Assembly (NCBI GenBank): GCA_030041005.1
Contig: JASHOR010000147.1
Coordinates: 1-57,860 of the forward strand
Direction: 5' to 3'
Length of the DNA stretch: 57,860 nt
Source: Xanthobacteraceae bacterium
Lineage (GTDB): Bacteria; Pseudomonadota; Alphaproteobacteria; Rhizobiales; Xanthobacteraceae
Part shown: one piece after another, positions 1 to 57,860 of the stretch
How positions within the stretch are numbered: position 1 is the first letter of the stretch
Layout of the letters: every line of letters starts with the position of its first letter
Made by a program: the position numbers and the translations under genes
The notes under the pieces: generated by a model
Databases searched by the model: none
What the model was told of the DNA's origin: nothing
Seen by the model: the letters and a program-made list of their open reading frames with translations, nothing else

Positions 1-1028
1 AATCCGAACTGCGTCGGATCGCGTGCCGGCTCGGGCAGGCCGAGATGGCGAAAGGCGTGCGGCGTGGTCAGCCGGCCGCGCGGCGTGCGCTGCAGATGGC
101 CGCACTGGATCAGATAAGGCTCGATGATGTCTTCGATGGCGTCGCGCGGTTCCGATAGCGCGGCGGCAAGCGTTTCGACGCCGACCGGCCCGCCGCCGTA
201 ATTGACGGCGATGGTCGAGAGATACCGCCGGTCCATGGCGTCGAGCCCGGCAGCATCCACTTCGAGCGCGGCCAGCGCCTTGTCGGCAACGGCACGGTCG
301 ATCGCTGGAGCGCCGGCGACGGCAGCGAAGTCGCGCACGCGGCGCAGCAGCCGTCCGGCAATGCGCGGCGTACCGCGGGCGCGCCGCGCGATCTCGTTGG
401 CGCCGTCGGCGGTCAGGCTGACGCCGAGCAGGCGCGCGCCACGCGCGACGATCTGCTCCAGTTCGCCCTCGGCGTAGAAATTGAGCCGGATCGGAATGCC
501 GAAACGGTCGCGCAGCGGATTGGTCAGAAGACCCGCGCGGGTGGTGGCGCCGATCAGCGTGAACTTGGCGAGGTCGATCTTGACCGAACGCGCCGCCGGC
601 CCTTCGCCGATGATGAGATCGAGCTGAAAATCCTCCATCGCCGGATAAAGGATCTCCTCGACGGCCGGATTGAGCCGATGAATCTCGTCAATGAACAGCA
701 CGTCGCGCTCTTCCAGATTGGTGAGCAACGCCGCCAGGTCCCCGGCCTTGGCAATCACCGGGCCGGAGGTGGCGCGGAAGTTCACCGCAAGCTCGCGCGC
801 CACGATCTGCGCCAAAGTCGTCTTGCCGAGCCCGGGCGGACCGACGAACAGCACGTGGTCGAGCGCCTCCTTGCGCCCGCGTGCCGCCGCAATGAACACG
901 CCGAGGTTCTTGCGCGCCTGCTCCTGGCCGATGAATTCGGCAAGCCGCTGCGGGCGCAGCGAAACCTCGGCCGCATCTTCGTCGCGGCGCTCGCCGGAAA
1001 CCAGTTTGCGTCCGGGCGCGCTGCTCAT
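1..1028 (-). CDS. ruvB: Holliday junction branch-migration ATPase RuvB (3' end beyond window)
   Basis: AAA+ motor of the RuvAB complex, which drives branch migration of Holliday junctions in recombinational repair. Reading from 1028 down to base 1 gives about 342 codons without a stop. The Walker A motif GPPGLGKT is at residues 63-70 and the Walker B/sensor segment FIDEIHR is encoded near 680. The far C-terminus reads EPYLIQCG, then LQRTPRGR, the usual RuvB winged-helix end, so only a few residues are missing. The ATG at 1028 overlaps the stop of the deaminase-like gene upstream by four bases (ATGA), which indicates translational coupling. Last visible gene of a yebC-ruvC-ruvA-deaminase-ruvB run. 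Confidence 0.96.
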
Positions 1029-1462
1029 CGTCCCCGCCCCCGACGGTATTTGTTGGGCAACAGGTCGGCGATCGGCACGACCGCCGCCGATCGGCCGTTC
1101 GGCACGATCACGCGCGCGTTGCGATCGTAGTCGAAGATCAGCTCGCGGCAGGCGCCGCACGGCGACACCACCGCAATCGACTGGTCTTTCTCATCGGGAT
1201 CGGGATGGCGCACCGCCACGATCGTATCGATGCCGGTATCGCCCAGATCGACGAAAGCCCGGCCAAGCGCCACGGCTTCGGCGCACACCGCCATGCGTCC
1301 GAGATAGGCGTCGAGATTGACGCCGGTGAAGATCTTTCCCGAGCGCGTGCGCAAGGCGGCGCCGACTTCCTGCCAGTCGTAGCGGTAACGCTGTTTGATG
1401 GCCGCGATCGCGGCGGCGACCAATTCGTTGTCCGCCTTGCGGAGCTTCGCCGGCCGTTTCAC
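1025..1462 (-). CDS. cytidine deaminase-like protein inside the ruv operon
   Basis: A 145-residue protein with the zinc signature of the tetrameric cytidine deaminase / blasticidin-S deaminase superfamily: Cys60-Ala-Glu62 (the CAE version of HAE/CAE) and Pro101-Cys102-Gly-Ala-Cys105. Those three cysteines would hold the zinc and Glu62 would shuttle protons in hydrolytic deamination of a nucleoside. Substrate cannot be read from sequence; cytidine salvage is the default guess. The gene overlaps ruvA upstream (1459-1462) and ruvB downstream (1025-1028) by four bases each, so it is tightly coupled between two subunits of the RuvAB machine. Length matches the family. Confidence 0.88.
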
Positions 1463-2076
1463 TTCGCCAGTTCCTTCAGTCCAAGCCGGATCAATTGGCG
1501 CACGTCGCCGCCTTCGCCGGCGTTGCGCGCCGCAGCGGCCACTGCGGCTGCCGCCTGCGGCTCCCCGTAGCCGAGATTGACCAGAGCGGAAATTGCATCG
1601 ATCACCGGCTGCGGCGCCCGCTTCTCGTCAAGCGCACCGGAGAGCCGCACCACAGCCGGATCGACCGCAGCGTAGGCCGGCGCTTTGTCTTTCAATTCGG
1701 TGACAATGCGCTCGGCGACTTTCGGACCGACGCCGGGCGCCCGCGCCACCATCGCCTTGTCCCGCATGGCGATCGCCGTGGCGAGATCGGCGGGCTTGAG
1801 GGTGCCGAGAACGGAGAGCGCGACCTTGGCGCCGACACCCTGCACCGTCTGCAACAGCCTGAACCATTCGCGCTCGGCATCGGTGCAAAAGCCGAACAGC
1901 CGGATCTGATCCTCGCGCACATGGGTCTCGATGGCGAGCGTTGCCGGCTCGCCCATTGCGGGCAATTCCTGCAGGGTGCGCGCCGAGCAATGAATCAGAT
2001 AGCCGACGCCGCCGACGTCGAGAATGATCGACTCCTCGCCGTAGGAATCGATGATGCCCTTGAGTTTGCCGATCAT
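1459..2076 (-). CDS. ruvA: Holliday junction DNA-binding protein RuvA
   Basis: RuvA tetramers bind the four-way junction and load RuvB rings. The 205-residue product begins [17 protein letters not shown], the family's N-terminal OB-fold. Helix-hairpin-helix segments follow ([17 protein letters not shown] and [19 protein letters not shown], about residues 77-135). The C-terminal domain that contacts RuvB ends with [11 protein letters not shown]. Length is normal. A palindromic repeat occupies the 166-base gap to ruvC, so ruvA may have its own promoter or be read through from ruvC. The stop overlaps the deaminase-like gene by four bases. Confidence 0.96.
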
Positions 2077-2089
2077 CCCGCCGCCCGCT

Positions 2090-2226
2090 CGTCATTCCGG
2101 GGCCGAGCGAAGCGAGGAGCCCGGAATACATATTCACCGATCGGGCAGGACCAACTCATCGCTCTTTCCACATGACCCGTGATTATGGATTCCGGGGCCG
2201 GCCCTTCGGGCCGTCCCGGAATGACG
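2090..2226. repeat. REP-like palindromic intergenic repeat between ruvC and ruvA
   Basis: The ends are inverted copies: CGTCATTCCGGGG at the left and CCCGGAATGACG at the right. Each half holds its own hairpin: GGGCC..GGAGCCC around 2099-2122, and GGCCCTTCGGGCC near 2199-2211. The 'GTCATTCCGGGGC..GAGCGAAGCGAGGAGCCCGGAAT' style of sequence is common between genes in Bradyrhizobium and Rhodopseudomonas relatives. It fills nearly all of the ruvC-ruvA gap. It is a different family from the CTAG-edged hairpins elsewhere in the window. Confidence 0.75.
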
Positions 2227-2242
2227 GAATGTGGGTTACCGA

Positions 2243-2752
2243 TCATCGCGCCCCCACCTTCAAGACCGAACTCTGCCGGTGATGCGCATGGGTCACGGCG
2301 ATGGCAAGCGCGTCGGCGGCGTCATCCGAACGCGGCTCCGCCCTCGGCAGCAGCACGCCAATCATCATGCGCACCTGCGCCTTGTCGCCATGGCCTGCAC
2401 CCACGATGCTCTTTTTCACGAGATTGGGCGCGTATTCGGCCACCGGCACGCCGGCTCTGGCGGGCACGACCATGGCGATGCCGCGCGCCTGACCGAGTTT
2501 CAGCGTCGCCTTGGCATCCTTGTTGACGAAGGTTGCTTCCACGGCCGCTTCGTCCGGCCGGAATTGATCAACGATTCGCATCAGACCGTCATGGATGGCG
2601 AGCAGCCGTGCGGCGAGCGGGTCGCGGTCGTTGGTCAGGACCGAGCCGCAGCCAAGAAAGCCGAGCCGATTGCCGGCAATCTCGACGACACCCCAGCCGG
2701 TGCGGCGCAGGCCTGGGTCGATGCCCAGGATGCGAATCGGATCTCCGACCAT
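2243..2752 (-). CDS. ruvC: crossover junction endodeoxyribonuclease RuvC
   Basis: Dimeric resolvase that cuts Holliday junctions symmetrically. I start it at the internal ATG 2752 ([20 protein letters not shown]), giving 169 residues, the family's size. The longer frame from 2815 adds 21 residues that do not look like RuvC. Catalytic acidic residues are visible in order: Asp in ILGIDPG, Glu in AAVEATFV, and the Asp pair in [12 protein letters not shown]. The C-terminal stretch with [11 protein letters not shown] is typical. It lies downstream of yebC and upstream of ruvA on the same strand. Confidence 0.95.
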
Positions 2753-2828
2753 GGCCCTATTGATAGCATTTTGATGCCGCAATAGCCGCAACGCTCCATC
2801 CGGACGCGAAAGCATGCCGAGGCGCGAA

Positions 2829-3575
2829 TCAGGCGCTCATCTTCTCTACAAGCGCGTCGGAAACCTCGAAATTGGCATAGACGTTCTGCACGTCGTCGCT
2901 TTCGTTCAAGTTCTCGATCAACCTCAAAACCTTCTCGCCCTGCTCGTCGTCAACCGCAACGGTGTTTTGCGGCCGCCAGACCAAGCCAGCCTTGCGCGGC
3001 TCGCCGAACTTCTGTTCCAGCGCCTTGACGACCGAACCGAAATGATCGGGGGAGGCGTAGATTTCGTGACCGTTGTCGCCGGAAACCACATCGTCGGCGC
3101 CCGCTTCCAGCGCCGCCTCGAACATCGCATCCGCGCCCGCGACCTTGGCATCGTATTCGACGACGCCGACGCGGTCGAACATGAAGGCGACCGCGCCGGT
3201 CTCGGCGAGGTTGCCGCCGCTTTTGGTGAAGGTGGCGCGCACTTCGCCGGCGGTGCGGTTGCGGTTGTCGGTCAGCACCTCGACGATGACAGCGACCCCG
3301 CCCGGCCCATAGCCTTCATAGCGGATTTCCTCGTAATTCTCGCCGTCCCCGCCGGCCGCCTTCTTGATGGCGCGCTCGATATTGTCCTTGGGCATGTTTT
3401 CCGCGCGCGCCGCGATGATGGCGGCGCGCAACCGCGGATTCATCGTCGGATCCGGCAGCCCGAGCTTGGCCGAGACCGTGATTTCGCGCGCCAGCTTGCC
3501 GAACAATTTCGATTTTACCGCATCCTGCCGCCCCTTGCGGTGCATGATGTTCTTGAACTGTGAGTGTCCGGCCAT
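2829..3575 (-). CDS. yebC: YebC/PmpR-family transcriptional or translational regulator
   Basis: A 248-residue YebC/TACO1-family protein starting [15 protein letters not shown], the family's standard N-terminus (MAGHSKWANIKHRK in relatives). It continues with [11 protein letters not shown]-like sequence and the FDRVGVV segment of the middle domain. The frame extends upstream to 3755, but only the product from 3575 matches the family. YebC proteins act as regulators and in some bacteria help ribosomes through polyproline stretches; the sequence does not say which role applies here. It sits upstream of ruvC, a common bacterial arrangement. Confidence 0.95.
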
Positions 3576-3646
3576 GGCTCGCCTTCCGCCGTTCGCCCGT
3601 TGCCAGCAAATCGTTGTCAGGAAATAAATACGCGAGAGGAGGAAAC

Positions 3647-4468
3647 TCAAGGCCAGAAGGCGGGCGAGGCCGGTTCCAAACGGCCACCGATTCGCACCGC
3701 GCCAGTGTGCACGGCAAGTCCGGTAGCCGGATCGGTCTCGACGGCGACGGCACACAAGGTCGCCGGACCCGAGGCAGGCTCGAAGCGAGCGGAAGGAATC
3801 TTTCTCAAGAAACGAGTGAGCGGTTCCTCCTTGCTCATGCCGATCACCGAGTCGTAATCGCCCGTCATACCGACGTCGCTGATAAACGCCGTGCCGCCGC
3901 TGAGAATGCGCAGATCGGCGGTCGGCACGTGGGTGTGGGTGCCCACCACGAGGCTGGCGCGGCCGTCGCAGAAAAAACCCATCGATTGCTTCTCGCTCGT
4001 CGCTTCGCCGTGAATATCGACCACGATGGCGTCGGCTTCTTTGCCCAGCGCGCAGGCGGCAAGCTCGCGCTCGGCGGCAGCGAAAGGATCGTCAAGCGCG
4101 TCCATGAAGATGCGGCCCATGGCGTTGATCACAAGCGCGCGTTGGCCGTTCTTCGCCTCGATCAAGGCGGCGCCCCGGCCCGGCGTGCCTGACGGATAAT
4201 TGATCGGGCGGATCAGGCGCTCTGCGCGCTCGATGAAAACGAGCGCCTCGCGCTGGTCCCAGGCGTGATTACCCAGCGTGACGGCGTCGGCGCCGGCATC
4301 GATCAACTCGCGAAAGATCGCTTCGGTGATGCCAAATCCGCCGGCGGCGTTCTCGCCGTTGACCACGACCAGATCGAGTTTCCAATCGCGTACCAATCCG
4401 GGCAGCCGCTCGTACACGATGGTCCGCCCGGAACGGCCGACCACATCGCCGACGAACAGAATCCGCAT
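3647..4468 (-). CDS. YmdB-family metallophosphoesterase
   Basis: A 273-residue product of the TIGR00282/YmdB family (2',3'-cyclic nucleotide phosphodiesterase in Bacillus). Metal-binding motifs are visible in order: GDVVGRSGR (Asp near residue 7), [20 protein letters not shown], a histidine in [10 protein letters not shown], and [10 protein letters not shown]. All the usual ligands for a binuclear metal centre appear present. Only two bases separate it from the cyclo-ligase upstream (4471), so the two are probably co-transcribed. The cellular substrate in alphaproteobacteria is not established. Confidence 0.88.
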
Positions 4469-4470
4469 GC

Positions 4471-5052
4471 TTAGCTCGCCCGCAGATCGATCACTTCGCG
4501 CTCGGTGAGGACAAGATCGAGGCGCATGTCGTGTTCGCTCGCCGGCACCTTTGCCACCTCCTGCGCGGCGAAGGCGAATCCGATGGCGGCGATCGCCTTC
4601 AGTCCTCGCAGGCGTGCAAGGGTCATATCGTAATAACCGGCACCATAACCGAGGCGGTGGCCGGTGCGGTCGAAGGCCAATAGCGGTACCAGCAGGATAT
4701 CGGGTTCGACCTGCGGCGCCTCAGGCTTTGGCTCGCGGATGCCCCATTGAGCGCTATCCAACGGTGCACCGAACCGCCATGCGCGCATGGTCAGCGGATT
4801 GCCGCGTCCGGCGATGACCGGCAAGGCCAACCCCGCCCCCATCTCCTCCAGCCTGCGCATGAGCGGCAAGGGATTGATCTCGCTCCGAAGCGGCATGAAC
4901 CCGGAGACGATCATGCCGGCCTTGATCTTGAGCGGGAACGGCCGTGCGGCGATCGCCTCGGCGGCGTCCTGCCGGGCGTCGCGCGACAGCTCATCGCGGC
5001 GGGCAGCCGCCTCGAGCCGCATCTGCTTTTTTTCGGCTGCGACCTCGTCCAT
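4471..5052 (-). CDS. 5-formyltetrahydrofolate cyclo-ligase
   Basis: Converts 5-formyl-THF to 5,10-methenyl-THF with ATP in one-carbon metabolism. Start set at ATG 5052 (MDEVAAEKKQMRLEAAARRDEL), 193 residues, the usual size; the open frame to 5244 runs into the 6S RNA region. The family signature GYGAGYYDMTLARL (the GxGxGYYD loop) is present, as is LLVPLLAFDRTGHRLG. The gene lies downstream of zapA with a 6S RNA region between, the classic zapA–ssrS–ygfA order. In other bacteria the 6S precursor is often co-transcribed with this gene. Confidence 0.93.
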   Translation of the reverse strand: MDEVAAEKKQMRLEAAARRDELSRDARQDAAEAIAARPFPLKIKAGMIVSGFMPLRSEINPLPLMRRLEEMGAGLALPVIAGRGNPLTMRAWRFGAPLDSAQWGIREPKPEAPQVEPDILLVPLLAFDRTGHRLGYGAGYYDMTLARLRGLKAIAAIGFAFAAQEVAKVPASEHDMRLDLVLTEREVIDLRAS

Positions 5053-5149
5053 CCGTGCCGTAATGCCTGCTGGCGCTGCCCGCGTCCATCCTGTTGCCAA
5101 TCCGCGATTGTCGATTTGACGCGATCGTGGCTTTAAGGGCACGTCCGCC

Positions 5150-5330
5150 ACGACCAATCCCCGGGTGCGGAGCCGCATCGGCCGTCGGAGCGTCGATCCC
5201 GGGTTCCCTACGAAAGTAGGTGGGCGCCATGTGTCCGAGCCCACGAGCCCGGTCAGGGATAGCTCCCTTCAGGATCGATAAGGCCCCGGGGATATGTCTC
5301 CTGACGCGCCGCGCAGCATCCGCCGCGGCA
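5150..5330 (-). ncRNA. ssrS: probable 6S RNA (ssrS)
   Basis: The 438-base gap between zapA and the cyclo-ligase is the conserved site of 6S RNA, which binds RNA polymerase holoenzyme in stationary phase. The minus strand here folds into long imperfect helices: AGGGAGCTATCCCT near 5254-5267, GGGCTCG/CGGGCTCG near 5232-5245, and CCTACTTTCGTAGG near 5211-5224. The limits are approximate. A possible -10 (CTACAT on the minus strand, 5331-5336) would start the RNA near 5325, but no clear -35 is seen. The flanks 5053-5149 and 5337-5490 hold nothing else I can identify. The call rests mainly on synteny. Confidence 0.6.
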
Positions 5331-5490
5331 ATGTAGTGCAGCTTCGCCGGCATCGCCACTCTATGTCAGCCGCGCCGCTCGCCATTCCTGTGCAGGCGCG
5401 CTTGTGCAGGCGCACGAGGAGAAGGTGGAGGGGGCATTGTCGGTGGGTGGGTAGGCAGGCAGGCACGGGATTTCGACAGGGAGAGGCAAA

Positions 5491-5874
5491 TCATCCCATC
5501 GCCACGTTGGCGGCTGCGGGCACGTTGAGCTTCTCGGCAATGCCTTCGATCCGTTCAGCAGCAGCATTAAGTGCAGCGGCCATTGCGGCGAGCGCGGCCT
5601 TGTCTCGATTGGCGGCCTCCATCCGGGCATCCTGCAGCGCCGCCAGTTCGTCCTCCAGCCGCTTGATGCGCAGCCCCGTTTCGGCGAGCGAATCGGCAAT
5701 CGTGAGTGCCGCCATGACCGTGAGCCGGGTGTCTCCGATCTCGCCGAATTTCGCCCGCAGCCCGTCGATGCGGCCATCAAGCTCGCGCGCGAGGTTCATG
5801 AGGTGTCCTTCCTGGCCGTCCTCACAGGCCATGCGGAACTGCCGCCCATTGATGGTGACGCTGACCTGCGACAT
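5491..5874 (-). CDS. zapA: cell division protein ZapA
   Basis: FtsZ-ring-associated protein that bundles FtsZ filaments at midcell. The 127-residue product begins MSQVSVTINGRQFRMACEDGQE, the ZapA N-terminal domain (family pattern VxIxGRxYxixCxxGEE). It continues LARELDGRIDGLRAKFGEIGDTRL, then a long helical segment (TGLRIKRLEDELAALQDARMEA) expected to form the antiparallel coiled-coil tetramer. The Ala-rich tail is typical of rhizobial versions. It follows a DUF4164 gene on the same strand and precedes the 6S RNA region. Confidence 0.92.
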   Translation of the reverse strand: MSQVSVTINGRQFRMACEDGQEGHLMNLARELDGRIDGLRAKFGEIGDTRLTVMAALTIADSLAETGLRIKRLEDELAALQDARMEAANRDKAALAAMAAALNAAAERIEGIAEKLNVPAAANVAMG

Positions 5875-5979
5875 CAGCCCATCCCCTGCCGGTGACCCTC
5901 AACGCGCCCGAAGGCCTTCCCCATCATCCTCGTTTCCGCCGGCGCGACACAGGATCTTCTGAACATGACAACGTCTGCC

Positions 5980-6261
5980 TCAATGCTCGTCTTCATCGAG
6001 CACGGTGCGCACGGCCTCGATCGCCTGATTAATGCGCCGCGACGCCTCGCGGTTGGCACCCTCCAATGCGCGCGAGCGCGCCACGGCGGCATCAAGCTCG
6101 CCCGCAAGACGTGCCCGGTCGTGGCCGAACGCCTGTATTTGCGCTGCCAAGGCCTGCTCGTTGCGGGCGGCTTCGTGCCGTCGGTCGGCGGCTGCCTCCA
6201 GCGCATCCAGCGCCTGCGCAAGCCGCCTGCTTGCAGCCTCAATCGAATCAGTCTCGCTCAT
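5980..6261 (-). CDS. DUF4164 small coiled-coil protein
   Basis: A 93-residue, Ala/Glu/Arg-rich helical protein starting MSETDSIEAASRRLAQAL at ATG 6261. The open frame extends to 6360, but the extension is unlike the family. Heptad-like spacing runs through most of the chain (ALDALEAAADRRHEAARNEQ, LAGELDAAVARSRALEGANR), so it is probably one long coiled coil. DUF4164 proteins occur next to zapA in Hyphomicrobiales, which suggests but does not prove a link with cell division. It is divergent from transketolase (start 6500). Confidence 0.8.
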   Translation of the reverse strand: MSETDSIEAASRRLAQALDALEAAADRRHEAARNEQALAAQIQAFGHDRARLAGELDAAVARSRALEGANREASRRINQAIEAVRTVLDEDEH

Positions 6262-6412
6262 GCGTGCATCCGCATGCCGCAGCAAGGACGAAAGTCGTGA
6301 AGCAACAGAGATTTGTAAAAAGAAGCTTACGTCCCATCGAGCTAAAGCGTCAACGCCCAAGCAGATTTCTTTTCGCGCCTGTGCATGACCCGCCCGGCGG
6401 CGCGCCGGACGT

Positions 6413-6440
6413 TTGACTCACGGGGTTCCCGTGCTATCTG
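6413..6440 (+). promoter_or_regulatory. sigma-70-type promoter of tkt with palindromic spacer
   Basis: TTGACT (6413-6418), a 16-base spacer and TATCTG (6435-6440) fit a housekeeping promoter, with transcription expected near 6447. Most of the spacer is a perfect inverted repeat, CACGGG-GTT-CCCGTG (6419-6433), placed where a repressor would block RNA polymerase. Because the -35 box lies on the first possible TTG codon of the long tkt frame, translation should start further in, which supports the ATG at 6500. Confidence 0.5.
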
Positions 6441-6499
6441 TGCCGGGCTTCTCCACGGCAGCCATCTCACGTCGCGCTGCCTCATTTACCTCTGTCCCA

Positions 6500-8587
6500 A
6501 TGTCAATGCCGGACCGTGCCGTCGCGGCGAGCGCACTCCCCCTCGCCCAGGCTGCTTGCGTTGCCGCTTCGCCGGCTACATCCGCACACACGGCGTCAGC
6601 CGGGCGTGCGGAGCACGATCGCATGGCCAACGCCGTGCGCGCACTGGCAATGGACGCCGTCGAACAGGCAAAATGCGGCCATCCCGGCCTGCCGATGGGC
6701 GCCGCCGACATCGCCACCGTTCTGTTTGCGCGCTTTTTGAAGTTCGATGCCGGCGATCCGGAATGGCCCGACCGCGACCGCTTTGTGCTCTCCGCCGGCC
6801 ACGGCTCGATGCTGCTCTACGCGCTTCTTCATCTTCTCGGTTATGAGAAGATGATGATCGACGAGATCAAGCGCTTTCGTCAGCTCGGCTCGCTCACGCC
6901 CGGTCATCCCGAGCACGGCCACACGCCGGGCGTCGAGACGACGACTGGACCGCTCGGCCAGGGGCTAGCGAACGCGGTTGGCATGGCGATCGCCGAGCGG
7001 CATCTGGCCGCGGAATTCGGCAGCGATATTGTCGATCACTTCACCTATGTGCTCGCCTCCGACGGCGACCTGATGGAAGGCATCAGCCAGGAGGCGATCG
7101 CGCTCGCCGGCCACCTGCAGTTGAGAAGACTCATCGTTTTGTTCGACGACAACGGCATCTCGATCGACGGGCCGCTGGCGCTCGCCGATTCCGTCGACCA
7201 GGTCGAGCGTTTCCAATCGGCCGGATGGGCGGCAGCGCGCATAGACGGCCACGATCCCGCCGCGATCGCCGACGCGATCGAATTAGCGCAAAAATCAGCG
7301 CGCCCATCGTTGATCGCCTGCCGAACCACGATAGGATTTGGCGCACCGACCAAAGCCGGTACCGAGAAGGCCCATGGCGCGGCGCTTGGCGCGGATGAGA
7401 TTGCGGGCGCGCGACGGGCGCTCGGCTGGAGCCCGCCGGCCTTCGAGATTCCCCCGGAGATCCACGCGCTCTGGCGCTCTGCGGGCGACCGCGGCCGGCC
7501 AGCGCGGTTGGCCTGGGAGCGACGTGTTGCAATGCTTCCCGGCGAACAGCGAGCAGAGTTCGAGCGCCGCCAGCGCGGCGAATTGCCGAATGAGAAGCTT
7601 GCTGCCGCAATACGCCGGACGAAGCAGATGCTCGCCGACAAGCCCAGGCAGATCGCCACGCGCGCGGCGTCCGAATTGGCGCTCGAAGGGCTTACCGCCG
7701 CCTTGCCGGAGATGATCGGCGGCTCCGCCGACCTTACCGGCTCGAACAATACGCGCGCCAAGGCCATGACGGCTTTGAGTGCCGCCGATTATTCCGGCCG
7801 TTTCATCCATTATGGCGTGCGCGAACACGGCATGGCAGCGTCGATGAATGGTCAGGCATTGCACGGCGGCATCATCCCCTATTCCGGAACGTTTCTGGTG
7901 TTCTCCGATTATTGTCGGCCGGCGATCCGGCTCGCGGCGCTGATGGGTCAGCGCGTCATCCACGTCATGACCCACGACTCGATCGGACTTGGCGAGGACG
8001 GGCCGACCCATCAGCCGGTCGAGCATTTGGCCGCGCTGCGCGCCATTCCCAACCTGAAAGTCTTCCGCCCCTGTGATGCGGTCGAGACCGTCGAGTGTTG
8101 GCAATTGGCGCTGCAGAACGGTAGCGGCCCGAGCGTACTGGCGCTGACGCGGCAAAACGTGCCGCAGCTACGCCGTGGGTTTGACGACGGCAATCGCTGC
8201 GCAGCGGGCGGCTACGAGCTTGAACCCGCCGACCAGGGCGAGGCCGTGGTGTCGCTGTTCGCCTCGGGTTCCGAAGTCGCGATCGCAACGGCGGCGAAGA
8301 AGCTGCTCGGCGAGCGCAAAATCCCCACGCGCGTCGTGTCCGTGCCCTGCTTCGAGCTTCTCCTTGCGACGCCGCCGGATGAGCGCGCGGCTATCGTCGG
8401 CAACGCCAGAGTGAATGTCGCCGTCGAAGCCGGCGTCCGGCAGGGCTGGGACGACATTATAGGCTCAGCCGGCACCTTTGTGGGCATGAACGGCTTCGGA
8501 GCGAGTGGGCCTGGTCAGGAGCTTTACCGGCACTTCGGCATTACGCCCGAGACGGTTGCACAAGCCGCATTGGACAGCTTTAACTAG
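6500..8587 (+). CDS. tkt: transketolase
   Basis: Thiamine-diphosphate enzyme moving two-carbon ketol units in the pentose-phosphate (and Calvin) pathways. From ATG 6500 it has 695 residues. Visible motifs: [50 protein letters not shown], the ThDP/metal segment [13 protein letters not shown] with the later DDNGISIDG, and [18 protein letters not shown] in the pyrimidine-binding domain. The frame is open back to 6413 with a non-conserved leader; a promoter overlapping that region argues for the later start. First gene of a tkt-gap-pgk-fba block. Its TAG stop coincides with the CTAG edge of a palindromic repeat. Confidence 0.95.
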
Positions 8588-8675
8588 TGGTCCGGTTCCG
8601 ACCTTCGCATCCCTTTTTGGCAGGCCCTCGTGCGGATGTTGGAATCAAAGGGCCGCCGGCAAATATAAGTGCTAG
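8584..8675 (+). repeat. CTAG-edged palindromic repeat, subtype B, site 1
   Basis: Begins at CTAG 8584-8587, which includes the tkt stop codon. Left arm GGTTCCGACCTTCGC and right arm GCGGATGTTGGAATC pair imperfectly around a loop containing GGCAGGCCCTCGTGC. The right arm is followed by AAA and the partner of the outer GTCC, then a 20-base spacer ending ATAAGTGCTAG. The same B-plus-spacer unit recurs at 12544-12638 (reversed) and 26584-26677. Together with the following units it fills the tkt-gap interval (8588-8991). Confidence 0.85.
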
Positions 8676-8730
8676 TGTGGCGGTTCAGAAGTCCGCATCA
8701 TTCCTGCCGCGACCTCGTCATGCGGACTAG
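8672..8730 (+). repeat. CTAG-edged palindromic repeat, subtype C, right arm truncated
   Basis: Starts at CTAG 8672-8675 with GTGTGGC and the stem arm GGTTCAGAAGTCCGC, then the loop CATCATTCCTGCCGC. The right arm stops after GCGGAC and runs into CTAG (8727-8730). A full-length copy at 57783-57859 shows what is missing. It abuts the B unit at a shared CTAG. Confidence 0.8.
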
Positions 8731-8742
8731 ATCAATAAGTTG

Positions 8743-8813
8743 CTCCTTCGATTCCGAAGTTCGCAAACGAGGGCGCCGCATAATTGATGCGAACTTCGGA
8801 ATCGGGACACTAG
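8743..8813 (-). repeat. CTAG-edged palindromic repeat, subtype D
   Basis: A perfect 15-base inverted repeat: GATTCCGAAGTTCGC (8750-8764) and GCGAACTTCGGAATC (8789-8803). It ends with GGGACACTAG, sharing CTAG 8810-8813 with the next unit. Read on the minus strand it has the same frame as B and C: CTAGTG, outer block, stem, CATC...CCTCGT loop, stem. The left outer block is poorly kept. Confidence 0.8.
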
Positions 8814-8889
8814 TGCAGCTTTTGGATTTGACATCCGCTTCAGGGGCGAGTGGCGCGGGGGGTAGCGGATGTCAAATTCGCCCTACTGG
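8810..8889. repeat. CTAG-edged palindromic repeat, subtype A, site 1
   Basis: Arms GGATTTGACATCCGC (8824-8838) and AGCGGATGTCAAATT (8864-8878) flank a loop containing GCGAGTGGC and a G run. The loop is nearly the same in the copies at 12471-12550 and 26674-26752. It ends near CTACTGG. The rest of the interval to gap (8890-8991) holds a small hairpin and the gap ribosome-binding site. Confidence 0.82.
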
Positions 8890-8943
8890 GCGGCAGGCTT
8901 GTTCCGGGGAACGATCCCGTTAAATAGACATATAGAAAAAGGG

Positions 8944-8967
8944 ATACCCCGGCGCGGACCGGGGTAT
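8944..8967 (+). promoter_or_regulatory. hairpin in the leader upstream of gap
   Basis: ATACCCCGG (8944-8952) and CCGGGGTAT (8959-8967) form a perfect nine-base-pair stem with the loop CGCGGA, ending 24 bases before the gap start codon and just ahead of GGGAG (8979-8983), its ribosome-binding site. It could be an operator or an mRNA leader structure. No U run follows, so it is not an intrinsic terminator. Confidence 0.45.
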
Positions 8968-8991
8968 AGGAATGAACCCGGGAGCGACCCA

Positions 8992-9999
8992 ATGTCAGTT
9001 CGCGTTGCCATCAACGGATTTGGCCGCATCGGCCGCAACATTCTGCGCGCCATCGTGGAGACCGATCGCAGGGACATCGAGGTCATCGCCATCAACGATC
9101 TGGCGCCGGTCGAGACCAACGCGCACCTGCTCCGCTACGACTCGGTTCACGGCCGATTTCCCGGCGAGGTCACGGTCAAGGGCGATACGATCAGCGTCGG
9201 CAACGGCGCCATCAAGGTGACTGCGATCAAGGACCCGACCCAATTGCCCTGGAAGCCGCTCGACGTCGACGTGGCGCTGGAATGCACCGGGATTTTCACT
9301 TCAAAGGAAAAAGCCTCGGCACATCTACTGGCGGGCGCCAGGCGGGTGCTGGTTTCGGCCCCGGCCGATGGCGTCGACCTCACCGTCGTCTACGGGGTCA
9401 ACCACGAGAAGCTGACCAAATCTCACGCCGTGGTTTCGAATGCCTCCTGCACCACCAATTGTCTTGCCCCGGTGGTCAAGGTGCTCAACGACGTGGTCGG
9501 CATCGACAAGGGCTTCATGACCACGGTGCATTCCTACACCAACGACCAGCCATCGCTCGATCAGGTCCACAAGGACCTCTACCGGTCGCGTGCAGCGGCG
9601 ATCAACATGATCCCGACCTCAACCGGCGCGGCCAAGGCGGTCGGGCTCGTGCTGCCGGAGCTTGCCGGCCGGCTCGATGGCGTCGCCATTCGCGTGCCGA
9701 CACCGAACGTCTCGGTGGTGGATTTCAAATTCGTGGCCAAGCGCGCGACCTCGAAGGACGAAATCAACGAAGCGGTCAGACGCGCGGCCAGCCAAGAGCT
9801 CAAGGGCATCCTCGGCTACACCGACGCGCCCAACGTCTCGTCGGACTTCAACCACGACCCCCATTCTTCCGTCTTTCACATGGACCAGACCAAGGTGATG
9901 GACGGCACGCTGGTTCGCGTCATGAGCTGGTACGACAACGAGTGGGGCTTCTCCAACCGTATGGTCGACACCGCGATAGCGATGGGCAAGCTCGCCTGA
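8992..9999 (+). CDS. gap: glyceraldehyde-3-phosphate dehydrogenase, type I
   Basis: Oxidises glyceraldehyde-3-phosphate with NAD(P) and phosphate, or runs in reverse for gluconeogenesis/Calvin cycle. The 335-residue product begins [20 protein letters not shown], the nucleotide-binding Rossmann start. The catalytic cysteine is in [39 protein letters not shown] and [13 protein letters not shown] are all standard. The upstream in-frame extension to 8869 is unlike the family, and GGGAG lies just before the ATG at 8992. It precedes pgk by 22 bases. Confidence 0.97.
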
Positions 10000-10021
10000 A
10001 CGCACCGCCGATTTGCCACCA

Positions 10022-11242
10022 ATGAGCTTTCGCAGCCTCGACAACGCCGACGTGAAGGGCAAGCGCGCGCTTGTGCGCGTCGACCTCAACGTGCCGATGC
10101 AGGACGGCAAGGTGACTGACACGACCCGCATTGCCGAAGTGGCTCCCACCATCGTCGAACTGGCGGACAAGGGCGCGAAAGTCGTGCTGCTTTCGCATCT
10201 GGGGCGGCCGAAGGGGCCCGATCCGATGCTCTCGCTGCGGCCAGTCACCGCCGAAATCGCCCGCATCATCAAACGGCCGGTGGCTTTCGCCGGAGATTGC
10301 ATCGGTCCGATGGCGCAAACCGCCGTAGCGGCGATGAAAAACGGTGAGGTTCTTTGTCTGGAAAATACCCGGTTTCATCCCGAAGAGGAGAAGAACGACG
10401 CGCACTTTGGCAAGCAGCTTGCGGCTTTAGGCGACATCTTCGTCGAAGATGCGTTCTCGGCAGCGCATCGCGAACATGCTTCGATCGTCGCGGTCGTGAC
10501 GGCATCGAAGCTCCCGGCCTACCCGGGGCGCGCTATGAAGGCGGAGCTCGACGCCCTCGCCAAGGCGTTCGAAACGCCGGAACACCCCGTCGCGGCAATC
10601 GTCGGCGGCGCCAAGATCTCCACCAAGCTCGACCTGCTCGGCCATCTTCTGCTCAAAGTGGAGACGCTCATCATCGGCGGTGGCATGGCCAATACCTTTT
10701 TGAAGGCGCAGGGCAAACCAATCGGCAAATCGCTGTGCGAAGACGAGCTCGTTCCCAACGCGCGCGACATTCTCGCCAAGGCAAAATCGCTCAGTCGCGA
10801 GATCGTGCTCCCGGTTGACGCGGTCGTGGCGCAAAAGCTCGAAACCCACGCGCCCTCCCGCGTGGTGTCGGTGGATCACGTCGGCCCCGACGATATGATG
10901 CTCGACATCGGACCGCGCAGCATCGCGCAAGTGGTTTCCGTCCTCGCCCGCACCAAGACGCTGGTATGGAATGGCCCGTTCGGGGCTTTCGAACATGAGC
11001 CCTTTGACGTCGGCACGACCAGCGTCGCCGAAGCGGTCGCGGAACTTACCGCGTCGGGCCGGCTTGTCAGTTTTGCCGGTGGCGGCGACACTGTAGCGGC
11101 GCTCAACGTGGCCGGAGTGACAGAGCGCCTGACGCATGTATCGACCGCAGGAGGCGCCTTTCTGGAATCGCTCGAGGGCAAGACGCTGCCGGGCGTCCAA
11201 GTGCTGATGGTGACCGAGACTCCCGGGACAGCTCGCGAATAG
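10022..11242 (+). CDS. pgk: phosphoglycerate kinase
   Basis: Interconverts 1,3-bisphosphoglycerate and 3-phosphoglycerate with ADP/ATP. The product of 406 residues starts MSFRSLDNADVKGKRALVRVDLNVP, the family N-terminus. Substrate-binding segments HLGRPKGPD and LENTRFHPEEEKND follow, then GGAKISTKL, the hinge, and WNGPFGAFE and FAGGGDTVAAL for nucleotide binding. A TTG three codons earlier (10013) is a weaker start. The 22-base gap from gap and 61 bases to fba fit one glycolytic transcript. Confidence 0.97.
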   Translation: MSFRSLDNADVKGKRALVRVDLNVPMQDGKVTDTTRIAEVAPTIVELADKGAKVVLLSHLGRPKGPDPMLSLRPVTAEIARIIKRPVAFAGDCIGPMAQTAVAAMKNGEVLCLENTRFHPEEEKNDAHFGKQLAALGDIFVEDAFSAAHREHASIVAVVTASKLPAYPGRAMKAELDALAKAFETPEHPVAAIVGGAKISTKLDLLGHLLLKVETLIIGGGMANTFLKAQGKPIGKSLCEDELVPNARDILAKAKSLSREIVLPVDAVVAQKLETHAPSRVVSVDHVGPDDMMLDIGPRSIAQVVSVLARTKTLVWNGPFGAFEHEPFDVGTTSVAEAVAELTASGRLVSFAGGGDTVAALNVAGVTERLTHVSTAGGAFLESLEGKTLPGVQVLMVTETPGTARE

Positions 11243-11303
11243 AGTAGAGTGCGCCAACGCCGCCGGACCACCGCTGGGGTGCCGAACTTTGCAGGAGGCC
11301 GCG

Positions 11304-12335
11304 ATGAATCTTGCGGAATTGAATAAGGTCGCCAACGCGATGGTCGCTCCGGGCCGAGGTATCCTGGCCGCCGATGAATCCACGGGCACGATTACCAAGC
11401 GCTTCGACGCTCTCGGCGTGCCGTCGACGTCCGAGAACCGGCGCGACTACCGCGAAATGCTGTTCCGCACCACCGAGGCGATGTCGAAATACATCGCCGG
11501 CGTGATCCTTTACGACGAGACCATTCGGCAAAGCGCGAAGGATGGTACCCCGCTCGTCAAGCTCATCGAAAAGGCCGGCTCGATCCCCGGCATCAAGGTC
11601 GACAAGGGCACAAAGCCGCTACCGTGCTGTCCCGGCGAAGTGGTCACGGAAGGCCTCGATGGTTTGCGGGAGCGGCTCATTGAATATCGCGGGCTCGGCG
11701 CCAGGTTCGCCAAGTGGCGGGCGGTAATCGACGTCGGCCAACGACACGTCATGCCGAGCTACACTTGCGTCAAGGCGAATGCGCACGCGCTCGCCCGCTA
11801 TGCGGCGTTGTGCCAGGATGAAAGCATCGTGCCGATCGTCGAGCCGGAAGTGCTGATGGATGGCGATCACGACATCGACCGTTGCGTCGAGGCCACCACC
11901 TGGGTGCTCAAGGAGACATTTCAGGAATTGTTCCTCAACCGCGTCGCGCTGGAAGGCATGGTGCTCAAGCCGAACATGGCTGTGCCTGGCAAGAAATCGC
12001 AACAGCGCGCTTCGGTGGAGGAAGTCGCCGAGAGGACCGTGCGCATGCTCAAGGAGTGCGTGCCGGCGGCCGTCCCCGGCGTCGCCTTCCTGTCGGGCGG
12101 ACAGTCCGACGAGGACGCGACCGCCCATCTTGACGCCATGAATCGAATGGGTCCCCTGCCCTGGCGCCTGTCGTTCTCCTACGGTCGCGCGCTGCAGCAC
12201 GCTCCGCAGAAGGCATGGTCGGGAAAACCGGAAAACGTGGCGGCGGCGCAGCGCGCCTTCAGTCACCGCGCCATGATGAACGGATTTGCCACACAGGGCC
12301 AGTGGAAGGTCGATCTTGAGCGTAAGGCGGCATAA
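11304..12335 (+). CDS. fba: fructose-bisphosphate aldolase, class I
   Basis: Schiff-base aldolase cleaving or forming fructose-1,6-bisphosphate. The 343-residue chain begins MNLAELNKVANAMVAPGRGILAADES at ATG 11304, with AGGAGG at 11291-11296 as ribosome-binding site. ILAADESTGTITKRF, SENRRDYREMLF, and LEGMVLKPNM (the lysine that forms the Schiff base) are visible, with FLSGGQSDEDAT close to the C-terminus. This is the metal-independent eukaryote-like class I type rather than the class II enzyme also used by many alphaproteobacteria. Last gene of the gap-pgk-fba run; repeats follow immediately. Confidence 0.96.
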   Translation: MNLAELNKVANAMVAPGRGILAADESTGTITKRFDALGVPSTSENRRDYREMLFRTTEAMSKYIAGVILYDETIRQSAKDGTPLVKLIEKAGSIPGIKVDKGTKPLPCCPGEVVTEGLDGLRERLIEYRGLGARFAKWRAVIDVGQRHVMPSYTCVKANAHALARYAALCQDESIVPIVEPEVLMDGDHDIDRCVEATTWVLKETFQELFLNRVALEGMVLKPNMAVPGKKSQQRASVEEVAERTVRMLKECVPAAVPGVAFLSGGQSDEDATAHLDAMNRMGPLPWRLSFSYGRALQHAPQKAWSGKPENVAAAQRAFSHRAMMNGFATQGQWKVDLERKAA

Positions 12336-12399
12336 GAGAACGTGCGATTTGCATGACCTGACCTGACCTTAACGATCGCGACGGCCTTCCTGCTCGCTC

Positions 12400-12474
12400 C
12401 TAGTGTCCCGATTCCGAAATTCGCATGACGAGGTCGCGGCAGGAATGATGCGGACTTCTGAACCGCCACGCTAG
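12400..12474 (-). repeat. hybrid C/D palindromic repeat, site 2
   Basis: CTAG at 12400-12403 and 12471-12474 bound this unit. One side carries the D-type block GTCCC plus GATTCCGAAATTCGC. The other carries the C-type arm, reading GCGGACTTCTGAACC plus GCCACGCTAG, with the C-type loop between (GACGAGGTCGCGGCAGGAATGA). The two arms still pair at most positions with wobbles. It looks like a recombinant of two subtypes. Bases 12336-12399 before it show nothing recognisable. Confidence 0.8.
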
Positions 12475-12550
12475 TGGAGCGGATTTGACATTCGCTACCC
12501 CCAAGCCACTCGCTCATCAAGCGAATGTCAAATCCAAAAGCTCCAGTAGC
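12471..12550. repeat. CTAG-edged palindromic repeat, subtype A, site 2
   Basis: GGATTTGACATTCGC (12481-12495) and GCGAATGTCAAATCC (12521-12535) are perfect 15-base inverted arms. The outer GGAGC/GCTCC blocks also pair, with an extra AAAA on one side only. The loop contains CCCCCAAGCCACTCGC, the reverse of the loop at sites 1 and 3. It shares CTAG 12471-12474 with the hybrid unit. Confidence 0.88.
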
Positions 12551-12638
12551 ACTTATAGTTGGTAGTGGTCCTTTGATTCCAACATTCGCACGAAGGCGTG
12601 CCAAAAAGGGGATGTGAATGTTGGAATTGGATCACTAG
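12544..12638 (-). repeat. CTAG-edged palindromic repeat, subtype B with spacer, site 2
   Basis: Reversed copy of the B unit. The spacer AGCACTTATAGTTGG comes first, then GTGGTCC-TTT-GATTCCAACATTCGC, a loop with CACGAAGGCGTGCC, and GTGAATGTTGGAATTGGATCACTAG. The terminal CTAG (12635-12638) touches the start codon of the ThiE-like gene at 12639, so that gene's ribosome-binding region lies inside the repeat's right arm. With the two preceding units it fills the 303-base gap after fba. Confidence 0.88.
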
Positions 12639-13274
12639 ATGCAGTCCCCGCCCCGCCTCTATCTTTTCACCCCGGAACTCGCCGACGCTGCGGCCTTTGC
12701 GAATGACCTCGACTCAGCTCTCCTGGCCGGCGACATCGCCACGGTGTGCCTGCGGCTCGCCGAGGCCGACGAGCGAACGCTGATTGAGCGTATTAAGGCG
12801 GTCGGTGCCGTGGCGCACGCGCACGACATCCCGCTTCTCCTCGACGATCGGCCGGAACTGGTGGCGCGGGCCGGTGCCGACGGAGCCCATCTCACGGGCC
12901 TAAGCGCCTTGCGGGCCGCGCTGCCGACGCTCAAGCCGGAACGCATCGTCGGTGCCGGCGGCTTGCGCAGCCGTCATGATGCCATGCTCGCAGGGGAAGC
13001 TGGCGCCGATTACGCGATGTTCGGCGAGCCCGATCGCAGGGGCGGGCGTCCGCCGATCGATGTTCTTAAGGAATGGTTGACTTGGTGGGCGGAACTTATC
13101 GAGGTGCCTTGCATCGGCTACGCGGCGACGGCGGCCGAGATCCGATTATTGGCAGAGACCGGCGCCGATTTTGTTGCTCTGGGTGACTGGATATGGACGG
13201 AACCGGGAGGAGCGGAAGCCGCGATCGCGGTGGCAAGCGAACGGCTCGCCGCCGCCTTCGCCGGATCGGCCTGA
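12639..13274 (+). CDS. thiamine-phosphate-synthase-like (ThiE/TenI fold) protein
   Basis: A 211-residue TIM-barrel protein related to ThiE/TenI. LLLDDRPELVARAGADGAHLTG parallels the family's INDRxDLAxxxxADGVHLGQ strand, and GEAGADYAMFGEPD parallels the ADYIGxGPxF segment. The QxRxK diphosphate-binding motif of true ThiE is changed (VCLRLAEAD keeps Arg but has no Lys), and the phosphate-binding Gly/Ser loops near the C-terminus are weak. It may therefore not make thiamine phosphate. The start codon directly follows a palindromic repeat. The 3' end overlaps the next gene by 82 bases in another frame. Confidence 0.75.
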   Translation: MQSPPRLYLFTPELADAAAFANDLDSALLAGDIATVCLRLAEADERTLIERIKAVGAVAHAHDIPLLLDDRPELVARAGADGAHLTGLSALRAALPTLKPERIVGAGGLRSRHDAMLAGEAGADYAMFGEPDRRGGRPPIDVLKEWLTWWAELIEVPCIGYAATAAEIRLLAETGADFVALGDWIWTEPGGAEAAIAVASERLAAAFAGSA

Positions 13275-14383
13275 CCGTTGCAGCGGCAGGCCTGGTCCTT
13301 GCCGCGACGCTCGCAACCATGCTCCCCGATTCCGCTGCGGCACAGACGCGGCTCGTCCCCGAATCGCACCATGCCCGGGCCAAGCGGAAGCCCCCCTCTG
13401 CTAAGGCGGGCCTGCAAGCTCCGGTACTGGCGCAAACCACCCAAGAGCAGCCGGCGAGCGGGGCCGAAGAGCTGGATCTGGCCTACGGGGCGTTCCAACG
13501 CGGCTACTACATCACGGCCTTCGCACTGGCGACACAGCGGGCTGCGGCTAAGGACGACCCCAAATCAATGACGCTTATCGGCGAACTTTACGCCAACGGT
13601 CTCGGTGTCCCGCAGGACGATAAGAAGGCGGAAGAGTGGTACAGGCTTGCCGCTGCGCGCGGCGACGCTAATGCGATGTTCGCCCTGGCGATGTTCCGCA
13701 TGGAGGGCCGCGACGGCCCGCGCGATCGCGTCAAGAGCGCCAAATGGCTTGCAGACGCGGCAAAGCTCGGCCACCCGATCGCTGCGTACGATCTGGCGCT
13801 GCTCTATATCGAAGGCGAAGTCTTTCCGCAGGATTTCTCCCGCGCTGCCCAGCTCCTGCGCGTTGCCGCCGATGCCGGCAATCCGCAGGCTCAGTACGCG
13901 TTGGGCACGCTTTACAAGCAAGGCCGCGGCGTGCCCAAAAACATGCACGAAGCGGTGCGGCTATTCGGCCTCGCCTCGGTCAGCGGCGAGGCCGACGCCG
14001 AAGTCGAATATGCAATCGCGCTGTTCAACGGCGACGGCGTTGCCCGCAACCAATCGCTTGCCGCGGGACTGTTTCACAAGGCCGCGCTCGCCGGCAACCC
14101 GATCGCGCAGGACCGCCTCGCGATCATCCTTGCCAACGGCTTGGGGGTGAAGGCCGATCCGCTGGAGGCCGCAAAATGGCACCTCATTTCCGAGGCCGCG
14201 GGCGAAACCGACCTGGCGCTGGACGATTTCGTCTCCAAGCTTGATGCCAAGACGCAGGCGGCGGCTGAAAAGGCGGCAAAACCGTGGGTCGACGCGATCA
14301 AGCGGACCATCGCCGCAAAGACGCGCGAAATTTCTTCGGCGCCCCCGCGAAGTGAGGCGGCGGCCGCCGGGAGCCCGCGCTAA
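13193..14383 (+). CDS. exported Sel1-repeat (TPR-like) protein
   Basis: A 396-residue protein with a basic N-region, a hydrophobic segment (IGLTVAAAGLVLAATLATML, about residues 25-44) and a probable signal cleavage after SAAA. From about residue 120 it has a run of Sel1-like repeats of about 36 residues: IGELYANGLGVPQDDKKAEE, FALAMFRMEGRDG, YDLALLYIEGEVFPQ, YALGTLYKQGRGVPKN, YAIALFNGDGVARN, LAIILANGLGVKADP. Sel1 proteins are usually periplasmic or envelope scaffolds; the partner is unknown. It begins inside the ThiE-like gene (82-base overlap), implying coupling. A start nearer the hydrophobic segment is possible, but I see no better codon. Confidence 0.8.
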   Translation: MDGTGRSGSRDRGGKRTARRRLRRIGLTVAAAGLVLAATLATMLPDSAAAQTRLVPESHHARAKRKPPSAKAGLQAPVLAQTTQEQPASGAEELDLAYGAFQRGYYITAFALATQRAAAKDDPKSMTLIGELYANGLGVPQDDKKAEEWYRLAAARGDANAMFALAMFRMEGRDGPRDRVKSAKWLADAAKLGHPIAAYDLALLYIEGEVFPQDFSRAAQLLRVAADAGNPQAQYALGTLYKQGRGVPKNMHEAVRLFGLASVSGEADAEVEYAIALFNGDGVARNQSLAAGLFHKAALAGNPIAQDRLAIILANGLGVKADPLEAAKWHLISEAAGETDLALDDFVSKLDAKTQAAAEKAAKPWVDAIKRTIAAKTREISSAPPRSEAAAAGSPR

Positions 14384-14405
14384 TTTGGTGACGCGCGACC
14401 TGCCC

Positions 14406-14627
14406 CTACCCCCCCTGGCCCGACGGCACCCTGCCCAGCGCGTTTGCTGCTCCGCTCCAGAGCAATGCTGCGATGACGTACAGTCCGCCCGCAGCGCCGG
14501 CAACGACACCGAGCAGAATTTCGCGTCCGCTAAAGTCAAGCACGTGGGCAACGACGAAGAAAGTCGCGTCAAAGAACGCGATCGAGATCGCGGTAGGGAT
14601 GGCGAGCAGGTGCAGTCGCTGCCTCAT
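14406..14627 (-). CDS. small membrane protein, unknown function
   Basis: From ATG 14627 the 73-residue product starts MRQRLHLLAIPTAISIAFFD and has two hydrophobic stretches: LLAIPTAISIAFFDATFFVVAHV, and ILLGVVAGAAGGLYVIAALLW. Both are compatible with transmembrane helices. The frame is open to 14687, but the extra 20 residues are unconvincing. It is convergent with the Sel1 gene, 22 bases away. I do not recognise a family; codon pattern and two clean membrane segments are the only support. Confidence 0.45.
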   Translation of the reverse strand: MRQRLHLLAIPTAISIAFFDATFFVVAHVLDFSGREILLGVVAGAAGGLYVIAALLWSGAANALGRVPSGQGG

Positions 14628-14838
14628 GGGCTTGGCTCCGATATGGCATGGCCGAATGGATGGCGTGAAATCTAGCAGCCGCCTCATACCCGACGATTGT
14701 CGCCGGTGCAGAAATTGGCTCCTCCAATCTCAAGCGGCGTTAACCATCGCCGCTCGGAGACGATGAACCTGGCAGGGGAAGGGCGAGCGCGCACGAAGCG
14801 CTTGACGTGCCTATGGCGGACCACTTACCGCACGCGTC

Positions 14839-15654
14839 ATGCAGCACTCGGCCGTCCTCAACGTGATGATCAAGGCAGCGTATCGCGCCGGGCGCGGCCT
14901 CAAGCGTGACCTGGGCGAGATCGAGAAATTGCAGGTTTCGGTCAAGGGACCCGGCAATTTCGTCACCGCCGCCGACCGCCGGGCCGAGGAAATCCTGCGC
15001 GAGGACCTCGCCAAGGCACGGCCTGATTACGGCTTCCTCGGCGAAGAAGGCGGCTTGCACCGCGGCTCTGACAAGACTCACCGCTGGATCGTCGATCCCC
15101 TCGACGGCACCACCAATTTCCTGCACGGCATCCCGCATTTCGCCGTTTCGATCGCGCTTGAGCGGGAGGGCGTCATCGTTGCGGGACTGACTTACAATCC
15201 CGCCAACGACGAGCTGTTCGTCGCCGAGCGCGGCAAAGGGGCGTTCCTCGATAATCAGCGAATCCGCGTCGCCGCGCGACGGCGCCTGGGCGAGGCCATC
15301 GTCGGTTGCGGCTTGCCGCATTACGGTCGCGGCGATCTTGCGCTGGCGCGGTTCGAAATTGCCGCGGCCCAGCAAAATTTCGCCGGGCTCCGCCGGTACG
15401 GTTCCGCCTCGCTCGATCTTGCGTGGGTCGCCGCCGGCCGACTCGACGCCTATTGGGAACGCGACCTCTCGCCCTGGGACATGGCTGCCGGCGTGCTGCT
15501 GGTCCGCGAGGCGGGCGGATTTGTCTCCGATCTCGACGGCGGCGATGCGATCCTTGCCAAAGGTCACGTCGCCGCGGGGAATGAGACCATGCACCGCGAG
15601 CTGCTGCGGCTGTTATCGGAGGCCCGCAAGGCGGCAGCCGCCGCGCCCGCCTGA
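14839..15654 (+). CDS. suhB: inositol monophosphatase family protein (SuhB-like)
   Basis: Mg-dependent phosphatase of the inositol monophosphatase family, 271 residues. Metal-binding motifs are in order: Glu pair in GFLGEEGG, then IVDPLDGTTNFLHG (the DPxDGTxN site), and the C-terminal ERDLSPWDMAAGVLLVREAGG (the WDxxAG site). The N-terminus MQHSAVLNVMIKAAYRAGRGLKRD matches rhizobial SuhB. In proteobacteria SuhB also joins the rRNA antitermination complex, so the in vivo role may not be only phosphatase. No close operon partner; 203 bases to the next gene hold nothing I recognise. Confidence 0.9.
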   Translation: MQHSAVLNVMIKAAYRAGRGLKRDLGEIEKLQVSVKGPGNFVTAADRRAEEILREDLAKARPDYGFLGEEGGLHRGSDKTHRWIVDPLDGTTNFLHGIPHFAVSIALEREGVIVAGLTYNPANDELFVAERGKGAFLDNQRIRVAARRRLGEAIVGCGLPHYGRGDLALARFEIAAAQQNFAGLRRYGSASLDLAWVAAGRLDAYWERDLSPWDMAAGVLLVREAGGFVSDLDGGDAILAKGHVAAGNETMHRELLRLLSEARKAAAAAPA

Positions 15655-15857
15655 ATCCAGACTCATTGGCAGCGCCCGCAGATCCTTCACCGGACCGCCA
15701 TCACACCGCCGCAAACGCCTCGGCAAATCGCTGTGGGCGATTTCCTGATCGGGCATTCCGATCGAAGCCGGAGCTGAACGGCGGACCGCCGGGATCCCTT
15801 TTGGCTTTGCCCCCCGTGTGCCAATATTGGCCCGATTCTGCGCCGACAAACTGAACG

Positions 15858-16844
15858 ATGGCGACGACCGACATCGATCAAGCCAGACTGCCCCCGCCCC
15901 GCATCTTTCTCATTCGGATGCTGGTCTTTGTCATTCTGTGCGCGCTGATCGCTTTCGTCTTGCAGCGACAGATCCTGCAAGCCTTCCTCGCCAATCCGTG
16001 GCTGAACGCACTCATCATCGGCGTACTTCTGATCGGCATCATTATGTCGTTCCACCGGGTCATTCGGCTGTTTTCGGAAGTCTCGTGGGTCAATGGCTTT
16101 CGCCGCGCAGATCCTGCCCTCCCGGTGAAGCGCCCGCCCAACCTGCTGGCGCCGATAGCCGCCATTCTGGGCGGCGAGCGCGCTGACCGCGTCGCCATCT
16201 CCGCGCAGACCATGCGCGCCTTTCTCGACTCGCTCTCCGCCCGACTCGACGAGGCCCGCGATATTTCGCGCTATCTGACCGGTCTGCTGGTGTTCCTCGG
16301 CCTCCTGGGTACCTTCTGGGGACTGATCGAGACTGTCGGTTCGGTGAGCGGCATCATCAACAACCTGCAGGTAGGCGGCGACGCCGGCTCGGTCTTCGAC
16401 GAACTCAAACAGGGTTTGGCCGCGCCGCTCGGCGGCATGGGCATTTCGTTCTCGTCCTCGCTCTTCGGTCTCGCCGGCTCGCTGATCCTCGGCTTTCTCG
16501 ACCTGCAGACCAGCCAGGCGCAGAACCGCTTCTACACCGGGTTCGAAGACTGGCTGGCCACGACCGTGCAGGATCCGGGCCTGTCGACAACCATTACCGG
16601 GGGGGCCCTGCCCACGGCGGCGCTCAACGCCATGGAACGACTGCGCCAAGCCGTCACCGAGGTCGGCGCGAACAAGACCACGACCGCCGCCATGGCGAAC
16701 CTTGCCGAGGCGATTCAAGGTCTCGTTCACCACATGCGCACCGAACAACAGATGATCCGCGATTGGGCCGACGAACAGTCCAAGCTCAACCGCGACCTGC
16801 GCCGCTTCATGGAGCTGCTGGCGCGCGAGACCGTCGACCGGTAG
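15858..16844 (+). CDS. MotA/TolQ/ExbB proton-channel family membrane protein
   Basis: A 328-residue inner-membrane protein. Two N-terminal membrane helices are seen (MLVFVILCALIAFVL; LNALIIGVLLIGIIMSF), then a cytoplasmic loop, and the ExbB/MotA core (YLTGLLVFLGLLGTFWGLIETVGSV, then LGGMGISFSSSLFGLAGSLILGFLDL) at about residues 135-220. The LGLLGTFxGL and GxxxALxTTxxGL-like segments are the family hallmark. The next gene encodes a MotB-like partner. The tail is soluble and predicted helical. The pair should form a proton-driven stator, but it is not a flagellar motA by context. Confidence 0.87.
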   Translation: MATTDIDQARLPPPRIFLIRMLVFVILCALIAFVLQRQILQAFLANPWLNALIIGVLLIGIIMSFHRVIRLFSEVSWVNGFRRADPALPVKRPPNLLAPIAAILGGERADRVAISAQTMRAFLDSLSARLDEARDISRYLTGLLVFLGLLGTFWGLIETVGSVSGIINNLQVGGDAGSVFDELKQGLAAPLGGMGISFSSSLFGLAGSLILGFLDLQTSQAQNRFYTGFEDWLATTVQDPGLSTTITGGALPTAALNAMERLRQAVTEVGANKTTTAAMANLAEAIQGLVHHMRTEQQMIRDWADEQSKLNRDLRRFMELLARETVDR

Positions 16845-16875
16845 ACGGCACTTAGACTGGACGGCACTTAGACAG
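16844..16875. repeat. 16-base tandem duplication between the ExbB-like and MotB-like genes
   Basis: GACGGCACTTAGACTG followed at once by GACGGCACTTAGACAG: two copies differing at one base. It fills the whole gap between the ExbB-like stop and the MotB-like start and provides no obvious ribosome-binding site. Probably a replication slippage product. Confidence 0.85.
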
Positions 16876-16877
16876 CT

Positions 16878-17897
16878 ATGGCGCTTTCCCGCACGCGCCG
16901 CGACAGCGGCATGAACTACTGGCCCGGCTTCGTCGACGCGTTGTCGACGCTGGTTCTGTCGGTCATCTTTCTGCTCACGGTGTTCATGGTCGCGCAGTTC
17001 TATCTTTCGCAGGAGGTAGCGGGCAAGGACACCGCACTCGACCGGCTGAACTCGGAAATCGCGCGCTTGAGCCAGTTGCTCTCGCTGGAACGAACCGGAA
17101 AGGCCAATCTGCAGGACGAGGTGGCGCAGTTGCGCGCCTCGCTCTCAACCGCGGAAAGCGAACGCGACCGGCTGCGCGCTGCGAGCGGCCAGGCCGCCGC
17201 CAGCGCCCCGGGAGCAACCGATCAGCTCAATTCACAACTCGACCTGCAGAAAACGGCGACCGCGCGCGCACTGGCGCAGATCGAAAATCTCAACGAGCAG
17301 ATCAGCGCGCTGCGCCGCCAGATCGCCGCACTCGAGGACGCGCTCGGCGCCTCCGAGAAGAAGGAGAGTACCGCCCAGCTACGCATCGCCGATCTCGGCC
17401 AGCGTCTCAATGTGGCGCTGGCGCGGCGTGTTCAGGAATTGTCGCGTTATCGGTCCGACTTTTTCGGCAAGCTGCGCGATGTCCTCGGCAATCGCCCCGA
17501 TATCCGCATCGTTGGCGACCGTTTCGTATTCCAGTCGGAGGTTTTCTTCGACAGCGGCGCCGCGACGCTGCGGCCGGACGGCCGCGCCACGCTTGACACG
17601 CTCGCCGCCGCAATCCTCGATCTGGAGAAGAAAATTCCGCCGGGCATTCCCTGGGTATTGCGCGTGGACGGCCATACCGATGTGCGGCCGCTGTCACCGA
17701 CATCGCCGTTCAAGTCGAATTGGGAACTCTCCACCGCCCGCGCCATTTCGGTGGTGCAGTACCTTATCGGCAAAGGCGTCCCACCCGATCGGCTTGCCGC
17801 AGCCGGGTTCGGCCAATACCAGCCGATCGATACCGGCACCTCGCCCGAAGCCCTGGCCCACAACCGCCGCATCGAGCTCAAATTGACCGAACCGTAA
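16878..17897 (+). CDS. MotB/OmpA-family peptidoglycan-binding stator partner
   Basis: A 339-residue protein with one N-terminal membrane helix carrying an acidic residue at its start (FVDALSTLVLSVIFLLTVFMV; Asp20 sits where MotB has its proton-binding Asp). A long coiled coil follows (about residues 45-195, e.g. LNSEIARLSQLLSLERTGK). The C-terminal OmpA peptidoglycan-binding domain includes FDSGAATLRPDGRATLD, VDGHTDVRPL, NWELSTARAISVVQYL and AAGFGQYQPI. With the ExbB-like gene upstream it makes a two-gene stator unit anchored to the wall. The load it drives is unknown. Confidence 0.88.
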   Translation: MALSRTRRDSGMNYWPGFVDALSTLVLSVIFLLTVFMVAQFYLSQEVAGKDTALDRLNSEIARLSQLLSLERTGKANLQDEVAQLRASLSTAESERDRLRAASGQAAASAPGATDQLNSQLDLQKTATARALAQIENLNEQISALRRQIAALEDALGASEKKESTAQLRIADLGQRLNVALARRVQELSRYRSDFFGKLRDVLGNRPDIRIVGDRFVFQSEVFFDSGAATLRPDGRATLDTLAAAILDLEKKIPPGIPWVLRVDGHTDVRPLSPTSPFKSNWELSTARAISVVQYLIGKGVPPDRLAAAGFGQYQPIDTGTSPEALAHNRRIELKLTEP

Positions 17898-17937
17898 ACC
17901 AATCCTGCCGACGCCGCGCCGCGCGACCCGCGCATTG

Positions 17938-18477
17938 ATGGCAAACGACAGCGAACCGCCAGTGATGCAATCCCGCGACCGGCCGAGTTGCCTCGTCGAA
18001 AGCCCGATAGGGGCCGACGACGGCCCGCAAAGCGACTTTTCATTGCGCCGATACGAACCGCGCGATGAGGATGCGATAACCGCGCTATGGCTGCGGACGT
18101 GGCAGGCCGCCTATCGGCAGATCGACTTTGCCGCGCGGCTCGATTGGTGGCGCGAACGCTGGGCCCGGGAACTCGTGCCGCAAACGCAAATCGTGGTGGC
18201 AGAGCACCGGGGCACCCTTGTCGGTTTTGTCACAGTCGATCAGGCCACGCGTTATCTGGATCAGATTGTGGTAGCGCCCGAGCATTGGGGATCCGGCGTC
18301 GCCGGCGCACTGCTCCAAACAGCCAAGCGCCTGTCGCCGTGCGGTCTCGATCTCGACGTCAATACCGACAACATTCGCGCCATCCGCTGCTACGAGAAGC
18401 ACGGCTTTTGCATCAGCGGGGCCGGATTCAACCCCAGTTCGGGAAGTCCGGTTCACCGAATGAGCTGGCGTCCATGA
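17938..18477 (+). CDS. GNAT-family N-acetyltransferase
   Basis: A 179-residue GNAT protein. The N-terminal 40 residues look disordered; the domain starts at SLRRYEPRDEDAITALWLRTW. Strand 4 and the acetyl-CoA P-loop read LDQIVVAPEHWGSGVAGALLQTAK (V-x-x-x-x-x-G-x-G/A pattern), followed by LDVNTDNIRAIRCYEKHGF, the strand-5/helix-4 pair that is common in RimI-like members. Substrate unknown. ATG 17938 is preferred over the TTG three bases earlier. It lies 40 bases after the MotB-like gene and may share its transcript. Confidence 0.83.
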   Translation: MANDSEPPVMQSRDRPSCLVESPIGADDGPQSDFSLRRYEPRDEDAITALWLRTWQAAYRQIDFAARLDWWRERWARELVPQTQIVVAEHRGTLVGFVTVDQATRYLDQIVVAPEHWGSGVAGALLQTAKRLSPCGLDLDVNTDNIRAIRCYEKHGFCISGAGFNPSSGSPVHRMSWRP

Positions 18478-18616
18478 TTACGGGACAGAATAGCTAAATT
18501 CTACTGGCGCCAATCGTTAGAAATTCCGCCGCCCGGGAAATTCTTTGATTGCGAAACACCGGTAAGTTCGTCCGATCGACAATGCGCGTTCCAGCCTAAA
18601 GGGCGGTTCTCACATC

Positions 18617-19627
18617 ATGACGACGCGATTGTACGCTGCCGAGCGTCCCTTCAGCCAAACGTCACGCGACAGCAGTGGCGGCGCCGTGCCCTGCGACGGA
18701 TCGACGGGTCGGAGCAGCGTCGATATGGCGGCCGAGCTTGCGGCGTTGCGCACAATCGTCGACGATCTGGATCACGGCGTCGTGGTTCTTGACGAGGCGC
18801 GCAGGGTCCGGTTCGTCAACCGCGCGTTCCGCCGCTTTTGGCGCGTTCCCGATGACTGGGCGGATTGTCAGCAGACGTTCGTCAAGCTGATGTATCACGG
18901 CCGCGGCAATGCCTATTCGGTTTCCGCAGACAAGCTCGGCGAATATGTCGCGAAGCAACTGGAGCTGATCCGCAACGGCGATGACCGCCCGCTCAGCATC
19001 CCTCTTGCCAATGGCAAAGTCGTCCAATTCAGATGCAAGACGCTGCCCAATGGCAATCGGCTGCTGACCTACGGTAACATTACCGAGCTCGCGGACCAGG
19101 CCGAAGCGCTCGAACGTCTGGCCTGCGTCGACGGATTGACCGGGCTGAACAACCGCCGTCATTTCCTCGTGCTGGCCGAGAGCGAATGGTCACGCTTTCG
19201 CCGCTATGGACGGCCGCTGGCGCTGCTGATGATCGACATCGATCACTTCAAGTCGGTGAACGATACATACGGACATGACGTCGGTGATCAGGCGATCAAA
19301 GCGGTCGCTGAGACCCTGCAGAAGCACAAGCGCGGCTCCGATATCGCTGGACGCTTGGGCGGAGAGGAGTTTGCGCTCGTTCTGCCCGAAGCGCCCCTCG
19401 ACCGCGCCCTCATCGCCGGCGAACGGCTGCGGCAACTGGTTGCCGCGCGCACCGTCGACACCAAGCGGCTTCCCATGTCGTTGACGGTCAGCATCGGCGT
19501 CAGCGCTTGTCGCTCCGACATGAGCGGTCTCGATCAATTGCTGAAAGAGGCCGACGTGGCGCTTTACGAGGCGAAGCGCTTGGGCCGCAATCGCGTGTGT
19601 CTATTTGGTCCGCAGAAGGCGGAGTGA
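18617..19627 (+). CDS. PAS-GGDEF diguanylate cyclase
   Basis: A soluble 336-residue enzyme expected to make cyclic di-GMP from two GTP. A PAS-type sensor domain covers about residues 45-165 (LDHGVVVLDEARRVRFVNRAFRRF). The GGDEF domain follows (LACVDGLTGLNNRRHFL, then IDIDHFKSVNDTYGHDVGD). The active-site motif is GGEEF at residues 248-252, catalytically competent. RGSD at residues 239-242 is exactly five residues upstream and matches the RxxD inhibitory site, so product feedback is likely. No transmembrane segment. The signal sensed by the PAS domain cannot be told from sequence. Confidence 0.93.
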   Translation: MTTRLYAAERPFSQTSRDSSGGAVPCDGSTGRSSVDMAAELAALRTIVDDLDHGVVVLDEARRVRFVNRAFRRFWRVPDDWADCQQTFVKLMYHGRGNAYSVSADKLGEYVAKQLELIRNGDDRPLSIPLANGKVVQFRCKTLPNGNRLLTYGNITELADQAEALERLACVDGLTGLNNRRHFLVLAESEWSRFRRYGRPLALLMIDIDHFKSVNDTYGHDVGDQAIKAVAETLQKHKRGSDIAGRLGGEEFALVLPEAPLDRALIAGERLRQLVAARTVDTKRLPMSLTVSIGVSACRSDMSGLDQLLKEADVALYEAKRLGRNRVCLFGPQKAE

Positions 19628-19700
19628 TGTCCTGGCTTGGCAGCGTTCGTAGGCTCGAGCGGTATCCGCCTCCGCCGGAAAATGAATGCGGATCGCGCTT

Positions 19701-21077
19701 TCAAGCCAAGTGCGGCTCACCTCCAGGCGCCCTCATCAGGGCCTCGGCCTTGGCCGCATCGAAAGACCTGGAATCTACCTTGAGGTAGGCGAGCTTTTCC
19801 TCGGCAATCACCACCGCCTCGGCCACGCCGGGAACCTGCCGCAGGCGCGCCGCGAGAGTTTCAGCATCGGCGACCCCCGCCTCGGCGATCGCCACAAGCC
19901 GCGTGGTCAGATAGCTCGGCTGCTTCATGGTCGCAGCCGCGACCAGCCAGACAAACGCAGTCGCGGCCGTCAGCGCAAAGACTCCGCCGCTGCTCCAATG
20001 CTGGTTGAAATAGCCGCCAACGACACCGCCGACGAAGATGCCGAGAAACTGCAAGCTGGAGTAAACGCCCGTGGCCGTGCCCTTGGCCTCGGCGGGCGCG
20101 CATTTGGTGATGAGCGAAGGCAGCGAGGCCTCCATGACATTGAAGGCCGAGAAAAAGACGATGAGCGCAGCAATCATGACGAACAGATTATTGGCGTCAA
20201 CGTAAAGCATCGCCTGGCTGACGAGGAGTACCCCTACAGCACCCACAAACACGCTCTTCATGCGGCGATATTTCTCAGCGGCGATGATCGCCGGAAGCAT
20301 GAGCGCGACGGAAACAAGGAGCACCGGGAGATAGACGATCCATTGATCCTGGGATGACAAGCCCAGCGTGCTGCGCAGAAGGGCGGGCAAGACCAGAAAA
20401 TTTGCCGTCAGCATGGCATGCAGCGCGAAGATGCCGAAGTCGAGCCGCAACAGCTCCTTGTCGCGCAGCACCGCCCCGATCAAAGCCGGGACCGCCTCCG
20501 CGTCGCGATGCACGCGCACTCGCCGCGGCGTCGGCACCAATAGCTCCGTTATCGCGATCCCGGCGGCTGCCAAGACCACCATCAGCCAGAAGATTCCGGA
20601 AACGCCGACAAAATTCGCAACGACCGGGCCGAGAACGAGCGCGATCATGAACGAAGCGCCGATCGTCACCCCGACCATCGCCATGGCCTTGGTGCGGTTC
20701 TCCTCTGCGGTCAGATCCGCCACCAGAGCCAGGATGACCGAGCCTACGGCGCCCGCGCCCTGAAGCGCGCGGCCAATGATGACGCCGTCGATCGAGCGCG
20801 ACGCCGCGGCGATGGCACTGCCGATTCCGAACAGGATCAGCCCGAACACGATCATTGCCTTGCGGCCGACGCGGTCGGACAAAAGCCCGAAGGGAATCTG
20901 CAAAAGCCCCTGACTCAACCCGTAGATGCCCAGCGCCTCCCCGATCAGGTATGGATTTGCGCCGGAAAGATCGCGGGCATAGGCCGCAAACACCGGGTAG
21001 ATCATAAACAGGCCGAGAAGCCTGACGGAGAAGACTGCCGCAAGCGAGCCGGCGGCGCGGAGTTCCTGTTTTTCCAT
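19701..21077 (-). CDS. YajR-like MFS transporter
   Basis: A 458-residue major facilitator carrier with about twelve hydrophobic segments and a soluble C-terminal domain. The motif A loop between helices 2 and 3 reads [16 protein letters not shown]. The last 70 residues ([29 protein letters not shown]) resemble the ferredoxin-like YAM domain of E. coli YajR, which supports this subgroup over drug-efflux types. Substrate unknown. ATG 21077 is chosen over the adjacent GTG. It is divergent from rpmE and convergent with the diguanylate cyclase. Confidence 0.88.
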
Positions 21078-21171
21078 CACAATTTACAGTGGAGCTGGTC
21101 GAAATGCATGCGACTCCGTCGCGCCGCACGCAGCATGCCTTGCGGCGTCGGCGCCGGTCAATTGCGACGGC

Positions 21172-21200
21172 TTGCCGCCCACGACCGGCACCTGTTATAG
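21172..21200 (+). promoter_or_regulatory. sigma-70-type promoter of rpmE
   Basis: TTGCCG (21172-21177), a 17-base spacer and TTATAG (21195-21200) upstream of rpmE. Predicted start of transcription is near 21207, giving a leader of about 60 bases. Both hexamers and the spacing fit the housekeeping consensus. Confidence 0.55.
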
Positions 21201-21268
21201 AGCCGCGCAATTCAACCCGATCCAGGACGCGCCGCTGCGCGTGCCTGCGTGGGCAGCGGAACCAAACC

Positions 21269-21493
21269 ATGAAGCCGGAAATCCATCCCAATTACCACAC
21301 CGTGAAAGTGGTCATGACAGACGGCACCGAGTTCACCACGCGCACAACTTGGGGCAAAGCCGGCGATACGCTGCATCTCGACATCGACCCGAAGTCGCAC
21401 CCGGCGTGGACCGGCGGCCAGCAGCACCTGCTCGACCGCGGCGGCCGATTGTCGCGCTTCCAGAAGAAATTCTCGGGTTTCCTGAAGACTTGA
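21269..21493 (+). CDS. rpmE: 50S ribosomal protein L31
   Basis: A 74-residue large-subunit protein starting [22 protein letters not shown] and ending [15 protein letters not shown], both typical of L31. It contains no cysteine, so it is the zinc-independent type usual in alphaproteobacteria. The open frame extends upstream to 21089, but the ATG at 21269 matches the family and lies downstream of a good promoter. It converges on the rcdA gene with 18 bases between stops. Confidence 0.96.
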
Positions 21494-21511
21494 TGCGGTG
21501 ATCGGAGGCGA

Positions 21512-22027
21512 TCAAGCATCCGACTCGAAGGCCGCCTTCAGCAGTCCGAGCTGGCGGCCGACAGGATTACCCGCAGCGATTGCCGGCGGGGTCGCATGCA
21601 TCGTGGCGTCGAGCCGGCGCACATCGGTTTGCAGCTTCACCGAACGGGCGATGAGCTCTCGCAGCCTTTGCGGCAAAAGCGCGATGGATCCGGGATCGCC
21701 TGGCTCGCAACTGGCAAATCTCACCTTGGCCTTTTCCTTGCTGGCCTGAGCCAGCGTCATTTCCCCTTCCTTGACCGCGCGGTGCAGGAGAAGCCATGAA
21801 GCGAGCTGCATCAGCCGTGTGGTGAGCCGCATGCTTTCAGTGGCGTACACAAGCGCGGCACTGCGTTCGAGCCGTTTCGAATCCTGCCGGCCCGGACCGT
21901 CGAGATAGCTTGCGGTCTCCTCGACCAGCGCCATTCCATCACGAAAAAGGACGACAAAAGCCTGCGAACTCGCCAGCCGCTCGCTGAAGGAGACCGCCCC
22001 GGCTTCCATCGAACGCTTATCTGACAT
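21512..22027 (-). CDS. rcdA: DUF1465 protein, RcdA family (CtrA-degradation adaptor)
   Basis: A 171-residue helical protein of the DUF1465 family. In Caulobacter the member RcdA is a ClpXP adaptor needed for cell-cycle degradation of CtrA. From ATG 22027 it reads MSDKRSMEAGAVSFSERLAS, then FRDGMALVEETASYLDGPGR, ALVYATESMRLTTRLMQLAS and WLLLHRAVKEGEMTLAQ, the three-helix core. Length fits. The frame is open to 22195, but the added region overlaps the small-RNA terminator. Functional transfer from Caulobacter is inference. Confidence 0.85.
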   Translation of the reverse strand: MSDKRSMEAGAVSFSERLASSQAFVVLFRDGMALVEETASYLDGPGRQDSKRLERSAALVYATESMRLTTRLMQLASWLLLHRAVKEGEMTLAQASKEKAKVRFASCEPGDPGSIALLPQRLRELIARSVKLQTDVRRLDATMHATPPAIAAGNPVGRQLGLLKAAFESDA

Positions 22028-22163
22028 CGTACGCCTCACAAGCGACCAGCATCGCCCGCCCCGGGCTCCATGTCCAGACTGGAGGCGACGAAGATGACGA
22101 CATAGTTGCCGGCATCGCCGGCCGAGGCTCCCTGCGCCTGCGCGCGCAGACTGCGCGGCAGAC

Positions 22164-22191
22164 GCAAAAAAGAGCCGCCGTTGCCGGCGGC
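22164..22191 (-). terminator. strong intrinsic terminator
   Basis: On the minus strand GAGCCGCCG and CGGCGGCTC (22170-22191) form a perfect nine-pair GC-rich stem with a four-base loop, followed by six T residues (22164-22169). It ends transcripts coming from the DUF1192 side, or those of the candidate small RNA at 22164-22290. Confidence 0.85.
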
Positions 22192-22290
22192 TCAAGGTGA
22201 TAACAGGGAGGCGTCAAACAGAGTGGACAGGAGCCACTCGATGTCCAAAAGATGGACGATCTCTGTAATGAACGAGAAAGCTTAACAAAA
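22164..22290 (-). ncRNA. candidate small RNA with anti-Shine-Dalgarno loops
   Basis: The 362-base gap between rcdA and the DUF1192 gene holds three hairpins in a row on the minus strand. First is GTCCA-TCTTT-TGGAC (22243-22257). Second is GAGTGG-CTCCTGT-CCACTC (22221-22239). Last is the terminator at 22170-22191 with its T run. The second loop exposes CTCCT, and the linker before the terminator contains CCTCCC (22204-22209); both are complementary to ribosome-binding sites. This layout resembles trans-acting regulatory RNAs of alphaproteobacteria. The 5' end and promoter are not clear. Bases 22291-22389 and 22028-22163 show nothing further. Confidence 0.45.
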
Positions 22291-22389
22291 AATTAATAAG
22301 CTGCAGAAGTTCATCGCACCGCGTCGGAAACACGATAGGAGCCTGTCCCATGGCCTCGGCCGAGGCCAGCCCACCAGGGCGCCGGCAAG

Positions 22390-22584
22390 CTACTTCTTGA
22401 AGAAACTGTCGGCTGCCGATTTGGACGCCCGCTTTCCGGCCATTTCGCGTTCGAGGCGGGCTATCTCGTCTTTGAGGAGTGCAATGCGGTCACTGAGTTC
22501 CCCTACCGACAGCAGCGAAAGGTCCTGCCCGAGTTCATGGGTGATCTTTTTTTTCGGCAGGTCGTCGGGGTCAACGGCGGGCAT
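22390..22584 (-). CDS. DUF1192 small protein
   Basis: A 64-residue protein starting MPAVDPDDLPKKKITHELGQ at ATG 22584, with LSVGELSDRIALLKDEIARL forming a helix that looks like a short coiled coil. The match is to DUF1192, a family of short alphaproteobacterial proteins of unknown role. The open frame extends to 22698 without family resemblance. It is divergent from the large GGDEF-EAL gene. Confidence 0.8.
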   Translation of the reverse strand: MPAVDPDDLPKKKITHELGQDLSLLSVGELSDRIALLKDEIARLEREMAGKRASKSAADSFFKK

Positions 22585-22851
22585 GGTGCGCGTCCAGGGC
22601 ACTCCACCATAATGCCGCAACAGACGCCTGTCAGCAGCCGCATCCGCCTCTGCGACCCTTTGATACTTAACGGGAAAATCCTTGCTTCGGAGCGACAAAA
22701 CCGGCTACCCAGAGGCCTCTGTGCCGGCACTTCAAGCTTGGCGAAACTTGGCCGCGAATTCGGCGCAAAGGCGGTACGATATGCCTTTGGGGATAATGGT
22801 TGGTCGTCCGGGGCGTGATCCGCGCCGATAGCTGAGGTCGGAGGATATCCG

Positions 22852-25782
22852 TTGGCACTCTTCCGTGCCGCCACCAGGCTCGGCGTGCTCGCGTTCGTGG
22901 TGGCGGCCATCGTTGGCGCGCCGGCCGCCGGCGCCGTCGAGGCCATCAATGTGCCGACGCGCGGGCAGCCAAGCCGGCTGAACGTCAACCTCACCGGCAC
23001 CATCGAATATCAGCATTCCGACAGCGATCGCGTCCAGGTCGCGACCGCTCCCGGCCCGGACGGCATCGTCCGCCGCATCGAAGTGCGCGCACGCGAGGCC
23101 GACTCGAATTGGGCCGTGTTCGCGCTCGCCAACAACAGCGATCAGCAGATCGATCGGCTCATCGTTGCGCCGCACTACCGCATGGTCGGCTCGGGCCTGC
23201 TTTGGCCCGATCTGGGCGAATCGCGCATCGTCTATATAACGCCTTCCTCGGGCGATCCTCCCGAACTGCAGCAGAGCCCGAACGCCGACGTCTATCGCGT
23301 CACCCTCGATCCCGGGACGGTGATCACGTTTGTTGCCGAGTTGCGGACGCCCAGACTGCCGCAGCTCTATCTCTGGGATCCGGACGCCTACAAGGACAAG
23401 CTCAATTCGCTGACGCTCTATCAGGGCATCGTCATCGGGATTGCCGGTCTGCTGGCGCTGTTTCTGACCATTCTGTTTGTCGTCAAGGGCAGCGTTATGT
23501 TTCCGGCTGCTGCGGCGCTGAGCTGGGCGGTGCTCGTCTATATCGGCATCGACTTCGGGTTCTGGGGGAAGGTGTTTGAAATCTCATCTGGCGCGGAACG
23601 GGTGTGGCGTGCGTCCGGCGAAGCCATCCTGGCGGCGACGTTGTTGGTTTTCCTGTTCGCTTATCTGAATCTGAACCGATGGCACGTGCGTTACGCGCAT
23701 ATCACCGCCGGCTGGCTGGCGTTCCTGGGAGCGATTGTGGCCGTCGCCCTGTTCTCGCCGGAGGTCGCCTCGGGCATCGCCAGGATTTCACTGTTCCTCA
23801 TCGCCGTACTCGGCTTTGTGCTGGTGGTCTATCTCTCCGCGCACCATTACGACCGCGCCGTAATGCTGATCCCGACGTGGCTGCTGCTGGTCGTCTGGGT
23901 GTGCGGTGCGGGACTGACCGTACTCGGTTATTTGACCAACGATATGGTCGGCCCGGCGCTGCTCGGGGGCCTCGTGCTCATCGTCATGCTGATCGGCTTT
24001 ACGGTCATGCAGCACGCGTTCGCCGGCGGCACCGGCCACGGCATCGTGTCCGACGTGGAACGTCGGGCATTGGCCCTGACCGGGGCCGGCGACATGATCT
24101 GGGATTGGGACGTGTCTTCGGACCACGTGTTCACCAGCGCGGAAACCGAGGCAATGCTCGGGCTCAAAAGCGGGTCGCTCCAGGGCCCCGCCGCCAAGTG
24201 GCTTGAGGTCCTGCACCATCTCGATCGCGACCGCTTCCGCGCCACCCTCGACGGAGTCTTGGAACAGCGCCGCGGACGCGTGGCGCAGGATTTTCGCCTG
24301 CGCACCGCTGACGGGCACTATCTCTGGTTCGCGTTGCGCGCACGGCCCGTCGTTGGTTCCGATGGTGAAGTGGTGCGTCTGGTCGGCACGCTGTCCGACG
24401 TAACCGCGTTCAAGACCGTCGAGGAACGGCTCCTTCACGACGCAGTGCACGACAATCTCACCGGCCTGCCAAACCGGGAATTGTTCCTCGATCGGCTCGA
24501 CGCGCTGCTTGGCTTCGCCAAGGCAAGCGCAAGCAAATCCGACCCCGTATTGCGTCCGACCGTCATCGTGATCGATCTCGACCGCTTCAAGCAGGTCAAC
24601 GATTCAATGGGCATGGCAGTCGGCGACTCGATCCTGCTGACATTGGCCCGCAGGCTCGGCCGGCTGATCAAGCCGCAGGACACGCTGGCGCGGCTTGCGG
24701 GCGATCAATTCGGCATCGTCGTGCTCTCGGAGCGCGATACCGGGCGCATCACCGCCTTCGCCGAGACTATGCGCCGTACCTTGCGCGCCCCGATCTCGTT
24801 CAAGGATCGGGAGATTTTTCTCACCGCTTCGATCGGATTGACGCTCGGCGACAGCGAACCGCAGCGTGGCGAGGAAATGCTCAAAGACGCCGAGCTTGCC
24901 ATGTATCACGCCAAGCGCAGCGGCGGTGATCGCATCGATGTGTTCAAGCCGGCAATGCGTGCGCGCAAGATCGATCGCCTGTCGATCGAATCCAATCTGC
25001 GGCGTGCGCTCGAACGCGATGAGATCAATATTCTCTATCAACCGATCGTCCGGCTTGACGACCGCTCTGTCGCCGGCTTCGAGGCGCTTGCGCGCTGGAA
25101 TCACCCGAAGCTCGGGCGCCTTTCACCGATCGAGTTCATTGCGATCGCGGAGGAGTCCGGCCTCATTGTCGAACTCGGCCTATCCGTCCTGCAGCGTGCC
25201 GCCCGGCAGCTCAGCGCCTGGCAACGCGCGCTGCGCCACCGCGAATCGCTGTTCTGCAGCGTCAATGTGTCTTCGCGGCAATTGTTGCGGCACGATCTTA
25301 TTCAGGATCTGCGTACCGTGCTGGGCCGGGTCCCGCTGTCTCGCGGTTCGCTCAAGCTCGAACTGACCGAATCCGTCGTCATGGAAAATCCGGAGCATGC
25401 GGCGCAGATGTTGCAACGCATCCGCGAACTCGGCGTGGGGCTGGCGCTGGACGACTTCGGCACCGGTTATTCATCGCTGTCCTACCTGCAGCGATTTCCC
25501 TTCGACACAATCAAGATCGACCAGTCCTTCGTAAAAACCACCGCGAAGGGCACCCGTCCGGTGATCCTGCGCTCGATCATCGCACTCGCCCACGATCTCG
25601 GCATGGATGCGGTGGCGGAGGGTGCGGAAACGGATTCCGATGCTGTGGAGCTGTCTCAGCTCGGGTGCGAATACGCGCAAGGCTTTGCTTTCGGCGAACC
25701 CATGTCCGCGGAGCGGGCGCGCGCGCTTCTGCATCCTTATCAGAAATCGGAGAGCAAAGTCCGGAAAACGGAAGTTGGGTAG
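22852..25782 (+). CDS. membrane PAS-GGDEF-EAL cyclic di-GMP protein, likely phosphodiesterase
   Basis: A 976-residue inner-membrane signalling protein. Signal peptide (about 1-28), a periplasmic beta-rich domain (about 30-190), seven or so membrane helices (about 195-390), PAS/PAC (about 400-530), GGDEF (about 540-700) and EAL (about 715-965). The GGDEF site reads AGDQF at 616-620, so cyclase activity is doubtful. The EAL domain keeps Glu744-Ala-Leu, NVSSRQL, LELTES, LDDFGTGYSSLSYL, IKIDQSFV and AEGAET, so hydrolysis of cyclic di-GMP is likely. The start is a TTG (22852) with GGAGGA at 22840-22845. The layout resembles 7TM-DISM receptors. Confidence 0.88.
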   Translation: MALFRAATRLGVLAFVVAAIVGAPAAGAVEAINVPTRGQPSRLNVNLTGTIEYQHSDSDRVQVATAPGPDGIVRRIEVRAREADSNWAVFALANNSDQQIDRLIVAPHYRMVGSGLLWPDLGESRIVYITPSSGDPPELQQSPNADVYRVTLDPGTVITFVAELRTPRLPQLYLWDPDAYKDKLNSLTLYQGIVIGIAGLLALFLTILFVVKGSVMFPAAAALSWAVLVYIGIDFGFWGKVFEISSGAERVWRASGEAILAATLLVFLFAYLNLNRWHVRYAHITAGWLAFLGAIVAVALFSPEVASGIARISLFLIAVLGFVLVVYLSAHHYDRAVMLIPTWLLLVVWVCGAGLTVLGYLTNDMVGPALLGGLVLIVMLIGFTVMQHAFAGGTGHGIVSDVERRALALTGAGDMIWDWDVSSDHVFTSAETEAMLGLKSGSLQGPAAKWLEVLHHLDRDRFRATLDGVLEQRRGRVAQDFRLRTADGHYLWFALRARPVVGSDGEVVRLVGTLSDVTAFKTVEERLLHDAVHDNLTGLPNRELFLDRLDALLGFAKASASKSDPVLRPTVIVIDLDRFKQVNDSMGMAVGDSILLTLARRLGRLIKPQDTLARLAGDQFGIVVLSERDTGRITAFAETMRRTLRAPISFKDREIFLTASIGLTLGDSEPQRGEEMLKDAELAMYHAKRSGGDRIDVFKPAMRARKIDRLSIESNLRRALERDEINILYQPIVRLDDRSVAGFEALARWNHPKLGRLSPIEFIAIAEESGLIVELGLSVLQRAARQLSAWQRALRHRESLFCSVNVSSRQLLRHDLIQDLRTVLGRVPLSRGSLKLELTESVVMENPEHAAQMLQRIRELGVGLALDDFGTGYSSLSYLQRFPFDTIKIDQSFVKTTAKGTRPVILRSIIALAHDLGMDAVAEGAETDSDAVELSQLGCEYAQGFAFGEPMSAERARALLHPYQKSESKVRKTEVG

Positions 25783-25820
25783 GCCAGCTTGGCGCCGATC
25801 ACCCGTTTTCTACTTTCCGC

Positions 25821-26441
25821 TCACGCGTGTCCGGCTTCATTCGACAGCATTCCAAGCTCGATGCCGATCTTCTTCAGCGCCCGCTCGTATTTGCCGTCGC
25901 TATCGGCTCCAAAGATCAGCTCAGGATCGGCCGCGCAATGCAGCCATCCATTACCCTGGATTTCGTTCTCCAATTGGCCGGGAGCCCAGCCGGCATAACC
26001 GAGTGCGAGAATCGCGCTGGCCGGGCCGTCGCCACGCGCGATCGCCCTGAGAATGTCGATGGTAGCCGTCAGGCAGACGCCTTCGGCGATCGGCAGCGTG
26101 GAATTCTCGATGAAAAAGTCCGCCGAGTGCAGCACGAATCCTCGTTCTGTATCTACCGGCCCGCCGCGCATGACCTGCACGACCCCGGCTCGCGAAGGCA
26201 ATTGGATCACTTCGGCCCGGGGGATGACATCGAGCTTCACTAAAAGATCCGAGAAGTTGATATTGGGCGCCGGATGATTGACGACGATCCCCATGGCGCC
26301 CTCGGTGGTATGCGCGCAGATGTAGATGAGGGACCGGGAAAAGCGCTCGTCGAGCATTGCCGGCATGGCAATCAGCATCTGGCCGTCCAGATAGCCCCGT
26401 GCCCTGGTCTCTCTCGGTGTGCTGCCGCGCGGCGATTTCAT
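25821..26441 (-). CDS. YqgE/AlgH family protein
   Basis: About 206 residues, DUF179. [20 protein letters not shown], then [35 protein letters not shown], and [18 protein letters not shown] are all family hallmarks. Function is not settled; the AlgH name comes from alginate regulation in Pseudomonas. Start is uncertain: ATG 26441 ([11 protein letters not shown]), 26459 or 26492 are all in frame, and none has a clear ribosome-binding site. It is convergent with the GGDEF-EAL gene. Confidence 0.9.
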
Positions 26442-26583
26442 CGCTAAAAGGTAACGCATCGATTTGCATTTGCAAACGAACGTGGTTGGCAAAAGTTCAC
26501 CGGATTTTGCCCACCGGCGGCGATCTGGGCGCTTCAGCGGCCCGGGCGTGTCCGTTTGCAGGCGTTACTCGCGATTTCATGGC

Positions 26584-26677
26584 CTAGTGGTCCGATTGCA
26601 ACATTCGCATCCCATTTCCGCACGCCCTCGTGCCAATGTTGGAATCAAAAAGCCTACCGGCAAGTATTAAGTGCTCG
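26584..26677 (+). repeat. CTAG-edged palindromic repeat, subtype B with spacer, site 3
   Basis: CTAG 26584-26587, GTGGTCC, arm GATTGCAACATTCGC, a loop with CCGCACGCCCTCGTGCC, right arm CCAATGTTGGAATC, AAAAA, then the spacer ACCGGCAAGTATTAAGTGCT. Same orientation and layout as site 1. The right-hand edge reads CTCG rather than CTAG. It lies between yqgE and the DsbD-like gene. Confidence 0.86.
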
Positions 26678-26752
26678 TGGAGCTCTTGGATTTGACATTC
26701 GCTTCCTGAGCGAGTGGCTTGGGGGTGGCGAATGTCAAATCCGCTCCACTGG
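26674..26752. repeat. CTAG-edged palindromic repeat, subtype A, site 3
   Basis: GGATTTGACATTCGC (26688-26702) and GCGAATGTCAAATCC (26728-26742) are perfect arms around a loop containing GAGCGAGTGGCTTGGGGG. GGAGC/GCTCC outer blocks also pair, ending CCACTGG. It follows B plus spacer directly, as at site 2. Together they fill most of the 26493-26804 interval. Confidence 0.88.
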
Positions 26753-26804
26753 CCTCACGATCATTTCAATGGCGTCGGCGCGTCCTTGCCTTTAAGCAGC
26801 GGGT

Positions 26805-27668
26805 ATGCTCACGGCGTCATGGCCCCTCATAGCGATTGCCGCATCGGTTCTTGTTGGCCTTGCCGGCCTGTCGCCGGGGCGGGCGCAAGATGCCTCCGCG
26901 TGGCAAAAGGAAACGCACGCCACAGCCAGACTGATTGCCGGCGGAACGGTGACCGCACCGGGTAGCTCTTATTTGCGCGCCGGCGTTGAGATCAGGCTTG
27001 ATCCAGGCTGGAAGACCTATTGGCGCTATCCGGGCGACAGTGGCGTGCCGCCGACATTCAGCTTCGCCGGCTCGCAGAACGTGAAGTCGGTGACTATCCA
27101 ATGGCCCGCGCCAGAACTCTTTTCCGACGGCGCCGCAGGGCAGTCGATCGGCTATCTAGGCGACGTCATTCTGCCGCTCAAGGTCACACCGCAGGACTCA
27201 TCGCGCGCCTCACTGCTGCACGTGAACATGAGTTATGCAATCTGCGGGACACTGTGCGTTCCCGACAAAGCCGACCTCACCATCGCACTCACCGGCACAA
27301 GTACGGACGAGGCGATCCTGGAAGCCGCCGAGCAGCGCGTTCCCAAACGCGTGGGACTCGGCCCCGCGCGCGGCGATGTTCTCGCCATTCTTTCGGTACG
27401 GCGCGTGCCTGGGGGCACCAAGCGCGGCCGCGTCGCTGTCGATCTCTCAGCGCCCGCAGGCGCGCCGGTCGAGCTTTTCGCCGAAGGGCCGACCGCTGAA
27501 TGGGCGCTGCCGCTCCCTGAACAGGTCGGGCCCGCGACCGGGCAGACCCGGCACTTCACCTTCGATCTCGATGGGATGCCGCCCGGCGCGCACGCCGAGG
27601 GTGCGGCACTGACCCTGACTGCGGTCTCCGGCAAAGACGCCATCGAGGTTCCTGCCCGTCTCGACTGA
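26805..27668 (+). CDS. standalone DsbD N-terminal (alpha) domain-like exported protein
   Basis: A 287-residue protein with a signal peptide (ASWPLIAIAASVLVGLAGL, cut near RAQ|DAS) and an immunoglobulin-like DsbD-alpha domain: LDPGWKTYWRYPGDSGVPP, and the paired cysteines Cys147 and Cys151 in ICGTLCVPD, which match the DsbD-alpha redox pair. In full DsbD these pass electrons from the membrane domain to periplasmic thiol proteins. Here the membrane and thioredoxin-like domains are absent, so it must rely on another electron source or act differently. A peroxiredoxin gene follows 60 bases on. Confidence 0.82.
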   Translation: MLTASWPLIAIAASVLVGLAGLSPGRAQDASAWQKETHATARLIAGGTVTAPGSSYLRAGVEIRLDPGWKTYWRYPGDSGVPPTFSFAGSQNVKSVTIQWPAPELFSDGAAGQSIGYLGDVILPLKVTPQDSSRASLLHVNMSYAICGTLCVPDKADLTIALTGTSTDEAILEAAEQRVPKRVGLGPARGDVLAILSVRRVPGGTKRGRVAVDLSAPAGAPVELFAEGPTAEWALPLPEQVGPATGQTRHFTFDLDGMPPGAHAEGAALTLTAVSGKDAIEVPARLD

Positions 27669-27728
27669 CGTGCATGCGCCGCGCTATTTTGCGCTTCCAT
27701 TCATGACCAGAACGAGAGGATTGAGATC

Positions 27729-28211
27729 ATGGCTATCAAGGCTGGCGATCACATACCGAGCGCCACTTTCACGGTAATGACGGCCGACGGGCCCAAGCCG
27801 AAGACGACGGATGAAATATTCAAGGGCAAGAAGGTAGTGCTGTTTGCCGTGCCGGGCGCGTTCACGCCGACCTGCCATCGGAATCATTTGCCGGGATTCG
27901 TGAAAAATGCGGCTGCGATCAAGGCCAAGGGAATCGATGCGATCGCAGTAACCGGCGTCAACGACGTGTTCGTCATGGATGCCTGGAAGAAGGCCTCCGC
28001 CGGCGAGGCCATCGAGTTTCTGGCCGACGGCAGCGGCAATTTTGCCAAAGCTATAGGCCTCACCGCCGACCTGACCGAGCGGGGGCTCGGAGTGCGCTCG
28101 CAGCGTTATGCCATGGTGGTGGACAACGGCGTCGTCAAAACGCTCAACGTTGAAGATACTCCCGGCAAGGCAGATATTTCCGGCGCCGACAACCTTATGA
28201 AATCACTATAG
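27729..28211 (+). CDS. 1-Cys peroxiredoxin, Prx5 type
   Basis: Thiol peroxidase reducing H2O2 and organic peroxides. 160 residues, with the peroxidatic site PGAFTPTC at residues 42-49 (Cys49). This is the only cysteine in the chain, so no internal resolving cysteine exists and glutathione or another thiol must resolve the sulfenic acid. LPGFVKNAAAIKAKGID and VTGVNDVFVMDAW are Prx5-type segments. AGAGG-like sequence (GAGAGGA, 27715-27721) precedes the ATG. It may share a transcript with the DsbD-like gene. Confidence 0.92.
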   Translation: MAIKAGDHIPSATFTVMTADGPKPKTTDEIFKGKKVVLFAVPGAFTPTCHRNHLPGFVKNAAAIKAKGIDAIAVTGVNDVFVMDAWKKASAGEAIEFLADGSGNFAKAIGLTADLTERGLGVRSQRYAMVVDNGVVKTLNVEDTPGKADISGADNLMKSL

Positions 28212-28237
28212 TTTCGCCGCTGCCGAGCGGGCGGGGG

Positions 28238-28705
28238 CTACAGACTAGCCCTTCCCGCCGCGCGCACGTCCGCAATCGCCTCGCGGGCGAGTTCGTCGGC
28301 GCGCTCGTTCATCGCGTGGCCAGCATGGCCGCGCAGCCAATGCCAGCGCACTTGGTGCGGCGCGAGGGCGGCGTCGAGACGTAGCCAGAGATCGACATTC
28401 TTGACCGGCTTCCTGTCTGACGTGCGCCAGCCGTTGCGCTTCCAGGTGCTGATCCAGCTCATGACGCCGTTGCGCAGGTATTGGCTGTCCGTATGTATAT
28501 CGACCCGGCAGGGGCGCTTGAGCGCTTCGAACGCACCGATGGCGGCCATCAGCTCCATGCGGTTATTGGTCGTGTTCGACTCGCCGCCTTTGATCTCCCT
28601 GACGTGATCTCCAAAGCTTAAGATCGCGCCCCAGCCGCCCGGGCCGGGGTTGCCCGAGCAGGCTCCATCGGTGTGAATGACGACATGCGGGAGCGGGTCG
28701 ATCAC
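28238..28705 (-). CDS. rnhA: ribonuclease HI
   Basis: Degrades the RNA strand of RNA-DNA hybrids. Starting at GTG 28705, which overlaps the thrB stop (GTGA), the product has 155 residues, the usual size. Catalytic residues are visible: Asp in [17 protein letters not shown], Glu in NRMELMAAI, Asp in DIHTDSQYL, and the final acidic residue in [11 protein letters not shown]. The longer frame from 28888 runs through thrB and is rejected. The start-stop overlap indicates coupling to thrB, a pairing common in Hyphomicrobiales. Confidence 0.95.
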
Positions 28706-29670
28706 GGCTCGACCAGTCCATAGTCGCGCGCGCTCTTGACCTTCTGGTGGAAGCGAAGCTTGCGGGCGTATTCGCGTGGGTCCTTGGGCTGCACCAGCGC
28801 TCCGGGCGGTACGTCGAGCCAGTCGACCAGGCGGGTCAGCAGGAAACGCAGGGCTGCGCCGCGGGCGAGCAGCGGCAGGCTCTCCCATTCCGGATGCGAC
28901 AGCGGGCGCGCTTTCGCGTAGTTCGCGAGCAGCGCGCGGCCTTTTGTCACATTATAGGAATGATCGGCCTCGAAGCACCAAGCATTGAGGCAGATGGCGA
29001 TGTCGTAGACCAGCGTATCGGTGCAGGCGAAATAGAAATCGATCAGGCCGGACAGCTTGTCGCCGAGGAAAAAGACATTGTCGGGAAACAAATCGGCGTG
29101 AATCACCCCTTGCGGCAGCCCGTGCGGCCAGTCGCGCTCCAGGATTTCCAGCTCGGTGGCGACGAGCATTTCCAGATTGCCTTCCACCTTGTGAGCGCGT
29201 TCGCGGCAGCCCTCGTAGAGCGCCCGCCAGCCGGCGACCGATAACGCATTGTCGCGGCGCAGGGAAAAATCGCGGCCGGCCAGATGCAGATGCGCGAGTG
29301 CAGTGCCAAGCGCCGCGCAATGGGCGGCCGTCGGCCGGCGGATCCACATGCCGTCGAGAAAGGTGACGATCGCCGCCGGTTTTCCGGCAAGCCTGCCCAA
29401 CACGTTGCCCGCTTTGTTCTTCACCGGCTGCGGACAGGTGATGCCGCGGCGCGCCAGATGCTCCATGAGTCCGAGAAAGAATGGCAGATCGCGCTCCGCG
29501 ACCCGCCGCTCGTATAGGGTGAGGATGAAATATCCACGGCTGGTGTGGACGAGAAAATTCGAGTTCTCGACGCCCTCGGCGATACCCTTGTAGGCGAGTA
29601 ACTCGCCGATTTCGTAACCGGCAAGGAACGGCGAAATATCTTCCGCCGCGACGTCGGTATAGACGGCCAT
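28702..29670 (-). CDS. thrB: homoserine kinase, ThrB (APH-fold type)
   Basis: Phosphorylates homoserine in threonine synthesis. The 322-residue product begins [24 protein letters not shown], as in alphaproteobacterial ThrB of the aminoglycoside-phosphotransferase fold (not the GHMP kinase of E. coli). [22 protein letters not shown] covers the nucleotide-binding lobe; [13 protein letters not shown] is the catalytic loop and [11 protein letters not shown] the metal-binding DFG-like segment. The stop overlaps the rnhA start. Confidence 0.94.
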
Positions 29671-29715
29671 CAGACTCTCCAGCGCCTCCGCGCTAGCCGC
29701 GTATTCGTACCGCCG

Positions 29716-30336
29716 TCAAGATGTGCCGCCAGCGAGCCAGCCGGAATAGCGTGCATACAGATCTGCTGTCTCGGGGCCGCCGTCGCGATAGATCACCGGC
29801 GCGAGCGAGCGGCCGGTCGCGTGGGCGAGGCGGAAGGCCATATATCGATACTGCTCGGGATACTGCGTAATGTTGGCGCCTTTGAAGAGTTCGTCAAAGG
29901 CCGGCGACGGCTCGACCGGATCGAGGCGATCGCGCTCGTAGATCGCGGCGCGCTCGGCGATGAGCCAGCCCGCGCCGTGACGTTCCAGCCGGTCGAGAAA
30001 ACGGCAGTATGAGGTGAGGTCGACGGCTATGCCGTTGAATGGCTGGCGCACGCGGATAACGACACTTGTCTCCGCCGTCGCGCGTTCGCCGGCAAGCGTT
30101 ATCGTGGGCGTAAGAAGATCATGCCGCGACCAGGTGTGAGAAGCGCCGTAATTCGCGCGACAGCGCTCGACGAATTGATCAAACGGTCCGCGAAACCACG
30201 ATACCGAAATGTGGCCGTCCGGCGTGAACGTGTCGCGCAGTTCCTTCCATTTGCCCCGATCGCGGAATACGCCCCAGTTCTGGAGCAGCTCCGCGCATGC
30301 GATTTTGTCAGCCAAAGGGGCTGTGTCGTCAGTCAA
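29716..30336 (-). CDS. NTF2/SnoaL-like fold protein
   Basis: A 206-residue protein related to SnoaL-like / NTF2-like domains (LADKIACAELLQNWGVFRDRGKWKELRDTF, then RHDLLTPTITLAGERATAETSVVIRV). Such folds are found in dehydratases, isomerases and ring-hydroxylating oxygenase beta subunits; no catalytic assignment is possible. I place the start at TTG 30336, because GGGAGG (minus strand, 30346-30351) lies just upstream; the frame is open to 30399 with no better codon. It is divergent from the quinone-reductase-like gene. Confidence 0.7.
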   Translation of the reverse strand: MTDDTAPLADKIACAELLQNWGVFRDRGKWKELRDTFTPDGHISVSWFRGPFDQFVERCRANYGASHTWSRHDLLTPTITLAGERATAETSVVIRVRQPFNGIAVDLTSYCRFLDRLERHGAGWLIAERAAIYERDRLDPVEPSPAFDELFKGANITQYPEQYRYMAFRLAHATGRSLAPVIYRDGGPETADLYARYSGWLAGGTS

Positions 30337-30520
30337 TTGGCGTCGCCTCCCTTCCGCTTGGACCAACGATAGGCCGATCCAAATTGAGCCGCCAGACACC
30401 TGTGGGCGTCAGCAGCGCGCGTCGATCCAACAACCGGGAATATTTCCATGACGAGTGCGGTTACGGTACGGTTTGCGCAATGACCGGACAGCCCGCCCCC
30501 GCCAAACCCACGGAAAATCG

Positions 30521-31561
30521 ATGAAAGCAATCGTCATCCACGAATACGGTCCCCCGGAGGCGTTACGCTACCAGGACGTGCCGGACCCGGTGCCACGCCA
30601 GGGCGAAATTCGCATCAAGGTGCACGCGGCGACGGTCAATCGCGTACTCGATGTGAGCCTGCGCGCCGGACACGAGACATATCGCGGGCCGGTGCTGCCG
30701 CTCATCCCCGGGGTGGATTGCGCCGGGATCGTCGATGCCATCGGGCCGCAAGTCGACCGCTGGCGCGTTGGCGATCGCGTCGCGGCGGCGGGGGTGATGC
30801 CGCTCAACATCTGCGCCGAAGACGGCAGCGGTTATAACGGTCCGCGCGGCATGATGGGCATCAAGCGGCCCGGCGGCTTTGCCGAATTGATCGCAGTACC
30901 GGCCTGCGTCGCGGTCGGCGTCCCCGAGGCGCTCGATTTTCATCGCGCCGCCGTCGTCATGCGGCATGTGCCGACCGCATGGAACCTGCTCGTGCACGTC
31001 GCCGAGCTAATGAAGGGCGAGACCGTGCTGATCATGGGCGCGGGCGGCAATCTCGGCTCGATCGGCATCCAGATTGCCAAGAACGTGATCGGCGCCAAGG
31101 TCATTGCGGCGGCCAGTTCTGACGAGCGCATCAAGCTCGGAATCCACCTCGGTGCCGATCACGGCGTCAACTACGCGACCTGGAACATCCTCGACGAGGT
31201 AATGAAGATCACCGGCGGCAAAGGCGTGGACGTGCTCTACGACAACATCGCCAATCCGTCCGTGCTTCCCCTCGCCTTTCGCGCCATCGGCATGGATGGG
31301 CGCCTGGTTACTGCCGGCGCACACGCGGGCCCGAACGTCGCCATCGACTTCTCCCACCTCTACCACAAGCGCATCACCATCAAGGGCAGGCCAGGCTACA
31401 CGCCGGCAGATCTGCCCGCCTGTCTCGCCGCCGCGGCCGAAGGCAAGATCGTGCCGCAGATCGACCGCGTACTGCCGCTCTCGCGCGCCGCCGAGGCGCA
31501 CCGACTGATCGAGGAAAACGACGGCCAGGGCAAGATCGTGCTCGATCCCACGCTGGCTTGA
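30521..31561 (+). CDS. zinc-free MDR-family oxidoreductase (quinone reductase-like)
   Basis: A 346-residue medium-chain dehydrogenase/reductase starting MKAIVIHEYGPPEALRYQDVP. The GroES-like domain contains VDCAGIVDAIGP but not the GHE zinc ligand motif, so it belongs with zeta-crystallin-type quinone reductases. The Rossmann segment reads VLIMGAGGNLGSIGIQIAK, followed by GADHGVNYATWN and GGKGVDVLYDNIA. NADPH is the likely cofactor. Substrate unknown. ATG 30521 matches the family; the upstream extension does not. Confidence 0.87.
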   Translation: MKAIVIHEYGPPEALRYQDVPDPVPRQGEIRIKVHAATVNRVLDVSLRAGHETYRGPVLPLIPGVDCAGIVDAIGPQVDRWRVGDRVAAAGVMPLNICAEDGSGYNGPRGMMGIKRPGGFAELIAVPACVAVGVPEALDFHRAAVVMRHVPTAWNLLVHVAELMKGETVLIMGAGGNLGSIGIQIAKNVIGAKVIAAASSDERIKLGIHLGADHGVNYATWNILDEVMKITGGKGVDVLYDNIANPSVLPLAFRAIGMDGRLVTAGAHAGPNVAIDFSHLYHKRITIKGRPGYTPADLPACLAAAAEGKIVPQIDRVLPLSRAAEAHRLIEENDGQGKIVLDPTLA

Positions 31562-31595
31562 TCGTGAGCCGCCTGGCGCGACCTCCCCGCTGCAT

Positions 31596-32207
31596 TTACG
31601 AATCATCCACCGGCTCGGTCGCTTGCGCCGACGGGCGGGCGGCGAAGGTGGCATGCCACGCAGCAAGCCGGGGATGATCCGTACGCCAATCCTCGTCGGC
31701 ATATCGGAAATCGAGATAGGACAACGAACAGCCGATCGCGATATGTCCGATGTCGAACGGCGTCTGCGCGATCATTTCGGCTTCAGCTTCCAAATGGTCG
31801 AGCACCGCGATCTTGCGCGCGGCGGCGCTGGCGAGATGCGCGTTCGAGCGCTGCGGACGCGCCTTTTCGTCGCGCAGCAGCACCAACAGGTCGAGAAATC
31901 CGTCGCCAAGCGCCTGGCGACGGAGCGCGATGAGGCGTGGCGCCGACGCAACCGGGAACAGCTTCGGCACGCCTTCGAGCGCATCCAGAAATTCGCAGAT
32001 CACCGGCGAATCGTAGAGCACCGTTCCGTCGTCGAGCACGAGCGTCGGGATTTTCGACAGTGGATTATTCTTCATCAGTTCGGCATGCGGCTTGGTCATT
32101 GCCGCAACCGTGCGCACGCAGGCAATGCGCTCCACAAGACCGCGCTCATGCGCCACGATCATGACCTTGCGCACGAACGGAGAGCGCGGCGACCAGTGAA
32201 GCCTCAT
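31596..32207 (-). CDS. glutathione S-transferase family protein
   Basis: 203 residues. The thioredoxin-fold half begins MRLHWSPRSPFVRKVMIVAHERGL, with SPRSPFVRK at the active-site position, and NNPLSKIPTLVLDDGTVLYDSPVICEFL, the cis-Pro and glutathione-binding segment. The C-terminal helical domain ends with RYADEDWRTDHPRLAAWHATF. This is the type often annotated as YibF-like. Its start overlaps the SucD-like stop by four bases, so the two are coupled. Confidence 0.9.
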   Translation of the reverse strand: MRLHWSPRSPFVRKVMIVAHERGLVERIACVRTVAAMTKPHAELMKNNPLSKIPTLVLDDGTVLYDSPVICEFLDALEGVPKLFPVASAPRLIALRRQALGDGFLDLLVLLRDEKARPQRSNAHLASAAARKIAVLDHLEAEAEMIAQTPFDIGHIAIGCSLSYLDFRYADEDWRTDHPRLAAWHATFAARPSAQATEPVDDS

Positions 32208-33109
32208 AGCGTTTCCTCCTTGGCGGTGGCGGCAAAGCCCAATTCGGTAAGGACCGCGACTGCCTCAGCCGGGCCCCTGGCGACGCGGCAACCGGCCTCG
32301 GCAAGGGCTGCGAGTTTCGCTTGTGCGCCTTCGCGCGCGCTGCCGATCAGCGCGCCGGAATGACCCATCTGCTTTTGTTCGGGCGCGTAGCGGCCGATCA
32401 CCATCGCCACGACAGGCTTGGCAAAACCGCGCGCCGCTTCGGCAAACGCATATTCCTTGTCGCCGCCGATTTCGCCGCAATAAAACACTGTGTCGGTGGC
32501 CTCATCCTCGGCAAGCGCGGCAAGATATTCGTGCGGGTTGCGGCCGATCACGATGTCGCCGCCGACATGGACGACAAGCCGTTGCCCGATGCCGGCAAGC
32601 GTCAAGTGTCGCGCCAGCGCCAGAGCCACCGTCCCGCTACGCACGATCAACGCCACGCGGCCCGCTCGGCAAAAGCTCGGTGCGATCGAGCCGAGCAGAC
32701 CACGAGTGGGAACATAAAGGCCGAGCGTGTTGGGACCAATGAGCCACGATCCCGCGGCGCGCGCGTCCGCGGCGGCGGCCAATGCGTCATGAACGGGGAC
32801 ATATTCCGCCACGGCAACGATGGTACGAATGCCCGCGTGCGCGCACGCGGCGACGGCATCGCGCACGCCTTCTGCCGGCGTGTAGATCAACGCGATATTC
32901 GGCTTTTCCGGCAGGTCCGAGAGACGATCGTAGAGCGGCACTCCATCGATCGCCTCGCCGCCGCGGCCGAGTGCGATGCCGCCGATCAGCGGCGTGCCGG
33001 CCTCGATCATGCCGGCAACCTGATTGCGCGCGTAACGGCCAGTCGGGCCGATCACCGCCACACGCCAGGGCTCGACTGCGAGGAACGGCAAGCGTAAGCG
33101 GCCGGGCAT
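32204..33109 (-). CDS. SucD-like CoA-binding subunit of an acyl-CoA ligase
   Basis: A 301-residue protein related to the succinyl-CoA synthetase alpha subunit. The N-terminal CoA-binding fold (VAVIGPTGRYARNQVAGMIEAGT, GGEAIDGVPLYD) is followed by a ligase domain ending KQMGHSGALIGSAREGAQAK. His250 in GHSGAL is the position phosphorylated in SucD (GHAGA). The TCA-cycle enzyme normally sits in mdh-sucCD; here the partner-like gene is divergent at 33172 and a GST gene follows. It is more probably a paralogous acid-CoA ligase than the TCA enzyme. Substrate unknown. Confidence 0.82.
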   Translation of the reverse strand: MPGRLRLPFLAVEPWRVAVIGPTGRYARNQVAGMIEAGTPLIGGIALGRGGEAIDGVPLYDRLSDLPEKPNIALIYTPAEGVRDAVAACAHAGIRTIVAVAEYVPVHDALAAAADARAAGSWLIGPNTLGLYVPTRGLLGSIAPSFCRAGRVALIVRSGTVALALARHLTLAGIGQRLVVHVGGDIVIGRNPHEYLAALAEDEATDTVFYCGEIGGDKEYAFAEAARGFAKPVVAMVIGRYAPEQKQMGHSGALIGSAREGAQAKLAALAEAGCRVARGPAEAVAVLTELGFAATAKEETL

Positions 33110-33171
33110 GCGCTAAGCTCCGAAGAGACAACGGCCCGCGGGATCGCGGGATGAAGAAGCGAACCATTATC

Positions 33172-34344
33172 ATGCGCCTTGCCGAATACGACGGAAAAGC
33201 CTTGCTACGCCGCCATGGGCTTGCCATCCCACGCGGGAGGCTGCTGCACGCCGACGCGAGTGCGCCGCAGGAAACCGCGGGTTGGGCGGGACTTTTCCTC
33301 AAGGCGCAGGTCCTGGAGGGAAGCCGCGGCAGAAGCGGCCTGGTGCGACGCCTGCAAAATCTTGCCGAACTACCGCATGCGCGGCGACTTATTCTGGCGA
33401 CCCTCGACGACGCCGACACCCCGCTCCTCCTCGAACAGGCAGTGCCGGCACAGCGCGAGATTTTCGTCGCCGTTCGCGTTGACGGCACCGGCCAGCAACT
33501 TGAAATTCTGCTGGCACCCGAGGGCGGAGAAAACGTCGAGCGGTCGAACAAACTGGCACGCCTCCCCGTTCTTGCCGGCGCGCGGATTTTGGCGGAACAG
33601 ATTTTTCCTGTGGCTGCACGACTGTTTCCGCGCGAGCTGGCCATCCGCATCTCCCGCTACGCCGCGCGGCTCCCCGAAATCGCCCGACAAGAGGATTTGC
33701 AGCTTCTCGAAATCAATCCATTGGCGGTAACCGAAGGCAACAGCCTGGTTGCTTGTGATGCCAAGATTGTTCGTGACGACGCAGCCGACTTCCGCCACGA
33801 CCCGCAGGATTTTGCGCTCAGCCGCATGCTTGCAGAACGTACCATGAAGACGCTGGAACGTTCGGCGCGTGATTTGGGGTTCCAGCTTGTCGAGTCCGAG
33901 GGCGAGGTGGTGCTGGTTACGTCCGGCGCCGGGCTCGCAATGATGATGATGGACCTTCTGGCCGATCACGGCCTGCGCGCCGCGAGCTTCATGGATAATC
34001 TGCAGGGGGCTCCGGACGAAACCATGAATGAGCGGCTGAAGATTGCGCGCCTGCTCGCAGCGCGGCCCGGCATCAAGGCGATCGTCTTCCAGACCGTGAT
34101 TGCATCGCGATCGTTAGCCGAACGGATCAACGCGCTTTCCGCTTGGATCGAGGCAGAACCGTTGCCGAAGCCGTTGTTCGTCGGTTTGGCCGCCGGCCAC
34201 GCGGCCACCCGCACGATGAGCGCAGACGAGGCGATTAAAATCTTGCACGCACTAGGTGTGCCGGCATTTACCGATCCGGTAGCCCTGGCACGCCACGCGG
34301 CGCGGGCAGTGGGAATTTTCCCCTCAATGGAACGCAACAACTGA
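33172..34344 (+). CDS. SucC-like ATP-grasp subunit of an acyl-CoA ligase
   Basis: A 390-residue protein related to the succinyl-CoA synthetase beta subunit: MRLAEYDGKALLRRHGLAIPRG resembles MNLHEYQAKxLF. FLKAQVLEGSRGRSGLVRRL corresponds to the KAQVHAGGRGKAGGV nucleotide loop, with Gly-Gly-Arg-Gly-Lys changed to Gly-Ser-Arg-Gly-Arg. LQLLEINPLAVTE and ASFMDNLQGAPDE match conserved C-lobe regions. ATG 33151 is an alternative start. It is divergent from the SucD-like gene with only 62 bases between starts, an unusual layout for two subunits of one enzyme. Confidence 0.8.
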   Translation: MRLAEYDGKALLRRHGLAIPRGRLLHADASAPQETAGWAGLFLKAQVLEGSRGRSGLVRRLQNLAELPHARRLILATLDDADTPLLLEQAVPAQREIFVAVRVDGTGQQLEILLAPEGGENVERSNKLARLPVLAGARILAEQIFPVAARLFPRELAIRISRYAARLPEIARQEDLQLLEINPLAVTEGNSLVACDAKIVRDDAADFRHDPQDFALSRMLAERTMKTLERSARDLGFQLVESEGEVVLVTSGAGLAMMMMDLLADHGLRAASFMDNLQGAPDETMNERLKIARLLAARPGIKAIVFQTVIASRSLAERINALSAWIEAEPLPKPLFVGLAAGHAATRTMSADEAIKILHALGVPAFTDPVALARHAARAVGIFPSMERNN

Positions 34345-34469
34345 CCAGAGAGAGCTTGTTCCGAATCCAGCGACGCGGCAGTATTGAGTTGATCAAGTCC
34401 CGGTCAACGGGCACGCCCAGAGGGTAACTCCGCTGTCGCTCGGTGACGCCGAAGACATGGGGCACGCGC

Positions 34470-35309
34470 ATGAAGACGATTCTGGTTCCCACCGAACATC
34501 TTCCATCGATGCTCCCGGCCATCGAGACCGCCCTGTTGCTGGCGCAGAAATTTGGCTCGTGCATCGTCGGTTTTCCGTTGCGTCCCGCGGTTTCCGATCT
34601 TGTCGCGATGGACCCTGACAGCGGCCTGACCATGGTGGCGGTGAAGGAGAACGACGCGGAACTGATCAGGCATGCGGAAGAGACGTTTCGCAGCTTCATG
34701 GAACGGCATCAGGTGCCGCAGCGGTCGGGCACGGGGGAGGCATCGTTGTCGTGGACGTGGCACAAGGACGCACCCAGTGGTCACGACTATGTCGGCAGTT
34801 ATGGGCGCGTCTTCGACATCATAGTGTTGGCCCGGCCGGGGTCGGAGTGGCAGAGCCCATCGATGATAACGCTGGAATCCGCCCTGTTCGAAAGCGGGCG
34901 CCCGGTGTTGATCGCCCCACCTTCGGCGCCGCAATCGCTGGGCAGGAACATCCTGATCGCCTGGAACTGCAGCACCGAGCAGGCGCGCACAATGGGCGAT
35001 GCGATGCCGCTGCTGCGGCTTGCCGAGCGCATTACGATCGCGACCGTCGAGGGAGCGACCGTAGCCGGCCCCAGCGGCGAAGAGATGGCGCATTCGCTCG
35101 AATTAAATGGCATTGCCGCCGAACCGGTAACGCTGAAGCCGGGCAAGCGCAGCGCCGGCGAAACGCTGCTGAACAAGGCCGATGAGCTTGGTTGCGATCT
35201 CATCATCAAGGGCGCCTATACACAGAGCCGTCTGCGGCAGATGATTTTCGGCGGGACCACCCGGCATATTCTCGCCAATGCGCAACTCCCGGTCCTGATG
35301 GCGCACTGA
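34470..35309 (+). CDS. universal stress protein, two-domain
   Basis: A 279-residue protein of the UspA superfamily. The N-terminal half begins MKTILVPTEHLPSMLPAIETAL. The second half is clearer: NILIAWNCSTEQARTMGDAMPLL, then CDLIIKGAYTQSRLRQMIFGGTTRHILANAQLPVLM, which contains the Gly-x2-Gly-x9-Gly-(S/T) type nucleotide segment in a diverged form. Such tandem Usps are common in rhizobia and respond to stress; specific role unknown. ATG 34470 fits the family better than the start at 34443. The DoxX gene follows two bases after its stop. Confidence 0.88.
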   Translation: MKTILVPTEHLPSMLPAIETALLLAQKFGSCIVGFPLRPAVSDLVAMDPDSGLTMVAVKENDAELIRHAEETFRSFMERHQVPQRSGTGEASLSWTWHKDAPSGHDYVGSYGRVFDIIVLARPGSEWQSPSMITLESALFESGRPVLIAPPSAPQSLGRNILIAWNCSTEQARTMGDAMPLLRLAERITIATVEGATVAGPSGEEMAHSLELNGIAAEPVTLKPGKRSAGETLLNKADELGCDLIIKGAYTQSRLRQMIFGGTTRHILANAQLPVLMAH

Positions 35310-35311
35310 TT

Positions 35312-35761
35312 TTGCAATTGGCCGAACTGTACCAAACCTTCTCGCCCGCGGCCTACACGCTTCTTCGTGTCGCTGTCGGCCTTGCGCTGGTACCGCACGG
35401 CCTGCGCAATACGTTCGGGTTCTTTCCGAATACCGGGGTGCGCGCGCTCAACCTGAAAGATCTGGCCGTACAGCTCGACCATGGCGGTTATCGGCCGGGA
35501 CGGTTGTGGGCGCTGGCGATTTCCATCACTCAGTTGCTCGGCGGGCCGTTACTTGCGCTCGGCCTGTTCACGCGCCCAGTCGCCGCCGCGGTGCTGGTCT
35601 TCCTGCTGGTCGCCAATGTCGAACGCTGGCGCGTCGGCAAATACTTCTGGAACCAATTGGGCCTCGAATACACGTTGATGTGGTCGATCGCGACGCTATA
35701 CGTGCTGGTGAACGGCGGCGGACTCTATTCGCTGGATCACATGATTGGCTGGGATTGGTAG
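35312..35761 (+). CDS. DoxX-family membrane protein
   Basis: A small inner-membrane protein of about 149 residues with four hydrophobic segments: YTLLRVAVGLALVPHGL, LWALAISITQLLGGPLLALGL, RPVAAAVLVFLLVANVERW and LMWSIATLYVLVNGGG. GLALVPHGLRNTFG and the LLGGPLLALGLFTRP turn are DoxX-type. There is no ATG; the best start is TTG 35312, two bases after the universal stress protein stop. DoxX proteins are linked to redox and sulfur stress, but mechanism is unclear. Confidence 0.8.
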   Translation: MQLAELYQTFSPAAYTLLRVAVGLALVPHGLRNTFGFFPNTGVRALNLKDLAVQLDHGGYRPGRLWALAISITQLLGGPLLALGLFTRPVAAAVLVFLLVANVERWRVGKYFWNQLGLEYTLMWSIATLYVLVNGGGLYSLDHMIGWDW

Positions 35762-35770
35762 GAGAGGCGC

Positions 35771-36550
35771 ATGCCGTTCGTCGACGCCAACGGCGTTAGT
35801 CTGCATTACGAGCTTGCCGGCGCGCGCGGGCCTTCGGTGGTGTTGCTGCACGAACTCGGCGGCACTCTGCATTCGTGGGATACGGTCGCGCCGCGCCTTG
35901 GCGCGCATTGCCGGGTGCTGCGCTACGACCAGCGCGGCGCAGGAATGTCGGAGAAAGTGCGACAGGAATTCACCAACGACATGCTGGTCGACGATTTCGA
36001 GGCCCTCGCCGAAGCTCTTCGCCTCGACCCACCCCATCACTTCGTCACTGTCGCTGCGGCGGCAACGCAAGCATTGCGCTTTTTGGAAAGGCATCCCGAC
36101 CGGGTCGGATCGCTGGTGCTGTGCAATCCGGCGCCTGGGGTGGACCCGAGCCGGGCGGCGGTTCTTGACGAGCGGGCGGCCTTTGCCATGCGCGAGGGCA
36201 TGCGCGCTTCGCTACCGACGACTCTAGCCATCTCCTATCCGCAGACGCTCGGCGAGCACGCCGCCTACGAAGCCTATCGCGGCCGCTACCTGGCCAACGA
36301 TCCGGTCTGCTTCGGCTACGGCTTCCGCGCGCTGGCGCGCACCAACATGTTGCACATGCTCCCACAGATCAGATGTCCCACCATGGTGATCGCCGGCCGC
36401 CATGATATCGTGCGTCCACATGCCGGCACGGCTGAGCTTGCGAAAAAAATTCCCGGCGCGCGGTTCGAATTGATCGATGCCGGTCACTTCATGCCGACGC
36501 AAGCGCCTGAGCCGCTGCTTGCGTTACTCGAAGATTTCTTGCCGAAATGA
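35771..36550 (+). CDS. alpha/beta-hydrolase-fold protein without nucleophile (pseudo-hydrolase)
   Basis: A 259-residue protein of the 3-oxoadipate enol-lactonase (PcaD)-like branch. The oxyanion segment VVLLHELGGTLHSWD, RYDQRGAGMSEK, the acidic residue in AGRHDIVRPH and the C-terminal His in DAGHFMPT are all present. The nucleophile elbow, however, reads FVTVAAAATQ (residues 91-100): Ala95 replaces the catalytic Ser, and both flanking glycines are gone. The DNA is clean with no frameshift. It is likely a non-catalytic or differently acting partner of the intact hydrolase that follows at 36565. Confidence 0.87.
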   Translation: MPFVDANGVSLHYELAGARGPSVVLLHELGGTLHSWDTVAPRLGAHCRVLRYDQRGAGMSEKVRQEFTNDMLVDDFEALAEALRLDPPHHFVTVAAAATQALRFLERHPDRVGSLVLCNPAPGVDPSRAAVLDERAAFAMREGMRASLPTTLAISYPQTLGEHAAYEAYRGRYLANDPVCFGYGFRALARTNMLHMLPQIRCPTMVIAGRHDIVRPHAGTAELAKKIPGARFELIDAGHFMPTQAPEPLLALLEDFLPK

Positions 36551-36564
36551 GCCCGGGAGCGGTC

Positions 36565-37350
36565 ATGAAAATCAAGGCAAACGGCATCGCCATCAACTAC
36601 CGTATCGACGGCCCAGAAGGCGCGCCCTGGATCGTGTTCTCCAACTCACTCGCCACCTCGATCGCGATGTGGGACGAGCAAGCTGCGGCGTTGCGCGGTT
36701 CGTATCGCGTGTTGCGCTACGATCAGCGCGGTCACGGTGACACTGACGCGCCGGCCGGCCGCTATCCCTTTGACACGCTGCTTGCCGATGCGCTCGGCCT
36801 TCTCGATGCCTTGCGCATCGAGAAGGCGCATTTCGCCGGGCTATCCATGGGCGGCGCTACGGCGCTCGGCCTGGCCGAGCGGCACGCCGACCGGCTCGAC
36901 CGCATCATCGTCTGCGACTCGCCCTGTCAGTCGACGCCGCAGGGCGCGCAACAGTGGGAAGAGCGCATCGCGGTGGCGCAAAAACATGGCATGGAGACGC
37001 TGGTCGAACCTACGATCGCGCGCTGGTTTCCGGCTGAAACGGTGGCCAAGAATCCGCCGTACCTCGACAAGGTGCGCGCGATGATTCGCGCGACGCCGCT
37101 TAGCGGCTTCGTCGGCTGCGCTGCGGCACTTGCCGATCACGACTACGCCTCGGCCGTAGCCAGCGTGAAACGGCCGGTGCTTTTTCTGGTCGGCGAAAAG
37201 GATGGCGCTGCTCCCGCGGCGATGCGCAAGCTGCACGAAAAGCTTGCCGGATCGCGTTTCGTCGATCTCGCTGGCGCCGGTCACATCTCCAACATGGATC
37301 GACCGGCGGAATTCACCCGCGCCGTGCGGGAGTTTCTAGACGCCGGCTAA
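36565..37350 (+). CDS. alpha/beta hydrolase, 3-oxoadipate enol-lactonase-like
   Basis: A 261-residue PcaD-like hydrolase with all catalytic parts: IVFSNSLATSIAMWDEQ (oxyanion region), RYDQRGHGDTDAP, the nucleophile elbow GLSMGG with Ser94, VGEKDGAAP (Asp) and AGAGHISNMD (His). 3-Oxoadipate enol-lactonase opens the lactone in the beta-ketoadipate pathway, but no other pca gene is nearby, so substrate is unproven. ATG 36565 has GGGAG just upstream; an earlier ATG at 36547 overlaps the pseudo-hydrolase stop. Confidence 0.88.
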   Translation: MKIKANGIAINYRIDGPEGAPWIVFSNSLATSIAMWDEQAAALRGSYRVLRYDQRGHGDTDAPAGRYPFDTLLADALGLLDALRIEKAHFAGLSMGGATALGLAERHADRLDRIIVCDSPCQSTPQGAQQWEERIAVAQKHGMETLVEPTIARWFPAETVAKNPPYLDKVRAMIRATPLSGFVGCAAALADHDYASAVASVKRPVLFLVGEKDGAAPAAMRKLHEKLAGSRFVDLAGAGHISNMDRPAEFTRAVREFLDAG

Positions 37351-37504
37351 GAGGCCGTCGCCCTGCCCTTGGGTGTCCGCGTCAGATCGGGCCGAAATTG
37401 CAGGCTCAAGGGCGCCAGCAGGAGCATCGGCGGCATTTGAAACGATCCGGCGCCGCTATGACTTTTCGGCGGGGCACGCATCGCCCCAGGCCGGCCCGAC
37501 GCCT

Positions 37505-37533
37505 TTGCAAACAACGAGCGAAATCACTATACC
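37505..37533 (+). promoter_or_regulatory. sigma-70-type promoter of the bicupin gene
   Basis: TTGCAA (37505-37510), a 17-base spacer and TATACC (37528-37533), about 80 bases ahead of the dioxygenase-like start at 37614. Spacing is ideal and the -10 is one or two changes from consensus. It lies in the 263-base gap after the hydrolase gene, so the bicupin has its own transcript. Confidence 0.5.
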
Positions 37534-37613
37534 ACGGCCAAAGGCTCGGAATTGGCGTTGCTCCGGTCAATTGCTAATAGGGACGCAAGCGCCCCCTTAC
37601 AGGAGACATCATT

Positions 37614-38831
37614 ATGGCCACGGTGACGATGAAGGCCCCTGCCCCTGGCGGGCTCTCCAACAAAGCGCGCGAAATGATGGAGGCCATCAACACCGAAGCC
37701 GGCAAACACAACATCTGGGTCCGCACGCAGGCGAATGCACCCGCGCAGCGGCCCTGGTTCAGCGAAACGAGCGGCGAGGGATCCGGCAAGATGGCCAGCG
37801 GTCGCGTCGCCGTCGCGCAGCTAAAGACACTCCCGCATATGTGGAAGTGGAACGAATACAACGGCTACCTCAAGCAGATTTCGGAGATCGCGCAGAAGGC
37901 TGACGTGTCGCCCATCGAATTTGCCGACCGTCAGAGTATCCTGTTGCTCAATCCGGGCCTCAATGGCCGCCTGCAGGTCACCAATACGATCCGCTGCGCC
38001 ATCTCCATCTACAATCCGGGGGACGTTGCGCCGGTACATCTGCATTCGCCGAACGCCAGCCGCACCATTCTCTCCGACAAGGGCGGCTATACGGTGGTCG
38101 AAGGCGAGCGCGTGGACGCCACCCGCGGCGACCTGATCCTCACCCCGAATGGGACCTGGCACGACCATGGCAACGACTCCCAGGAGCCGGTGATCTGGAT
38201 CGACACGCTCGACTGGCCGCTGATGGAATTTCTGGACGCCGCCTGGGTCGATCACAACATGCCGGGCGCACAGGGCAACACCAACGTGCAGCCCGTCAGC
38301 GCGCCGCCGGGCTATTCGCGCCATCTCTACAGCCATGGCGGGCTCAAGCCGACTTTCGTCGATCACCAGCGCGGCGTCGGCCGCGATCCCGCGCCGCTGT
38401 TCCACTTCCGCGGCGAAGACGTGAAGGAAATGCTGCACAGCCTGCGCAAGGAAAAAGGGGATCCGTACGAAGGCATCAAGCTCGATTTCGTCAACCCGGT
38501 AACCGGCGCCCCAGTGTTCAGGACGCTGAACTACTCCGCGCAGCTTTTGCGCTCGGGCGAAGAGACCGGATGGAAGCGCGAGACAGCCGGCACCTACTAT
38601 GTCTGCATCGAGGGCAGCGGCGTGACCGAGGTTGGCGGCAAACGCTTCGAATGGGGTCGCAACGATCTGTTCGTGGTGCCGAACTTCCTGTGGCGCCGCC
38701 ATATCAATACCAGCAGGGACGATGCCATCATCTATTCGGTGTCGGACTCTGCGCTGATGCGCAACATCGGCCAGTACTACGCCCAGGGCCGCGACAACAA
38801 GGGCAAGGCGACGGAGTTGACGCTGCACTAG
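37614..38831 (+). CDS. gentisate 1,2-dioxygenase-like bicupin
   Basis: A 405-residue two-cupin protein. The first cupin has VAPVHLHSPNASRTI (His-x-His) and TPNGTWHDHGN, the pair that binds Fe(II) in gentisate and salicylate dioxygenases. The second cupin (YYVCIEGSGVTEVGGKRFEW, VVPNFLWRRHINTSRDD) keeps the fold. A ring-cleaving dioxygenase is the best guess; gentisate itself cannot be proved. The family's usual partners (maleylpyruvate isomerase, fumarylpyruvate hydrolase) are not adjacent. A good promoter lies upstream. Confidence 0.85.
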   Translation: MATVTMKAPAPGGLSNKAREMMEAINTEAGKHNIWVRTQANAPAQRPWFSETSGEGSGKMASGRVAVAQLKTLPHMWKWNEYNGYLKQISEIAQKADVSPIEFADRQSILLLNPGLNGRLQVTNTIRCAISIYNPGDVAPVHLHSPNASRTILSDKGGYTVVEGERVDATRGDLILTPNGTWHDHGNDSQEPVIWIDTLDWPLMEFLDAAWVDHNMPGAQGNTNVQPVSAPPGYSRHLYSHGGLKPTFVDHQRGVGRDPAPLFHFRGEDVKEMLHSLRKEKGDPYEGIKLDFVNPVTGAPVFRTLNYSAQLLRSGEETGWKRETAGTYYVCIEGSGVTEVGGKRFEWGRNDLFVVPNFLWRRHINTSRDDAIIYSVSDSALMRNIGQYYAQGRDNKGKATELTLH

Positions 38832-38906
38832 GCCGCTGCCCTGCCGCAATGACGATGCCGGTCTCGGTGCGCGGCACGCCGGCTCCCGCGGCGCCACACA
38901 GTAGGA

Positions 38907-39431
38907 CTAACCGAGAAGCTGATCCTCAGCGGGCCGAGCAGGCCGAACTCTCCCCGTCACGCCTTCGAAAGCGCCGGGCACAAGCGCAGCGAAGAGCAGG
39001 CGGTCCGGATCGACCGGACCGGGCATGATCAGACGACCGGGCGGGATTCGCCTGAAGCCGGACTTCCCGTAATAGGGCTCGTCGCCCACCAGAATCACCA
39101 GCCGCTCGCCTTTGGCGGCTGCTTCCTTGAGGGCGCGAGCAATCAGAGTCTGGCCGACGCCCCGCTCGCGAAATGCCGGCTCCACCGTCAAGGGTCCGAG
39201 CAGAAGAGCATTGCTCTCGCCGATGAGAATCGGCGTCAAGCGCACGGAGCCGACCAACAGAGTCCCCACCCGCGCTGTGAACGAGACGTCCAGCCGGTGC
39301 GGCACCCGTTCGCGCAGGCGATACGCGGTCTTGGCGTACCGGCCGGGACCGAATGTGCGCTCGTTCAGGCGTTCGATCGCCTCGCCATCCTCCTCCGTCT
39401 CGGGCAGGATTGTGATGGAGATGTCATCCAT
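38907..39431 (-). CDS. GNAT-family N-acetyltransferase (YhbS-like)
   Basis: 174 residues. The acetyl-CoA site reads LLLGPLTVEPAFRERGVGQTLIARAL (the R/Q-x-x-G-x-G/A pattern in RERGVG), followed by LVGDEPYYGKSGFRRIP, a segment typical of the YhbS-like subgroup. N-terminal strands begin ISITILPETEEDGEAIERLNE. Substrate unknown. It is divergent from the glutathionyl-hydroquinone reductase gene and convergent with the bicupin gene. Confidence 0.88.
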   Translation of the reverse strand: MDDISITILPETEEDGEAIERLNERTFGPGRYAKTAYRLRERVPHRLDVSFTARVGTLLVGSVRLTPILIGESNALLLGPLTVEPAFRERGVGQTLIARALKEAAAKGERLVILVGDEPYYGKSGFRRIPPGRLIMPGPVDPDRLLFAALVPGAFEGVTGRVRPARPAEDQLLG

Positions 39432-39530
39432 GCCGGGGCGCGTAGCATCCGTTCCTGTCGCCGTCCAGCACGAGACCCCATCTATCCGATCCGGCTATTA
39501 TGGATCAGAGCCCGATCCGCGGAGATGAAA

Positions 39531-40505
39531 ATGGGCATGCTTGTCGACGGCGTCTGGCAAGAGGATGTTTCGCGCACCGAAGGCGGACATTTCATCCGGC
39601 CGCAGACGCGTTTTCGCAACTTCGTCACCGTCGATGGCGGCCCTGGGCCGAGCGGAGAAGGCGGCTTTCCGGCGGAACGCGACCGTTATCACCTCTACGT
39701 CTCGCTGGCCTGCCCATGGGCGCACCGCACGCTGATTTTCCGCTCGCTGAAAAACCTCGAGGATGTGATCTCGGTCTCGGTCACCGAGCCGCTCTACGGC
39801 AAGACCGGCTGGGAGTTCGGAACCACGCCGGGCGCGACGCTTGATACCGTCAGCGGCAAAAAGACACTCGCCGAGATCTATCTGCTCGCCAACCCTCATT
39901 ACAGCGGACGCGTCAGCGTGCCGGTGCTCTGGGACAAGACGCGGCGCACCATCGTCAACAACGAATCGGCGGAAATTATCCGCATGCTCAACTCGGCGTT
40001 CGATGGGTTTACCGGCGTCAAAACCGACTATTACCCGGCAGCGCTCGGCGCCGAGATCGACCGCATCAACAATCTCATCTACCCGAACGTCAACAATGGA
40101 GTTTATCGCGCCGGCTTCGCCACCACACAGACTGCATATCAGGAAGCCGCGCGCGGCGTTTTTGCTGCGCTCGATCAGCTTGAGCAACGCCTCGCCCGGC
40201 AACGTTATCTCGCCGGCCGGCAAATCACCGAGGCGGATTGGCGGCTATTCACCACCCTCATCCGTTTCGATACGGTCTATTACAGCCATTTCAAATGCAA
40301 TCTGCGCCGCATTGCCGACTATGCCAATCTTTGGAATTACCTGCGCGAGCTTTATCAGGTGCCGGGAATAGCCGGCACCGTCAGCATCGAGCACATCAAG
40401 CGGCACTACTACGGCAGCCAGCGACACGTTAACCCGACCGGTATCGTACCGATCGGGCCCGTCATCGATTTCGGCGCGCCGCATGATCGGGGCCGCTTCT
40501 CATAG
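39531..40505 (+). CDS. glutathionyl-hydroquinone reductase
   Basis: A 324-residue Xi-class GST. It uses glutathione to remove glutathionyl groups from hydroquinones. The catalytic Cys61 is in SLACPWAHRTL. NNESAEIIRMLNSAF is the glutathione-binding segment, and ITEADWRLFTTLIRFDTVYYSHFKCN plus YLRELYQVPG are in the conserved helical domain. I start at ATG 39531 (MGMLVDGVW) because GGAG (39521-39524) is spaced correctly for it; ATG 39525 is too close. It may process products of quinone metabolism, in keeping with the aromatic-type genes nearby. Confidence 0.93.
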   Translation: MGMLVDGVWQEDVSRTEGGHFIRPQTRFRNFVTVDGGPGPSGEGGFPAERDRYHLYVSLACPWAHRTLIFRSLKNLEDVISVSVTEPLYGKTGWEFGTTPGATLDTVSGKKTLAEIYLLANPHYSGRVSVPVLWDKTRRTIVNNESAEIIRMLNSAFDGFTGVKTDYYPAALGAEIDRINNLIYPNVNNGVYRAGFATTQTAYQEAARGVFAALDQLEQRLARQRYLAGRQITEADWRLFTTLIRFDTVYYSHFKCNLRRIADYANLWNYLRELYQVPGIAGTVSIEHIKRHYYGSQRHVNPTGIVPIGPVIDFGAPHDRGRFS

Positions 40506-40547
40506 AGAGGTGCACCGCGCCCGCGAGGGACGCGGTGTCATGCTGCT

Positions 40548-41084
40548 TCACCAACCCCAATCTCCGTAACCCCAACCGGGTCCGCAACTCCAGCCTCCAT
40601 AGCCTCCGTAACCCCAACCTGATCCGTAGCCCCAACCGGGTCCGTATCCGTAGCAGGAGGCATAATCATAGTAGGGCCAACCGCCGCCATAATACGCATA
40701 GAGGCCTAACCCCGGACCGAAGAACCGACCGCGGTAGCCATAACGACGGCCATAGCCATAACCATAGCCGCGACCATAACCGTAGCCGCGGCCATAGCCA
40801 TAGCCGTAGCCGCGACCATAACCATAGCCGCGGCCATAGCCATAGCCGTAGCGTGCACCAAAACCCAGACCAGGACGAGCGAACGCAGTTCCGCCTACAC
40901 CTGGACCGCCGAACCCGCCCGGATGGGCGAATCCGGCTGAACCGCCGAATCCGCCTGGGCCGCCACCGGGATGACCACCAAATCCGCCGCCGGGGCCGCC
41001 GTGCGGTGCTGCCACCGCGCCAGTTGTCACCATCGCAGTGCCGAGCGCAATCGCCGCCGCAATGGAAAGGATCGTGTTACGCAT
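40548..41084 (-). CDS. exported Gly/Tyr-rich low-complexity protein
   Basis: A 178-residue protein with a clear signal peptide (MRNTILSIAAAIALGTAMV, cut after AVAA). The rest is low complexity: a Gly/Pro/His/Phe part (residues 27-70), a tandem GYGYGR(G) stretch (about 77-120) and a Gly/Trp/Tyr tail. Two Cys lie in the tail. Many rhizobial genomes encode such exported GYR/GY-rich proteins with unknown function; structural or stress roles are guesses. The repeat stretch is visible in DNA at 40738-40860. Confidence 0.78.
   Translation of the reverse strand: MRNTILSIAAAIALGTAMVTTGAVAAPHGGPGGGFGGHPGGGPGGFGGSAGFAHPGGFGGPGVGGTAFARPGLGFGARYGYGYGRGYGYGRGYGYGYGRGYGYGRGYGYGYGRRYGYRGRFFGPGLGLYAYYGGGWPYYDYASCYGYGPGWGYGSGWGYGGYGGWSCGPGWGYGDWGW
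40738..40860 (-). repeat. short tandem repeat coding for Gly-Tyr-Gly-Arg units
   Basis: Imperfect units of 12 to 24 bases built from CCATAGCCGTAGCCGCGACC-like words repeat about six times, inside the Gly/Tyr-rich gene. Because the unit is a multiple of three, gain or loss of units keeps the frame, so length may vary between strains. Confidence 0.8.
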
Positions 41085-41188
41085 TCACTCTCTCCTTCGG
41101 TGCGTCAGTATGACACCCCTTGAGAGATGGAACGCCTGCATGCGGCGATGGTTGCACGCGGGGAAGAAAGTCATCGGCAAACGACGCG

Positions 41189-41671
41189 CTACCAGAGGTC
41201 CGCCGCCTCGCGTCCTTCCAGCACTTCAGCGACTCGGGCGCGAGTCGACGGCGTGGTGCCGTCGGGAAATGCATCCGGCGCGAAAAAGCCGTGGGCGACG
41301 ATTTCGTAGTTCGGCTGCGGCGGCGCGCTCTGGCGGAACGAGCGCACTACATAGAGCGCCACATGATCGCGCCAGGCGATCCGGCGGTTCCAATAAATCG
41401 CGTAAAGCTCAGGCGGCCCGATCAATTCGATATTGCCCTCCTCGCGCAATTCGCGCTCCAGCGCCACCCCCAACGTTTCCCCCGGCTCGACGCCGCCGCC
41501 CGGCAAATGCCATCCGGTCACGTAACTGTGCTTAACTAGAAACACGCGGCCCTGGGGATCGAAAACGAGCCCGCGAACGCCAAGCGTAAGGCCGCGGGCA
41601 TAGCGCCAATAAATATGCAGAACCCAGCGAATCGCCGGCTCGAAAGGGCGGCGGATGGCGTCGATGTCCAT
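41189..41671 (-). CDS. NUDIX hydrolase
   Basis: 160 residues. The NUDIX box is intact: GGGVEPGETLGVALERELREE followed by GNI, matching G-x5-E-x7-R-E-U-x-E-E-x-G-U. It cleaves a nucleoside diphosphate linked to some other group; the substrate is not predictable. An N-terminal amphipathic or membrane-near stretch (WVLHIYWRYARGLTLGVRGL) precedes it. It is divergent from mbfA, with an iron-control element in the 92-base gap that could influence both. Confidence 0.9.
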   Translation of the reverse strand: MDIDAIRRPFEPAIRWVLHIYWRYARGLTLGVRGLVFDPQGRVFLVKHSYVTGWHLPGGGVEPGETLGVALERELREEGNIELIGPPELYAIYWNRRIAWRDHVALYVVRSFRQSAPPQPNYEIVAHGFFAPDAFPDGTTPSTRARVAEVLEGREAADLW

Positions 41672-41696
41672 GTCAAGGTCCTACTAGCGTAATTCT

Positions 41697-41711
41697 TTAG
41701 AATTGTTCTAA
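41697..41711. promoter_or_regulatory. ICE-like operator for the iron regulator Irr
   Basis: TTAGAA-TTG-TTCTAA is a perfect inverted repeat with a three-base spacer, preceded by T (TTTAGAA). This fits the iron control element bound by Irr in Bradyrhizobium and its relatives. It lies 53 bases before mbfA, a known Irr target in these bacteria, and 26 bases before the divergent NUDIX gene. Confidence 0.75.
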
Positions 41712-41763
41712 GATTATACGAGGGATAGGGCCAAGCCGAAATCATTGAAGCTGAGGGATTACC

Positions 41764-42717
41764 GTGAAGCGTTTTAGCGATTTGAGCGAGCAGGAAGTCC
41801 TGGCACTCGCCATTTCAAACGAAGACGAGGACAATCGCATCTACCGCTCCTTCGCTGACGCGCTGCGCGCCTCCTACCCCGACACTGCGCAAATGTACGA
41901 CAAGATGGCCGAGGAAGAGATCAGCCATCGCGACATGCTGCTGACGCTGCACCGCAAGAGATTTGGTGAGTTTCTGCCGCTCATTCGCCGGCAGGACGTG
42001 AAGGGCTTTGTGACGCGGCATCCGATCTGGCTCAACCGGCCACTGGCGATCGACGCGGTACGCAAGTTCGCCGAGGAAATGGAATACGAAACCGCACGCT
42101 TTTACCGCCGTGCCGCGCATAACGCGCACGATGACGCCACGCGCGATCTGCTGCGCTCGCTGGCCGCGGCGGAGGACAAGCACGAAGAGCTGGCGCATGA
42201 ACTGGGCAAGGAAATTACGCCGAATGAGCGCGCCGCCGAGGACGAAACCGCCAAACGCATGTTCGTACTGCAATATGTGCAGCCGGGCTTAGCGGGACTG
42301 ATGGACGGTTCGGTATCGACACTGGCGCCGCTGTTTGCAGCGGCGTTTGCCACGCACAATACCTGGTCGACATTCCTCGTCGGGCTCGCGGCCGCACTCG
42401 GGGCCGGCATCTCCATGGCCTTTGCCGAAGCGCTCTCCGACGACGGTTCGCTCACCGGGCGCGGAGCGCCCGTGGTGCGTGGCCTCGTCTGCGGCGGCAT
42501 GACCGCGCTCGGCGGCATGGGTCACGCGCTGCCCTACCTCATCCCCGATTTTTATCTTGCGACCTCTATTGCCTTTGCGGTGGTGGCGGTTGAATTAGGG
42601 ACCATCTCGTGGATTCGCACCCGCTACATGGACACTCCGTTCCTGCAGGCGGCGTTTCAGGTCGTAGTCGGCGGCGTTCTGGTCTTTGCCGCCGGCATTC
42701 TGATCGGTAATTCATGA
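41764..42717 (+). CDS. mbfA: membrane-bound ferritin-like iron exporter MbfA
   Basis: A 317-residue fusion of an N-terminal ferritin-like domain and a C-terminal VIT1/CCC1-type membrane domain. The ferritin part (1-165) has the di-iron Glu/His pattern in AISNEDEDNRIYRSFAD, MAEEEISHRDM, FAEEMEYETARFYRRAA and AAEDKHEELAHEL. The membrane part starts PGLAGLMDGSVSTLAPLFAAA and has several helices. MbfA exports iron and protects against iron and peroxide in Bradyrhizobium and Agrobacterium, where Irr represses it in low iron. The ICE-like site upstream supports the same control. Confidence 0.92.
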   Translation: MKRFSDLSEQEVLALAISNEDEDNRIYRSFADALRASYPDTAQMYDKMAEEEISHRDMLLTLHRKRFGEFLPLIRRQDVKGFVTRHPIWLNRPLAIDAVRKFAEEMEYETARFYRRAAHNAHDDATRDLLRSLAAAEDKHEELAHELGKEITPNERAAEDETAKRMFVLQYVQPGLAGLMDGSVSTLAPLFAAAFATHNTWSTFLVGLAAALGAGISMAFAEALSDDGSLTGRGAPVVRGLVCGGMTALGGMGHALPYLIPDFYLATSIAFAVVAVELGTISWIRTRYMDTPFLQAAFQVVVGGVLVFAAGILIGNS

Positions 42718-42785
42718 CGCCGGCGCCGACTTCGTACCGCAACAATTCACTGTGATGGATGCGATTTGCAGAGCATCATGCCGTG

Positions 42786-43661
42786 ATGTTCGTACTCGCC
42801 CATTTGTCGGATCTGCATATGGCGTCACAGCCGCGTCTAGCCGAGCTCGCCGGCAAGCGCGGGCTCGGTTTCATCAACTGGCAGCGCAAACGCAAGTACA
42901 TCCATCGCCTCGAAATACTTGATGCGCTCACCCGCGATTTGAAGATACAAACTGTCGATCACATCGCGGTCACCGGCGACCTCGTTAATTTCTCGCTCGC
43001 CGATGAATACAAGCGGGCGCGGGCATGGCTTGATAGGCTCGGATCGGCGCCCGATGTCACCGTCATTCCCGGCAATCACGACATCTACGTGCGCGGCGTC
43101 GAGCCGTCGCCAGCCGCCTATTGGGGCGATTACATGCGCGGCGATGACGCATCGGAGCGTTTTCCATTCGTGCGGCGGCGAGCGAATGTGGCGCTGATCG
43201 CGCTCTGCACCGGCATCCCGACGGGACCCTTTATGGCCACCGGCCGGCTCGGCAGCGCGCAATTGGCCCGACTGGCGGATGTGTTGTCACAAACTCGCGG
43301 CCTGTTTCGCATCGTGCTCATCCATCATCCGCCGCGCAGTCCGCTGAGCCGGTATTTGCGCCGCCTCGCCGACGCGGCCGAACTGTGCCGGGTGTTGTCC
43401 GAACGGGGCGCCGAACTGCTGCTTCATGGTCACGATCACCGGCGCGCCCTGGTCTGGCTTGAGGGTCCAGGCGGCTCGAAAATCCCGGCGGTCGGCGTGC
43501 CCTCGGCATCGGCCGCAGCGCCTCACGGCGGCGAGGACAGCGCCGGCTACAACATTATCCGAATAGAAAGTGATGCCGCGGCGTGGCGTTGCGAAATGAT
43601 CGGGCGCCAGCGCGAGCCCAGCGGCGCAATAACCGAGAGCGGGCTGCAGAGACTATTTTGA
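42786..43661 (+). CDS. calcineurin-like metallophosphoesterase
   Basis: A 291-residue protein with the complete metallophosphoesterase set: LAHLSDLHM (D-x-H), VTGDLVNFS (GD), IPGNHDIYV (GNHD), IVLIHHPPRSP and LLLHGHDHRRAL (GHxH). It resembles cAMP phosphodiesterase CpdA and related enzymes in layout, but substrate is not certain. ATG 42786 (MFVLAHLSDLH) fits better than the start at 42759, which adds nine unlike residues. It is 68 bases after mbfA. Confidence 0.9.
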   Translation: MFVLAHLSDLHMASQPRLAELAGKRGLGFINWQRKRKYIHRLEILDALTRDLKIQTVDHIAVTGDLVNFSLADEYKRARAWLDRLGSAPDVTVIPGNHDIYVRGVEPSPAAYWGDYMRGDDASERFPFVRRRANVALIALCTGIPTGPFMATGRLGSAQLARLADVLSQTRGLFRIVLIHHPPRSPLSRYLRRLADAAELCRVLSERGAELLLHGHDHRRALVWLEGPGGSKIPAVGVPSASAAAPHGGEDSAGYNIIRIESDAAAWRCEMIGRQREPSGAITESGLQRLF

Positions 43662-43670
43662 CAGTCCAAA

Positions 43671-44252
43671 TTAGTGGAACCGAACGGCGACAAGCGCACC
43701 GGCCGCGAGCAAGCCCAAGATGCCGAGCGAAAAGCCGAATGCGAAGGCGCCCAGTGACCGCCACCGTCGCTTTCGCCGCTCCCGGTCGGCAGCGCTGCGC
43801 GCAATGCGCTGGATGAATCCAGGATCTTCGTCGAGCGCCCGCTGCCGTTCGACCAGGCGCCGCGCCACATAAGTCGTTACCGCCTGCACGATTTCGGGAA
43901 TTTCGTGCGATTCGGCGAGCACGCGGCGACCAACCCGTGTGTCGTGCAGAAAACGATAAATCCGCTTGTCGCGACCCATGGCAACATGGGCGACGGCGTC
44001 GAGCCAGAGCCGCGGAGTTTCTCCACGGCTGATGCCGCGATCGAACAGATCGACGTCGGGCGGAAGATCGGCAAACAGCGGATCCAGCGCGTCGTTGAGA
44101 AGTTCGAGCCGCGCCACCTCGGCATCGCGAAGGTCGACAACGACACTGGTGCGCTCGGCAGCCTCGACGCGCGCCTGATGTACCGCTTCTTTCAGCGGCG
44201 AAACCGGCACGCTCTCGGCCGACGCCTCGGATTTGCGCTTTTTGCCCCACAT
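43671..44252 (-). CDS. C-terminally anchored protein of unknown function
   Basis: 193 residues from ATG 44252 (MWGKKRKSEASAESVPVSPL). Most of the chain is soluble, charged and helical (LELLNDALDPLFADLPPDVDLFDRG; TPRLWLDAVAHVAMGRDKRIYRF). A single C-terminal hydrophobic helix follows a basic stretch (ERRKRRWRS, then LGAFAFGFSLGILGLLAAGALVAV), so the domain probably faces the cytoplasm. I recognise no characterised family. The frame extends to 44372, but ATG 44252 gives the more natural polar start. It is convergent with the phosphoesterase. Confidence 0.7.
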   Translation of the reverse strand: MWGKKRKSEASAESVPVSPLKEAVHQARVEAAERTSVVVDLRDAEVARLELLNDALDPLFADLPPDVDLFDRGISRGETPRLWLDAVAHVAMGRDKRIYRFLHDTRVGRRVLAESHEIPEIVQAVTTYVARRLVERQRALDEDPGFIQRIARSAADRERRKRRWRSLGAFAFGFSLGILGLLAAGALVAVRFH

Positions 44253-44390
44253 GCAACTTCCCCTGATCGGAGGATACACCAACGCCTTGCCCGACAGAAA
44301 GCAGGCAAATGGCGGAAACAGGGCCATGCTCCGCTTGCCGGTCGAAATTACGCCCGAATCATCGCCGGCCAAATCAGCGGCAGCGAAGGC

Positions 44391-45134
44391 TTACACGCAA
44401 CGGCCGCCGTCGACTTCCACGATGTTGCCGGTGAGAAAATCGGCGTCTGCCGAGGCGAGAAACAATGCCGCGTTGGCGACGTCCTGCACCGCGGCGAGAC
44501 GACCGAGCGGAATTGTTGCAATGAACTTCTCGCGCATGCCGGGCGACGGGCCGAGGAAACTCGGCAACAAGGGCGTCTCGGTGGCGACCGGAGCTATGGC
44601 GCAAACCCGGATGCGGTCGGGAGCCAACTCTGCGGCGAGCGCCTTGGTCAGTGTATGCACGGCTCCCTTGGTGGCGCTGTAAGCCGACACGCCGGTCCGC
44701 GGCCGCAAGCCCGCGGTCGAGCCGATATTGATGATGACGCCGCCGCCCTGCTTGCGAAACAGGGGCACCACAGCCTGACAGGCGAGGAACACGCCCTTAA
44801 CGTTGACCGCGAAGGTGCGGTCATATTCGTCTTCGGTAACGTCCATCATCGGCTTGTTGACGTGCGTGGTCCCGGCGTTGTTGACCAGGATGTCAAGACC
44901 ACCGAACGCCGAAAGCGTATCTTCGACCGCCGTCGCGAGATTGGATTTTTGGGTCACGTTGCAGCGCATGGCGACGGCATTGTTACCGAGGGCACGCGCG
45001 GCGGATTTCGCGGCGTCGAAATCGATATCGGCGAGGGCGACACGGGCACCCTCGCGGACGTAGGTTTCGGCAATGCATTTGCCGATGCCCGAACCGGCCC
45101 CAGTGACCAAAGCAATCCTGTCTTCGAGACGCAT
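44391..45134 (-). CDS. short-chain dehydrogenase/reductase
   Basis: A 247-residue SDR. TGAGSGIGK (residues 11-19) is the NAD(P)-binding TGxxxGxG motif, Asp at the end of strand 2 (ALADIDFD) suggests NAD preference, and NNAG follows. The catalytic triad is Ser139, Tyr152 and Lys156 (INIGSTAG, SAYSATKGA). LTGNIVEVDGG closes the fold. Start set at ATG 45134 (MRLEDRIALVTG). It follows the Hyi-like gene by four bases and the amidohydrolase before that, so it belongs to a three-gene operon. Confidence 0.92.
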   Translation of the reverse strand: MRLEDRIALVTGAGSGIGKCIAETYVREGARVALADIDFDAAKSAARALGNNAVAMRCNVTQKSNLATAVEDTLSAFGGLDILVNNAGTTHVNKPMMDVTEDEYDRTFAVNVKGVFLACQAVVPLFRKQGGGVIINIGSTAGLRPRTGVSAYSATKGAVHTLTKALAAELAPDRIRVCAIAPVATETPLLPSFLGPSPGMREKFIATIPLGRLAAVQDVANAALFLASADADFLTGNIVEVDGGRCV

Positions 45135-45138
45135 GCGC

Positions 45139-45918
45139 TCACCCCCCTCGCCGCACGAGGCCATGCGGCCTCGCCCAGCTTAAGCCTTCTTCGGTGCGGC
45201 CGCGCGGCCGATATTCGCAGCCGATCCAGCCGGCATAGCCGAGCCGGTCGAGAGCATCGAATATCGCCGGGTAATTGACCTCGCCCTCATCCGGCTCACA
45301 CCGCGACGGCACGGCCGCGATCTGGACATGACCAATCAGTGAAAAATGCTTCTCCAGGCGGTGGATGAGATCGCCGCCCACGATCTGTGCGTGATAAAAA
45401 TCGAACTGGATGCGCACATTGGGCGCGCCGACCTTCTTCACGATGTCGGCGGCGTGCTCGGCATGGGTCAAAAAATAGCCCGGCCGGTCGCGCGGATTGA
45501 TCGGCTCGATCAACAAACCGATGTTGTGCTTTGCCGCTTTCGCAGCGGCGCGCTCAAGATTTTTGACAAAAACCGCATCCGCCATCGGCCGCCGCTCGAC
45601 CGATACGACGCCTGCCATGCAGTGGATCGCGGTTCCTTCGATTGCGGTCACATAATCGAGCGCACACTGGAACGCGGCGTCGAAATCGCGCTCGCGTCCG
45701 GGCACCGCGGCAAGGCCGAATTCCGGCCCAAGCGGCGTATTGACGCCAAGCTGCGTGAGACCGTGGCGCACCAGTTCGGCCTTCACAGCGGCTGGCGCGA
45801 CGTCGTAGGGGAATTGCAGTTCGACGGCGGCAAAGCCTGCCGCCGCCGCAGCGCCAAAGCGTTCGATCAACGGATACTCGGTGAACAGATAACCAAGATT
45901 GGCGGCAAAGCGGGGCAT
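45139..45918 (-). CDS. hydroxypyruvate isomerase-like TIM-barrel protein
   Basis: A 259-residue protein of the Hyi/OtnI family within the xylose-isomerase-like superfamily. FAANLGYLFTEYPLIERFGAA at the N-terminus and LLIEPINPRDRPGYFLTHAE, then IQFDFYHAQIVGGDL, and GHVQIAAVPSRCEPDEGEVNY are conserved; Glu in IEPIN and the Asp/His in DFYH are likely metal ligands. It could isomerise hydroxypyruvate or a related keto-sugar acid. Middle gene of the amidohydrolase-isomerase-SDR operon, 9 bases after the amidohydrolase. Confidence 0.88.
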   Translation of the reverse strand: MPRFAANLGYLFTEYPLIERFGAAAAAGFAAVELQFPYDVAPAAVKAELVRHGLTQLGVNTPLGPEFGLAAVPGRERDFDAAFQCALDYVTAIEGTAIHCMAGVVSVERRPMADAVFVKNLERAAAKAAKHNIGLLIEPINPRDRPGYFLTHAEHAADIVKKVGAPNVRIQFDFYHAQIVGGDLIHRLEKHFSLIGHVQIAAVPSRCEPDEGEVNYPAIFDALDRLGYAGWIGCEYRPRGRTEEGLSWARPHGLVRRGG

Positions 45919-45927
45919 GTCGTTCTG

Positions 45928-47427
45928 TCACTGTGCGCGGGGAAGAAAGCGGTCCATGCCGACGTCTTCTGCCCAGACCCGGCGATGCGCCGCCAAAATA
46001 TGGGGCAGCGCCGCTTGGCGCGATTTCACAACGGCCTCGTAATCGGCAATGAAATGGCGCATGAGGCTTGAAACCTCGCGGCGCAGCGCCTCCTCGTCAA
46101 TGGTCCGGACCGCGCGTCGGTCGATCACCCAGCGGCCATCGACCATCACGCTCTCCACGCCGCGTCCCGTTTCCGTATAGACGAGCTGCCGCGCCGCGCT
46201 GTTGCAGGGCAGATAGGCCGTGTCGTTGAGATCGATAAGGACCAAGTCGGCCTTGTAACCCGGCTTGATTGCGCCGAGGCAATGGGAAAGGCCCGCGGTC
46301 CTCGCGTTGCCGAGAGTGGCGTGGCGCAAGACCTCATGCGCAAGTTCCGGGCCCGGCTCGGGGTCGCTCACGGCCGCGGTCAGGCAGAACATTTTCATCG
46401 CCTGAAAGACGCTCTGCACGTCGGTACCGCTGCAATTGTCGCAACCGAGTCCAAGCCGTACACCCGCGCGGCGCATCTCCAGCACGGGCGCGATACCGCT
46501 CTTGAGTTTCATGTTGCTGAGCGTGTTGAGCACGATGCCGGCATCGGCCGCCGCCAGACGCTCGATCTCGGGCCGCGAAATCCAGACGCTGTGCACGATG
46601 TTGAGCCGGCGCCCAAGCAGTCCGCAATCGTCCATGTAGTCGATCAGCGACCCGCCGTGTTTGGCAAACAGTTCGCGCGCTATCAGGCGCTGTCCGCGCG
46701 TTTCGTACACGTGCGTGTACACCGGCAAATCATATTTTTCGGCGAGCTCGGCGCAACGCTGCAGCATTTGCGGCGAACAGCGCTGCGGCGCGAACGGCGC
46801 CAGCGCCCAGTGCAAGGTGCCGGCTGTGGGATGCCGCTTGAATTGATGCTCCAGATAATCGAACTGTTCCGGGATGGAGCGGGGCTTGTTGCCGAGCATG
46901 TCCTGCGCGACGGGCGGCAGTTCACCGCCGCCGCGCATCATCGCCACCGGCGGGATATCCCACACCATCGGCGAGAGCACGACGCGAATTCCGGCCTCGC
47001 GATAGGCCGCGATCACCACGTCGGTTTGCGCGTCGGCAAGCGGCACCAGTCCGAGCATGTCCTGCACGGTGGTGATGCCGCATCGCAGGCATTCGAGCGC
47101 GCCGACCAAGGTGCGCGCCCGCACCTCTTCGTCGCTGCGGTTGGCGCCGAGCGGCAGCGTATAGAGCAGCCAGAATTCCAGCGGCAGCTCCTCGAACAGG
47201 CCGCGGCAAAGCACATCGTGCGAATGGTAATGCGCGTTGATCAGGCCCGGCATGACCAGTCGGCCCGAGGCTTCCCTGACCTCGTCGGCGGCCTCGGGAG
47301 AGATTTTTGCTGAAACGGCGGCAATCGTGTCGCCGTCGATCAATATGTCGGCCGCCGCCGGCTTATGCACGTTGCCATCGTGGTCGTAGATCTGTCCGCC
47401 TCGGATCAGAATTCGGCGTGAAATCAT
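45928..47427 (-). CDS. amidohydrolase family protein (cyclic deaminase-like)
   Basis: A 499-residue metal-dependent hydrolase of the ATZ/TRZ / guanine-deaminase-like branch. The N-terminal sandwich ends LVMPGLINAHYHSHD, with metal ligands His66 and His68. YTHVYETRGQR gives a further His, IVHSVWISRPEIE the next, and LGLGCDNCSGTD the catalytic Asp. Typical substrates are deaminated heterocycles, but none can be assigned. It starts the amidohydrolase-Hyi-SDR operon and is divergent from the HTH-methyltransferase gene. Confidence 0.88.
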   Translation of the reverse strand: MISRRILIRGGQIYDHDGNVHKPAAADILIDGDTIAAVSAKISPEAADEVREASGRLVMPGLINAHYHSHDVLCRGLFEELPLEFWLLYTLPLGANRSDEEVRARTLVGALECLRCGITTVQDMLGLVPLADAQTDVVIAAYREAGIRVVLSPMVWDIPPVAMMRGGGELPPVAQDMLGNKPRSIPEQFDYLEHQFKRHPTAGTLHWALAPFAPQRCSPQMLQRCAELAEKYDLPVYTHVYETRGQRLIARELFAKHGGSLIDYMDDCGLLGRRLNIVHSVWISRPEIERLAAADAGIVLNTLSNMKLKSGIAPVLEMRRAGVRLGLGCDNCSGTDVQSVFQAMKMFCLTAAVSDPEPGPELAHEVLRHATLGNARTAGLSHCLGAIKPGYKADLVLIDLNDTAYLPCNSAARQLVYTETGRGVESVMVDGRWVIDRRAVRTIDEEALRREVSSLMRHFIADYEAVVKSRQAALPHILAAHRRVWAEDVGMDRFLPRAQ

Positions 47428-47495
47428 CGTCGTAAGGTTCCCCTCGCCATGCCTGCGCGCAAGCGTCGGCCGGCCGGCCGGTGACCCACCGGCTT

Positions 47496-47522
47496 TGGGC
47501 CATAGCCCACATTATTGCCCAC
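47496..47522. promoter_or_regulatory. possible operator, repeated GCCCAC words
   Basis: TGGGC-CATA-GCCCA (47496-47509) is a perfect inverted repeat, and its right half is repeated as GCCCAC at 47505-47510 and 47517-47522. It lies in the 208-base gap between the divergent amidohydrolase and HTH-methyltransferase genes. No regulator is identified. Confidence 0.3.
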
Positions 47523-47635
47523 TTGTCGGATGGGCCAATTTGTGGTTGACGGCCCCGCGATAGCTTGTTTCGCTTGATCATAGAACCGCATTAACGCGGT
47601 CGGCGGCAGGAAACGTCAAGGAGCCGCGACGTGCG

Positions 47636-49066
47636 ATGAACGCCCAGCAGCTTCTGGAGGAAATCGCCGGGTACTGCCGGCAGACCGGCCTTGCCGAATC
47701 CACTTTTGGCCGACGCGCAGTCAACGACGGCAAGCTCGCGGCGCGGCTGCGCAACGGCGGGCGCATCACCACCGACACGCTCGACCGCATCCAGCATTTC
47801 ATAGCGACCCACCCCGCCCATGGACGCTCGACTATAATCGAGCGCCCGCGCGAGACGCGCACCTCCGCCGCGTCCGGCGCGGGGCCCGCGGCCGCGTTCA
47901 TCGGCGGCGCGGCACCAATCGCCACGCCGCTGACGCCCGGCGATCCGCAGCGCAACTTTCGCTTCTTCGACAACCGGCAGAAGTACCTGCTGTTCGTCAA
48001 TACCTGCAGCGAGAAATGGGAAGTGGCAAGCCGCGTATCCGACGAGCTTGCGCATATTCATCCCCGGCCGCCAGCGGTACGCGTGTTTGACGCCGGCGTC
48101 GGCGACGGCAGCGTGCTCGTGCGGGCGATGCGGGCCATGCACGACCGCTTTCCGACCATGCCGTTTTATCTGGTCGGCAAGGAGATCAGCCTGGAGGACG
48201 TCCGGCTGACGCTGCAGAAAATGGCCGACCGCTTCTTCGAGCATCCAGCCACGATGCTCGTGCTCACCAACCTCGCTTACGCCGACGCGCCGTGGCTGCA
48301 CGTGAAATCGGTCAACGCCGCGTCCAGCCTAGTCTGGCACGAGTTGCCGCTTCAGGGCAACTCGGCCCACCGCTTTGAACAGCAGATCATTGCGCTGGAG
48401 CCGTTTCTTGCGGCGAGTTGGAAGGCCGACGTGTCGCAACGCACCGGCAATCCGATCTACGAACGCCCCGTCGTCCTGGTTATCTATCGCGATGATCACC
48501 GCTTTTTGCTCGATCCGATCATCCCCAAGCCGGGCGGCACGCTCGCCAATTACGATCTGGTGATCGCTTCGCAACCGTATCGAGCGCGGGCCTCCCTTGA
48601 ATTCAAGGCCAAAAGGGTCATCGCCCCGCTCGCGCGCGCGCTCGGGCCCGGCGGACGACTCATCGCCATCCATTCGCACGGCCACGACCCGGGCATGGAA
48701 ATCGTCCAGAGAGTCTGGCCGGGCGACAATCCCTTCATCCACGATCGCCATCAGATCCTCAAGGCCGTCAAACACGAACTCGGAAGCGCCGGCCGCGACC
48801 TGAATTTCAATGCCTACGCCGACAACCGCTCGCTGTTCAAATACGTGATGCACACGCTGCCAACCGAGATTTCCGATTCGATCGGCACCTCGACGCTGTT
48901 TGCGGCCTGGAACGCGGCGATCTACGTGGCACAGGTGGAGGACGACCGCCTTGCCGAGGTGGTGGCCGACGGCCGCTACATCGAGGCGACCCGTTCAGTT
49001 TTGCGCGAGCGTGGCGGATTGTGGTTCTTCGACGAGAGATACGTGATTTCACGGAGGCAGGCCTAA
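47636..49066 (+). CDS. N-terminal HTH-like domain fused to a SAM methyltransferase-like domain
   Basis: A 476-residue protein. The first 60 residues (LLEEIAGYCRQTGLAESTFG, RRAVNDGKLAARLRNGGRIT) read like a helix-turn-helix seen in other rhizobial proteins. A flexible Ala/Gly/Pro linker follows. The rest begins NFRFFDNRQKYLLFVNTCSEKW and contains VFDAGVGDGSVLVRAM, a methyltransferase motif I with its Gly-rich loop, and later LGPGGRLIAIHSHGHDPGM, a motif IV/post-IV-like segment. Target and regulation unknown. A DNA-binding or protein-binding role for the N-terminal part is inference. Confidence 0.7.
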   Translation: MNAQQLLEEIAGYCRQTGLAESTFGRRAVNDGKLAARLRNGGRITTDTLDRIQHFIATHPAHGRSTIIERPRETRTSAASGAGPAAAFIGGAAPIATPLTPGDPQRNFRFFDNRQKYLLFVNTCSEKWEVASRVSDELAHIHPRPPAVRVFDAGVGDGSVLVRAMRAMHDRFPTMPFYLVGKEISLEDVRLTLQKMADRFFEHPATMLVLTNLAYADAPWLHVKSVNAASSLVWHELPLQGNSAHRFEQQIIALEPFLAASWKADVSQRTGNPIYERPVVLVIYRDDHRFLLDPIIPKPGGTLANYDLVIASQPYRARASLEFKAKRVIAPLARALGPGGRLIAIHSHGHDPGMEIVQRVWPGDNPFIHDRHQILKAVKHELGSAGRDLNFNAYADNRSLFKYVMHTLPTEISDSIGTSTLFAAWNAAIYVAQVEDDRLAEVVADGRYIEATRSVLRERGGLWFFDERYVISRRQA

Positions 49067-49118
49067 TTATCCATCCCGCCCCCTCGCCCGTCGCGCGGAC
49101 GCGGAGTAATATCGCCGC

Positions 49119-49427
49119 ATGCTGTTCGTGGTCCACGCGCTCGACAAGGACAATATTTTGCCGACTCGCGCCAAATATTACCGCGCGCATCGGATCCATC
49201 TCGATCGCGCCGAGGACCACGAGGTCGACGTGGTGACCGCAGGCACGCTTGTCGCCGACGATGGCGAAACGCCGGTTGGCAGCATTTTCGTGATCGATGC
49301 CAAAAGCCGTGCCGCCGTCGATGCGTTCGCGCACAGCGATCCCTACCACCAGAACGGCGTCTGGAATCGGGTGCAAATCCATCGCTATAACAAGAAGCGC
49401 GGTACGCCGATCGTCAGCAGGAGATAA
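49119..49427 (+). CDS. YciI-family protein
   Basis: 102 residues of the YCII-related fold: MLFVVHALDKDNILPTRAKYYRAHRIHLD, then VVTAGTLVADDGETPVGSIFVID, and AHSDPYHQNGVWNRVQIHRY. The His in HRIHLD and Asp in SDPYH are the conserved polar pair of the family. YciI proteins form ferredoxin-like dimers and in a few cases act as hydrolases or dehalogenase-like enzymes. Role here unknown. It is 52 bases after the HTH-methyltransferase gene. Confidence 0.88.
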   Translation: MLFVVHALDKDNILPTRAKYYRAHRIHLDRAEDHEVDVVTAGTLVADDGETPVGSIFVIDAKSRAAVDAFAHSDPYHQNGVWNRVQIHRYNKKRGTPIVSRR

Positions 49428-49460
49428 AGCCCTCCGTTGCCCGCAGGGCACGGGGAACGC

Positions 49461-50657
49461 TCATGGCAAGCCGCCAAGCTGCGGTTTCTCCCGCAGTCCC
49501 ATGCGCTCCAGCCGGCCAATCACTTCGCCGCAGAAGTACGGCAGTTCGTCGATGTAATTGACGAGCGAAATTGCGATTCCGGTCAGTCCGGCTTTGGCGA
49601 GATCGGCGAGCGCCGTGGCGACGTGGTCCGGATCGCCGACGATCGGCAGGCCGCCCATGCCCTGCGCGTATTGGCTGCGCTTGAGCAGATACTCCTGCAT
49701 CGGCACGGTCTGCGGAGAAATGTTCTTCAGCGCCAGGATACCATCGACCGCGGACCAGTCGGCACGCTCGACGATCGAATAATGGAAATAGTCTTCGGCT
49801 TCCTTCTTCGTCGGCCGGCAGGTGACCACGCCGACGGTGTAGCAGCCGATTTCGCGACCTTGCGCGCGCGCGGCATCTTTCGCCGTACGCACCTTCTGCG
49901 CGGTGTCGGCCAGCGAGGTCCGCGAGGCCTGCAGAAAAAAAGCATCGCAATTGCGGACAGCAAAAGCCTGTCCGGTCGGCGAGGCGCCGGCATTCATGAT
50001 CACCGGCCGCGCGCCGCCGTAGGGCTTGGGCTTGCCGCGAATGCCCTTCATGTTGAGATACTTTCCCTTGAAATCGAAATCCTCCCGGTCGGACCAGATC
50101 ATCTTGATGATGTCTATCCATTCCTGCGCGTACTCGTAGCGATCCTCGTGCTGGCGCTGCTCGACGCCAAACATGTCGAACTCGCCTTCGTTCCAGCCGA
50201 CCACGATATTGAGCCCGAAGCGGCCTTCGCCAATGTGATCGGCAGTGACCATTTCCTTGGCGGCGACCACCGGATTGAAGATCGGCGCGTGCACGGTGCC
50301 GAACACGGTGATGCGCTTGGTCGTGGCAAGCAGCCCGCTCGCCCAGGTAATAGTCTCCAGCGTCGTTCCTTGGTAATCGGTCTCGCCGCCGTAGCCCTTC
50401 CATCGCCCAATCGGCAGCAGAAAGTCGATCCCGGCGTCGTCAGATATCTGCGCCAAGCGCTTGTTGTCCCGCCAGTTGCCGGACCAGCGCTCGGCAACGA
50501 GCGTGACCGCGCGGCCGGAAGAACAATTCGGACCGAACAGGCCGATCTGCAGCTTGTTGCGGCCATGCATCGCGCGGCGCGCCTCGATCGAGGCCTCGCG
50601 CGCAGCGGCGTCCCGAGGTATGCGCATCGATTCAGTCTTGCCTGTCTGCTCCTGCAT
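49461..50657 (-). CDS. LLM-class flavin-dependent monooxygenase (RutA-like)
   Basis: A 398-residue luciferase-like monooxygenase, closest in look to RutA/alkanesulfonate monooxygenases: LQIGLFGPNCSSGRAVT, NWRDNKRLAQISDDAGIDFLLPIGRWKGYGG, GRFGLNIVVGWNEGEFDMFGVE and PVIMNAGASPTGQAFA. These use reduced FMN and O2 to open rings or C-S bonds. The N-terminal 30 residues are extra; ATG 50570 (MHGRNKLQIGLFG) is another possible start. It lies last in a minus-strand run after the maleate-isomerase-like and TctC genes, with an 81-base gap. Confidence 0.88.
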   Translation of the reverse strand: MQEQTGKTESMRIPRDAAAREASIEARRAMHGRNKLQIGLFGPNCSSGRAVTLVAERWSGNWRDNKRLAQISDDAGIDFLLPIGRWKGYGGETDYQGTTLETITWASGLLATTKRITVFGTVHAPIFNPVVAAKEMVTADHIGEGRFGLNIVVGWNEGEFDMFGVEQRQHEDRYEYAQEWIDIIKMIWSDREDFDFKGKYLNMKGIRGKPKPYGGARPVIMNAGASPTGQAFAVRNCDAFFLQASRTSLADTAQKVRTAKDAARAQGREIGCYTVGVVTCRPTKKEAEDYFHYSIVERADWSAVDGILALKNISPQTVPMQEYLLKRSQYAQGMGGLPIVGDPDHVATALADLAKAGLTGIAISLVNYIDELPYFCGEVIGRLERMGLREKPQLGGLP

Positions 50658-50738
50658 CACGTTGGTCCCACAAGCTTTGCCATGTCACCGTAGGCAGAAT
50701 CGGACGATGCAACGCCAGGGCAAGCGAATCCAGAGCCT

Positions 50739-51758
50739 TCATGGCTGATCCAGCGCCGCACGCACGCGAGCCACCACGGCAGGCGGCGTCTTGGCCAGTT
50801 CACCGACCAGCGCTTGCACCTGTTCGCCGGTCATCGGATCGGGCGTGAGTCCAATTTTGGCCGCGTCGGCGATGAACGCCGGATCTCGCATCGTTTCGTC
50901 GAACGCCCGTCGCAAGGCGGCGACGCGATCTGCCGGCACGCCGGGCGGCAGGAAATAGGGGCGGCCATACTCCGTGCGCGCGAACAGCATGGCCAAAGCC
51001 GCCCGATCGCGCGGCGTCTTGGCAAGCTCGATTACGAGCGGCACCCCCGGCAACTCGCGGCTTGCCGTGACGCCGAATTGGGCGATGACCTTGATCTTGT
51101 GCTCGGCGATCCACTGCGGCACCTGCGCCTTGACGGCGGCCCAGCCCAGCGCCCCAACGCCCTGGGTCTCGCCGCGCTCCATCGCCTGATTGAGCTGCGG
51201 TGTCGAGCCGTAGCCGGGCACGATCTTGAATTTGGTACCGAGAATCGCATTCGTGAGCCGTGGAAAGTCCACCATCGTGGTGCCGGGCGTCGTGGCACCC
51301 ACCACCAGCGGCGTGGTGAGAAGCTCCGCCAGATTTTGCACCGGCGCGGTGTGCCAGACATAGGCCACGTAGGGCTCGCGGTTGGTGCTGCCGATCCAGA
51401 TCAGCCTGCTCGCGTCGAAATGTGCGGCCTGCGGCTGCAGCAGCGGCGCGGTCGGAATGCCGTTGATCGGGACGCCGATTGCGGTGCCGTCGAACGGACC
51501 GAGCGCATAAAGCTCATTGGTCATCACCAGTCCGCCGGCCGAAGGCTGGTTCTGCACGATGATCAGGGGGTGTCCGGGAATGTATGCCGCCATGTGCCGC
51601 GCCACGATGCGGGCGAGAATATCGTAGGTGCCGCCCGGCGCGGTGCCGATGATGAAACGGATTTGCTTGTCCTTGTAGAAGGTCGCCACGGCGCCAGCGG
51701 CCCTGGCCGGGACGGCGGTAGCAAGGCAAAGTACCAGTGCAACGATAAAGCGGCTCAT
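50739..51758 (-). CDS. TctC/Bug-type tricarboxylate-transport solute-binding protein
   Basis: A 339-residue periplasmic protein with a signal peptide (MSRFIVALVLCLATAVPARA). FYKDKQIRFIIGTAPGGTYDILARIVARHM contains the Bug family's GxxPGGxxDxxAR motif, and IIVQNQPSAGGLVMTNELY follows. Bug proteins capture carboxylates for tripartite transporters. No TctA/TctB membrane genes are in the window, so it may be an orphan sensor-type binder. ATG 51758 overlaps the maleate-isomerase-like stop by four bases; the extension to 51818 is rejected. Confidence 0.9.
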   Translation of the reverse strand: MSRFIVALVLCLATAVPARAAGAVATFYKDKQIRFIIGTAPGGTYDILARIVARHMAAYIPGHPLIIVQNQPSAGGLVMTNELYALGPFDGTAIGVPINGIPTAPLLQPQAAHFDASRLIWIGSTNREPYVAYVWHTAPVQNLAELLTTPLVVGATTPGTTMVDFPRLTNAILGTKFKIVPGYGSTPQLNQAMERGETQGVGALGWAAVKAQVPQWIAEHKIKVIAQFGVTASRELPGVPLVIELAKTPRDRAALAMLFARTEYGRPYFLPPGVPADRVAALRRAFDETMRDPAFIADAAKIGLTPDPMTGEQVQALVGELAKTPPAVVARVRAALDQP

Positions 51759-52492
51759 GCCGGTATTTTGCGCGCGCCCTCGCCGGTCCGCAACGTATCG
51801 AACAGCCGGCCCGGGCAATTTCGCCGATCGGTCGCTTCAAGCAGCGACATGGCATCCCAGATCACCGCCTGATTGCTGGTGACCACCGGACGGCCGAGTT
51901 CTTGCTCGATGTCTTCGATGACGGGAAATACCGAAATATTGGCACAACTGATGAGATAGGCGTCGGCATCCGCGCGGGCCGCCTCGATCGCGTGGTCGCG
52001 CCAGAATTGCGCCGGCGTTGCGCAATAGGCATCGCTGCCGTCGAGCGCGAAACCGCGGGCGTAAATCACTTCATGTCCCGCCTTATGCAGGAACTCCGCC
52101 TCTTCATCGGTGACGCGCGCGCTGTAGGGTGTGATGAGAACGATGCGCCGGGCGCCGAGCGCCCCGAGTGCACGGCGGATGGCGCTCGCCGTCGTCGTCA
52201 CCTGCGGTGCCCCGGACTGGCGCAGCGCCGCGAGCAGCTTTGCCTCGCCCGCAAGCCCTTCGGACGTGGAATTGGCGGTGCAGTGAAAGGCAACCACCTC
52301 GCAGCGTGCATCCGTCAGCGTCGCCGCGACCCCGCGAACATCGGGAAGGAGGGCGTCGAGCGCAACACGGTGCTCGCCGGTCATGCGCAGCCGTGCCACA
52401 TGCGCCACAAAACCGGGCGGCATGTAGCGCACCATTTCACCCTCGACCATGCGATTGGAGGCCGGGATGATCAATCCGATTCGCCTTGTCAT
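51755..52492 (-). CDS. maleate isomerase / arylmalonate decarboxylase-like (Asp/Glu racemase superfamily)
   Basis: A 245-residue protein with the two catalytic-type cysteines of the superfamily: Cys71 in FHCTANSTSEG and Cys183 in ISCANISVFP. IGLIIPASNRMVEGEM and VLITPYSARVTDEEAEF match maleate isomerases. Maleate isomerase converts maleate to fumarate, the last step of several aromatic and N-heterocycle pathways; arylmalonate decarboxylase is an alternative. First gene of a run with TctC (4-base overlap) and the flavin monooxygenase. Confidence 0.86.
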   Translation of the reverse strand: MTRRIGLIIPASNRMVEGEMVRYMPPGFVAHVARLRMTGEHRVALDALLPDVRGVAATLTDARCEVVAFHCTANSTSEGLAGEAKLLAALRQSGAPQVTTTASAIRRALGALGARRIVLITPYSARVTDEEAEFLHKAGHEVIYARGFALDGSDAYCATPAQFWRDHAIEAARADADAYLISCANISVFPVIEDIEQELGRPVVTSNQAVIWDAMSLLEATDRRNCPGRLFDTLRTGEGARKIPA

Positions 52493-52723
52493 GCAGCTTC
52501 CGCCTCCTCTCGTCCTTGGGACGAGCCGTCATGTACGAGATTCTCGGTCCGGAGCGACGTATGGCTCATTCGGGGCCGAGCGGCAATGTGCCACCGGGAA
52601 ACCGCCTCAGCGTGAAACCTCGCTTTCCAGGCGAGCAACCGCGCGCCGTTCAAGTTGAAAATCGACTTAACGCACTCCCCTTGTTGGCGTATGCACTGAA
52701 ACCGATCCGCCCACCACTGTTCT

Positions 52724-53812
52724 ATGAACCGCATCGATCTCTTCTCCCCCTTCCGCCTCGACTTGCTCGATCTGCCGAACCGCATCGTCATGGCGCCGAT
52801 GACGCGCAACCGCGCCGGGTCGGGCAATGCCCCGACTGTTCTCAACGCCACCTATTACGCCCAGCGCACCGGCGCTGGACTCATCGTCACCGAAGCGTCG
52901 CAGGTATCGCCCCAGGGTGTCGGCTATCCTGGCACTCCGGGCATCCACAGCGCCGAACAGATTGCCGGCTGGAAGCTCGTGAGCCAGGCAGTGCATGCGG
53001 CGCGGGGAAGGATTTTTCTGCAGCTTTGGCACGTGGGGCGCATCTCGCATCCATCGCTGCAGCCGAACGGCGACCTGCCGGTGGCGCCGTCGCCGATCAC
53101 GCCGGCCGGACAGGCATGGACGCTCGATGGCATGAAGCCCTACGCGGCGCCGCGCGCCCTTGAGACCGAGGAAATACCCGGTATTGTCGAGCAGTTTCGG
53201 CAAGGCGCAGCAAATGCCAAGAAGGCCGGATTTGACGGCGTCGAAGTGCACGCCGCACACGGCTATCTGCTCGATCAATTCCTGCGCGACAGCACCAATC
53301 GCCGCACCGACCGCTATGGCGGCAGCGCCGCCAACCGCGCGCGTCTGTTAGTCGAGGTGATGGAGGCGGTCGCCGGCGAATGGGGCGGTGCGCGCGTCGG
53401 TGTGCATCTGTCGCCCACCAACGTGGCCTTCAACGACATTTCCGACAGCGACCCGTCTCATACGTTTTCGGTCGTGGTCCGGGCGCTCGACAGACTCGGG
53501 CTCGGTTACTTGCATCTCGTCGAGCCTGGACCGGCCGATCCGGTCGCACCGGGGCCGCGTCTCGATGCGGCGTTCTTTCGTCCGCTGTGGCGAACCGCGT
53601 TGATTGCCAACAAGTCTTACGATCTGCCGCGCGCCAATAAAGCATTGGCCGACGGTTCGGCCGACCTCATTTCGTTCGGCACGCTGTTCATCGCCAATCC
53701 GGATTTGCCCGAGCGCTTGCGCCGGGGCGGACCGTTCAATACGGCCGATCGCAAGACGTTCTACGGTGGCGGCGCGTCCGGATACACCAATTATCCGCGA
53801 CTGGAGAGTTGA
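52724..53812 (+). CDS. Old Yellow Enzyme family alkene reductase (NemA-like)
   Basis: A 362-residue FMN enzyme reducing activated C=C bonds with NADPH. LFSPFRLDLLDLPNRIVMAPMTRNRA is the N-terminal barrel strand, FLQLWHVGRISHP and VEVHAAHGYLLDQFLRDSTNRRTDRYGGS hold the FMN and substrate-binding residues (His-x-x-His type pair), and FYGGGASGYTNYP closes the chain, as in N-ethylmaleimide reductase. It follows the divergent maleate-isomerase-like gene by 231 bases. An electrophile-detoxifying or catabolic role is likely. Confidence 0.93.
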   Translation: MNRIDLFSPFRLDLLDLPNRIVMAPMTRNRAGSGNAPTVLNATYYAQRTGAGLIVTEASQVSPQGVGYPGTPGIHSAEQIAGWKLVSQAVHAARGRIFLQLWHVGRISHPSLQPNGDLPVAPSPITPAGQAWTLDGMKPYAAPRALETEEIPGIVEQFRQGAANAKKAGFDGVEVHAAHGYLLDQFLRDSTNRRTDRYGGSAANRARLLVEVMEAVAGEWGGARVGVHLSPTNVAFNDISDSDPSHTFSVVVRALDRLGLGYLHLVEPGPADPVAPGPRLDAAFFRPLWRTALIANKSYDLPRANKALADGSADLISFGTLFIANPDLPERLRRGGPFNTADRKTFYGGGASGYTNYPRLES

Positions 53813-53919
53813 ATGCGAGCGTGGCGGAGCGTCTCGACCATGCGATAGTCAGCGATCGCTTCCGGCCCCGGAGCGAGTCGCCGGCCCGTTGATCCCCGGC
53901 CAAATCCGTCGATGCGACG

Positions 53920-55335
53920 TCAGCTCTCCGCTATCGGCAAGACGATCCGGAATACGGAACCGCGCGGCTTGGCCGGCGATACCGAAAGATCTCCGCCGTG
54001 CCGCTCGATGATCATCCGGCAGATGGCCAGTCCCAATCCCATCCCGGTGGCCTTCGTCGTCACAAACGCATCGAAGATCGTCTCCATCTTCTTGGGGTCA
54101 ATTCCCGGCCCGTTATCCTTGACCGTCACGGCGATTGAAGCATCACCGACCGGTTCGGCTTGCACGTGCAAGCGCCGTTGATCGTCTTTGATAGAATCCA
54201 TCGCCTCAACTGCGTTATGGATCAGATTTATGAAGACCTCCTGCAATTGCCCCCTGTGGCCGACAATAACCGGCAATACGGAGGGCAGCTCCACCTGAGT
54301 CATGACGTTATGCTCTTGCAACTGCGCGCGCAGCGCCTGCAGCACGCCGAACGCCAGCGCCCTCACATCGATCGGTTCGTGAGGCAGATCGGCCTTTCCA
54401 AACAGGGTGCGGATATTTTCAATGACCTGGCTGGCGCGATGGCTGTCGTTGACCATTCGTTGCAGAGCCAGTCGCGCTTCCTCAACATTGGGCGGCTCAT
54501 GCTCAAGAAAGCGCAGCCCGGCCCCGCCATTGGTGGCGATACTCGCCAAGGGCTGTCTTACCTCATGACCGATCGATGCTGCGACCGCTTCCAGATTCAT
54601 GAGCTTATTATTTCGCTCATGCTGCAACGCGGCTACCGAGCGTCCAAGTTCGTCCGTGCGCTGGCGCAGTTCATTCAGCAAGCGCGCATTCTCGATTGCG
54701 ATGACGGCCTGCGCCGCGAAGCTCGTGACCAGCTCGATCTGCCTCTCGGTGAATGGACGAACTTCCTGTCGGAAGATCGTGAGCGCCCCAATCAACTCGT
54801 CGTCCTTGAGCATCGGTACGGCAAGTATCGTGCGCACCCTGCCGATTTTCACGGGTTCAACCAGCCGCGGATCGCGTTCCTTGAAGTATCCTTCTTCGGC
54901 AGTGATATCGGCGACGTGGACCGGCGCCTTGGAAGCCGCCATGCGGCCGAATGGAAATCTGGGATTGAGAACAACGCGCTTTCGCGTCGCGGCCAAGGCG
55001 GCAGGCGTATTGTGCGAGGCGACCAGATATAGGACATCACCCTCCAAACGATAGATGTTGCCAAATCTGGCGTCGCAAATGCTGGCGGCATGGGCGAGCA
55101 CCTTTTGAAAGACCAACGCCGGATCGCCTGGCGAACTGCTGATCACCTGCAGGACTTCGGAGGTGGCAGCCTGTTGCTGCAGCGATTCGTTCAGCTCGCG
55201 GGTGACCCGCGCAAGCTCGCTGTCTTTACGGCCGGAATTCTGCCGGCGCGCCGCCGGACCGCTTCGACGGGCGAGCTTCGCCGCCTTGCGGCGGCGCCGG
55301 TCGCCCGTTCGGCCACTTCCCATGAGCCGGCGCAT
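53920..55335 (-). CDS. GAF-domain sensor histidine kinase
   Basis: A soluble 471-residue kinase. A basic N-terminus and coiled coil (1-60) lead to a GAF domain (about 65-215; [40 protein letters not shown]). The phosphoacceptor is His257 in [15 protein letters not shown]. The ATPase domain has the N box [15 protein letters not shown]1 DNGPGID, the F box [15 protein letters not shown] and G2. No transmembrane helix and no adjacent response regulator, so the partner is elsewhere. The GAF signal is unknown. Start ATG 55335; ATG 55323 is also possible. Confidence 0.93.
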
Positions 55336-55586
55336 CGCCTTCCCTCCCCTGGCGAGGCGAGACTATCATATCGGCGCAATGCAGTTGAGGACCTATCCCG
55401 TTGCCCTACTGTGGTTGCAGTCGACCGAGACGGCGGCCCCACCCTGGCAAGCCGCAATCACGCGCCGAGCTTGGCTTCCAAGCCCAAAGGCCGCCCGCGG
55501 CAATATCGGTCATGCGTAAGCGCCATAGCGCAAATTCGCCGGGGATGCCAAAACAGCGCGCACGGCCCTTCCGGCGGGAAAAGACG

Positions 55587-56204
55587 ATGTCCCAACACGC
55601 AAACTCCGAGAAGGAGCGATGGGAAACGCGGTTTCGCGCCGCGGACTATATCTTCGGCAAGGAGCCGAATGCGTTTCTCAAGGCGCAGTCTCACCGGTTG
55701 CGCACGGGGCAAACCGCGCTCTCGGTCGCTGACGGCGAGGGCCGCAATGGCGTCTGGCTCGCCGAGCAGGGTCTTGACGTGCTGGCGATCGATTATTCGC
55801 CGGCCGCGCTTGCCAAGGCTGGCAGGTTGGCGTTGGAACGCGGGGTGACGCTGCGCACGAAAGTCGCTGACATCTTTGCCTGGCAATGGCCGCGAGACGC
55901 CTTCGACGTGGTCGTGGCGATCTTCATTTTTGCCGCGCCAGACGAGCGCGACGCATTCTTTGCCAATCTCAAGGGCGCTCTCAAGCCGGGCGGGCTTCTG
56001 CTCATGCAGGGCTATCGGCCGGAGCAAGTGCAATACCGGACCGGCGGACCTGGGGATGCGGCCCGGCTCTATACCCGCCCGATGCTCGAGCAAGGCTTCG
56101 GCGACATGGCGCGGCTCGACATTCGCGAACATGACAGCGTCGTCAACGAAGGTCGCGCGCATGTCGGCATGTCCGCTCTCATCGAACTGATCGCCACAAA
56201 GTAA
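55587..56204 (+). CDS. class I SAM-dependent methyltransferase (TehB/UbiE-like fold)
   Basis: A 205-residue methyltransferase. From ATG 55587 it reads MSQHANSEKERWETRFRAADYIFGKEPNAFL, then motif I TALSVADGEGRNGVWLAEQG and motif II LAIDYSPAALAKAG. Post-motif AFDVVVAIFIFAAPDERDAFFANL and LKPGGLLLMQGYRPEQ follow. The YIFGKEPNAFL start is shared with thiopurine- and tellurite-related methyltransferases. Substrate unknown. The frame extends to 55401, but the upstream part is unlike the family. Confidence 0.87.
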   Translation: MSQHANSEKERWETRFRAADYIFGKEPNAFLKAQSHRLRTGQTALSVADGEGRNGVWLAEQGLDVLAIDYSPAALAKAGRLALERGVTLRTKVADIFAWQWPRDAFDVVVAIFIFAAPDERDAFFANLKGALKPGGLLLMQGYRPEQVQYRTGGPGDAARLYTRPMLEQGFGDMARLDIREHDSVVNEGRAHVGMSALIELIATK

Positions 56205-56261
56205 GATTGCCCACCTTCACTGCCCCACCCTGCCACCTAGACAACAACGGAGACCCGGAGG

Positions 56262-57092
56262 ATGTCGGACCAGATTGCAGACACGTTGCACGAACTGATC
56301 GTGGCAACGCGCATTCTCGCCAACGAAAAGGTGCTCGACGCATTCGGGCACGTCAGCGTGCGCCATCCGCACGATCCGCAGCGCTATTTCATTCCGCGCC
56401 ACCGCGCGCCGGAACTCGCCGAGATTTCCGATCTCGTCGAGCTGACGCTGGATTCCGAACCGGTGCGGCCGACCGAATTCCGCCTCTACAGCGAGAAGGT
56501 GATCCACGGCGAAATCTACAAAGCGCGGCCCGACGTCAGCGCCGTATGCCATCACCACGCTCACACGGTCCTGCCCTTCGCGATTTCGGGCCAGCAGATC
56601 GTGCCGGTTTTTCACCTGGGGGCCGTAGTCGGCCATGTGCCGTTCTGGGACCAGCGCGACGAGTTCGGCGATACCAACATGCTGGTGGTCAAGCCGGAGG
56701 AAGGCGCCTCACTCGCCCGCGCGCTCGGTCCCCATTGGATGGTGCTGATGCGCCGGCATGGTGCTACTGTCGCGGGCACCAGTATCCGCGAATTGATCTT
56801 CCGCACCGTATTCGGCTCAGACAATTGCAAGCTATTGGCACAGGCCATGGCGCTCGGCCATGTCGACTCGCTCTCCCCCGGCGAAGCCAAGCTGACCTCT
56901 GCGCACCAGCAGCGCCCGCCCTCGACCAACCGCGCCTGGGACTATTGGGTGCGACAGGTCGAGAAGGCCGGATTGATGCCCGCCAAGGCAAGTACCGGGG
57001 GCCGCGGCCAAAAACGAGCGGCGCCGGCCAAGAGGCGCGCAGCACCGAAATCCAGCAAGAAGGTTGCGGTAAAAGCCAGAAAACACCGGTAA
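56262..57092 (+). CDS. class II aldolase/adducin-family protein with basic tail
   Basis: A 276-residue protein of the class II aldolase/adducin fold. FGHVSVRHPHDPQRYFIPRHRAPEL gives the substrate-binding loop; VCHHHAHTVLPFAISG gives the zinc-binding His pair, and VLMRRHGATVAGTSIRELIF the third His. Members split sugar phosphates or act as decarboxylases. The last 35 residues are unusual: Lys/Arg/Ala-rich (RGQKRAAPAKRRAAPKSSKK), absent from the usual family, and possibly nucleic-acid-binding. It precedes the CMD-family gene by 24 bases. Confidence 0.86.
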   Translation: MSDQIADTLHELIVATRILANEKVLDAFGHVSVRHPHDPQRYFIPRHRAPELAEISDLVELTLDSEPVRPTEFRLYSEKVIHGEIYKARPDVSAVCHHHAHTVLPFAISGQQIVPVFHLGAVVGHVPFWDQRDEFGDTNMLVVKPEEGASLARALGPHWMVLMRRHGATVAGTSIRELIFRTVFGSDNCKLLAQAMALGHVDSLSPGEAKLTSAHQQRPPSTNRAWDYWVRQVEKAGLMPAKASTGGRGQKRAAPAKRRAAPKSSKKVAVKARKHR

Positions 57093-57116
57093 TCGTCGTT
57101 AACGCCGAGGAAAATC

Positions 57117-57695
57117 ATGCCCAAGGACCTGCAATCGCCACGCCTGCCGAAGCTGTCGGAGCGAGACCTGACGGCCGACCAGCGGGCGCTGGCCGAATCA
57201 ATCAAATCGGGCCCGCGCGGCCAATTCAAGATGGCCGGCCCGTTCGCCATCTATCTGCATGCGCCCGCATTTGGTGAACGTGCCCAACAGCTCGGCGGTC
57301 ACCTGCGGTTCAATACCAGCCTGCCGCCCCGGCTGTCGGAGTTTGCCATTCTGCTCAGCGCCGCGCACTGGAAAGCGCAGTACGAATGGGCGATGCACGC
57401 GCCCATGGCGGAGCGGCAGGGCGTCAAGCCGCAGACCATCCGCGATATCCAGATCGGACGGGCACCAAAATCGGCTCGACCGGACGAGAGAGCGATTTAC
57501 GCGTTGGTCAAAGAACTTTATACAAAAAAACGCGTCAGCGGCGCCACTTTCAATCGTGTAAAGAAGCTGCTTGGCGCTGCCGGCACTGTCGAGTTGATCG
57601 GCCTTCTCGGCTATTACGCCATGGTGTCGATGACGCTCAACGCATTCATGGCGCCGCTCCCTGCGGATATTAAGCCGCCGTTCCGCGAACCATGA
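57117..57695 (+). CDS. carboxymuconolactone decarboxylase family protein
   Basis: A 192-residue helical protein of the CMD superfamily. LPPRLSEFAILLSAAHWKAQYEWAMHAPMAE holds the core pattern E-x(n)-W-x(n)-E-W-x-x-H, with a conserved Trp and His but no CxxC, so it is not an AhpD-type peroxidase. LIGLLGYYAMVSMTLNAF is the conserved C-terminal helix. It is probably co-transcribed with the class II aldolase upstream; substrate unknown. Typical relatives occur beside aromatic or lactone catabolic genes. Confidence 0.88.
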   Translation: MPKDLQSPRLPKLSERDLTADQRALAESIKSGPRGQFKMAGPFAIYLHAPAFGERAQQLGGHLRFNTSLPPRLSEFAILLSAAHWKAQYEWAMHAPMAERQGVKPQTIRDIQIGRAPKSARPDERAIYALVKELYTKKRVSGATFNRVKKLLGAAGTVELIGLLGYYAMVSMTLNAFMAPLPADIKPPFREP

Positions 57696-57782
57696 TGGCG
57701 GACGGCCAAGGTCGTCACGATGCGGGGAGGCTGCCGAGCCTTTGAAGGCGATGGGCTCGGCTGCGCTGTGCAGTGCCGTTAC

Positions 57783-57859
57783 TCGTGTGGCGGTTCAGAA
57801 ATCCGCATCATTCCTGCCGCGACCGCGTCATGCGGATTTCTGAACCAAAGCCACACGAG
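57783..57859 (+). repeat. CTAG-edged-type palindromic repeat, subtype C, complete copy (site 4)
   Basis: CTCGTGTGGC and GCCACACGAG (outer blocks) and the arms GGTTCAGAAATCCGC and GCGGATTTCTGAACC pair perfectly around the loop ATCATTCCTGCCGCGACC. An unpaired AAA sits on the right side only, as in subtypes A and B. It is the undamaged form of the truncated copy at 8672-8730, with CTCG/CGAG edges in place of CTAG. It follows the CMD-family gene by 87 bases. Confidence 0.9.
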
Positions 57860-57860
57860 A

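Follow-up and report, generated by a model that had tools for sequence, protein, structure and literature searches.

The CTAG-edged hairpin repeats found in a Xanthobacteraceae genome are real, numerous and covarying. Most of the evidence points to non-autonomous elements (MITEs) of the Tc1/mariner-like IS630 family, and we consider this reading probable: the repeats would be gene-less double hairpins that are mobilised in trans by an IS630 transposase and whose stems are kept after insertion. The hairpin is conserved in place and its two arms change together without transposition.

Composite architecture and distribution of the repeats

The ten units of the original prediction, at four intergenic sites of the window (the whole stretch of 57,860 nucleotides that was analysed), were all confirmed together with their coordinates. 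Two of them, a truncated C unit and a D/C hybrid, are not intact hairpins of one subtype. The units are only halves of the real element, a composite of ~166 bp in which two hairpins with inner ends facing each other are separated by an A+T-rich spacer of 10-14 nt. The window contains the following features:

8584..8889, no strand assigned: site 1, an A-B composite whose A inner end has taken up a C-D composite at its CTAG (loci L037 and L039 show such nesting as well, as C-D or D-C)
8584..8659, + strand: B hairpin with CTAG as outer end (8584) and CCGG as inner tetramer (8656-8659); AAA lies at 8647-8649 and the spacer at 8660-8671
8672..8730, + strand: C hairpin with its outer end on the left; of the right arm, GCGGA plus CTAG remains; classed as a lone arm in the arm-pairing tally
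8743..8813, + strand: D hairpin with its inner end on the left (tetramer lost, TTC as the extra) and CTAG at 8810-8813 as outer end; spacer at 8731-8742
8672-8813: the interrupting C-D composite of site 1
8810..8889, + strand: A hairpin, inner end left; outer end CTGG at 8886-8889
12400..12474, + strand: D/C hybrid, outer arms of D and C joined via a C-type loop, inner halves of the D-C composite missing
12471..12638, + strand: A-B composite; A hairpin 12471-12549, spacer CACTTATAGTTG 12550-12561, B hairpin 12562-12638
26584..26752, + strand: B-A composite; B hairpin 26584-26660, spacer 26661-26673, A hairpin 26674-26752
57782..57859, + strand: C hairpin with outer tetramer CTCG and inner tetramer CGAG (ends complementary)

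Hairpins are 73-85 bp long with a CTAG-type tetramer at both ends, and composites are 154-167 bp long with no transposase gene inside. The predicted CTAG edge is indeed common, but edges in the window also read CTCG, CCGG, GTAG and CTGG. The predicted one-sided extra, AAA or TTT here, exists as well, and its placement can be refined to the inner side, towards the spacer, in the intact window units. Three extra bases on the inner side are seen in composites generally; this is partly a recognition criterion, yet it is evident without that criterion in the arm-pairing tally.

Partners follow a rule, A with B and C with D; in Afipia massiliensis (genome G034) the E and F stems form a further pair with the same architecture, and E is the partner of F in Afipia. 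Among 66 head-to-head composites with a 10-14 nt spacer, 59 are A-B, C-D or E-F and 7 show other pairings (class assignment is approximate), while 44 of the 176 detected hairpins lie outside such composites. In 19 stretches from the own genome, the window and an array (L040) of the relative G017, arms were paired as CC (26), BB (22), DD (22) and AA (19), along with four cross-subtype hybrids and 12 lone arms. Spacers of B>A composites often resemble CAANTATANGTTT and those of D>C composites CAACTTATTGAT. Composites also form tandem arrays in which the edge tetramer is held in common (L040), they are nested at the inner tetramer of A as at site 1, and one D hairpin lies inside an A loop (L036). 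The window hybrid (12400-12474) has arms of two different subtypes that match incompletely; similar forms with two outer ends recur at L029, L038 (two), L050, L064 and L081.

A search for copies gave 81 exact occurrences of CCAACATTCGC and 278 of CTAGTG-N(1-12)-arm in the own genome, with 0 in the reversed control for each. Of 199 genomes sampled from the order, 18 carry the A/B end; they represent 12 of 100 genera (reversed controls 0). A detector blind to the stem letters, which required only the layout of edge tetramer, outer block and stem with or without a one-sided extra, recognised 176 hairpins in 959 kb, as compared to 3 in the reversed sequence; many of the loci scanned had been fetched for holding copies. 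The arms of 175 of these 176 hairpins differ by 2-4 nt, and by exactly 3 nt in 139. Folded as DNA, five hairpins (two of the window, two others of the own genome and one of the Afipia relative G237) gave z values of -7.1 to -9.7.

The family is widespread and occurs in many alphaproteobacteria. Matches of ~165-175 bp to the composite at 12471-12638 recur in the own genome and its genus. The exact 24-base B end is present in 36 stretches of the named genome collection, including Afipia, Nitrobacter, Bradyrhizobium and Mesorhizobium, and also in MAGs labelled Rhodospirillaceae and Caulobacteraceae. Matches to the A-B composite with 69-73% identity occur on plasmids from Aminobacter, Martelella (two records), Bradyrhizobium and Rhizobium, the Rhizobium match spanning half of the query. 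Stem letters are altered in step on both arms in the Aminobacter and Martelella copies, and the copy on the Bradyrhizobium CB82 plasmid is degraded, with arms that no longer match well. The C-D composite had no match among plasmids.

Covariation and conservation of the hairpins in place

The compensatory stem changes of the original prediction are real. Within subtypes, 171 units contain 45 paired double changes against ~10.5 expected from independent arms (column rates), or 40 against ~14.3 when identical units are collapsed, although copies share descent and these are not counts of independent events. Five of the 176 units were left out, four being far from any class and one lacking asymmetry. 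The prediction had set compensatory against single-arm changes: the former exceed chance, but single-arm changes still outnumber them, both within subtypes (78 single and 24 G-T-type single changes against 45) and in orthologous insertions (12 against 7).

Covariation extends to the end tetramers, which are complementary in 21 of the 33 units with both ends non-CTAG (shuffle mean 8.8; 21 was reached by none of 20,000 shuffles), again in copies related by descent. A table of 32 E-F copies, in which three F units are unparsed and two insertions shared by G237 and a third genome, G226, are entered as two rows each, has an exact complement at the inner end for 19 of 23 non-CTAG outer tetramers. 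The left and right outer tetramers are unequal in 15 of these 32 copies, and an outer tetramer matches the inner tetramer of its own hairpin more than the opposite outer tetramer.

The same insertions were then followed between species. The in-place set consists of ten orthologous insertions (nine E-F and one C hairpin) with 18 hairpins, G034 being set against G237 or G237 against G226; the pair L178/L254 was left out of the count, and the F unit of L122 was undetected there. Substitutions per site amount to.019 in the stem,.014 in the outer block,.090 in the tetramer,.120 in the loop,.135 in the spacer and.061 in the flanks. The inner arms had no part in the choice of copies, and they are equally slow (.032-.034 vs.027-.036 in the outer arms). 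In 450 pair columns, 7 coupled changes were counted against 0.38 expected, and 6 of the 7 keep pairing; a tetramer change in the F unit of L122, outside this count, is likewise coupled. An IS605-like guide-pairing arrangement, with the inner tetramer as target guide, was set aside, since the two tetramers of a pair change jointly in orthologues that have not moved.

Covariation is often regarded as proof of a selected structure. However, compensatory change alone is not such proof, because arm-to-arm template switching can produce both changes in one event. Coupled changes in place together with slow stems imply selection on the hairpin, arm-to-arm templated copying, or both. Following the same insertions between species makes the two separable: slow stems and the kept bulge would reflect selection, and coupled changes, even those in the tetramers, would reflect templated copying. 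We infer that both contributed, with the templated correction occurring during replication. The earlier suggestion that the hairpin itself is selected is supported not by compensatory change alone, which template switching also generates, but by a separate sign of selection, stems that are about six times slower than loops within the same insertions.

Template switching (quasi-palindrome correction) alone might in principle make the covariation, leaving a hairpin without function. Creation and upkeep of hairpins by this mechanism have been described (PMC8794818), the coupled changes are present in orthologous copies that have not moved, and 5 of the 7 fall in the terminal tetramers, which should matter little to stem stability. 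This account is nevertheless unlikely. Unbiased copying from arm to arm should leave the overall rate of change unlowered, yet the stems are slow, and unrestricted copying should erase the one-sided extra, yet it is kept in all but one of the 176 units.

Selection could alternatively act on the transcript, with the hairpins serving as host transcription terminators or as RNA-stability or RNA-processing elements, an explanation that we also hold to be improbable. The stems are conserved in place, RNase processing of MITE hairpins was reported for Correia elements (PMC10969869), and many Afipia elements start exactly at the TAG stop of the neighbouring gene (median distance -3 on the stop side; the gene caller is crude and some copies are counted twice). 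On the other hand, presence/absence between relatives is common, and the repeats are not depleted between divergent genes, where terminators are unneeded. Own-genome sites comprise 11 divergent, 9 codirectional and 8 convergent gaps, with 6 more at edges or inside called ORFs, while the control gaps number 31, 84 and 24, respectively (simple gene caller). The divergent share is thus 11/28 vs 31/139 in the own genome, and 8/32 vs 43/147 in Afipia. A terminator function is not supported by this gene context, as divergent gaps are not avoided.

A role of the hairpin, for the host or for the element itself, is what we infer. After insertion the hairpins of the IS630-type composite would be kept by templated arm-to-arm correction during replication and by selection against unpaired or bulge-less forms. 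More speculatively, the ends may have become self-templating hairpins, each arm being a template for the other so that a change spreads in a single event, with selection holding the bulge and the stem. The subtypes A-F could then be stem 'alleles' that arose as arms changed in concert, with an IS630 lineage to fit each of them, and insertions could persist as kept hairpins once their transposase was lost. We offer this extension as a possibility rather than as our expectation.

IS630-like outer ends and insertion sites

The repeats are likely IS630 derivatives, judging by outer ends that resemble IS630 terminal repeats and by the presence of one such IS630 in the own genome. This copy (L277, 1369-2532) has a DDE_3 gene of 362 aa (NCBIfam IS630, E 1.5e-80) and lies between CTAGTGTTCCGTCCCGGAAATTCGC and CTAGTGTTCCGTCCTGTAAGTTCGT. 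Its end CTAGTGTTCCGTCCCGGAAATTCGC agrees with the D end at 19 of 25 positions, and equally with F; the other end, on the right, reaches 17/25 and shares its CTAG with a C hairpin. Ends of the CTAGTGGAT type are seen in the IS630 copies of Nitrobacter, Bradyrhizobium elkanii and Methylocystis, where each end matches its best A/B-type arm at 19-21/25.

Eight IS630 loci were included in the comparison of ends, from which L275, L276, L280, L281 and L282 were left out. Five of the eight (L277, L279, L303, L306 and L307) have CTAGTG ends with an arm likeness of 17-21/25 and a best end of 19-21/25, six of the matching letters being the common CTAGTG; two of these five loci have identical ends. When random CTAGTG-N19 sequences were set against these eight arms, a score of 14 at the 19 free positions was attained in 1e-4 of 20,000 trials, and the left end of the elkanii copy scores 15. 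The end finder gave no such ends for L304 (Sinorhizobium) and L305 (Rhizobium), and L278 of G226 agrees at 14-15 positions only, with little in common beyond CTAGTGG. As for the other IS630-type loci, L275 ends in CTAGAG, and no clear CTAGTG ends were seen at L276, L281 and L282. No internal inverted copy of the end was seen in the five loci with similar ends, the best inverted match scoring 7-11/16, a figure without a chance control.

The original prediction had also proposed that one mobilising enzyme accepts different stems. Several IS630 lineages seem more likely, because A/B-like and D-like ends each have a similar-ended IS630, albeit among few IS copies. DDE_3 matches over the cut-off were found in the own genome (L277), in G035 (L279, with A/B-like ends) and in G226 (with ends unlike the arms); the search of G034, G237 and G239, all of which have E-F copies, gave no match. 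For 52 sampled E-F copies the nearest copy within the genome is at most 0.94 identical, which speaks against a recent burst, and the E-F sets of these three genomes look old and immobile now.

An autonomous A/B element was sought in eight genomes through a pattern for isolated outer ends (1 match in all in the reversed control), and, among the matches listed, those inspected were composites, hybrids and the E-F repeat. By eye, no obvious transposase was seen in the ORF lists around solo ends at L049, L065 and L070. Occurrences of CTAGTGGTCAAAATCTGACATTTGC in G132 and G096 were rejected as IS ends, being a hairpin within a ~125 bp repeat.

As proposed here, the composite would carry IS630-type terminal repeats at its outer ends, of B/D/E type on one side and A/C/F type on the other, while each end, through an inverted copy of itself, folds into a hairpin of ~25 bp in which 2-4 nt are extra on one side. 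Spread may occur when an IS630 element supplies its DDE transposase in trans, which would act on the outer ends and insert the composite at CTAG or a near match. IS630 reportedly prefers the TA in CTAG (attributed to Tenzen and Ohtsubo, 1991). Duplication of TA accompanies transposition in the IS630 family (ISY100, PMC2170065).

The E-F element (154-165 bp) is present or absent at 30 sites among four genomes, G034 and three others of its genus. These sites were compared with at least one relative lacking the element; two insertions common to G237 and G226 were counted once, and L191 was unparsed. At empty sites the flanks join closely, often with one tetramer left and elsewhere with a few bases more or less. 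An alternative is that insertion differs from that of IS630, the element bringing its tetramers with it while some four bases in a degenerate target are replaced, with the IS630-like ends a chance or ancient resemblance. In favour of this, outer tetramers fit the inner tetramer of their own hairpin more than each other, and empty E-F sites often have other tetramers (TCAG, TTAG, CTGA, CCGG, CTTG etc.), sometimes equal in two or three relatives. Relatives agree on CCGG at L181, CTTG at L175 and CTGA at L123, and only one or two bases remain at L180.

We regard this alternative as decidedly improbable. CTAG is present in an empty relative at 4 of the 30 E-F sites (L113, L114, L188 and L190), and at L193 (CCAG) and L184 (CTCG) both filled ends and an empty relative have the same non-CTAG tetramer. 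Moreover, CTAG is itself poorly kept, at 36 of 64 random places between G034 and G237 (some inside elements) as compared to fractions of 0.65-0.92 for twelve other tetramers; this explains part, but not all, of the non-CTAG empty sites. The A-B element is present or absent at three sites, where the empty tetramers are CCAG, CTAG and CTCG; the CTAG has a 17-base gap next to it and the CTCG a 4-base difference. All three are CTAG or one change off, so CTAG targeting is supported for A-B on three sites. For E-F, CTAG is a candidate target at most, and the low count of 4 in 30 also weighs against the IS630 reading. At L113 and L123, by eye, the TAG of the element replaces the TGA or TAA stop of the gene in the empty relatives. 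At L208, an A-B copy lies ~60 bp away and not at the same CTAG as the other composite.

Relation to known repeat families

The repeats resemble the REP/BIME families (GTAG and CGTC) of Bradyrhizobium and Rhodopseudomonas described in PMC3733652, which are likewise intergenic palindromes in pairs or clusters with complementary stem variants; they differ in their hairpin length, in the CTAG-type tetramer at both ends, in the 10-14 nt spacer and in having no Y1 association. Mobilisation by a RAYT (IS200/IS605-like Y1 transposase) recognising hairpin and tetramer is very improbable: hairpins with a fixed bulge and a tetranucleotide at their base, arranged head to head in pairs or in tandem (L040), do look like REP/BIME, but none of the 18 element-bearing genomes in the 199-genome sample has a Y1 match over the cut-off, the tetramers stand at both ends instead of GTAG at one, and hairpins of 73-85 bp exceed the 20-40 bp of REP hairpins. 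Y1 matches over the cut-off occur in 31 of these 199 genomes, and no genome is in both sets. A RAYT/IS200-type transposase with flanking copies, suggested originally, found no support: the own genome has only one Y1 remnant below the cut-off, the search of six element-bearing genomes gave no match, and a scan of 30 Y1 loci for arms gave one single weak arm match.

With IS630-family IS and their derived MITEs the repeats share IS630-like outer ends, CTAG edges, the lack of a gene and presence/absence between species. In contrast to these, each end here has its own inverted copy, which results in two back-to-back long hairpins, and the arms co-change and are kept in place. The repeats are most likely a family of IS630-type MITEs with an unusual double-hairpin build, in which stems are conserved in place and arms co-change. 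In the limited open-access literature, no earlier description of CTAG-edged double hairpins was found.

Rhizobium intergenic mosaic elements (RIME) are repeats with two large palindromes, a likeness by description only. Bru-RS1 and Bru-RS2 of Brucella, also likened by description only, are a related pair of palindromic repeats of 103-106 bp in the same order, into which an IS with a YTAR target reportedly inserts by preference (PMC10800456, PMC2266754). Br-REP1 and Br-REP2 of Bradyrhizobium japonicum are repeated palindromes in the same bacterial family, but their two consensus sequences as printed in PMC5082802 do not match the A-F stems by eye.

Some of the intergenic palindromes that lack annotation in these bacteria may belong to this family, for which the IS630 transposase is a testable candidate mobiliser. 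In an Rfam search of the window at the gathering score, only 6S and BjrC1505 matched, neither at the repeat sites. CTAG as such is depleted in the window, with 22 occurrences against 62.7 expected, and 8 of the 22 are inside these elements.

Elements at gene stops

For many elements in Afipia massiliensis (G034) and a genome of the same genus (G237), the TAG of the edge CTAG, at the exact element start, is the stop codon of the adjoining ORF as called by a crude gene caller (L112-L123 and L215-L234). At L113 and L123, empty relatives, read by eye, have TGA or TAA at the corresponding stop. Between G034 and G237, which are 94% identical, CTAG is conserved at only 36 of 64 places (L215-L234), a retention below that of twelve other tetramers in the same comparison.

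Stem variants and the Y1 remnant

Hairpins with the same frame and additional stem subtypes, such as CGATTTGAAGTTCCT and GCTTTTCGAAGTTCGC, were found at L048, L052, L057, L063 and L072. Most C stems of the own genome, inspected by eye, share a recurrent mismatch between an AAGTCC outer arm and an AACTCC or AAATCC inner arm; in some copies the arms agree. A scan of the locus of the Y1 transposase remnant found no adjoining hairpin units:
G000:C30:1676-1783 (L041), remnant that carries an internal TAG

Other repeats and RNAs

Another CTAG-edged repeat of ~125 bp, containing a hairpin with a 5-nt loop (CTAGTGGTCAAAATCTGACATTTGC), occurs in genomes G132 and G096 (L283-L289). The window also holds the following features:
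2090-2226, long imperfect palindrome pair beginning CGTCATTCCGGGG
5166-5322, minus strand, 6S RNA (Rfam match)
22165-22308, minus strand, BjrC1505, an alphaproteobacterial sRNA (Rfam match)
40562-40872, dense short repeats of CCATAGCC type within open frames

The palindrome pair is a repeat family distinct from the CTAG-edged hairpins; by eye, it resembles CGTC-type REPs or Br-REP2, both described for Bradyrhizobium.
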